The notes beneath the pieces were generated by a model, which had not been told where the DNA came from, did not search any database, and was given only the letters and a program-made list of their open reading frames with translations. A stretch of DNA of 36,203 nt from an uncultured bacterium (GTDB lineage Bacteria > Desulfobacterota > GWC2-55-46). Below, piece after piece: positions 1 through 36,203 of the stretch. How positions within the stretch are numbered: the first letter of the stretch is position 1; each line of letters begins with the position of its first letter. Location of the stretch: NCBI GenBank assembly GCA_905339405.1, contig CAJPGC010000049.1:1-36203 (forward strand), written 5' to 3'. The position numbers were made by a program, and so were the translations under genes.

Positions 1-98
1 ACGGCAAGACCGATGAGGACTACGAAAATAAAAAACCCCAGCATAAGGGAGTAGGTTATTCTTCTGTTCCTCTTCTGCTGGGAGTAGATGTCTGTCAT
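1..98 (-). CDS. HtpX-like M48 family metallopeptidase, N-terminus only
   Basis: Only the first 32 codons are inside the window; the gene runs off the left edge. Reading leftwards from the ATG at 96-98 gives a short polar segment rich in Gln, Arg and Asn (MTDIYSQQKRNRR), then a hydrophobic stretch beginning SLMLGFFIFVV. That is the usual beginning of membrane-anchored HtpX-type zinc peptidases. The HExxH motif would lie outside the window, so the assignment rests on this N-terminus and on the position directly downstream of lemA, a very common pairing. The ribosome binding site is weak. A long palindromic element separates the gene from lemA. An unrelated small membrane protein cannot be excluded. 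Confidence 0.6.
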   Translation of the reverse strand, partial: MTDIYSQQKRNRRITYSLMLGFFIFVVLIGLA

Positions 99-109
99 TT
101 TGTTTTTGG

Positions 110-249
110 GTGCCTCTAAAACTTAGATATTTTTTCCGAGGTCGAGGAAGGGCGGAGGTTAAAAGCGGAGCATATATGACAATATGTGAGCATTTTTACA
201 TCCGCCCTGACGAAGAGATTCGGGAAAAATAACAATTTTTAGAGGCACT
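110..249. repeat. Long imperfect palindrome, copy 1, between lemA and the M48 peptidase gene
   Basis: The outer ends GTGCCTCTAAAA (from 110) and TTTTAGAGGCAC (to 248) are complementary. Inner arms follow: TTTTTTCCGAG...GGGCGGA on the left and TCCGCCCTGA...CGGGAAAAA on the right. The centre is CATATATGACAATATG. Together they make a near-continuous inverted repeat of about 140 bp. A relative with the same layout lies at 3012-3136. The element starts five bases after the lemA stop codon and could form a very long intercistronic RNA hairpin or a DNA cruciform. Confidence 0.8.
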
Positions 250-254
250 GAATA

Positions 255-812
255 TTACTTCATGCCGAGATCGACTTTGGGGGCGGCGTGCGCCGCCTCC
301 TCGGCCTGGAAGTACTCGGCCTTCTTGAACCCGAAAAGGGAGGCGATTATCATCGACGGGAATACGGATTGCTTCGTGTTGAACTGCTCCACGATATCGT
401 TGTAGAACTGGCGGGAAAAGCTTATGCGGTTCTCGGTCGAGGCCAGCTCTTCCTGGAGCTCGAGGACGTTCTTGTTGCTCTTCAAGTCCGGGTAGTTCTC
501 GAACAGCGCGAACAGGCCCCCGAGGGCCCTAGTCAGCATGCCTTCGGCAGCGGACTTGTCGTGCACGCCCTGGGCTGCAACCGCTTTTGCCCTTGCCTCT
601 ATGACCTTCGTGAGGGTGTCCCTCTCGAATTCCATCGCGCCTTTTACGGTGCTGACGAGGTTCGGTATGAGGTCATATCTCCTCTTGAGCTGGACGTCTA
701 TCTGCCGCCAGGCGTTCTCGACCTGGTTTTTGAGCCCCACGAGGCCGTTGTAGACCAGTATGGCCCAGAGTATCACTATGCCTATTACTACCAGGACGAT
801 TATAGCCGTCAT
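255..812 (-). CDS. lemA: LemA family protein
   Basis: 185 residues, the normal LemA length. An N-terminal membrane helix (about residues 3-22, IIVLVVIGIVILWAILVYN) is followed by the LemA signature NAWRQIDVQLKRRYDLIPNL and then long, charged helices predicted to lie outside the membrane. The ATG at 812 has a good Shine-Dalgarno (AGGAGGG). The stop of greA lies eight bases upstream, so greA and lemA are co-transcribed. The molecular role of LemA is not established. It is often paired with HtpX-type or TPM-domain proteins and linked to envelope quality control, and here an HtpX-like start follows downstream. No oddities within the protein. Confidence 0.93.
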   Translation of the reverse strand: MTAIIVLVVIGIVILWAILVYNGLVGLKNQVENAWRQIDVQLKRRYDLIPNLVSTVKGAMEFERDTLTKVIEARAKAVAAQGVHDKSAAEGMLTRALGGLFALFENYPDLKSNKNVLELQEELASTENRISFSRQFYNDIVEQFNTKQSVFPSMIIASLFGFKKAEYFQAEEAAHAAPKVDLGMK

Positions 813-820
813 TAACCCTC

Positions 821-1312
821 CTACCTGTCAGGTTTCCTGAAAAAGAGCTCGTGTAGCGTGAAGAGCTGGGTTACTTCGTATTCCTTCTTGCCCGCGGGCA
901 GGTCTATTACGACCTCGTCTCCGACGTTCTTGTTGAGGAGCGCCCTACCTATTGGCGAGCTTACGGATATTTTGCCGTTCCTCGGGTCGACCTCCTCGGG
1001 AGTGACGAGCTCGAATATGGTTTCATCTCCCGTGGCGAGGTCTTCGAGATGCACCTTTGAGCCGAAGCCGACCGCGTTCTTCGGCAGGTCCTCGAGCTTC
1101 AGGGAGGTAAGCGTATTTATCCTGGCCGAAAGGTGGCCCGCCCTCGCCTGCAGGAAGCTCTGCCTGTGCTTGGCCGCTTCGTACTCGGCGTTCTCGCGCA
1201 GGTCGCCGTGGGCGGCGGCCTTCTGCAGTTCCTTGGGCACGTCGACCCTCAGTTCCTTTTCGACCTTCTGAAGCTCTTCCTTGAGCTGTTTTACGATGGG
1301 AAGCTCGTGCAT
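821..1312 (-). CDS. greA: Transcription elongation factor GreA
   Basis: 163 residues. The N-terminal half (about 1-75) is the antiparallel coiled coil that enters the RNA polymerase secondary channel and carries the family signature HGDLRENAEYEAAK near residues 35-48; its acidic tip stimulates cleavage of back-tracked RNA. The C-terminal half (about 80-155) is the FKBP-like globular domain, with VHLEDLATGDE, ISVSSPIGRALLNK and GDEVVIDLPAG. The ATG at 1312 follows CAGGAG at suitable spacing. The end (LFTLHELFFRKPDR) is a few residues longer than in many GreA proteins. It sits between rlmD and lemA in the same direction with short gaps, suggesting one operon. Confidence 0.93.
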   Translation of the reverse strand: MHELPIVKQLKEELQKVEKELRVDVPKELQKAAAHGDLRENAEYEAAKHRQSFLQARAGHLSARINTLTSLKLEDLPKNAVGFGSKVHLEDLATGDETIFELVTPEEVDPRNGKISVSSPIGRALLNKNVGDEVVIDLPAGKKEYEVTQLFTLHELFFRKPDR

Positions 1313-1351
1313 GATAATCTCCTGAATCCTATTTCTAAATAAAATTGAAAT

Positions 1352-2641
1352 TTATGACCGTAACTCAAGTCCCAATATGCTCTCTATATGATATGTCTGG
1401 GGAAACATGTCGACAAGGACAGCCCTGGAGACGACGTAACCCGCGCTGGTGAGCTGGCGGACGTCACGGCCGAGGGTGGGCGGGCTGCATGAGACGTACA
1501 CAATCCTGCCCGGCTTCACCGCCGAAAGGGAATCGGCGATTTTAGGCTCTCCGCCCCTCGGAGGGTCCAATATTAACACATCGAACCCGTCTTTTTCAAG
1601 ATTTTTCAGGTTCTGTTTAAGCCATCCCGCCGCGTCTCCCTCGTGGAATACGGCGTTCCCTATCGCGTTTCTCCGGCAGTTGGCCCTTGCTTCCTCAACA
1701 GCCTGGCCGCTCGATTCGACCCCAATGACCCTGGCCGCCTTTTTTGCCGCCGGAAGGCTCAGGTTGCCGACGCCGCAGTAGAGGTCAAGGAGGCTTTCTT
1801 TTCCGGAAAGACCGGCGAACTCGGCCGTTTTGTCGACCATGGCCCTGTTCTGGGCCAGGTTGACCTGCGAGAAGACGCTTATCGGGGCTGAGAACCTGAC
1901 GCCCCCCGCCGTATAGGCGAGCCTCGTGTCGTTTGCGGATTTGACGAACCTGCCCTTGCGGGTCCTGTCCTTCTGGATCCAGAGCTCAAAACCCTTCAGG
2001 TGCCTTATCTCCTTCAGCAGGCTCTCCCATTCAAAGCCGCCCGAAGGCGCTGCAAGAATGGACAGGACCGTCCTGCCGTCGTCATCGCTGAGGCCCACCT
2101 CGAATGAATGGACCAACGGCCTGACCTTGACGCTCAAAACAGCGCGTTTAAAATCGAGGAACGTCTCGTTCACCCTGTTTTCCAGGAGCGGGCACGAGTC
2201 CATGTCAACGACCCTGTGGGAGGCAGCCTCGAAAAACCCCGCCCTGTGGCCGTCAACGTGGAAGCGCGCCCTCGCGCGGTAATTGAAAGGGCTTGGGGAA
2301 GACAGAGGGCTGTCGAACCGGACGTCATCGAGCTTGCCTATTCTCCTCAACGTCTCGTCGAGTATCTTCTGCTTCCATTCGAGCTGCGCCCCGCCGTTCA
2401 TGTGCTGAAGGGAACACCCGCCGCACCTGCCGTAAAGGGGGCAGGCAGGCTCGGCCCTTAGAGGCGAAGGCGTGATGAGCTTTACGGCCCTGCCTTCGAA
2501 GTAACCCTTCTTGTCGGCTGTAAGCTCGGCCTCTACTACGTCTCCGGGCGCGGTATACGGCACGAAAACGACCTTGCCGTCGACCCTTCCAAGCCCCTTG
2601 CCGCCGTAGACGAGGGATGTTATCTCTATTACCGTTGACAA
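1352..2641 (-). CDS. rlmD: 23S rRNA (uracil-5-)-methyltransferase, RlmD/RumA family
   Basis: 429 residues. An N-terminal TRAM-type beta domain (about 1-60) is followed by a cysteine cluster CPLYGRCGGC (about 68-77) with a further CP near residue 148, as in the iron-sulphur site of RumA proteins. The methyltransferase domain shows SAM motif I LLDLYCGVGNLSLPA, the motif LDPPRGG and the catalytic-cysteine segment YVSCSPPTLGRDV. The predicted reaction is SAM-dependent C5 methylation of uridine in 23S rRNA (U1939 in E. coli); the exact target could instead be that of RlmC or TrmA paralogues. Translation begins at a TTG (2639-2641) chosen because AAAAGGAG lies at ideal spacing. It is first in the rlmD-greA-lemA operon. 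Confidence 0.88.
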   Translation of the reverse strand: MSTVIEITSLVYGGKGLGRVDGKVVFVPYTAPGDVVEAELTADKKGYFEGRAVKLITPSPLRAEPACPLYGRCGGCSLQHMNGGAQLEWKQKILDETLRRIGKLDDVRFDSPLSSPSPFNYRARARFHVDGHRAGFFEAASHRVVDMDSCPLLENRVNETFLDFKRAVLSVKVRPLVHSFEVGLSDDDGRTVLSILAAPSGGFEWESLLKEIRHLKGFELWIQKDRTRKGRFVKSANDTRLAYTAGGVRFSAPISVFSQVNLAQNRAMVDKTAEFAGLSGKESLLDLYCGVGNLSLPAAKKAARVIGVESSGQAVEEARANCRRNAIGNAVFHEGDAAGWLKQNLKNLEKDGFDVLILDPPRGGEPKIADSLSAVKPGRIVYVSCSPPTLGRDVRQLTSAGYVVSRAVLVDMFPQTYHIESILGLELRS

Positions 2642-2669
2642 CTGAAAGCTCCTTTTCTAAATAAAAATA

Positions 2670-2690
2670 CGGGCCCGGTGACCGGACCCG
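2670..2690 (-). terminator. Hairpin with U-rich tail upstream of rlmD
   Basis: Read leftwards, GGGTCCGGT and ACCGGGCCC form a stem with one mismatch, followed by TATTTTTATTT. This resembles an intrinsic terminator, either ending transcripts that come from metH or attenuating rlmD, whose Shine-Dalgarno starts about 15 bases further on. Which role applies cannot be told from the sequence. Confidence 0.5.
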
Positions 2691-2729
2691 CATCATTGGG
2701 TAAAAAACCTCTTAGTCATTTAGAGTCAG

Positions 2730-2756
2730 AGATTCTTCGCTTCGCTCAGAATGACA
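2730..2756. repeat. Short dispersed palindrome (AGATTCTTCG...CAGAATGACA type)
   Basis: AGATTCTTCGCTTCGCTCAG followed by AATGACA. Two relatives lie at 35678-35711 and, inverted, at 35747-35783. This type of short palindrome is scattered between genes in many bacterial genomes. It sits six bases before large element copy A. Confidence 0.7.
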
Positions 2757-2762
2757 GTGCAG

Positions 2763-2990
2763 CGTTGTTGCGCGCTGCCGCGCAATCAGGCCCTTTGCCT
2801 AACTACCATGTAACGCGGCTTCCGCCGCTCTCTGTAACAGGGCTCTACGCGCTTTCCGCCTCTCCCACCAGCAAATCGCTCCCAGGCTTCCCCGTCGCGA
2901 TTCGCCCTTCCTCCCTTAGGCGTGCTCCGCATATTACGGCGCATGGGTTAGAGACAGTACAAAACAAATACTGCTTCTTTTTTGGAAAAA
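2763..2990. repeat. Large bipartite palindromic element, copy A (single-module form)
   Basis: It shares the left end TTGCGCGCTGCCGCGC and the whole first module with copies B (9549) and C (35820). The module includes the left arm GTAACAGGGC (2834-2843), inner stem GCAAATCGC (2871-2879) with GCGATTCGC (2897-2905), CTTAGGC and right arm GCATATTAC (2929-2937). A linker hairpin CAGTA/TACTG follows (2955-2973). The second, inverted module is missing. The outer arms no longer match: the left arm is of type B and the right arm resembles type C, so this copy looks chimeric or decayed. Confidence 0.8.
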
Positions 2991-3011
2991 GACACCCTTT
3001 CAGCTTATTCC

Positions 3012-3136
3012 TAAAATTGAAATTTTTTCCGAGTTCAAGGAAGGGCGGAAATGAAAAGCGCAGCATATATGATAATATGTGAGCATTTTCATTTCCGCCC
3101 TGACAAAGAAATCGGGAAAAAGGTCAATTTTTTAAA
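3012..3136. repeat. Long imperfect palindrome, copy 2, just after the metH stop
   Basis: Same architecture as 110-249: TTTTTTCCGAG, GGGCGGA, a central CATATATGATAATATG, TCCGCCCTGAC and CGGGAAAAA. The inner stem GGGCGGAAATGAAAA / TTTTCATTTCCGCCC is perfect over 15 bp. In copy 1 the same stem has a different sequence, including one two-sided (compensatory) change. It begins eight bases after the metH stop on the minus strand and could serve as a 3' RNA structure. Confidence 0.8.
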
Positions 3137-3143
3137 CCGGAAA

Positions 3144-5558
3144 TCAGGCGTTCTCCCTGACCATCCTCTTCATCTTCTCTATGGCCGAGAGCGCGTCCCC
3201 GCCGTACTGGTCGGCCCCTATCTTGTCCGAAAACTCCTGTGTGACGACGGCTCCGCCGACTATCGTAAGGGCCTTTATGCCCTTGTCCTTGAGCCTCTTT
3301 ATGACGGTGTCCATTTCCAGCACCGTCGTCGTCATGAGGGCCGAGAGGCCGACGATATCGACCTTATTCTTTTCGGCCTCCTCGACTATCCTGTCGGCCG
3401 GAACGTTCTTGCCGAGGTCCAGGACCTCGAAGCCGTGGTTCTCGAGAAGGGTCGCCACTATGTTCTTGCCGATGTCGTGTATGTCTCCCTCGACGGTCGC
3501 CAGCAGCACCTTGCCGAGCGCGGGCCCCCTCCTGCCCTTCATCTCGACCTTGAGCCGGCCAAAGGCCTTTTTCATGGTATCAGCCGAGAGCATGACCTGC
3601 GGCAGGTAGTACCTGTTCGAGGCGAAAAGACGGCCTACCTCTTCGAGGCCCGGCACGAGCGCCTCGTTGCTTATCTTCAGAGGTTCCCAGCCTTCTTTCA
3701 AAGCTTCCTCGACCAGCGAGACTATGTTCTCCTCGTCGCCGTTGATTATGGCCTGTTTGAGTCTCTCGCCTATCCCGGCCGGAGCGCATGCTGCAGCGGC
3801 CTCCTTCGAAACGGCCGGAGCCGACTCGGTCAAAGCCTGATGCCTCTTTATGTACCTCTCCGCACGGACGTCCCTGTTGAGGAGCACGAGGGAGGCGTGG
3901 TAGGCGTCCATCATCGCCTTGTTGTTCGGGTTGATGATCGCGGCGTCCAGCCCGGCCGCTATCGCCATGGTAAGGAAGTTGGAGTTTATTATCTCCCTTG
4001 CGGGCAGCCCGAACGAGATGTTACTTACCCCGAGGACGGTCGAAAGGCCGAGATTCTCCTTGACCATCCTAATGGCCTTCAAGGTCTCCATCGCGCTCAG
4101 CGGAGCGGCCGAAACAGTCATGGCGAGGCAGTCGATGACGAGGTCTTCTCTCCTCATGCCTGCCTTCAAAACCCTCTCGAGCATCTTCTCCACGACCTTG
4201 ACCCTGCCCTCGGCCGTGTCGGGGATACCCACGTCGTCGAGCGCGAGCCCCAGGACGGCCGCGCCGTATTCCTTTGCCAGCGGCAGTATCGTATCGAGTT
4301 TTTTCTCCTCGCCGCTTATGGAGTTCACCAGCGGCCTGCCGTCTACCGCGCGAAGGCCCGCGAGCACCGCCTCCGGGCTCGAAGAGTCGATAACAGCCGG
4401 GAGGATGGAGTTCTCGTTCACGGCGAAGACGGCGCGCCTCATTGAGGCCACTTCGTCTATGCCAGGCACGCCCACGTTGACGTCGAGCGCGTGGGCCCCG
4501 GCAGCCTCCTGCCCTCTCGCCTCGTTCCTTATGCCGGTCGTCTTGCCATCTTTTATCTCGGCCGCGAAAGCCTTCCTGCCCGTGGGGTTTATCCTCTCTC
4601 CTATGACTATGGCCGGAAGCGTGCCGCCGAAGAGCGTGTACGAAGTCCTCGAGGCAAGCGCGGTGAAGCCGACGGACCTCTTTCCGGCGGACGCGAGGCC
4701 CCGGAAGGCATCCCCCATCATCCTTATATGCTCGGGCGTGGTGCCGCAGCAGCCGCCCAGGACCCTTACCCCGGCCTCGACGAGCTTCGGCACGAACGCC
4801 GACATCTCCTCAGGAGAGGCCGGGAAGACCGTCTCGGTGCCCTTGAGCATCGGCAACCCGGCGTTGGGCTGCGCGATGAGCGGTATTGATACAACCTTTG
4901 ACATGGCCAGCACTGCCTTGTGTATGCCTTCTATGCCCAACGAGCAGTTCGCCCCTATGCAGTCGGCCCCGAGGGCCGCCGCCATCACCGCGAAAGATTC
5001 AGGCGGGGTGCCGAGGACCGTCCTCATTGTCTCGTCGAAGGTCATGGTGGCCACTACCGGCAGGCCGGTCGACTTTGCGCCCATTATGGCCGCTTTCATC
5101 TCCTTTATGTCCATCATCGTCTCGATGATGATGAGGTCTGCCCCGCCTTCCTTCAAGGCCTGCGCCTGCTCCGAAAATATCGCGAGCGCCTCCTCGAACG
5201 GCATGTCCCCGACGGGCTCTACGAACCTGCCCGTGGGCCCGAGCCCTCCGGCTACGAACCTCTTTTCGCCTATGGCCTCTCTGGCGCATCTGGCGGCGGC
5301 GACGTTTATGTCCCTCAGGGCCCCTTCGAGCGAATATTCCTTAAGTTTTGCCCTGTTGGCTCCGAATGTATTGGTTGTGACGATATCCGAGCCTGCCTCT
5401 ACGTAGGCGGTGTGCACTTTTTTGACCAGGCCGGGGTCTTTAAGGCAGAGCTCGTCCGGGCAGCCTCCCGGCTTCAATCCGAGCCGCTGGAGCATGGTCC
5501 CTGTGGCGCCGTCGAAGACGAGCTGCCTTTTGTTCAGTTCACGAAGAAAGTCAGGCAT
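3144..5558 (-). CDS. metH: Cobalamin-dependent methionine synthase, short form without reactivation domain
   Basis: 804 residues against roughly 1,200 in E. coli MetH. Domains in order: homocysteine S-methyltransferase domain (about 1-290; FDGATGTMLQRLGL, zinc cysteines in IGANCS and GGCCGTTPEH); methyltetrahydrofolate (pterin)-binding barrel (about 315-565; VIGERINPTGRKAF, DVNVGVPG, SISGEEKK); cobalamin cap and B12-binding domain (about 590-800; EGDIHDIGKNIVATLLENHG with the His that ligates cobalt, GLSALMTTT, IVGGAVVT). The C-terminal SAM-binding reactivation domain is absent, as in several anaerobes. It transfers methyl from methyl-THF to homocysteine. The ATG at 5558 follows AAAGGAG. I see no SAM or cobalamin riboswitch upstream. 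Use of another methyl donor by this short form is possible. Confidence 0.85.
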   Translation of the reverse strand: MPDFLRELNKRQLVFDGATGTMLQRLGLKPGGCPDELCLKDPGLVKKVHTAYVEAGSDIVTTNTFGANRAKLKEYSLEGALRDINVAAARCAREAIGEKRFVAGGLGPTGRFVEPVGDMPFEEALAIFSEQAQALKEGGADLIIIETMMDIKEMKAAIMGAKSTGLPVVATMTFDETMRTVLGTPPESFAVMAAALGADCIGANCSLGIEGIHKAVLAMSKVVSIPLIAQPNAGLPMLKGTETVFPASPEEMSAFVPKLVEAGVRVLGGCCGTTPEHIRMMGDAFRGLASAGKRSVGFTALASRTSYTLFGGTLPAIVIGERINPTGRKAFAAEIKDGKTTGIRNEARGQEAAGAHALDVNVGVPGIDEVASMRRAVFAVNENSILPAVIDSSSPEAVLAGLRAVDGRPLVNSISGEEKKLDTILPLAKEYGAAVLGLALDDVGIPDTAEGRVKVVEKMLERVLKAGMRREDLVIDCLAMTVSAAPLSAMETLKAIRMVKENLGLSTVLGVSNISFGLPAREIINSNFLTMAIAAGLDAAIINPNNKAMMDAYHASLVLLNRDVRAERYIKRHQALTESAPAVSKEAAAACAPAGIGERLKQAIINGDEENIVSLVEEALKEGWEPLKISNEALVPGLEEVGRLFASNRYYLPQVMLSADTMKKAFGRLKVEMKGRRGPALGKVLLATVEGDIHDIGKNIVATLLENHGFEVLDLGKNVPADRIVEEAEKNKVDIVGLSALMTTTVLEMDTVIKRLKDKGIKALTIVGGAVVTQEFSDKIGADQYGGDALSAIEKMKRMVRENA

Positions 5559-5582
5559 TTTTAAGCCATTCTCCTTTATGGA

Positions 5583-5698
5583 ATAAAAGGTAATTGTAAC
5601 CTTTTATCTCCGGCGGGGCAAGCGGACTTTGAAGATTTTCCGGGGCCGCTTGCGTTTTCCGAAGAAGCAAATAGAGTCAGATGATGCTTCGGAAAACG
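5583..5698. promoter_or_regulatory. Three consecutive hairpins between metH and the lipoprotein gene
   Basis: Hairpin 1 is ATAAAAGGT/ACCTTTTAT (5583-5607), close to the metH start. Hairpin 2 is CAAGCGG/CCGCTTG (5619-5652). Hairpin 3 is a 12-bp perfect stem, CGTTTTCCGAAG/CTTCGGAAAACG (5653-5698), with a 22-nt loop. Hairpin 3 ends on the first base of the GGGAGG ribosome binding site of the plus-strand gene at 5707. The first may be an operator or metH leader structure; the last two would be in the lipoprotein mRNA leader. The stems are visible; the function is inferred. Confidence 0.55.
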
Positions 5699-5706
5699 GG
5701 AGGCCG

Positions 5707-6051
5707 ATGAAAAAGGTAATTTTATCTTTCGCGCTCCTCGTCCTCGCCTCTTGCTCGAGGGAGTACCTCTTTGAGGAGCCCGGCCAGGAGGCGAAAAACG
5801 AGAAGCCCCTGTGGTGGGTGCTCCAGAAAAAGGAGACCGGGGCCAGGAGGCTTGCCTACGAGGACAGATGGTACAGCTACGAGGCGAAGTTCGAGTACAT
5901 AAGCCCGGGCGAGAACATAATGAAGAACGTGATATACGGACAGTGCCCCATCGAGAGCGCCGACTACAAGGTCATCGACAAGGAAAACAATGAAGTCGTC
6001 AGGCAAGAGACTTTAAACCAGATGCCATGCGGCCAGTGCCACAAGAGATGA
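5707..6051 (+). CDS. Small lipoprotein with a C-terminal CxxCH motif
   Basis: 114 residues from the ATG at 5707, chosen because GGGAGG lies just upstream and a signal peptide follows at once. The reading frame stays open to 5629, but that part is hairpin sequence. MKKVILSFALLVLASCS is a lipoprotein signal with lipobox LASC (acylated Cys about residue 16). The mature part is polar, with a WWVLQKKETGARRL segment and several Tyr. It ends MPCGQCHKR, in which CGQCH fits the c-type heme attachment motif; a third cysteine lies at GQCPIES. A single heme at the extreme C-terminus would be unusual, so metal binding or chance are alternatives. No family recognised. The PilZ gene follows 54 bases downstream. 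Confidence 0.72.
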   Translation: MKKVILSFALLVLASCSREYLFEEPGQEAKNEKPLWWVLQKKETGARRLAYEDRWYSYEAKFEYISPGENIMKNVIYGQCPIESADYKVIDKENNEVVRQETLNQMPCGQCHKR

Positions 6052-6105
6052 AAATACAACCGGGCCGGAAAAGATGATATACTCCGTCGAAAGGAACAAA
6101 CCCCG

Positions 6106-6783
6106 ATGAACATAAACCCGCTCGCAGCCTCCATAGACCTTCCGATAACTATCGGCACGGAACTGCTCGTCGAATTCCAGGACTTCACGCTGAGGACTAA
6201 AAGCGAGCTCGTCGGCATGAGGCACAACCAGTACCTCATCATCGTAATGCAGCACGACATGTCCGGCATAAGGCCCGACGTGCTCAAGGACAGCGAAATA
6301 ATAATCCGATACCTTTACAGGGGCTCTGTCTACGGTTTCAGGACGAACGTATTGAACCTCCTGAATTCGCCCGAGAGGCTCTTATTCCTCTCATATCCCA
6401 AGAAGATAGAGGAGTTCAGGGTCAGGAGCAGCCCGAGGTACGAATGCATACTCCCGGCGGTCACTTCCGTGGAAGGGCTGAACGGGGACACCGTCGTCAT
6501 CGACATAAGCCTGGACGGGTGCAGGTGCGTGGTCAAATCAGCGAGCCTCGAGGACGCGGAAGCCTTTTACAAGACCATGGACATAAACAGGGAAGCCGTC
6601 CTCAAGGTCCAGTTCCCGGGCACCGGCGAAAGCTACGAGCTTTCGGGCAGCATCAGGAACATAAGCAAGGACGCTGACAGGGTCGCCTTCGGCATGCTCT
6701 TCGGTCCGCTGAAGTCCGCTACAAAGAAAAGGCTCGAAGAGTTCATCGCGCTTATCTCCGAAGTGAAGAAAAAAGAACAATAA
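6106..6783 (+). CDS. YcgR-like PilZ domain protein (c-di-GMP receptor)
   Basis: 225 residues. The N-terminal part (about 1-100) resembles the YcgR-N/PilZN domain, with a GTELLVEFQ strand and a GSVYGFRTNVLN segment. The PilZ domain follows (about 102-222), with the RxxxR motif R107-SSP-R111 and the D/NxSxxG motif DISLDG at 133-138; both c-di-GMP-binding motifs are intact. Proteins of this architecture bind cyclic di-GMP and act as flagellar brakes or secretion/motility regulators. No flagellar gene or diguanylate cyclase is in the window, so the target is unknown. The start is supported by AAAGGAA about ten bases upstream. It is probably co-transcribed with the lipoprotein gene. Confidence 0.87.
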   Translation: MNINPLAASIDLPITIGTELLVEFQDFTLRTKSELVGMRHNQYLIIVMQHDMSGIRPDVLKDSEIIIRYLYRGSVYGFRTNVLNLLNSPERLLFLSYPKKIEEFRVRSSPRYECILPAVTSVEGLNGDTVVIDISLDGCRCVVKSASLEDAEAFYKTMDINREAVLKVQFPGTGESYELSGSIRNISKDADRVAFGMLFGPLKSATKKRLEEFIALISEVKKKEQ

Positions 6784-6887
6784 AGAACGATTGACTGTCG
6801 TGCCGCCCGGGCTTAAGAAACGGCCCCGCCGTCCGATATGTGAATTGGCGGGCATTACCACGGCGGACACCGGAAAGGCATGACCGA

Positions 6888-7046
6888 TTGAAGGTATTGC
6901 AGCATTATTTCAACAGCCTGCACCTGTTCTGCAGGCTGAGGGCCCTGGGCGTCAGCAAGAGGTCGGCCATACGCTTCTGCCGCGCGTGGGAAAGACTGGT
7001 CCACCCCTACCTGTACAGGCGGGAGCTGTCGAAAAAATCCGCCTGA
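6888..7046 (+). CDS. Small basic protein of unknown function (52 aa)
   Basis: The frame is also open from a GTG at 6840. I prefer the TTG at 6888 because GGAAAGG lies nine bases upstream and the sequence then starts KVLQHYFNSLHLFCRL. The product is strongly basic with a regular helical pattern (HYFNSLHLFCRLRALGVSKR, then a Trp/Tyr/Arg-rich end). I recall similar short proteins with a YFN-LH-YCRL start in deltaproteobacterial genomes but cannot name a family. It follows the PilZ gene in the same direction by about 100 bases and is followed at once by repeats. It could be spurious; frame, spacing and the motif favour a real gene. Confidence 0.5.
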   Translation: MKVLQHYFNSLHLFCRLRALGVSKRSAIRFCRAWERLVHPYLYRRELSKKSA

Positions 7047-7062
7047 AAGCCATTATCGCGAC

Positions 7063-7441
7063 ATACCCCAATGACACGGCGATGACGGCAAAGCAGATAG
7101 GACTTTTGCAATAATCTGCTAAATCGCCTGAAAGCTCAGATTGAAACAAGCAGGTTGTTCAAAAAGTTCCAGATGCGAGGAGACGAGGAGAGAGACATGA
7201 GGCGTACTCTGTATGTACGCCGCAATGACGAACGACGATGACGACAAAGCAGATGGGGCTTTTGCAGGCAACCTGCTAACCTGAAAAATCGCTTAAAGCT
7301 CAGATATTGAAACAAGCAGGTTGTTCAAAAAGTTCCAGATGCGAGGAGACGAGGAGAGAGACATGAGGCGTACTCTGTTTGTACGCCGCAATGACGAACG
7401 ACGATGACGACAAAGCAGATGGGATTTTTTCAACAACCTGC
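7063..7441. repeat. Tandem array of inverted-repeat-ended elements (166-bp period)
   Basis: Two full units (7150-7276 and 7316-7441) begin GCAGGTTGTTCAAAAAGTTC and end with the near-complement (AGATGGG...AACCTGC), giving imperfect terminal inverted repeats of about 25 bp. A truncated right end of a third unit lies at about 7063-7118. Spacers share AAAGCTCAGAT and TTGAAACAA, so the repeat unit is 166 bp (element plus spacer). The last unit overlaps the uvrB stop codon. It resembles non-coding MITE-like elements that accumulate after genes; no transposase is nearby. Confidence 0.8.
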
Positions 7442-9438
7442 TAACCTATCTTAATTTCTTTTTCTTCCAGCTCCCTTATCCTATCTCGAAGCTCAGCCGC
7501 CCTTTCAAAGTCCATTTTCTTCGACGCCTTTTCCATCTCTTTCCTGAGCGATTTTATGAGGCCCGGCAGCTCGTGGGGAGGGATGTATCTCTCTTCTTTC
7601 TCCGCCGCCAGCGGCACCGTATAATAATCGCTTTCGTAGATGGAGCTGAGGACGTCCTTTATCCTGCTCTTTATCGTCTCCGGGGTTATGTTGTTCGCCC
7701 TGTTGTACTCAGCCTGTATCTTGCGCCTTCTTTCGGTCTCGTCCATGGCCGCCTTCATCGACTTCGTTATCGAGTCGGCGTACAGGATGACCCGTCCGTT
7801 CACGTTCCTGGCGGCCCTGCCGCAGGTCTGAATGAGCGAGCGCTCGGAGCGCAAAAAACCTTCCTTGTCGGCGTCCAGTATTGCCACCAGCGAGACCTCC
7901 GGTATGTCGAGCCCCTCGCGCAGCAGGTTTATTCCCACGAGCACGTCGAAGGAGCCCATGCGGAGCTCCTTTATTATCTCTACCCTCTCGAGCGTCTCGA
8001 CGTCCGAATGGAGGTACTTGACCTTTATCCCGAGCTCTGCGTAATGCTGAGTCAGGTCCTCGGCCATCCTCTTCGTCAGGGTCGTCACGAGCACCCTTTC
8101 GCCTTTTTTGACCCTCTTCCTTATCTCGGCGAGCAGGTCGTCGACCTGGGCAGCCGCGCCCCTCACCTCTATCTCGGGGTCCATGAGGCCCGTGGGCCTG
8201 ATTATCTGCTCGGCGACGTTCCTGCCGGAAAGCCTTCTTTCGTAATCGCCGGGGGTCGCTGAGACGTAGACGGCCTGCCCGGCCCTCCTCTCAAACTCCT
8301 CGAACTTCAAGGGCCTGTTGTCGACTGCCGAGGGCAGCCTGAAGCCGTACTCCACGAGGTTCTTCTTCCTCGACATGTCGCCGTGGTACATGGCCCCGAG
8401 CTGGGGGACGGTTATGTGGCTCTCGTCGAGGAAAAGGAGGTAGTCCGAAGGGAAGTAGTCAATGAGGGTATACGGCGGCTCGCCCGGGAGCCTTCCGGTA
8501 ATGTGGCGCGAATAGTTCTCGATGCCAGGGCAGTAGCCCATTTCCTGGAGCATCTCGATGTCGAAAAGGGTCCTCTGCTCGAGCCTCTGCGCCTCGAGGA
8601 GCTTCCTCCCGGCGTTGAACTCCTGGAGACGGCCCCTGAGCTCGTCCCTTACGGTCTCGATGGCGCGCGAGAGGTTCTCCTTCGTCGTGACGTAATGGCT
8701 CGCCGGGTGGATGAGAGCCTTTTCGGCCTTTCTAAGTGGCTTGCCGCGAAGCGGGTCTATCTCGGAGATCGACTCTATGATGTCCCCGAAGAACTCGAAC
8801 CTCAGGGCGGTTTCTGCCTCGTATACCGGGAAGACGTCGACTACGTCGCCCCTCACCCTGAAAGAGCCCCTGTGAAAGTCGTAGTCGTTCCTCTCGTACT
8901 GCATCTCGACGAGCTTTTTCAATATGGCGTTCCTGTCGGTCTCCATGCCCCGCTCGACATAGACGTGCATCGAGCCGTAGTCCTCGGGGGAGCCTATGCC
9001 GTATATGCATGAGACCGAAGCCACGATGATGACGTCCTTGCGCGTCAAAAGCGAATGGGTGGCCGAGTGGCGGAGCTTGTCTATCTCGTCGTTTATAGAG
9101 GCGTCCTTTTCAATGTAGGTGTCGGTGGTGGCGACGTAGGCCTCTGGCTGGTAGTAGTCGTAGTAGGAGACGAAGTACTCGACGGCGTTATCGGGAAAAA
9201 GGTCCCTGAACTCCGCGAAGAGCTGGGCCGCCAGGGTCTTGTTCGGGGCTATGACGAGGGCGGGCCTGCCGAGCTCCTCTATGACCTTGGCCATGGTGAA
9301 GGTCTTGCCCGAGCCTGTGACGCCGAGGAGCACCTGGTGCTTTTCCCCTGCCCTGATGCCCCCGGCCAAAGCCTTTATCGCAGCTGGCTGGTCGCCTTTG
9401 GGCACAAAATCGCTCTTTATCCTGAATGGACTCGTCAT
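7441..9438 (-). CDS. uvrB: Excinuclease ABC subunit B
   Basis: 665 residues, full length. The Walker A motif [12 protein letters not shown] (about 39-50) is followed by the beta-hairpin region with [20 protein letters not shown], the helicase motifs [11 protein letters not shown] and [10 protein letters not shown], and [18 protein letters not shown] with QTCGRAARN. The C-terminal UVR domain (about 625-662, [13 protein letters not shown]) contacts UvrC. The protein is loaded by UvrA, verifies DNA damage and recruits UvrC for dual incision. The ATG fits the family start, although no clear Shine-Dalgarno precedes it; TATAAA lies a few bases upstream. I looked for a LexA-type box and found none convincing. 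It is transcribed alone. Confidence 0.97.
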
Positions 9439-9526
9439 AACAGTTTATTTTATAACAAAAAAGGACGGGAGACTAATTGAAAATGTGGAACAGCCACACT
9501 GCTATTAAGTCGAGCTTCACCTGTAG

Positions 9527-9543
9527 GGTGGGCTGCGCCCACC
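9527..9543. repeat. Small perfect hairpin (GGTGGGC-TGC-GCCCACC)
   Basis: A 7-bp perfect stem with a 3-base loop, preceded by GTAG and followed by ATTAGG. It is similar to short dispersed hairpins seen in many genomes. It lies six bases before large element copy B. Another short stem, TGTGG/CCACA, sits at 9484-9498. Nothing else is recognisable in 9439-9548. Confidence 0.5.
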
Positions 9544-9548
9544 ATTAG

Positions 9549-9980
9549 GCGTTATTGCGCGCTGCCGCGCTTGAATTGCCTCACCGAAATACCGCGTAAC
9601 GCGGCTGCCGCCGCTCTCTGTAACAGGGCTCTGCGCGCTTTCCGCCTCCCCCACCCGCGAAACGCTTCCCCAAGGTCGCTTCGCTCCCAAGCTTCCTCAT
9701 CGCGTTTCGCCCTTCCTCTCTTAGGCGCGCTCCGCCCTGTTACGGTGTATGTGTTAAGGACAGAACATAACTTTATCTTTGTTTTGTCTTTAAACCATGC
9801 ACGGTTTACCCGGCGTAGCGAAGCCTAAGGGTGGGGGAAGGAGCGAGCAGGCGGGGAAGTAAGGATGCCCTCCGGAGGAGGACGAGGAAGTATAAGCGGG
9901 CCTGCTCGGAGGCAGGAGGCTGAAAGCGAGCGAGCCGGGTAAACAGAAGGCGCGCGGCAGCGCGTAAATGGCATTATTGC
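9549..9980. repeat. Large bipartite palindromic element, copy B (complete)
   Basis: Ends: GCGCGCTGCCGCGC on the left and GCGCGCGGCAGCGCG (9950-9964) on the right, in inverted orientation; GGCRTTATTGC occurs at both outer edges. Module 1 is closed by GTAACAGGGC (9620-9629) with GCCCTGTTAC (9734-9743), and inside it GCGAAACGC (9657-9665) with GCGTTTCGC (9702-9710). The linker has GACAGAACA (9759-9767) against TGTTTTGTC (9780-9788). Module 2 is closed by GTTTACCCGGC (9804-9814) with GCCGGGTAAAC (9934-9944), and inside it GAGCAGGC (9845-9852) with GCCTGCTC (9900-9907). Reverse-complemented, module 2 shares motifs and order with module 1. No credible protein is encoded. Confidence 0.85.
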
Positions 9981-10113
9981 AAAGGCCTATTTGTGCTGCA
10001 GTGCGCGAAGCGCAACCCCTTTTCCCCACAAATCTGTTTAATTTCCCGCCCCTTTGTGCTATTTTTATCATTTCGCAAATCATCCGCAATCGATGGCAAG
10101 GAGCCTGTTTCAA

Positions 10114-12924
10114 ATGGACTACAAGGACACTCTCAACCTGCCCAGGACAGACTTCCAGATGAAGGCCGAGCTCACCAAAAAAGAGCCCGAGACCTTGCAG
10201 CACTGGGAGGAAACGTGCCTTTATAAAAAACTCAAGGAGCTGGGCCAGGACAGGCCGAAGTACACTCTCCACGACGGCCCTCCTTACGCCAACGGCAACA
10301 TACACATAGGTCACGCCCTCAACAAGATACTGAAGGACATTGTCGTAAAGAGCCGCTTCATGTCCGGCTTCTCGACGGAGTACGTCCCGGGCTGGGACTG
10401 CCACGGCCTTCCAATAGAGCTACAGGTGGAAAAAGAGCTCGGCAAGCAAAAGAGCGAACTTTCAAAGAGCGAGATAAGAAAGCGCTGCAGGGCATACGCC
10501 TCGAAGTTCGTCGACATTCAGCGCGAGGACTTCAAACGCCTCGGCGTCTTCGGCGACTGGGCGGACCCGTACCTTACGATGAATTACGGCTACCAGGCTT
10601 CGATACTCCGCGAGCTCGGGAAGTTCGTCTCCGAAGGGCTCGTCTACAAAGGCAAAAAGCCCGTACACTGGTGCTCCTCGTGCATGACCGCCCTTGCCGA
10701 GGCCGAAGTCGAGTACGCTGACAAGACCTCTCCGTCCATCTACGTCAGGTTCGAGATAGACAAAAAAGAGCTCTCTTCAAGGCTCGGCGTCTCCATCCCC
10801 ACGGACAAGGCCTTTGTGGTCATCTGGACGACGACCCCCTGGACCATCCCGGCCAACATGGCCGTAGCGCTCCACCCTGAGCTCGATTACGTGCTGGTTG
10901 CCGCGAAGGGCTCCTCCTACGTCATCGCCGCCGGGCTTCTGGAAGAGGTCTCGAAAAAGCTCGGCTGGGAAGATGCCGAAGTAGTAAAGACCTTCCGCTA
11001 CAGCGATGTCGAAGGGATGAAGGCCCGCCACCCGTTCATAGACCGGGACTCGAGGATACTCCCCGGAGAGCACGTAACTCTCGAAGCCGGAACGGGCGCG
11101 GTCCACATCGCCCCGGGACACGGACAGGACGACTACGAGCTCGGGCTGAAGTTCGGCCTAGACATCTACAACCCCGTCGACAACGCCGGGAAGTTCATGC
11201 AGGTCGTCCCAGAGTTCGCGGGCACGCACGTATTCAAGGCCAACGAGGCTATAGTTGAGCTCTTGAGGTCCAACGGCTCGCTCCTCCTCAAGGAGGACAT
11301 AAGGCACTCGTACCCCCACTGCTGGAGGTGCAAATCCCCCATCATATTCAGGGCGACGGAGCAGTGGTTCGCCTCGATGGAAGCAGGCGGCCTCAGGAAA
11401 AAGGCTCTCGACGCCATAGAGAACAAGGTCAGATGGGTACCCGGCTGGGGCCGTGACCGCATATTCAACATGGTGCTTGGAAGGCCCGACTGGTGCCTCT
11501 CGAGGCAGAGGGTCTGGGGCGTGCCCATCCCCGCGTTGAAGTGCAAGGGATGCGGGGAATCGGTCCTCGACCCGAAGCTTATTGAAAAGCTCGCCGCCCT
11601 CGTCGAAAAGGACGGGGCTGACATATGGTTTGAAAAAGACGCGTCCGAATTCGCCACCCCCGGGATGAAATGTCCCAAGTGCTCGCAGGACGAGTTCGCG
11701 AAGGAAGAAGACATCCTAGACGTCTGGTTCGACTCTGGCGTGAGCTTTGCCGCCGTCGTCGAAAAAAGGGAGGGCTTGAAGTTCCCTGCGGATTTATACC
11801 TCGAGGGCAGCGACCAGCACAGGGGCTGGTTCCATTCATCTCTTCTGGCTTCCATAGGCACGCGCGGCGTGCCGCCTTACGACGCCGTCCTCACCCACGG
11901 CTTCGTGGTCGACGGCTCCGGAAGGAAGATGAGCAAGTCTCTCGGCAACGTCGTGGCCCCGCAGGAGGTCATCAACAAGTACGGGGCTGAGGTCCTTCGC
12001 CTTTGGGTCTCCGGCGAGGACTACCGCGAGGACATAAGGATATCGGAAGAGATATTAAAGAGGCTTTCGGAGGCCTACCGGAGGATAAGGAACACCTTCA
12101 GGTTCATACTCGGCAACCTCTACGACTTCGACCCCGAGAGGGATTCAGTAAGGTACGAGGAATTGGAAGAGCTCGACAGGCTCACCCTCCACAGGCTGAC
12201 GAGGCTGACGGAGAAGCTCACGAAAGCTTATGAGGAATTCGAGTTCCACGCCGTCTACCACTCGGTCCACAACTTCTGCACCGTCGACCTCTCGGCCTCG
12301 TACCTCGACATAATAAAGGACAGGCTCTACACCAACAGGGCCGATTCGAGGGCCAGGCGCGCAGCGCAGACGACGATGCACACTGTTCTCGACACGCTTT
12401 TGCGCCTTACGGCACCGGTCCTCGTCTTCACGACCGATGAGGCGTGGGCATACCTTCCCGGCAAAAAAGAAGAGAGCGTGCACATGGCCTCGATGCCCGT
12501 GCCGAAGCCTGAATGGATAGACACGTCTCTCGAGCAGAAGTGGGACTCCCTTGCCGCGTACAAGGGCGAGATATCAAAGGCGCTCGAGGGCAGCCGCCAG
12601 GGTAAGATAATAGGCCACCCGCTCGACGCGCAGGTTATGGTCTACGCGCCGGAGAAGGACAGGGAGATGCTCAAGGAAGAGGAGAAGGCGCTCGAAGAGG
12701 TGCTCATCATCTCAAGGCTCGTCGTCTCCGACGAACCGCTCGACTCATCGTCCGCAGGTCAAGGGGCTTTCTCTTTCACGTCCTCCGAGATAGAAGGTCT
12801 TTCGGTCGTCGTGAGCAAGGCCGAAGGCGGCAAGTGCGAGAGGTGCTGGCACTACAGCACCTTCGTCGGCAAAGACCATGAGCACCCAACCGTGTGCGAC
12901 AGGTGCGCGGAGGCGCTGAGATAA
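10114..12924 (+). CDS. ileS: Isoleucyl-tRNA synthetase
   Basis: 936 residues from the ATG at 10114 (AAGGAG ten bases upstream; the open frame extends to 10054, but those residues do not resemble the family). Starts MDYKDTLNLPRTDFQM as in bacterial IleRS. Class I signatures: DGPPYANGNIHIGHALNK (HIGH motif) and GRKMSKSLGNV (KMSKS). The editing (CP1) domain has VIWTTTPWTIPANMA and HIAPGHGQDDY. The anticodon-binding domain and a C-terminal zinc site (CERCWHYS and CDRC) complete it. It charges tRNA-Ile and edits misactivated valine. No T-box leader is visible upstream. lspA starts eight bases after its stop, so the two form an operon. Confidence 0.97.
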   Translation: MDYKDTLNLPRTDFQMKAELTKKEPETLQHWEETCLYKKLKELGQDRPKYTLHDGPPYANGNIHIGHALNKILKDIVVKSRFMSGFSTEYVPGWDCHGLPIELQVEKELGKQKSELSKSEIRKRCRAYASKFVDIQREDFKRLGVFGDWADPYLTMNYGYQASILRELGKFVSEGLVYKGKKPVHWCSSCMTALAEAEVEYADKTSPSIYVRFEIDKKELSSRLGVSIPTDKAFVVIWTTTPWTIPANMAVALHPELDYVLVAAKGSSYVIAAGLLEEVSKKLGWEDAEVVKTFRYSDVEGMKARHPFIDRDSRILPGEHVTLEAGTGAVHIAPGHGQDDYELGLKFGLDIYNPVDNAGKFMQVVPEFAGTHVFKANEAIVELLRSNGSLLLKEDIRHSYPHCWRCKSPIIFRATEQWFASMEAGGLRKKALDAIENKVRWVPGWGRDRIFNMVLGRPDWCLSRQRVWGVPIPALKCKGCGESVLDPKLIEKLAALVEKDGADIWFEKDASEFATPGMKCPKCSQDEFAKEEDILDVWFDSGVSFAAVVEKREGLKFPADLYLEGSDQHRGWFHSSLLASIGTRGVPPYDAVLTHGFVVDGSGRKMSKSLGNVVAPQEVINKYGAEVLRLWVSGEDYREDIRISEEILKRLSEAYRRIRNTFRFILGNLYDFDPERDSVRYEELEELDRLTLHRLTRLTEKLTKAYEEFEFHAVYHSVHNFCTVDLSASYLDIIKDRLYTNRADSRARRAAQTTMHTVLDTLLRLTAPVLVFTTDEAWAYLPGKKEESVHMASMPVPKPEWIDTSLEQKWDSLAAYKGEISKALEGSRQGKIIGHPLDAQVMVYAPEKDREMLKEEEKALEEVLIISRLVVSDEPLDSSSAGQGAFSFTSSEIEGLSVVVSKAEGGKCERCWHYSTFVGKDHEHPTVCDRCAEALR

Positions 12925-12932
12925 GCGGCAAC

Positions 12933-13397
12933 ATGAAAATATTCGCCGCGGCAGGCGGCTCGGTCGTCCTCCTCGACCAGCTGACCAAGCTCGCGATAGT
13001 CGCGTCATTGGCCCCGTACGAGATAGTCGAAACAGTGCCCGGGTTTTTCAATATCGTACACTACCTTAACCCCGGGGCTGCCTTCGGCATTCTGAACAGG
13101 AGCGGACTTACCGGCAAGCTCCTCCTCATCGGCATATCGATGGCCGCGCTCGTCATCATAGCGGCCATCGTGCGGAGCTCGAAAGAAAGGCTCTACACCT
13201 TCGCCCTCTCCCTCATAGCTGGCGGGGCCGCGGGCAACCTCATCGACAGGATAAGGCAGGGCTCGGTCATAGATTTCCTGGACTTCCACATAAGCGGCCA
13301 CCACTGGCCCGCCTTCAACGTAGCTGACATGGCCATAAGCGCCGGTGTCGGCCTGGCCTTCCTGTCGTTCTTCTTCTCCCGCAAGTCCGAAAGCTGA
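12933..13397 (+). CDS. lspA: Lipoprotein signal peptidase (signal peptidase II)
   Basis: 154 residues from the ATG at 12933. The frame opens earlier inside ileS, but MKIFAAAGGSVVLLDQLTK is the normal start. Four membrane helices are evident. Conserved boxes: VVLLDQLTKL, LNPGAAFGIL, AGNLIDRIRQGSVIDFLDFH and FNVADMAI; the two catalytic aspartates are in NLIDR and NVAD. The enzyme cleaves prolipoproteins before the acylated cysteine in the inner membrane and would process the lipoproteins predicted at 5707, 19787 and 25166. The ileS-lspA order is common. A strong terminator follows 27 bases after the stop. Confidence 0.96.
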   Translation: MKIFAAAGGSVVLLDQLTKLAIVASLAPYEIVETVPGFFNIVHYLNPGAAFGILNRSGLTGKLLLIGISMAALVIIAAIVRSSKERLYTFALSLIAGGAAGNLIDRIRQGSVIDFLDFHISGHHWPAFNVADMAISAGVGLAFLSFFFSRKSES

Positions 13398-13424
13398 CGC
13401 GGATTTCCGAAACGATAAAAACAC

Positions 13425-13454
13425 AAAAGGGGCTGCCTCGGCAGCCCCTTTTTT
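13425..13454. terminator. Bidirectional intrinsic terminator between lspA and the receiver-PilZ gene
   Basis: AAAAGGGGCTGCC and GGCAGCCCCTTTT form a perfect 13-bp stem with a 2-base loop. A T tract follows on the plus strand and an A tract precedes it, so it can end both ileS-lspA and the converging minus-strand gene. Confidence 0.9.
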
Positions 13455-13473
13455 CATCTCACCTGCAACTCTC

Positions 13474-14226
13474 CTAACTATGCTGCTCTTCGAGCCCGAG
13501 CCTTTTCGCCTCGGCGTCTATGAAAGTTTTTATATGCTCCAGGTCTCCGGCTTCGATAGACGTGAACATGAGGCCGTAGCCGCCGAATAGCGTCTTTTTC
13601 GCGACGTCCGTCGTCGACCACTTGACCATGACCTTGAGGTCAAGGACCCGTTCAGAACCCGGCAGCGAAAACCGGAGCCTCAAGAGCGCGCCGGTCAAGA
13701 GCTCGGATTTGGTGTGCAGGAACGCGCCAGTCTCGCTGATGTTGAGGAGAAAGCCCGTCCTGTTGAGCTCGCCCAGCATGAAATCGACAGGCAAAGAGAC
13801 TGGCACTCTCATCCTGGGCTGGCCCTGCGCCGCCTTCTCGGGGAAAAGAAGCCTGTTAACCCTGAAGATTATCTGCTCCGGGGTAAGCCCCTTTGTCATG
13901 AGCCCGCTGGCCCCGAGCGAGCGCAGGCGGTCCATTATCTCCCCTGGCTCGTAGACGCCGGTTATGACGAGGACGGGAAAGGCCCCCCTCAGCCCGGCTT
14001 CCGCTATCCACTGGAGCACGCCGAAGCCGTCGATGTCAGGCATCTGCAGGTCGAGTATCAGCAGGTCGATGCCGTTGGCGTCTATCTTGACCTCGCTTAT
14101 TAGCTCGCGGCCGTCCTTGGCGAAGCGCACCTTGTGGCCCGCCTCAACGAGTATGTCCGAAAGCTTTGTCCTGAAGAAGACCGAATCGTCCGCGATGAGG
14201 ATGTTCTTTGAGTCTTTAGTTATCAT
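13474..14226 (-). CDS. Response regulator: receiver domain fused to a PilZ domain
   Basis: 250 residues. The receiver domain (about 7-128) has the acidic pair D13/D14, phospho-acceptor D59 in LLILDLQMPD, T89 in VITG and K112 in LMTKG, so all phosphorylation residues are present. The PilZ domain (about 135-240) keeps the second c-di-GMP motif as NISETG. The first motif is imperfect: the sequence is QPRMRVPVSLP, and I cannot place a clean RxxxR. It may bind c-di-GMP weakly or serve as a protein-interaction module. No DNA-binding domain and no adjacent histidine kinase are seen. It converges on ileS-lspA. The start is supported by GAGAGGG. Confidence 0.87.
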   Translation of the reverse strand: MITKDSKNILIADDSVFFRTKLSDILVEAGHKVRFAKDGRELISEVKIDANGIDLLILDLQMPDIDGFGVLQWIAEAGLRGAFPVLVITGVYEPGEIMDRLRSLGASGLMTKGLTPEQIIFRVNRLLFPEKAAQGQPRMRVPVSLPVDFMLGELNRTGFLLNISETGAFLHTKSELLTGALLRLRFSLPGSERVLDLKVMVKWSTTDVAKKTLFGGYGLMFTSIEAGDLEHIKTFIDAEAKRLGLEEQHS

Positions 14227-14315
14227 GCCTGCGCCCTCTCAGGGATAGAGGTTAATGTGAAAGCAGGGGGTCGAGATGAGTTTGCTTTGAAGGGAGCTTG
14301 AAGCCTGCGGTGTAT

Positions 14316-14342
14316 GCCCCCTGCCGCTTTGCGGCAGGGGGC
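14316..14342. terminator. Strong hairpin downstream of topA
   Basis: GCCCCCTGCCGC and GCGGCAGGGGGC form a perfect 12-bp stem with a TTT loop, about 40 bases after the topA stop on the minus strand. It lacks a clear T tract on either side, so it may protect or pause the RNA rather than be a canonical intrinsic terminator. Confidence 0.5.
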
Positions 14343-14380
14343 TTCCTGTTTACAGTATTATATCCAAAAGCGGCCCGAGG

Positions 14381-16534
14381 TCAATCCTCCTCGTTTTTGC
14401 CGCCGTCCAGCTTCTGGAGGTCCCAGGTGGCGAACTTGCACGAGGGGTACTTCGAGCAGCTGAAAAAGATCCTGCCCTTCTTGCTCCGCCTCTCCAGGAG
14501 CATGCCGCCGTCGTTCTGCGGGCAGGGCACGCCAGTGGAATAAGGCAGCGTGGTCTTGCAGTTCGGGTAGTCCGGGCAGGCGAGGAACCTGCCGAAGCGG
14601 CCGCTTTTCACTATCATCTGCTTGCCGCAGGCCGGGCACGGCGTCTCGGTCACTTCAGAGGTCTTCTCGAGGGCGACTATCTTGCCGTCCTCGCCGGTCT
14701 TGAAGTCCTTTGTGTTCTTGCATTCGGGATATGCCGAGCAGGCCAGGAACTTGCCCTTCCTGCCCCACTTTATTACCATCATGCTGGAGCATTTGTCGCA
14801 GACGATGTCCGTGGGGACCTCTTCGGCCTTGATGTTCTTCATCTCTTTTTTGGCCTTCTCGAGGCTCTGGCTGAACGGGCCGTAGAACTCGGTCATGGCC
14901 TTGCGCCATTCCATCTGCCCGTCCTCTATCTGGTCGAGCTCCTCTTCCATGCGGGCCGTGAACTCCACGTTGAGTATCTCGGGGAAGCTCACCACAAGCA
15001 TGTCGGTCACGGTAAAGCCCAGCTCAGTGGGCTTGAGCTGCTTGCCGTCCTTGAGGACGTACTCCCTGTCCTGTATGGTCGAGATGATGGAAGCGTAGGT
15101 CGAAGGCCGCCCGATGCCCTTCTCTTCGAGCTCCTTTACGAGGGAAGCCTCGGTGAACCTCGGCGGAGGCTGCGTGAAGTGCTGGTCCGGGTCGAGCCCC
15201 TGGAGCTTCAAGGCCTCGTCCTTCTTCAAGGGCGGGAGCTTCTCTTCCTTCTCCTCCTCGACGTCCTGGCCTTCTATGTATACCGCCATGAAGCCGGGGA
15301 ACCTCACGGTCGAGCCGGAGGCGTTGAAGGTGTAGTTCTTCGCCTGTATCTGCGCCCTGGTCTGGTCTATTACAGCGTGGGTCATCTGGCAGGCTATGAA
15401 CCTGTTCCAGATGAGCTGGTAGAGCCTGTACTGGTCGCGCGAGAGGTGTTTTTTGACCTCGTCGGGCGGGTGCTGGAAATAGGTCGGCCTTATGGCCTCG
15501 TGCGCGTCCTGCGATTTCTTCTTCGACTTGTAGACGTTCGGCCCCTTCGGCAAATAGTCCGGCCCGTACTTGGCCTGTATGAAATCCCTCGCGGCTGCAA
15601 CTGCTTCGCCGGATATGCGGGTGGAGTCCGTCCTCATGTAGGATATGAGTCCGACCGGCCCTTCGTCGCCTAGCTCGACTCCTTCATAGAGCTGCTGGGC
15701 GAGCATCATCGTCTTCTTGGCCGTGTACCCGAGCTTCCTTGCGGCTTCCTGCTGGAGCTTGCTCGTGGTGAAGGGAGCGGCCGGGTTCCTCTTGGTCTCC
15801 CTTGTGTCGACTTCCGCCACCTTGTATGGCGCGCCTTCGAGTTCGGCGAGGGCGGCTTTTGCCTCGTCGCCGTTGTTTATCTCGAGTTTCTGGCCGTCCT
15901 TCCTGGCAAGCTTCGCGGTGAAAGAATCGCCTTTCAGGGTCTCGAGCCTTGCCGTCACAGACCAGTACTCCCTGGGGACGAAGGCCTGTATCTCCCTTTC
16001 GCGGTCGCATATGAGGCGCACCGCTACCGACTGCACCCTTCCGGCGCTAAGCCCCCTTCTCACCTTGTCCCAGAGTATCGGGCTTACCTGGTAGCCGACG
16101 AGCCTGTCGAGGACCCTCCTTGCCTGCTGGGCCTCATACTTGTTCTGGTCGAGGGCGATCGGGTGGGCTATTGCCTCCTTCACGGCCTTCTCGGTTATCT
16201 CGTTAAAGAGGACCCTCGCGGTCTTCTCGTTCTTCTTGTCTATCTCCTCGGCGATGTGCCAGGCGATGGCCTCGCCCTCCCTGTCAGGGTCAGGCGCGAG
16301 GAATATCTTCTCGGCGGTCTTTCCCGCCTTCTTCAGTTCCTTTATCGTGGCGGCCTTGCCTTTTATCGTCTCGTAATGGGGCTCGAAGCCGTTCTCTATC
16401 TCGATGCCGAGCTTTGACTTCGGCAGGTCCTTTATGTGGCCGACGGAAGCCAGCACCGTGAAGTTCTTGCCCAGGAACTTGTTTATGGTCTTCGCCTTCG
16501 CGGGAGACTCGACTATTACAAGTGATTTTGCCAT
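14381..16534 (-). CDS. topA: DNA topoisomerase I (type IA)
   Basis: 717 residues. TOPRIM domain at the start (SLVIVESPAKAKTINKFLG, then LAPDPDREGEAIAWHI with the acidic metal site). The catalytic tyrosine is in GLISYMRTDSTRIS. The core ends near residue 560. Three C-terminal zinc-ribbon repeats follow, the first two with four cysteines (CDKC...CSAYPEC and CPAC...CPDYPNC) and the third diverged at its front (CPQNDGG...CSKYPSC). It relaxes negatively supercoiled DNA. Shorter than E. coli TopA but typical elsewhere. The ATG at 16534 follows AGGAAGGT. It lies 162 bases after dprA, a common neighbour, and a possible promoter lies in that gap. Confidence 0.96.
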   Translation of the reverse strand: MAKSLVIVESPAKAKTINKFLGKNFTVLASVGHIKDLPKSKLGIEIENGFEPHYETIKGKAATIKELKKAGKTAEKIFLAPDPDREGEAIAWHIAEEIDKKNEKTARVLFNEITEKAVKEAIAHPIALDQNKYEAQQARRVLDRLVGYQVSPILWDKVRRGLSAGRVQSVAVRLICDREREIQAFVPREYWSVTARLETLKGDSFTAKLARKDGQKLEINNGDEAKAALAELEGAPYKVAEVDTRETKRNPAAPFTTSKLQQEAARKLGYTAKKTMMLAQQLYEGVELGDEGPVGLISYMRTDSTRISGEAVAAARDFIQAKYGPDYLPKGPNVYKSKKKSQDAHEAIRPTYFQHPPDEVKKHLSRDQYRLYQLIWNRFIACQMTHAVIDQTRAQIQAKNYTFNASGSTVRFPGFMAVYIEGQDVEEEKEEKLPPLKKDEALKLQGLDPDQHFTQPPPRFTEASLVKELEEKGIGRPSTYASIISTIQDREYVLKDGKQLKPTELGFTVTDMLVVSFPEILNVEFTARMEEELDQIEDGQMEWRKAMTEFYGPFSQSLEKAKKEMKNIKAEEVPTDIVCDKCSSMMVIKWGRKGKFLACSAYPECKNTKDFKTGEDGKIVALEKTSEVTETPCPACGKQMIVKSGRFGRFLACPDYPNCKTTLPYSTGVPCPQNDGGMLLERRSKKGRIFFSCSKYPSCKFATWDLQKLDGGKNEED

Positions 16535-16652
16535 TACGGAGATTACCTTCCTGAATGATTACGTTTATTTGCTCTGAATCCTGCCAGCGTCCTTCCTTCA
16601 ATCGGAGCCGGTGGCGGTGTCACAAAGGCCTTTTTGCCTCAGGCCGTCAAAT

Positions 16653-16661
16653 ATTATATCA
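16653..16661 (-). promoter_or_regulatory. Possible extended -10 promoter for topA
   Basis: On the minus strand this reads TGATATAAT, an extended -10 element (TGnTATAAT), about 120 bases before the topA start. No good -35 box is seen, as is common for extended -10 promoters. Confidence 0.4.
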
Positions 16662-16696
16662 TAAAATGCAAATGCCGCCCCATAAACGGGCCGCTC

Positions 16697-17776
16697 TCAA
16701 ATCCTTCTAAGGAATGATTTGCCAGGCTTTTGCTCTATCATGCCCTTGAGCTCCATGTCAAGAAGGAGCGTCGAGGCGCGCGCCGCGCTGAGGCCCGTCT
16801 TGTCGCAGAGGCTGTCTATGTGCAGCGCCCCCTTGGCGAGCGCGTCGTAAAGTAGCTTCTCGTCGCCTTCGGATACTATCGCCTCTGCTTCCTCGCGCTC
16901 TTCTGCCGGGGCAAGTCCCAGCGCTTCTATTATGTCCTTCGCGCCCTCTATGAGCATGGCCCCATCCTTGATGAGCTTGTTCGTGCCGCTGCTCTTGGGC
17001 GAATTTACCTGCCCGGGGAAGGCGAAGACCTCCCTGCCGTACTCGAGGGAAAGCCTGGCGGTCATCAAAGAACCGCTCCTCAAGGGCGCTTCCACTACGG
17101 CCACTCCGAGGGAAAGCCCGCTTATTATCCTGTTCCGTCTCGGAAAGTTATACGGCTGCGGCGGAGTTCCCATGAGGTACTCAGAGACGGCCACGCCCTT
17201 TTCGATTATCTCCGCGTAGAGCTTCTTTGACTCCGGCGGGTATACGACGTCCACCCCGGTGCCGAGCACCGCGGTGGTGAAGCCCCCCGCCTTCAACGCC
17301 CCCTTGTGCCCTGAGGTGTCGCACCCGCGCGCCATGCCGCTCACCACGTTGACGCCAGAGTAGGCGAGGTCCCTGCCGAGCGTCTCGGCCATCGCGCTCC
17401 CGTACTGGCTCGGGTGCCTCGTGCCGACAATGGCTATTGCCGGGGCTTCTTCCCTGTATTCGCAGCCCATCATGTACAGCAGAAAAGGCGGGTCGTATGT
17501 CATCTTCAGTGCCGAAGGGTAAGCGGGGTCGTCGTAGGGGACGATACGCGCTCCCTTTTTGAGGGCGAGCTCGGCTTCACGCTCAGCCCTGTCCCAGTCT
17601 TTAAAAGAAAGAAGGGACTTCACAAACGGCGCGTGAAAGCCTTCGAGCGCTTCGGGCCCGGCACTGAAGACCTTTTCGGGAGAACCGAACCTCTCCAGCA
17701 GGCTTCCCGGGTTTACGCGCTCAGTGCCCCTCAGCATGCTGAGGGCAAGCCAGTATTTCAGCCTTTTTTCATCCAA
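16697..17776 (-). CDS. dprA: DNA processing protein DprA (Smf)
   Basis: 359 residues. An N-terminal helical/SAM-like region (about 1-75) is followed by the Rossmann-fold core with the family signatures IAIVGTRHPSQYG, SGMARGCDTSGHKGAL, AVLGTGVDVVYPPE, FPRRNRIISGLS and VVEAPLRSGSLMTARLSLEYG, then FAFPGQVNSPKSSGTNKLI. A C-terminal winged-helix-like domain (about 295-355) ends the protein. DprA loads RecA onto incoming single-stranded DNA in transformation, though many non-competent bacteria keep it. The start is a TTG (17774-17776) with AGGGG upstream. topA follows downstream. Confidence 0.94.
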   Translation of the reverse strand: MDEKRLKYWLALSMLRGTERVNPGSLLERFGSPEKVFSAGPEALEGFHAPFVKSLLSFKDWDRAEREAELALKKGARIVPYDDPAYPSALKMTYDPPFLLYMMGCEYREEAPAIAIVGTRHPSQYGSAMAETLGRDLAYSGVNVVSGMARGCDTSGHKGALKAGGFTTAVLGTGVDVVYPPESKKLYAEIIEKGVAVSEYLMGTPPQPYNFPRRNRIISGLSLGVAVVEAPLRSGSLMTARLSLEYGREVFAFPGQVNSPKSSGTNKLIKDGAMLIEGAKDIIEALGLAPAEEREEAEAIVSEGDEKLLYDALAKGALHIDSLCDKTGLSAARASTLLLDMELKGMIEQKPGKSFLRRI

Positions 17777-17834
17777 CCTTTTCCCCTGAAAGGCATTTGT
17801 CCTGGTATTGATTTGCCGGGATGCGGAACATGAA

Positions 17835-17859
17835 GGGCCGGCAGAAAAACTGCCGGCCC
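17835..17859. terminator. Hairpin between the LysM gene and dprA
   Basis: GGGCCGGCAG and CTGCCGGCCC form a perfect 10-bp stem with a five-base loop. It lies downstream of the LysM gene on the minus strand. There is no strong T run after the stem, so termination may be partial and allow read-through to dprA. Confidence 0.55.
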
Positions 17860-17943
17860 TGTTAATCAGACTTTCTTAAAAGACCTGAGAAGAGGATATG
17901 CGAGCTTGTTATTCAGCCGCAAGGACGGCCATGCAGCCTTCAA

Positions 17944-19053
17944 TCAGTATGTTCCGGCGGTGCTGACCTTGTCGCCCCAGGATATCGGCCTCACGCCCTT
18001 TACGACTACGGCCGACGAAGTGCGCTCGCCCGCCTCGAGCACGACGAGGGTGCCGAGCTCAAGGGGAGGGATGGCCACGCTCTTCCCGCTCCTCATGGGG
18101 TCGGCAGCTTCGGGCACAGGCCTGAAGATGCGCATTACGTTGCCTTTCGTGAGGCCGTCCGCGCTCCCCCTGTCGAGGTAGGCTATGTCGCCGTCCGCGA
18201 GATTCTCCTTGCCCTCGAGGGCCATGACTATGACGCCTGCCACCTCGGAGGCTGCCTTGGTTATCTCGACCTCGCGCACCGGCTCGGTATACGGGCGGAG
18301 CTTCGACCCGGGCAGTATCTCCTTGAACGAGTTGTCTATCTTCGCCGCGACCGCCCCGTCAACGCGGGTGACGGTCAGGCTGCCGAGAATGTCTATCTCG
18401 TAGCCGATGGCCTTGCCGGTCTCCGGGTGCTCTATCTGCCTGCCGACCGAATAGACCGTATAGCGGCTGCCCTCTTTGACCCCTTCACTGTCCTTGAAGG
18501 AGATGAATACCTCGTCATCGCCGTTTATGAGTATCTTGTCTTCCCTGGGCCTTACTATCGCGCCGCTTGCCTGCAGCTCCTTTTCAGTGACAAAGCCGCT
18601 CCTCGCGATGGCGTGGTCGCGGAAGCTCGGCCCCTTCGGGGCCTCTACGGCAACCGGAGGCGCCTCTTCACCGGGCTCCGGCTCGAGGACAAGGGAGTCA
18701 TCCGACGGTTCGAGCCCAATCTTTTCGAGCCCCTCGGCCTTCATGTCGTCGGGCCCAAGTATCTCAATGCCTCCCGGGGTCAGCTTAACCGTGTTGCCCG
18801 GATATATGAGGTGCGGGTTGGATATGTACGGGTTGAGCTTCCAGATGTTCGGCCATTTGAACGGGTCCTGGAGGTAATGCTCCGTTATGTCCCAGAGCGT
18901 GTCCCTGGGCACTATCTTGTGATAGATGACCTCGGGTTCGCCTTCGCCCGTCGGCTCCTCCACGGCAACTGTGCCGGGCCCTTCGGCAAAGGCAGCGCCC
19001 GTAAAAAGGAGCGCGGCCGCGATAGAGAGCATATGTGTCCGCTTAAGGCTCAT
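17944..19053 (-). CDS. Secreted LysM domain protein
   Basis: 369 residues. A cleavable signal peptide (about 1-23, ending GAAFA) is followed by a LysM peptidoglycan-binding domain (about 46-92: VPRDTLWDITEHYLQDPFKW, then NPHLIYPGNTVKL). The remaining ~270 residues form a beta-rich region with GSRYTVYSVGRQIEHPETG and GDIAYLDRGSADGLTKGN, suggesting repeated strand modules but no enzyme motif I know. Its ATG overlaps the stop of the upstream CpoB-like gene by four bases (ATGA), indicating translational coupling. Likely a periplasmic or outer-membrane cell-wall-binding protein; catalytic activity is not indicated. Confidence 0.85.
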   Translation of the reverse strand: MSLKRTHMLSIAAALLFTGAAFAEGPGTVAVEEPTGEGEPEVIYHKIVPRDTLWDITEHYLQDPFKWPNIWKLNPYISNPHLIYPGNTVKLTPGGIEILGPDDMKAEGLEKIGLEPSDDSLVLEPEPGEEAPPVAVEAPKGPSFRDHAIARSGFVTEKELQASGAIVRPREDKILINGDDEVFISFKDSEGVKEGSRYTVYSVGRQIEHPETGKAIGYEIDILGSLTVTRVDGAVAAKIDNSFKEILPGSKLRPYTEPVREVEITKAASEVAGVIVMALEGKENLADGDIAYLDRGSADGLTKGNVMRIFRPVPEAADPMRSGKSVAIPPLELGTLVVLEAGERTSSAVVVKGVRPISWGDKVSTAGTY

Positions 19054-19787
19054 CTGGTACCTTCCTTTGCGCCCGCGCTCTCAAGTGCCTTTTTGGCCCT
19101 GGACGCGGCGTCTGTTCCGGGATACGTGGCTACGACCTTTTCAAGCACGGCCTTCGCCCTTTCGCCCTCGTTCATCTCCATGTGTGAAAAACCGGCCTTC
19201 AAAAGCGCATCCGGCGCCTTGTTCTCGCCTGGATACTTATCGGCAGCTTCCCTGAATTTCTCAAGCGCCCTTGTGAAATCCTTCTCGGCGTAATGGGCCT
19301 CGCCTGTCCAGTAGAGGGCGTTGTCGGAAAGCGAATGCCTCGGGTAGGCCTTGAGGAAAGCCGCGAAAGCCGCCCTTGCCTCCTCGTACCTTCCGGCCAT
19401 AAAGAGGTCCTGCCCCTTGTTGTACATGGCTTCGGCGCTCGCCTCGCCCGTCTCTTTTTTCATGGTGTGCCCCTTCTGGGAGGGGCCGGGGTTGTACCTG
19501 AGCTCCTCTTCCGCGAGCGGGACGACGGTAAGCCCCTCTGGCGGGGCCGAGGGAAATGATGAGACGCCGAGCCTGTCGATATCGGCCCTGGAGGCGTCCA
19601 TCTTCTCCTGGAGGAGAGTGAACTTGTTCCCGAGGTCGTCGACCTTCGCCCTGGTGTCGCTAAGTGAGGTCTTGAGGTCCGCGACTTCGACTGAAAGGTT
19701 GTTTATGGTTTTTTGCTGCTCGCTCATCCCGGCGCACCCGGAAAAGACGAAGGCCAGCGCGGATATTATCAGTATTTTACGTTTCAT
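19050..19787 (-). CDS. CpoB/YbgF-like tetratricopeptide lipoprotein
   Basis: 245 residues. Lipoprotein signal MKRKILIISALAFVFSGCAG (acylated Cys18), where YbgF usually has a plain signal peptide. An N-terminal coiled coil follows (about 22-72, TINNLSVEVADLKTSL). Three TPR-like repeats make up the C-terminal half (about 118-240: AMYNKGQDLFMAGRYEEA, ALYWTGEAHYAEKDFTRA, KAGFSHMEMNEGERA). This is the layout of CpoB, which links the Tol-Pal system to peptidoglycan synthesis. Tol-Pal genes are not in the window, so that role is by family only. The LysM gene is translationally coupled downstream. Confidence 0.83.
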   Translation of the reverse strand: MKRKILIISALAFVFSGCAGMSEQQKTINNLSVEVADLKTSLSDTRAKVDDLGNKFTLLQEKMDASRADIDRLGVSSFPSAPPEGLTVVPLAEEELRYNPGPSQKGHTMKKETGEASAEAMYNKGQDLFMAGRYEEARAAFAAFLKAYPRHSLSDNALYWTGEAHYAEKDFTRALEKFREAADKYPGENKAPDALLKAGFSHMEMNEGERAKAVLEKVVATYPGTDAASRAKKALESAGAKEGTR

Positions 19788-19896
19788 TTACCCTGAATTA
19801 ATCCCTTTTACAAAAATTTGTCAAGGAAAAACAGCCCCTATGGCCTTTGCAGAGGGGCCCGTCCACTGCCAATTTACCGCCGTATCGAGCGCCGAG

Positions 19897-20496
19897 TCAG
19901 TGACCCGAATCACTTTCCGCCGTATCCAGCATCTCGTGTATCCTCTTGCCGAGTTGGAGCTTGCCATCGCCGGAGACGGCGGAGAAAAGGACCGGGGTCT
20001 CCAGCGGTATGGCTTTTTTAAGCGCGGCGAGCCTCTGGGCGAGCTGGTTTTTCGAGAGCTTGTCTATCTTGGTGAATACGACCGTATACGCAAGGGCGCA
20101 ATCCTTCATCCAGCCGAAGAGGTTCTCCTCTACGGGGCCAGCGTCCCTCCTGGGGTCGAGGATTACAAGAGCGCCCTTCAGGGCATCCCTTTTCTCGAAG
20201 TACTCGTTCACCATGAGCTCCCACGACCTCTTTTCGTCGTGGGAAACCTTCGCGTACCCGAAGCCCGGAAGGTCTACCAGGCAGAAGGACGAATTTATGG
20301 CGTAAAAATTTATGAGCCGCGTCTTTCCCGGCTGGGAGCTTGTCTTGGCCAGGGCCTTCCTGTTCGTGAAGGCGTTTATGAGGGAGGACTTGCCGACGTT
20401 GCTCCTCCCGATGAGAGCTATCTCCGGCAGGCCCGTCCTGGGGCATTGGCTTATCTTCGCCGCGCTCTGTATGAACTCCGCTTTCGTTATCTTCAT
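19897..20496 (-). CDS. engB: Ribosome biogenesis GTPase EngB/YsxC
   Basis: 199 residues, normal length. GTPase motifs: G1 ALIGRSNVGKSSLINAF, switch-region QPGKTRLINFY, G3 LVDLPGFGYA, G4 FTKIDKL and G5 FSAVSGDG. It assists large ribosomal subunit assembly. The start is a common one for the family (MKITKAEFI), with only a moderate GGAAGTGG upstream. Downstream on the same strand, after about 110 bases, is the CpoB-like gene; upstream by about 90 bases is the small membrane protein gene. Confidence 0.95.
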   Translation of the reverse strand: MKITKAEFIQSAAKISQCPRTGLPEIALIGRSNVGKSSLINAFTNRKALAKTSSQPGKTRLINFYAINSSFCLVDLPGFGYAKVSHDEKRSWELMVNEYFEKRDALKGALVILDPRRDAGPVEENLFGWMKDCALAYTVVFTKIDKLSKNQLAQRLAALKKAIPLETPVLFSAVSGDGKLQLGKRIHEMLDTAESDSGH

Positions 20497-20587
20497 GTTA
20501 CGATTACCACTTCCTTGCAGATTGTCCGCACTTGCGCCGTCTTTCTTACGGCCGAATTCGGCCGACGCCCTCTGTCAGGGTATGCCG

Positions 20588-20830
20588 CTATTGGTTGTCT
20601 TCCTTTTTCTCGGAGGGGAGCGTGGGCTCTTTACGCATGGAATCGACGAGCGATTCGAGGAGCCTGTTCGTCCTCTCCTGCTCCTCTACCATCTTTCTCA
20701 AGTGCCCTTTGACTCCGAACATCGAAAAGGGCATGGCTATCCAGAGGACGAGCACCACGCCTGATGCGGTCAGTATGAATATTATGAGGGCGGCTATTAT
20801 GACGAACGGCGAGTCTATCGGGAAGTGCAA
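20588..20830 (-). CDS. Small single-pass membrane protein of unknown function
   Basis: 80 residues. The first ~10 residues are followed by a long hydrophobic helix (about 9-38, VIIAALIIFILTASGVVLVL...) and a charged, helical, coiled-coil-like tail (RKMVEEQERTNRLLESLVDS) rich in Lys and Glu. It starts 16 bases after the hisS stop, so it belongs to the hisS transcript. I do not recognise a family. The 91 bases after it contain the perfect palindrome CGGCCGAATTCGGCCG (20549-20564) and a CCCT/AGGG stem. Confidence 0.7.
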   Translation of the reverse strand: MHFPIDSPFVIIAALIIFILTASGVVLVLWIAMPFSMFGVKGHLRKMVEEQERTNRLLESLVDSMRKEPTLPSEKKEDNQ

Positions 20831-20846
20831 GCTTCCCCCTTTCCCT

Positions 20847-22097
20847 TCAATGCCCGGCCCCGGCGATGATGGAAGCCACCTTGTCCCAGGCGACAGTATC
20901 CTGCCGGGCCTGCTTCATGTCTTTTACCGTCACGACCCCTTCGTTGAGCTCGTTCTCTCCGAGGATGACGGCGAAGTCAGCCCCGAGCCTGTCGGCCCGC
21001 TTCATCCTCGTTTTCAACCCTCCGGCCGAGAACTCCTCGACGACCCTTATCCCGGCCCCTCTCCAGGCAGAAACCAGCTCGACGCCCTTCTTTTCGGCCT
21101 CGTCCCCCAGGGCGATAAATACCGTCAATGGGGCTGCCAAGGCCTGTTCGCCTTCAAGGAGCAGCGCGAGCCTTTCCATGCCTATGGCAAAGCCGAAGCA
21201 GGGGGTAGCTGGCCCGCCGAGCTCTTCGACGAGACGGTCGTACCTGCCTCCGGCTGCAACGGCGTTCTGCGAGCCGAGGCCTGTGTCGGCGGTTATCTCG
21301 AATGTCGTCCTGGTGTAATAGTCGAGCCCCCTTACCATCCTGGGGTTCACGAGCGGGTCTATCCCATAGAGTCTAAGGAAATACTTGACCCTGTCAAAGT
21401 GCGCAGCGCAGCCCTCGCATAGCGAATCGACGAGAGAAGGGGCCTCTTTCGTCGCCTCTATGCAGTCGGCGGCCTTGCAGTCGAGCGCGCGCAAGGGGTT
21501 CGTCTCTATCCTTCTGAGGCAGTTCTCGCAAAGCTCCCCTGCCTTTCCCTTGAGGTAGTTGTAGAGCTTCTCCTTGTAGGCTGGACGGCAGTTGGCGTCC
21601 CCGAGGGAGTTAATCTGCAGCGACGCGCCCTTTACCTTGAGCGTCGCGAAAAACTTCATTAGCATGGAGAGGGCTTCGGCGTCGGCCCTGGGGCTCTCGT
21701 CTCCCAGTACCTCGGCCCCTATCTGGTAGAACTGACGGTAGCGCCCCTTCTGCGGCCTCTCGTAGCGGAACATTGGGCCGGTATAGTAGAGCTTGGTCAC
21801 AGGGGCAGTATAGAGCTTGTGCTCGACGAAAGCCCTCACGGCAGGGGCTGTGCCCTCCGGGCGAAGCGTCATCATATCTCCGTGGCGGTCGGGGAAGGTG
21901 TACATCTCCTTTTCGACTATGTCGGTCGTCTCGCCTATTGAGCGCAAAAACAGCTCAGTCTTTTCGACTATCGGAAGCCTTATCTCGCCGAAGCCGTAGG
22001 CGCGGAATATCGACCATGCCGTCTGCTCGATCTGCCTCCAGAGACCGGTCTGACCCGGCAGTATGTCGTTGAAGCCCCTTATCGCGGTGATGCTCAT
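20847..22097 (-). CDS. hisS: Histidyl-tRNA synthetase
   Basis: 416 residues. Class II motifs: motif 1 region with FGEIRLPIVEKTELFLRSIG; motif 2 TKLYYTGPMFRYERPQKGRYRQFYQIGAE; the histidine-A loop VRGLDYYTRTTFEI and GGRYDRLVEELGG; motif 3 in CFGFAIGMERLAL. The C-terminal ~95 residues are the anticodon-binding domain. A pair of C..C clusters (CENCLRR and LDCKAADC) lies in the insertion domain. It attaches histidine to tRNA-His. The ATG begins immediately after the TAG stop of the upstream small gene, whose last codons carry the AGAAGGA binding site, so translation is coupled. Confidence 0.96.
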   Translation of the reverse strand: MSITAIRGFNDILPGQTGLWRQIEQTAWSIFRAYGFGEIRLPIVEKTELFLRSIGETTDIVEKEMYTFPDRHGDMMTLRPEGTAPAVRAFVEHKLYTAPVTKLYYTGPMFRYERPQKGRYRQFYQIGAEVLGDESPRADAEALSMLMKFFATLKVKGASLQINSLGDANCRPAYKEKLYNYLKGKAGELCENCLRRIETNPLRALDCKAADCIEATKEAPSLVDSLCEGCAAHFDRVKYFLRLYGIDPLVNPRMVRGLDYYTRTTFEITADTGLGSQNAVAAGGRYDRLVEELGGPATPCFGFAIGMERLALLLEGEQALAAPLTVFIALGDEAEKKGVELVSAWRGAGIRVVEEFSAGGLKTRMKRADRLGADFAVILGENELNEGVVTVKDMKQARQDTVAWDKVASIIAGAGH

Positions 22098-22373
22098 CTA
22101 TATCTGTTCCTTCTGGTTATTTTCCTTATGGAAAAGGCCTGCCTTCAGCTCCCGCAGCATGGCCGCGTGCTGCTCGGTCATGAGGGCCTTCACGGCCGCC
22201 CCGAGGCCCTCGGAAGGGGGCAGTTCGGCGTAGCTCACCTTCTTCGAGGCGAGCACCGTCCCTCCCTTGAACAGAAGTGTCGTGATGACGGGGTTGGACT
22301 TCCCGCCGTCCTCTGTCTGGACGTGGTAGACCTCTCCCCTGAAGAGCACGTTCTGATTATAGCCTGTGTTCAT
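22098..22373 (-). CDS. Small conserved protein of unknown function, coupled to hisS
   Basis: 91 residues. The N-terminal half looks like a small beta domain (NVLFRGEVYHVQTEDGGKSN, then PVITTLLFKGGTVLASKK) and the C-terminal half a helix (LGAAVKALMTEQHAAMLREL). I have seen proteins with this YHVQTEDGG pattern in deltaproteobacterial and related genomes but know of no function. The stop (TAG) is directly followed by the hisS ATG. The start is supported by GAGGGAAA. No signal peptide or cysteines. Confidence 0.75.
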   Translation of the reverse strand: MNTGYNQNVLFRGEVYHVQTEDGGKSNPVITTLLFKGGTVLASKKVSYAELPPSEGLGAAVKALMTEQHAAMLRELKAGLFHKENNQKEQI

Positions 22374-22457
22374 ACGAGCGTTTCCCTCAAAAAAACTTAT
22401 CAGGATTTTTTAACATATACCCAGTATTTATGCAAGGTTATGCTGGCCTCTGAGGGC

Positions 22458-22486
22458 TTGACACCGCATGGCGCATAAGTTAATCT
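22458..22486 (+). promoter_or_regulatory. Possible promoter for acs
   Basis: A perfect -35 box TTGACA (22458-22463) stands 17 bases before TAATCT (22481-22486), a poor -10 box, about 54 bases upstream of the acs start. The -35 match is clear, the -10 is not. Confidence 0.35.
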
Positions 22487-22539
22487 TTTTTGTACAGGCA
22501 AGGCCGCACAGGCCCGAGATACGCCCCCGGAGGTAACAG

Positions 22540-24519
<1,980 letters not shown>

Positions 24520-24539
24520 CTCCGCCCGGAAATGGACTT

Positions 24540-24700
24540 CCCAGCCCGCAAACTGCGGGGTATCTAAATAAGCTTCCCTCCACGATGGGAGGGATTAGAG
24601 AGGGTGAGTTCTTTTAATCCTCCCCCCCTGCCCTCCCCCATCAAGGGGGAGGGAGAAAAACCGCAGCCAGTTGCGGGGGTATTTGACCCTGAAAGGAAAT
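24540..24700. repeat. Hairpin-rich spacer after acs
   Basis: It contains a TCCCTCC/GGGAGGGA stem (about 24574-24593) and CCCTCCCCC/GGGGGAGGG with an ATCAA loop (about 24632-24654), flanked by two copies of a CTGCGGGG/TTGCGGGGG-like sequence. This is the pattern of degenerate dispersed repeats. No gene is visible. Confidence 0.45.
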
Positions 24701-24702
24701 AA

Positions 24703-24734
24703 AAAAAGCCCCGGTTTTTCAACCGGGGCTTTTT
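24703..24734. terminator. Bidirectional intrinsic terminator between acs and rpsU
   Basis: AAAAAGCCCCGGTT and AACCGGGGCTTTTT form a perfect 14-bp stem with a TTTC loop, carrying A and T tracts on the two sides. It serves the converging acs and rpsU genes. Confidence 0.92.
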
Positions 24735-24761
24735 CATCTGTTTCTTTAAAGCGCTGAGCTC

Positions 24762-24968
24762 TTAATCCTGAGCCCTTCTCGCGCTCTTCTTGGAGGCCTT
24801 GGCGCGGCGCTTTGCAGCTTCCTGGCGCTTTCTCTTCTTCTTCACGCTGGGCTTCTCGTAGAACCTCCGCTTCTTTATCTCTTTGAAGGTCCCGTCCTGA
24901 GCCAGCTTGCGCTTGAGGATCTTGAGCGCTTTCTCGAGCTGATCGTCATAAACCTTGACTTCTGACAA
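24762..24968 (-). CDS. rpsU: 30S ribosomal protein S21
   Basis: 68 residues from a TTG at 24966-24968, chosen because the S21 family starts close to EVKVYDDQLEKALKILKRKL and a GGGGGGTG binding site sits just before it. An in-frame ATG at 24989 would add seven residues (MDGGCLR) but has no binding site. The conserved RRFYEKPSVKKKRKR and a very basic C-terminal tail are present. S21 sits at the 30S platform near the anti-Shine-Dalgarno. In many bacteria rpsU precedes dnaG and rpoD; here it stands alone, about 6 kb from them. A strong promoter is at 25055-25082. Confidence 0.92.
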   Translation of the reverse strand: MSEVKVYDDQLEKALKILKRKLAQDGTFKEIKKRRFYEKPSVKKKRKRQEAAKRRAKASKKSARRAQD

Positions 24969-25054
24969 ACGTAAACACCCCCCATCCATGACACGTTCTT
25001 TGATGGAATACTCCGCAGGGAATACAACCCCCTGCCTTTAAGACCGGAAAAGAG

Positions 25055-25082
25055 ATTATACCAGAAGCCGGACATAAGTCAA
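25055..25082 (-). promoter_or_regulatory. Promoter of rpsU
   Basis: On the minus strand TTGACT (25077-25082), a 16-base spacer ending in TGG, and a perfect TATAAT (25055-25060). Transcription would start near 25048, giving an ~80-nt leader that contains a CAGGG/CCCTG stem. Confidence 0.75.
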
Positions 25083-25165
25083 AACAATTCAGCCAATGGC
25101 AGACCGGCGCTCGCCGGGGCTGTTTTACTTCCATTAAACGTCCGAATCTGTTACCATAATATCCT

Positions 25166-25672
25166 ATGGCACGCTTTACACTCAGGAACGGAAAAATCAT
25201 CCTTGCCGCGGGCCTCATGGCCCTGCCCCTTCTCGCCCAGGGGTGCATTTCAAGGGGCGCCTACGACGAGAACATCAAGCTGCTGACGCAGAAGATGCAC
25301 AGGGAGCGCGCCGAGAACGCCGCGAACGAGCGCGTCCTGCAGATAAAGGTCAACGAGCGCGGGAAGACCTTGAGCGAGCTCACCACGAGGTACATGGACC
25401 TCAAGGCCCAGCAGGACTACTCGCAGGCCAAGCTCGCCAGGCTCCAGAGCGACCTCGAGGGGCTGCTGAGCAATATGTCGGAGATGAAGCTCGTCATCTT
25501 CACGAACTTCAAGGGCTCTGAAGCCAATGAGATGATGCTCAAACTGAACTCCATGCAGAAGACGGTGCAGGAGATTTTAAAGAAGAGCAACGAACCGATG
25601 GCGGCCCCGACGGTCCCTGCCGAGGTCCCGGCAGCGCCGCAAGCGACGCCTTCTGCCCCGGACAAAATGTAA
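25166..25672 (+). CDS. Coiled-coil lipoprotein of unknown function
   Basis: 168 residues. Signal peptide with lipobox LLAQGC (Cys about residue 27), then a long helical coiled-coil region (about 35-140) rich in Gln, Lys, Glu and Leu, and a Pro/Ala-rich tail (AAPTVPAEVPAAPQATPSAP). This design is typical of envelope-spanning or periplasmic tether lipoproteins, but I cannot assign a family. No Shine-Dalgarno is visible: CATAAT lies only five bases before the ATG, raising the possibility of a leaderless transcript. The neighbours are divergent rpsU and the downstream Kelch-type gene in the same direction. Confidence 0.78.
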   Translation: MARFTLRNGKIILAAGLMALPLLAQGCISRGAYDENIKLLTQKMHRERAENAANERVLQIKVNERGKTLSELTTRYMDLKAQQDYSQAKLARLQSDLEGLLSNMSEMKLVIFTNFKGSEANEMMLKLNSMQKTVQEILKKSNEPMAAPTVPAEVPAAPQATPSAPDKM

Positions 25673-25829
25673 AAACCTGCCAACTGAACAAGCCCTCTGC
25701 CTAATTGTAACCCGTCGACACTTAGCATTACCAACCGTAAACCTGAAAAACCCCAAGCAGCCGCACGCTCAATTTTCCTTTAAAAAAATCTAAACGCCAG
25801 AATAAAATAAATCCTTTTTACATCTTTTA

Positions 25830-25871
25830 TTGACATGTATTGCTTTAATTGTTATTCAATTGATGTATAGT
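25830..25871 (+). promoter_or_regulatory. Candidate promoter region of the Kelch-type gene
   Basis: The A/T-rich stretch before the gene contains a perfect TTGACA (25830-25835). TATTCA stands 17 bases after it, and a better -10 box TATAGT lies at 25866-25871 without a clear -35. One of the two is probably used. The rest of 25673-25909 shows nothing else. Confidence 0.4.
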
Positions 25872-25909
25872 TTCTAAATTCTATCCACACTATGGGGAGG
25901 GGAAGAACA

Positions 25910-27043
25910 ATGAAGAATTTGAAACTTAAACAGCACTTGATGTTAGCAATGTCTCTCGTTTTTGTCTTCGCGCCTGAAGGAATAGCCTGTGTAGACCCAA
26001 GCTGGTCTTCCATAACAACCACAGGCGCACCTTCCGGAAGGTATAGACACAGTGCAATCTGGACAGGGGACAAAATGCTGATATGGGGTGGGGAAGATGC
26101 CAATAGTAGCCTCAATTCAGGGGGATCGTATAATCCTGCTACTAACTCATGGTCTTCGATAACAACTTCAAGCGCACCTTCCGCAAGGAGTCGGCACTCT
26201 GCTGTTTGGACAGGGAGCAAAATGATAATCTGGGGTGGTGCGGGGAACAACACATACAATACAGGGGCTGCATACAATCCTGCTACTAACTCCTGGACGT
26301 CTACAAATACAGTGAACGCACCATCAGCAAGGCTCGATCACTCAGCAATTTGGACAGGCAGCAAAATGATAGTTTGGGGTGGGTGGGATACTTATTCCGT
26401 TTACAATACAGGTGCTGTATACGACCCAGCAACCGACTCATGGACGACCATGAGTACATCGAATGCTCCATCTGCGAGGACAAGTCATACCGCAGTCTGG
26501 ACAGGATCCAAAATGATAATCTGGGGTGGATTCAATGGTTCCACTGTCAATACAGGAGGAGCTGCATACGATCCGGCAACAGATACATGGACTTCAATTT
26601 CAACCACGAATGCGCCAGATTACAGGGCATGGCACAACGTTGTCTGGACAGGATCGAAAATGCTTGTATGGGGTGGTTTTGATGGCTCAGATTATATCAA
26701 TACTGGAGGAGCATATGACCCTGCAACAGACGCATGGACGTCCATTACTACAACTGACGCACCTCCGGCTACACAGGGGGGGAATAGCACAGCAGTCTGG
26801 ACAGGGGACAAAATGCTGATCTGGGGCGGCGGCGGTTACGATGGTGTTAATTACAATTACTTCAATACAGGTGGAGCATACAATCCTGCCACTGATACAT
26901 GGGTGGATACCATAGCTACAGATGCACCATCTGCAAGGCTCGCACACAGCGCTGTCTGGGCGGAGGATAAGATGATTATATGGGGCGGTGAAGGAGATGG
27001 CCCGACCAATCTCAATTCTGGAAGTATTTTATACGGGTATTAA
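25910..27043 (+). CDS. Secreted Kelch-type beta-propeller protein
   Basis: 377 residues from the ATG at 25910 (GGGGAGGGG just upstream; the frame is open 18 bases earlier). A signal-peptide-like N-terminus (LMLAMSLVFVFAPEGIAC) is followed by seven tandem repeats of about 47-55 residues covering the whole mature protein. Each has the pattern SWTSI-TT-NAPSAR--HSAVW, then TGSKMIIWGG and NTGGAYDPATD; this is the Kelch motif with its Gly-Gly pair, and seven copies suggest one closed propeller. No other domain or anchor is present. It probably binds a ligand or carbohydrate outside the cytoplasm. The DNA is visibly more A/T-rich and its codon use differs from the neighbours, suggesting transfer. 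A terminator follows. Confidence 0.85.
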   Translation: MKNLKLKQHLMLAMSLVFVFAPEGIACVDPSWSSITTTGAPSGRYRHSAIWTGDKMLIWGGEDANSSLNSGGSYNPATNSWSSITTSSAPSARSRHSAVWTGSKMIIWGGAGNNTYNTGAAYNPATNSWTSTNTVNAPSARLDHSAIWTGSKMIVWGGWDTYSVYNTGAVYDPATDSWTTMSTSNAPSARTSHTAVWTGSKMIIWGGFNGSTVNTGGAAYDPATDTWTSISTTNAPDYRAWHNVVWTGSKMLVWGGFDGSDYINTGGAYDPATDAWTSITTTDAPPATQGGNSTAVWTGDKMLIWGGGGYDGVNYNYFNTGGAYNPATDTWVDTIATDAPSARLAHSAVWAEDKMIIWGGEGDGPTNLNSGSILYGY

Positions 27044-27114
27044 AATAAGAGGTTCGGCCGAAAAAGACATCCCTTCCAGTTCTGCGCACCCAACAACATC
27101 GACTCAGTTAACGA

Positions 27115-27153
27115 AAAAAAAGAGGGCCTCCATATCAGGAGACCCTCTTTTTT
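27115..27153 (+). terminator. Intrinsic terminator of the Kelch-type gene
   Basis: AAAAAAGAGGGCCTCC and GGAGACCCTCTTTTTT form a stem with a single internal mismatch and an ATATCA-type loop, followed by a T tract, about 70 bases after the stop. Confidence 0.85.
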
Positions 27154-27341
27154 CATTTAGGGCTATCAAACTAAAAGTCATGGTTTCAGGGAAGCTAAAT
27201 TAAAGACGATATGCCAATCTTAACTACTAACAAAGGCTCTTCCGGATAAAACCCTAAACCTTAAAGTTAAAGTGTTTTTACGAACGGCTCCATAAAAAGA
27301 CCGGCCGTTTTCTCCGTCGCGATTTTTGTTTCGACCATTCG

Positions 27342-27580
27342 TTACTTGTTGTGACAGGTCCTGCACAAGCCCGAGCCCGTGGGGCGTCTGAAAAGTCCTC
27401 TCCACAGGTATTGAACAAAAAAGCCGGCGGGGTTTCCGCCGGCCTTTTTCAATCGTTATTTTCTGTTTTACTGCTACTTGTTGTGACGGGTCCTGCACAA
27501 GCCCGAAGCCCGTGGGCGTCTGGAAAGTCCTCTCCACAGGTATTGAACAAAAAAAACCGGCGGGGTTTCCGCCGGTTTTT
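27342..27580 (-). pseudogene. Two tandem remnants of cytochrome c 3' ends, each with its terminator
   Basis: In the minus strand, downstream of the intact cytochrome gene, two ~130-bp units each encode the end of the same protein in frame. The distal one (stop TAA at 27342-27344) reads GLFRRPTGSGLCRTCHNK, close to the intact end FLRRVGGNTGSGLCRTCHNK. The nearer one (stop TAG at 27474-27476) has CRTRH, so its heme motif is destroyed. A near-identical GC-rich hairpin with T run follows the intact gene (27549-27580) and the nearer remnant (27417-27443). There is no start codon or upstream coding part. They look like leftovers of tandem paralogues collapsed by recombination, or duplicated gene ends. 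Confidence 0.75.
27549..27580 (-). terminator. Intrinsic terminator of the pentaheme cytochrome gene
   Basis: ACCGGCGG and CCGCCGGT form an 8-bp GC-rich stem extended by A/T pairs, with a long T run on the minus-strand side, about 25 bases after the stop codon. A duplicate lies at 27417-27443. Confidence 0.88.
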
Positions 27581-27602
27581 TATCGTTATCTTTGGTTTAC
27601 TG

Positions 27603-28598
27603 CTACTTGTTATGGCAGGTCCTGCACAGGCCCGAGCCGGTGTTGCCGCCGACCCTCCTAAGGAACTGGCCGTCAGCGCAGTTCTCGCCAACGTTACCAC
27701 ACCAGGTAGCCTGGTCAGCCAGTGCAGGTGAACCTTGGCTGGTATATGTGGCCTCAGTCTCGTCCCAGCTCAGGTTTCTGAAGTGGGGGTCATGGCAGGA
27801 AGAGCACTCGACCTTGCCGTCGCGCAGGAGGTCGCCTACCGTCGCGCTGTCAGAGACAAAACCCCTTACGGCCCAACGGTTCTGGGCAAGGTTCGCGCTA
27901 TATGCTGTTAAGGCCGAAGAAGCAAGGTCGCTCGTAAGATCGATGGAGTTGATTATGGTATCAGTCGGCCTCAGGCCGCCTTTAGCAGCGTCATACTGAA
28001 TAGAAACCGGGTGGTCGTTCGAGAGATTGGTTCCGATAATAAGCCTGTTGACCTGATCCAGGCCCCCCGTGTGGCAGAAACCACAAGGCACTCCCATTGT
28101 GAACTTATGAAGGTTGGTACCCTGCACTTCTCCACCTACATCAGAGGCCGGCATGGCGAAATTCCAGTTCCTGTCAGAGCCGCCGTTCACGACGCCCGAT
28201 TTACCTGGCGAGTTCACGAGGTTATCGAAGGTGGTCACGCCGTCATGACAGCTAAGGCAGGCCAGGGTGGTCGAACCTACGTCGCCGCTGACGACCGTGG
28301 ACCCGCCCAGCGTAGCGCCGTAAGCCGTATAGGCCGACGGGGCTTGCGTACCCCTGTTCCACAAGGGCTTCAGGTTATTAGCGGTATTTGTATGGTGAGG
28401 CGTATGGCAGAATACGCATATCTCGCTTGTATCTGTGGACCTGATTACCCTACCCAGGCTTCCCATATTATGCCTTGAGGACCCTATTCCGTTTGCCGCA
28501 GTCCCTGCAGGGTAATCTCCTATTGATACTGCTTGTGCCCCTCCAGCAAGGGCCAGGGCTGCTATTGCGACCAGCGATGAGAATAGTATTTTCTTCAT
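27603..28598 (-). CDS. Secreted pentaheme cytochrome c
   Basis: 331 residues from the ATG at 28596-28598, which has GGGGGAA eight bases upstream; the TTG two codons earlier is not needed. Signal peptide about 1-23 (ALAGGAQA). Five CxxCH heme sites: CVFCH 61-65, CLSCH 114-118, CGFCH 172-176, CSSCH 265-269 and CRTCH 325-329, with extra histidines (HTPHH, HPVS, HKF, DPHF) as possible distal ligands. A further cysteine pair is in CGNVGENC. The EICVFCHTPHH region resembles multiheme cytochromes of metal-reducing deltaproteobacteria. It is probably a periplasmic or surface electron carrier. The leader carries a promoter and terminator-like hairpin; decayed copies of its 3' end lie downstream. Confidence 0.9.
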   Translation of the reverse strand: MKKILFSSLVAIAALALAGGAQAVSIGDYPAGTAANGIGSSRHNMGSLGRVIRSTDTSEICVFCHTPHHTNTANNLKPLWNRGTQAPSAYTAYGATLGGSTVVSGDVGSTTLACLSCHDGVTTFDNLVNSPGKSGVVNGGSDRNWNFAMPASDVGGEVQGTNLHKFTMGVPCGFCHTGGLDQVNRLIIGTNLSNDHPVSIQYDAAKGGLRPTDTIINSIDLTSDLASSALTAYSANLAQNRWAVRGFVSDSATVGDLLRDGKVECSSCHDPHFRNLSWDETEATYTSQGSPALADQATWCGNVGENCADGQFLRRVGGNTGSGLCRTCHNK

Positions 28599-28642
28599 AA
28601 GCAAATTCCCCCAGGGGAGTTAGGATATAAACTTTTTTACGC

Positions 28643-28684
28643 AAAAAAAAAGCCATTCGTGCAACCTGTCGGTCACACTATGGC
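28643..28684 (-). promoter_or_regulatory. Terminator hairpin inside the cytochrome mRNA leader (attenuator)
   Basis: On the minus strand GCCAT, GTGTGACC, a GACA loop, GGTTGCAC and ATGGC form a long hairpin followed by nine T residues (28643-28651), all after the promoter and 44 bases before the start codon. Just before it, GGC-GATGAT-GCC could pair with the hairpin's 5' arm as an anti-terminator. Upstream segments AGCC-AGAG-GGCT and CTCA/TGAG can also fold. This layout fits transcription attenuation or a riboswitch. No known class is matched with confidence. Confidence 0.7.
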
Positions 28685-28742
28685 ATCATCGCCGTCACCT
28701 CAGGCCCACCTTGAGCCCTCTGGCTTGTCTAGCTTTACCGCT

Positions 28743-28770
28743 ATTATATTTGTTTATTAAGGATTGTCAA
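28743..28770 (-). promoter_or_regulatory. Consensus sigma-70 promoter of the cytochrome gene
   Basis: On the minus strand a perfect TTGACA (28765-28770), a 16-base spacer and a perfect TATAAT (28743-28748). Transcription would start near 28737, giving a leader of about 140 nt. The remaining 28771-28934 is A/T-rich, with an AGCTG/CAGCT stem that may end rpoD. Confidence 0.85.
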
Positions 28771-28934
28771 GGCAAAATTCAGAAAAAATTAATAATTGCG
28801 GCACATTAAAACTGTTTGTTAAGGAAATTAGCTGGAAAAACAGCTATTTTGAGAGTCAAAAAAAAATCACTTCTGGCACCTGGAAACGCTCTAAAAAGTA
28901 TCTTTTCTCTCCGGCGTGCCTGTTTTCCTGACGC

Positions 28935-30485
28935 TCATTTCTCGGAGAAGGTCTTGAGCTTCTTGCACCGTTTCGGGTGGCGGAGCTTCCTCAGCGCCTT
29001 TGCCTCTATCTGGCGGATCCTCTCGCGCGTGACGTTGAAGAACGCCCCGACTTCCTCGAGCGTATGGTCCTTCACCTCTCCTATGCCGAACCTCATGCGC
29101 AGGACCTTCTCCTCCCGCGGCGAGAGGGTCGAGAGGACTTCGCTCATGTGGCCCGTTAAGTTGTTCGTTATTATCTCGTCGTGCGGCACCGCCGCTTCCT
29201 TGTCCTCTATGAAGTCCCCAAGTAGACTGTCTCCGTCGTCGCCCACAGGAGTGTCCAGGGAGATGGGCTCCTTCGCTATCTTCATTATCTTCCGTATCTT
29301 GTCGACCGGAAGGTTCATGACGGCCGCGAGCTCCTCGGGCGTTGGCTCGACCCCGTTCTCCTGCACCATGTAGTGGGAGATGCGGACCAGCTTGTTTATC
29401 GTCTCTATCATGTGCACGGGGATGCGTATGGTGCGCGCCTGGTCGGCGATGGAGCGCGAGATGGCCTGTCTTATCCACCATGTGGCGTAGGTGGAGAACT
29501 TGTAGCCTCTTTTATATTCGAACTTCTCGACGGCCCTCATGAGGCCTATGTTGCCCTCCTGTATGAGGTCGAGGAACTGCAGGCCTCTGTTCAGGTACCT
29601 CCTCGCGATGCTCACAACGAGCCTCAGGTTGGCCTTCACGAGCTTCTGCTTGGCCTCGTCGACCCTCATGTGCCAGCCGTCTATGCGTGCCAGAAGGGAT
29701 GAAAGCCCTTCCTCGTCGAGCCCGGTGCGCTCAGAGAGCGCTTCCAACTCCTTTACAGTGGCGGCGTACTCCGCGGCAGGCCCGGTGGGGTCGGCGGCCA
29801 GCGCCTTGAAGTCCGCGCCGGAGGCCCTTAGAGTCTCCTCGATAAAGGCCTTGCGGCTGCCGAGCCTTTTCATCTCCCGGGAGGCGCTCCTCAGGTTCTC
29901 TATCGTTTTTTCGAATATGTCGGCCGTCTTCTCGATTTCGAGCACGAGCTCGAAGAGCTTGTCCCAGCTCTTGCCGCCTTCCTTCTTCGAAGCTTTGGCG
30001 TATATCTTGAGGGCTTCCTCTATCTTGCCGAGGACGGCGCGCAACTCCTCTTCGTCCTCGCTTACGAAAGCCTCTTCGTCTTCTAACTCAAGGCCGTCCT
30101 CGCCTTCGCCCTCGGGCCTCACGGTAAGCCTGTCCCTGAGGCGCTCTATCTCTTCCATTATGGAGGCGGTTGCGAGGAGCTCCCTTGCGATGGCGGCCTT
30201 ACCTTCTTCTATGCGCCTGGCAAGGGCTATCTCTTCTTCCTTCGAAAGGAGATAGACCGAGCCCATCTCCTTGAGGTAAGTCCTTACCGGGTCGGCCCCG
30301 GCCGAAGGCCCGGCCATTGCCACGTCAGCCTGTGCCGGGTCTTCCTCGACTCCGTCCGGCGCAAGAGCGGCTTCTCCGTCCTCTTCGCCGAGGCCGTCCA
30401 TGGCTTCGGCGTCCTCGCCTTCCAGTTCGAGCTCTTCCATCTCAGCGTCTTTCATGCCCGGCTCAAGATCCATCTGCCTGTCCAT
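28935..30485 (-). CDS. rpoD: Primary RNA polymerase sigma factor (sigma-70)
   Basis: 516 residues from the ATG at 30485, which has AGGA at good spacing; a GTG two codons earlier is in frame but overlaps that site. An acidic N-terminal part (about 1-65) is followed by region 1.2 ([21 protein letters not shown]), a non-conserved acidic insert, region 2 ([37 protein letters not shown] and [15 protein letters not shown]), region 3 ([13 protein letters not shown]) and region 4 ([34 protein letters not shown]). It directs housekeeping promoter recognition. It follows dnaG by 14 bases, part of the classical macromolecular-synthesis arrangement, here without rpsU. Confidence 0.97.
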
Positions 30486-30499
30486 ATCCACTTCCTGTG

Positions 30500-32230
30500 T
30501 CAGTGCCTCTTCCCTGAAGGGCCTGCGTCTATCCTCTTTTGCAGCTCGACCGCTATGTCCGACTTGCCCATCTGCTCGAGGAGCTTTACCATGTCCTGAG
30601 TAGATGGTTTGATTTTACCCCTGTTCAGTATACTTTTCAAACTGTCCTGGACCATCCTCGCGGGCTCCTCGACGAAGCCGTCCATCTCCTTGAAAAGAAG
30701 CTCGGCCATCGCGCCCTTCAAAGCCTCTCCCTCGACCCTTTCAAGGAGGGCGGGCCCGGAGACCGGAAGCCCCTCGCGGCAGAGCGCGGCGACCGCCTTC
30801 GCGGCCGTTTTCAGCTCGCCGTCGGTAAAGGCCTCGAAAGCGGCCTCTACCTCAGGGTTGTAGAGCTCCGGGTGCTTCATAATGACGCGCAGCAAAGTAA
30901 GCTCCGGCAGGCTCTTCACCTGAAAGCCGCTCTTGACCTTGAGGCTTCCGGAGGACGCGCCCTTCAAGGCGTCGTACACCGAATCGACGCCTATGCCCAG
31001 AGTCGATGCTACAATCGTAGCATAATGTCCTCTTTCCGCAAGGTTGCCTATCTTTGAAAGGTACGATAGCGCGTCCTCAAAGTACTTTTTCTTGCCCTCG
31101 GGCGCGGTCATGTTGACCTTCGACCTCAAGGTGCTCAAATAGAACTCCATCAGCGTGGGAGCGTCGACTATGGCCTCGCGGAGCGCGTCAGGCCCGGCAA
31201 GCTTCAAGAACTCGTCCGGGTCCTTTCCCTGGCTCAAGAGCACGGCCCTGCACGAGATGTCCTCGTTGAGGAAAAGGTTCAAGCCCCTCAACGCCGCCTT
31301 TTTCCCGGCGTCGTCAGAGTCGAAAAGGGCGTATATGGAAGAGGTATAGCCCTTCAATGTCCTTATGTGGTCGGTCGTAAGCGCGGTGCCCATGGTCGCC
31401 ACGCTGTTCAAAAAGCCGTGCCTGTGAAGGGCCACCAGGTCGAAATACCCTTCAACTACAAGTACGTAGCCCTCCTTCGAGACGGCCTCCTTTGCCTGCG
31501 CCAGCCCGAATAGCGTCTCGCCCTTCTTGAATACGGGAGATTCCGGCGAATTGAGGTACTTGGGCAGGCTCTTGTCGTCCATCGCCCTTCCGCCGAAACC
31601 GATTATACGGCCCCTTACGTCGGTAATGGGGAATATGACCCTGTTCCTGAACCTGTCGTAGTGGCCGGGGCCCTTGTCCTTCTTGACGAGGAGGCCCGCC
31701 TTCAAGGCCGCCTCAACACTTATGCCGCGGCCCTTCAGGAAGTTCAAAAGGCCGTCCCACTTGTTCGGGGCGTAGCCTATGTGGAACCTCTTTGCGAGCT
31801 CGCCGGTAAGCCCCCTGGACTTCAGGTACTCCTTTGCCGGGTCCCCGGCAGAGGCCTTGAGCATGCCGCTGAAATACTCGGAAGCCGCCCTCAAGGCGGC
31901 GTATATCTGCTCGCGCTCGTCGGGTACGTCCCTTTTCGATTCGTTTATTGTGATGCCGTACCTGGAGGCCAGCGCCCTTACGGCCTCGGGGAAGGCAAGG
32001 CCGTCCTTTTTCATCAGGAAAGTTATGACGTTGCCGGTCGCGTTGCAGCCGAAGCAATAGAATATCTTCTTCTCCTCGTTCACGGTGAACGAGGGGGTCT
32101 TCTCGGAGTGGAACGGGCAAAGCCCGACGTGGTTGTGCCCCCTTTTCGTCAGGGGCACGTACTCGTTCACGACCTGGACTATGCTGGCCCGGTCGCGTAC
32201 CTCTTCTATCTTTTCCTTCGGTATGCTCAT
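30500..32230 (-). CDS. dnaG: DNA primase
   Basis: 576 residues. N-terminal CHC2-type zinc site ([18 protein letters not shown] then FYCFGC, about 38-64). The catalytic core has the TOPRIM motif [17 protein letters not shown] and the metal site [17 protein letters not shown]. The C-terminal region (about 430-576) is the helicase-binding domain. It makes RNA primers for replication. The ATG follows AAGGCGAG; the mutS2 stop is seven bases upstream and rpoD begins 14 bases downstream, so the three are one transcription unit. Confidence 0.97.
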
Positions 32231-32237
32231 CTCGCCT

Positions 32238-34556
32238 TTATTTCAGCTCCACCACGGTCACGCCTCCGCCGCCCCTGGACGGGTCCGCGTGATGAAAAGA
32301 CTTGACGAGCGGGTGTCTCTTCAGATTTTCTTCAACGGCCCTTGAAAGAGCCCCGGTGCCTACCCCGTGTATTATGTCAACGCTGTGGAGGCCGCTCGAG
32401 TGCGCGTTGTCCAGAAACTTCGTCACTATCGGCAAGGCCTCTTCGACCCGCATCCCTATTATGTTCAGGGTGGAGGCTATTTCCATATCGGCGCTCAGGG
32501 ACATTCCTTGAGAAGGCTTCGAGTCCTGTCCGCCCCTTTTTTCGAGCTTGTCCCAGGGGGCCCAGACCTTGAGGTTGCCGACCATCACCTCCGCCTTTTT
32601 ACCGTCAGCGTCGACCGTGACGACGGTGCCTTTCGTGTTCGAGCCGGAAAGCGAGACGCGATCGCCTTTTTTCGGGACGTAGCGCTCTTTTTTATGGCCG
32701 AGCTTCTCTTTGAGCCTCTCCCCGGCCTTCAGCACCTCGGTTGCAGTCCTCTTGCCGGAGGCTGCCTTGCCTTCAGCCCTGAACTTCTGTATCGACTCCC
32801 GTATCTCGTCCCCGGCCTTGTCTACCATCGTCTCGATGTTGCGCTTGGCCCTCTCGACCATGACGCCCCTGTCCTGCCTGAGCCTGTCGAGGGCCTTGCT
32901 CTTCTGTGCTTCGAGGGCCTCGATACGCTCCCTCAATTTCCTTACGTTCTCTTTTTCCTCTTCGAGTATTTTTATCGACTCTATGAAGGCCCCTTCCTTC
33001 TCTTTTATATAGCCGTAAGCCCTGTTTATGACGGCCTCGGGTATGCCGAGGCTCTGGGCTATCGAAAGGCCCATGGACGGCCCCGGCACCCCGTAGCGGA
33101 GCCTGTAAAGGGGCCTCAAAGTCTTCTCGTCAAACTCGACAGAGGCGTTCAGGTAGTTCGAGTCTACCTGGGCATGGGCCTTCAATATGTTGAGGTGGGT
33201 CGTTATAATTATCTTCGCTCCCCGTTCGCGGAGCGTCTCGAGGGCCGCCAGCGCGAAGGCCCCGCCTTCTGAGGGGTCTGTTCCGGCCCCTATCTCGTCG
33301 ATGAGGACGAGCGAGCCGGGCGCGGCGTTCTCAAGGAACTCGCCCATCCTCTTCACGTGGGCCGAAAAGGTCGAAAGAGAAGCTATTATGTCCTGCCTGT
33401 CTCCTATGTCCGAGAATATCTCGCTGAACGCCACTGCAACGCTGCCCTCGGCAACCGGTATGGGCAGGGCCGAAAGTGCCATGAGCGTCAGGAGGCCCAA
33501 AGTCTTCAGGGCGACCGTCTTGCCGCCCGTGTTCGCGCCCGATATGACGAGGGCTGCCCTGTCCTCGGGTATAACTATGTCTATGGGTATGGCCCTGGAA
33601 GCGCCCCGCCTCTCCTTGAAGACGAGTATGGGGTGAAGGGCTGACAGGAGCTTCACCTCGCCCGTCTGTCTAATCTCCGGCACTATCGCGCCTATCTCGC
33701 GCCCGAAAAGGGCCTTCGACTGTATGGCGTCGAGGCTGGCAGCCGCGTCGAGGTCTGAAAGAAGAGGCTCCCGCTGGAGGCCGACCTTCCTCGTGGCTTC
33801 TTTTAAGATCTCTATCTCTTCGGTCTTCTCCTCTTTTTTAAGGATGGCGACCTTGTTATTGAGCTCGACGAGGGCGATGGGCTCGATGAAGTAGGTGGCC
33901 CCGCTCCCGGACCTGCCGTGCACAACGCCCTGAAAACCAGCGTGCACCCCGGCCTTTATGGCGAGCACGTAGCGGTCGTCCCTTATGGAGATTATGTCTT
34001 CCTGAAGGTATTCCTTCGTGTCCTTGTCGGTGGTGATGGACTCGAGTATCTTCCTGGCGCGGTCCTTGTTCGCCCGTATCTCTTTTCTTATCCTGAAAAG
34101 GGCAGTGGACGCCGTGTCTTTTATCTCACCCCTGTCGTCGAGGATGCGCTCGAGCTCTTCTTTGAGCTCGTCCTGCATGGAAAGGTTCTCTATCCGCGTG
34201 GATATCCTCGGGTAGAGCTTGCTGAAAGAGGCCGTGTTGAGAGATTTGATGAGAGAAGTGGCCGTGATGTTGGAGCGTATGAGGAGAAGATCAGGCGCAA
34301 GGAGGAACGCCCCCTCAGGGTCGAGCCTCGAAAGGACGGGCCTTATGTCGCCTATGCCGCCGAGCGGCAAAGTCCCCGAAACTTTTATTATTCCGGCCAG
34401 CTCGGAGTATTCCCTGAACGCCTCTTCTATATAAGGGACGGAAGCCGAAGGCCTCAGGGCCTCGACCTCCTCTTTCCCGACCGGGGTCATGGAAAAAGAG
34501 GCGAGCTCTTTCAGTACTGATGGGAATTCAAGTGTTTCTAAGGTAGTCTGGTCCAC
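32238..34556 (-). CDS. mutS2: MutS2 family ATPase with Smr domain
   Basis: 772 residues. N-terminal core/lever region (about 1-280); ATPase domain with Walker A ISGANTGGKTVALKTLGLL, Walker B SLVLIDEIGAGTDPSEG and the HLNILKAHA segment after TTH; a long coiled coil (about 510-620); and a C-terminal Smr endonuclease-like domain (about 690-772) with DIIHGVGTGALSRAV. MutS2 lacks the mismatch-recognition domain and has been tied to suppression of recombination and to ribosome rescue. The start is a GTG at 34556 with a weak binding site. NIF3-like upstream, dnaG downstream. Confidence 0.95.
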   Translation of the reverse strand: MDQTTLETLEFPSVLKELASFSMTPVGKEEVEALRPSASVPYIEEAFREYSELAGIIKVSGTLPLGGIGDIRPVLSRLDPEGAFLLAPDLLLIRSNITATSLIKSLNTASFSKLYPRISTRIENLSMQDELKEELERILDDRGEIKDTASTALFRIRKEIRANKDRARKILESITTDKDTKEYLQEDIISIRDDRYVLAIKAGVHAGFQGVVHGRSGSGATYFIEPIALVELNNKVAILKKEEKTEEIEILKEATRKVGLQREPLLSDLDAAASLDAIQSKALFGREIGAIVPEIRQTGEVKLLSALHPILVFKERRGASRAIPIDIVIPEDRAALVISGANTGGKTVALKTLGLLTLMALSALPIPVAEGSVAVAFSEIFSDIGDRQDIIASLSTFSAHVKRMGEFLENAAPGSLVLIDEIGAGTDPSEGGAFALAALETLRERGAKIIITTHLNILKAHAQVDSNYLNASVEFDEKTLRPLYRLRYGVPGPSMGLSIAQSLGIPEAVINRAYGYIKEKEGAFIESIKILEEEKENVRKLRERIEALEAQKSKALDRLRQDRGVMVERAKRNIETMVDKAGDEIRESIQKFRAEGKAASGKRTATEVLKAGERLKEKLGHKKERYVPKKGDRVSLSGSNTKGTVVTVDADGKKAEVMVGNLKVWAPWDKLEKRGGQDSKPSQGMSLSADMEIASTLNIIGMRVEEALPIVTKFLDNAHSSGLHSVDIIHGVGTGALSRAVEENLKRHPLVKSFHHADPSRGGGGVTVVELK

Positions 34557-34584
34557 GGCATAAACTGCAAGAGGGTTACCCGGT

Positions 34585-35538
34585 TCAGGTCCTTGCTATT
34601 CTCCTGAAACCCGAGGCCGCGACGACTTCCACTCCGTCGAGGGCGTTGTCCAAAAGCAGGTTCATCCCGAGGTTGTCGCTCGCGATGTGTCCGGCTATAA
34701 CGACGTTGATATGGAACTTGTCGGCCTCTTTCCTGTGGTCGTCGCTGATGTGCATGCCGACGATGGTGCCCACGCCGGCCATTGAGAGCTTCTCGAACGC
34801 CTTCTTCGACCCGCCGGTGCCGCCCGTCATGTCGACGAAGACCTTTCCGGCCCGCCTTTTCTCGGAACCGGTCACTACTTTCGGGCCCACCCCGACTTCG
34901 CTCATCGATGTAGCGTACTCGGGGATGTCCTTCAATATCTTCACGATGTCGGAGACGTGGTACGGCTTCGACTCGTCGAAAAGCTTCTGCAGATAGTCGG
35001 TGACGCAGTTGTCCGCCGGGGTATGGAGGCACATGATGGGGATGTCCAGGAGCCTTGCCGCGTCTACCGCCCTGTTGTGGTTGGCGGGCATGAGCCTTCT
35101 TTCGACCTCCCTTATGCGCTCGTCCATTATGTCTTCGGCGACGTTTATGGGCACGCCGTACTTCAAGAGTATGCCGGACTGCATGTCCATGACGTCGTAG
35201 AGCTTGGCCATGCCCCTGCCTTCGGGGTGGTGGGCGATGATGAGGTCGATGGGCTTGCCCTTGTCGGCAAGTCTGTCGGCTAGCACTACCTCGCCAACTT
35301 CCATGTCTATTCCGACGAGGGCCCTTTTGACTTCCCTTTCGAGGTCTCCGAAAAGGACGCGGGAGTCGGCGTAAGGGTTCGTGAGCTTTTCGGGGTCGAA
35401 GAACTTCCTGTCCTTTTCCTTGAGCTCGTCGTGCTCCTTTTTGGCCTGGTCGAGTTCGCGGGCGACTTCCTCGTGCCCCCTGGGGTCAAAATCCCTGCCA
35501 GTTTTTATCGCCCTCTCGTATATCTCCCGTATCTTCAT
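34585..35538 (-). CDS. NIF3-like dinuclear metal-centre protein
   Basis: 317 residues. An N-terminal helical, charged extension (about 1-70, with VARELDQAKKEHDELKEKDR) is followed by a NIF3-like region. Histidines typical of the metal site are in LIIAHHPEGRG, in MPANHNRAVDA, CLHTPADN and near the end in GMHISDDHRKEAD and VIAGHIASDNLGMN. Proteins of this family form hexamers with two metal ions; their cellular function is not firmly known, GTP cyclohydrolase-like activity having been proposed for relatives. It is first in the mutS2-dnaG-rpoD series, 28 bases before mutS2. I recall homologues with this same extension in Geobacter-type genomes. Confidence 0.8.
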   Translation of the reverse strand: MKIREIYERAIKTGRDFDPRGHEEVARELDQAKKEHDELKEKDRKFFDPEKLTNPYADSRVLFGDLEREVKRALVGIDMEVGEVVLADRLADKGKPIDLIIAHHPEGRGMAKLYDVMDMQSGILLKYGVPINVAEDIMDERIREVERRLMPANHNRAVDAARLLDIPIMCLHTPADNCVTDYLQKLFDESKPYHVSDIVKILKDIPEYATSMSEVGVGPKVVTGSEKRRAGKVFVDMTGGTGGSKKAFEKLSMAGVGTIVGMHISDDHRKEADKFHINVVIAGHIASDNLGMNLLLDNALDGVEVVAASGFRRIART

Positions 35539-35578
35539 TCCCGGCCCTTCCAGAAAATGTACTTACCTTAGTCCCGTA

Positions 35579-35595
35579 ATTATACCGAGATTATA
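35579..35595 (-). promoter_or_regulatory. Two tandem TATAAT boxes upstream of the NIF3-like gene
   Basis: On the minus strand there are two perfect -10 hexamers, at 35590-35595 and 35579-35584, 11 bases apart and about 45 bases before the start. Neither has a clear -35 box. They probably mark the promoter of the NIF3-like-mutS2-dnaG-rpoD unit. Confidence 0.45.
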
Positions 35596-35677
35596 GCCCA
35601 AGTTCTATTTTTTTTGTTCGAGGGGAGGAAAATTGTTGGAAGGATGGAAAAAGGGGGGTTATTTCGGGCAGAACACG

Positions 35678-35783
35678 AGATTCTTCGTCGCCTGCGGCTC
35701 CTCAGAATGACTGACTTATTTAGTACTGCGCATGACCCCGCCATTTGTCATTCTGAAGGAGCGTAGCGACTGAAAGAATCTCG
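35678..35783. repeat. Inverted pair of short dispersed palindromes
   Basis: GAGATTCTTCG...CTCAGAATGA at 35678-35711 and the inverted relative GTCATTCTGA...AGAATCTC at 35747-35783, separated by 35 bases. They are of the same family as 2730-2756. The pair lies just before large element copy C. Confidence 0.75.
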
Positions 35784-35819
35784 GCATTTTCGGTAAACGG
35801 TTGGCTTTCTTATAACTCC

Positions 35820-36203
35820 TTGCGCGCTGCCGCGCTTGAATACTCTTTTCAAAAATACCATGTAACGCGGCTGCCGCCGCTCTCTGTAACATGCTCTGCG
35901 CGCTTTCAGCCTCCCCCACCCGCGAAACGCTTCCCCAAGGTCGCTTCGCTCCCATGCTTCCCCGTCGCGTTTCGCCCTTCCTCCGCGAGAAGCGCTCCGC
36001 ATGTTACGGTGTATGGGTTTAAAAACAATACAAAAACTAATTCTTTTTTGTTGTTTTGTTTTAACCATGCACGGTTTACCCGGCGTAGCGAAGCCTAAGG
36101 TTGGGGGAGGGGGCGAGCAGGCGAGGAAGCAGGGATGCCCTCCGAAGGAGGGCGAGGCTGTATAAGCGGGCCTGCTCGGAGGCAGGAGGCTGAAAGCGAG
36201 CGA
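35820..36203. repeat. Large bipartite palindromic element, copy C (cut by the window end)
   Basis: Module 1 is closed by GTAACATGC (35886-35894) with GCATGTTAC (35999-36007), a different but again complementary pair compared with copy B. The inner stem GCGAAACGC (35922-35930) with GCGTTTCGC (35967-35975) is the same. The A/T-rich linker contains complementary A-rich and T-rich halves. Module 2 begins with GTTTACCCGGC (36074-36084) and has a perfect GCCCTCC-GAA-GGAGGGC hairpin; its closing arm lies beyond 36203. Confidence 0.83.

Follow-up and report, generated by a model that had tools for sequence, protein, structure and literature searches.

A dispersed intergenic element of covarying, tail-to-tail folding units in uncultured Desulfobacterota

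The intergenic region between the divergently transcribed genes uvrB (7441–9438, minus strand) and ileS (10093–12924, plus strand) holds two folding units joined tail to tail, whose stems covary overwhelmingly among copies dispersed through this genome and related genera. We read this structure as a non-autonomous, dispersed DNA element that depends on its fold, with a probability of roughly 0.65. In shape and dispersal it is best described as REPIN- or MITE-like, and we claim membership in neither group. The analysed window is a whole contig of 36,203 nucleotides (G000:C49), part of a 2.65-Mb genome assembled in 60 contigs and 95% complete.

Architecture of the element

The region at 9549–9980 had been taken in an earlier, sequence-only reading as one fold. 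It consists instead of two inverted units, unit A (plus strand, 9549 to ~9775) and a diverged sister, unit B (minus strand, ~9775 to 9973), because a covariance model derived from unit A finds a minus-strand match in the second half (Table 1). The model was built from A-type units and a few sister units from another genus. Unit B repeats the architecture of unit A in other letters, with GTTTACCCGGC/GCCGGGTAAAC as its closing stem. Solo units measure ~200 bp and composites of two sister units ~430 bp. The 432-nucleotide sequence folds with z = −6.9, and none of 100 shuffles folded equally well. The outer ends contain the palindrome GCAAAAGGCCTTTTGC. The pair GGCGTTATTGC (9548–9558) and GGCATTATTGC (9970–9980), considered as a target duplication, is better read as the ends of the element.

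Table 1 Features of the element and its copies in the window
Feature	Positions	Strand	Basis
Composite, A and B tail to tail, matching end hairpin at both outer ends	9548–9980		
Outer end hairpin, A side, GCGCGCTGCCGCGC; family outer-end consensus GCAAAAGGCCTTTT(AA)CGCGCTGCCGCGC	9557–9570	+	
Unit A linker, differs among copies	9571–9600	+	Alignment of 43 copies
Unit A second end hairpin, GCGGCTGCCGCCGC (model helix 1)	9601–9614	+	
Unit A closing stem P1, 5′ arm, GTAACAGGGC	9620–9629	+	
Internal loop, conserved unpaired C-rich strand, CCTCCCCCACCC	9645–9656	+	
Unit A stem P3, 5′ arm	9656–9665	+	
Hairpin P4, GGTCGCTTCGCTCC	9674–9687	+	
Unit A stem P3, 3′ arm	9702–9709	+	
Internal loop, conserved unpaired strand, CTTCCTCTCTTAGGC; family consensus CTTCCTCCCTTAGGC	9712–9726	+	
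Unit A closing stem P1, 3′ arm, GCCCTGTTAC	9734–9743	+	
Junction of both A/T-rich tails, TTAAGGACAGAACA...TTTGTTTTGTCTTTAA, an inverted repeat in its own right	9754–9793		
Unit B, diverged sister; closing stem 9804–9814/9934–9944, end hairpin 9950–9964	9795–9973	−	Covariance-model match, E 3.5e-7 in 304 kb
Solo unit A, partly decayed (broken closing stem, shorter loop)	2770–2990	+	Model match 2805–2946
Composite copy, cut by the contig end	35822–36203		A model match 35857–36016; B from ~36040

Units from three genera, folded separately, gave a single architecture of end hairpin, P1, short P2, internal loop, long P3 and P4. The large internal loop carries the conserved strands CCTCCCCCACCC and CTTCCTCCCTTAGGC across genera, and P4 reads GTCGCTTCGCTCC in two of the three. 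On this common architecture each genus has its own consensus: P1 is GTAACAGGGC, GGCGATGGC or GAGGGTAAGGC depending on the genus, and other genera have different sequence in place of the GTAAC/GTTAC boxes. Integron attC sites have conserved R boxes (RYYYAAC/GTTRRRY) and accompany gene cassettes; weighed by this description, an attC identity is argued against by the replacement of the boxes.

The architecture also accepts additions. A structured domain of ~120 bp is inserted in P3 at one fixed point, between GTGAAC and AACGGGCCCC, in at least nine A units of the complete genome G008 (for example, L200–L208) and in one from the record of isolate H5_GWC (L147). Its own hairpin covaries (GGAG/CTCC versus GAAG/CTTC), and the domain represents modular growth of the element. 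The end hairpin is not an independent mini-repeat, as all 17 of its occurrences in 126 kb of own-genome sequence adjoin a unit.

The copies noted earlier at 2763, 9549 and 35820 (copies A, B and C) are positioned exactly, and they are three places among the ~60 units of the genome. Their shared folding holds for two: the copies at 9549 and 35820 do have the stems, whereas the closing stem of copy A is broken, its arms GTAACAGGGC (2834–2843) and GCATATTAC (2929–2937) having three mismatches. The reported change in both closing-stem arms between copies B and C is a true two-sided change, since the arms of copy B (Table 1) and those of copy C (GTAACATGC, 35886–35894, and GCATGTTAC, 35999–36007) each pair perfectly. 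The inner stem of copy A (GCAAATCGC, 2871–2879, and GCGATTCGC, 2897–2905) does contain the paired T–A swap described for it, together with one A·C mismatch, and the loop of this copy is shortened by ~19 bp.

Covariation and the level at which pairing is kept

In a plain MAFFT alignment of 47 sequences, 24 of 37 pairs changed on both sides. Two-sided cells numbered 298, compared with 109 ± 10 after shuffling and 27–91 when partners were slid, and the covariation score was 0.366 as against 0.133 in shuffles. We consider this the cleaner test because the model-search alignment is fitted to the model. Parsimony on a tree of 136 units gave 82 independent double changes from one Watson–Crick pair to another, a figure that is an estimate because tree and pairs were drawn from the same data; sliding the partners by one to three columns left 4–10. 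Thus, across many copies, the stems covary, which supports the proposal that the fold is itself important, whether in RNA or as a hairpin of DNA.

Covariation alone is no proof of a selected function, because template switching can create and maintain hairpins and so yield compensatory changes in DNA inverted repeats (PMC8794818). Part of the covariation may have been made in this way. A mainly mutational account, in which template switching between arms and gene conversion among copies produce most two-sided changes and the fold is unselected, seems to us doubtful but deserves weight. Beyond the documented behavior of hairpins, it would fit the finding that nearly all changes run from Watson–Crick to Watson–Crick pairs with few G·U intermediates, and that stem variants recombine among copies, copy A of the window combining one new arm with one old. 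Template switching alone does not explain the amplification of the element, however, and the unpaired loop strands are conserved across genera. The constancy of the architecture after complete renewal of its stems likewise suggests a constraint on the whole shape.

A selected RNA strand would be expected to contain more G·U than A·C cells. We counted 125 G·U and 138 A·C cells among 3,823 Watson–Crick cells, with G·U making up ~3% of pairs; among tRNA stems, intended as a positive control for these counts, just three tRNAs were usable. The own genome contributed 51 G·U and 54 A·C cells, and the remaining groups 39/28, 24/17 and 10/36. Because the two kinds of cell are equally common, neither strand behaves as RNA, and the DNA alternative is better supported. 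Pairing looks to be kept at the DNA level, via selection on single-stranded hairpins or template switching.

These counts bear on the reading of the element as a structured non-coding RNA transcribed from its many copies, whether regulatory or spread in SINE-like fashion through reverse transcription, with selection on the RNA fold. The multi-helix architecture, the conserved loop strands, the optional P3 domain and the strong folding all resemble structured RNA. Nevertheless, we consider this account improbable. Besides the G·U deficit relative to that expectation, the copies number ~60 and have no direction relative to genes, and sister units lie on opposite strands and point in opposite directions. 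RVT_1 (PF00078) matched nothing in three copy-rich genomes (the own genome, G008 and G012), which also argues against a reverse transcriptase as mover and against placing the element among retroelements of the SINE type. Rfam 15 returned no match for the element at either gathering or permissive thresholds, in keeping with the earlier failure to place it in a known family, and no match to a known insertion sequence emerged. The sole Rfam match was a cobalamin riboswitch (110 bits; L110, 1–190, minus strand) near a composite in G024.

Spread, placement and inversion

Nucleotide searches found ~50 matching pieces in the own genome. The covariance model R1 (161 positions, 37 pairs) identified 60 units there, 53 in G008, 78 in G012, 45 in G004, 44 in G016 and 37 in G017, and seven other genera of this family also have many. 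Genera with the element include g1, g2, g3, g6, g10, g12 and g13. The same model found none in five other genera of the family (g4, g5, g7, g8 and g11) and none in 33 genomes of the order or class that belong to different families. All named records with the motif are uncultured ‘Deltaproteobacteria’ bins, several from groundwater. Phage and plasmid collections contained no match, so we rejected carriage by either. Solo A units predominate in the own genome; genera g6 and g10 often have composites. G008 contains about twenty pairs whose members are no more than a few hundred bases apart, and each of these pairs is arranged tail to tail.

None of 38 own-genome copies overlaps a predicted gene, and of the 37 with a gene on each side, 21 sit between tandem, 13 between convergent and 3 between divergent genes, counts that rest on our own simple gene finder. 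Between tandem genes the two orientations are balanced (11 versus 10), and the flanking genes are diverse housekeeping genes; we therefore rejected cis-regulation of particular genes. A more general host role between genes, such as insulating or terminating transcription or binding a chromosome-organising protein, could draw on this strictly intergenic placement, on the palindrome in the outer ends and on the T runs that follow the end hairpins in other genera, but it is very improbable: own-genome copies mostly lack a T run, terminator-like sites near the window copy are no more numerous than in shuffles, and orthologous sites frequently lack a copy, as do several whole genera of the family.

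Related genomes differ at orthologous sites. Congener G002 lacks the element at the orthologs of 2763 and 9549, G008 and G012 lack it at the ortholog of 9549, and G001 has a solo unit there in the opposite direction. On contig C44 there are two more sites at which G001 has no copy. Orthologous intergenic regions change too fast to yield exact empty sites, and because the species with empty sites are too diverged to give the exact insertion point, we infer movement from spread and turnover. Among 38 composites, target duplications of 3–8 bp showed no excess over shuffled partners, although an ancient duplication could have been lost because the ends are old and diverged. Exchange between old copies, through recombination and gene conversion, may account for part of its spread too.

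Within genus g6, whose compared stretches are 82–96% identical, the composite is inverted at two orthologous sites with collinear flanks (G008 versus G017 at site one; G008 versus G027 and G025 at site two). Because the right-hand flank of site one starts at the same position in G008, G017 and G027, inversion of a resident copy in place is the simplest reading. It probably runs between the matching end hairpins. We tentatively entertain a further, rather unlikely possibility, a new class of invertible mobile DNA that depends on its fold: multi-helix sister units locked tail to tail would be moved by an enzyme recognising the shape of the folded arms instead of their sequence, and could turn around in place in the chromosome.

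The sequence-only reading saw no transposase nearby, and in the loci that we read none adjoined the element or was flanked by its ends. The search for a REP-type (Y1) transposase that it proposed gave no match to Y1_Tnp (PF01797) in the own genome, 95% complete, a model against which diverged RAYTs score low. Congeners G001 and G002 each have a RAYT-like gene, flanked by a GTAG-tagged GGTGGGC/GCCCACC REP, and these loci contain no motif of the element. We therefore rejected Y1/RAYT as mover. Because this REP lies on both sides of the RAYT-like gene in two congeners, the genus has a genuine RAYT–REP system, distinct from the element. The tagged REP GTAGGGTGGGCTGCGCCCACC, present at those RAYT loci (L192 and L190), also directly adjoins the element in the window; this copy, GTAGGGTGGGC..GCCCACC at 9523–9543, is a separate repeat.

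Under our preferred reading of a fold-dependent, non-autonomous DNA element, an enzyme acting in trans would recognise the ends or arms once folded as single strands, in the manner proposed for RAYT and REPs, and would copy the unit into new intergenic places. Propagation limited to copies able to fold, with template-switch repair of imperfect hairpins as an aid, would keep the stems perfect. A resident element would be flipped when its matching end hairpins recombine or when replication errs between them.

Comparison with known repeats

REPINs and REP-BIMEs, with their RAYTs, are likewise dispersed intergenic units of two inverted folding modules, forming lineage-specific, non-autonomous families for which movement in the form of folded single-stranded DNA is proposed (PMC3116915, PMC2817692, PMC3733652). 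The tail-to-tail A and B units correspond to the two inverted modules, yet solo A units are common in the own genome. A REPIN arm is a hairpin of 20–40 bp, whereas the arm of the element is a multi-helix unit of ~200 bp. In place of a GTAG/CGTC tag beside a palindrome, the element ends read as the outer-end consensus in Table 1, and no RAYT gene flanked by the same repeat was found: the own genome has no PF01797 match, and the genes in G001 and G002 are flanked by another REP.

MITEs and other small repeats (Correia/NEMIS, ERIC, RU-1/2/3 and RUP) are also short and non-coding and occur in dozens of intergenic copies (PMC2229807). As for the terminal inverted repeats of a MITE derived from a DDE transposon, composites of the element have matching end hairpins and its solo units do not. 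The element differs from these repeats in that no target-site duplication was found and in its far more elaborate internal pairing. We know of no full-length transposon that matches it. The bcr repeats are dispersed, folding chromosomal sequences of 100–200 bp that are restricted to a group of bacteria, and the element resembles them in being dispersed, group-restricted and folding. Unlike the element, bcr1 is not known to form tail-to-tail sister pairs or to invert in place. It is among the repeats listed for the Bacillus cereus group (PMC6542083). No description of the element itself was found in the open-licence papers searched.

The general kind, small non-autonomous intergenic repeats, is known; what is unusual is to find large sister units of several helices, strictly paired tail to tail, together with renewal of stems in each genus and in-place inversion. 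Few dispersed repeats join such covariation and genus-wise stem renewal to an absence of strand bias, and the element adds a new case to the small genomic repeats in which DNA folding seems to matter. It offers a natural test bed for separating selection on folded DNA from template switching as the source of compensatory hairpin change, and the flipping of this ~430-bp element at orthologous sites can be measured in populations. It also carries a warning that covariation alone is no proof of structured RNA, as a covariation screen would probably call it a new non-coding RNA.

Other repeats share these intergenic regions, which are mosaics of several families (CCCTCTCCCCTTGTGGGAGAGGG; GATTCTTCGCTTCGCTCAGAATGAC; REPs) that often adjoin the tail of the element and flank many copies (for example, L084, L096 and L099, and 2735–2755 in the window). 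One repeat of ~120 bp with a central palindrome (126–241 and 3019–3134) has dozens of copies at 85–94% identity in several genera of the family; it is perhaps recently active or constrained, because its conservation between genera is far above that of the element. A tandem pair of ~127-bp repeats, 97% identical, lies near the 3′ end of uvrB (7140–7266 and 7306–7432) and has many congener copies. Finally, a Kelch-repeat beta-propeller protein is encoded at 25892–27043, with internal DNA repeats of ~147 bp.
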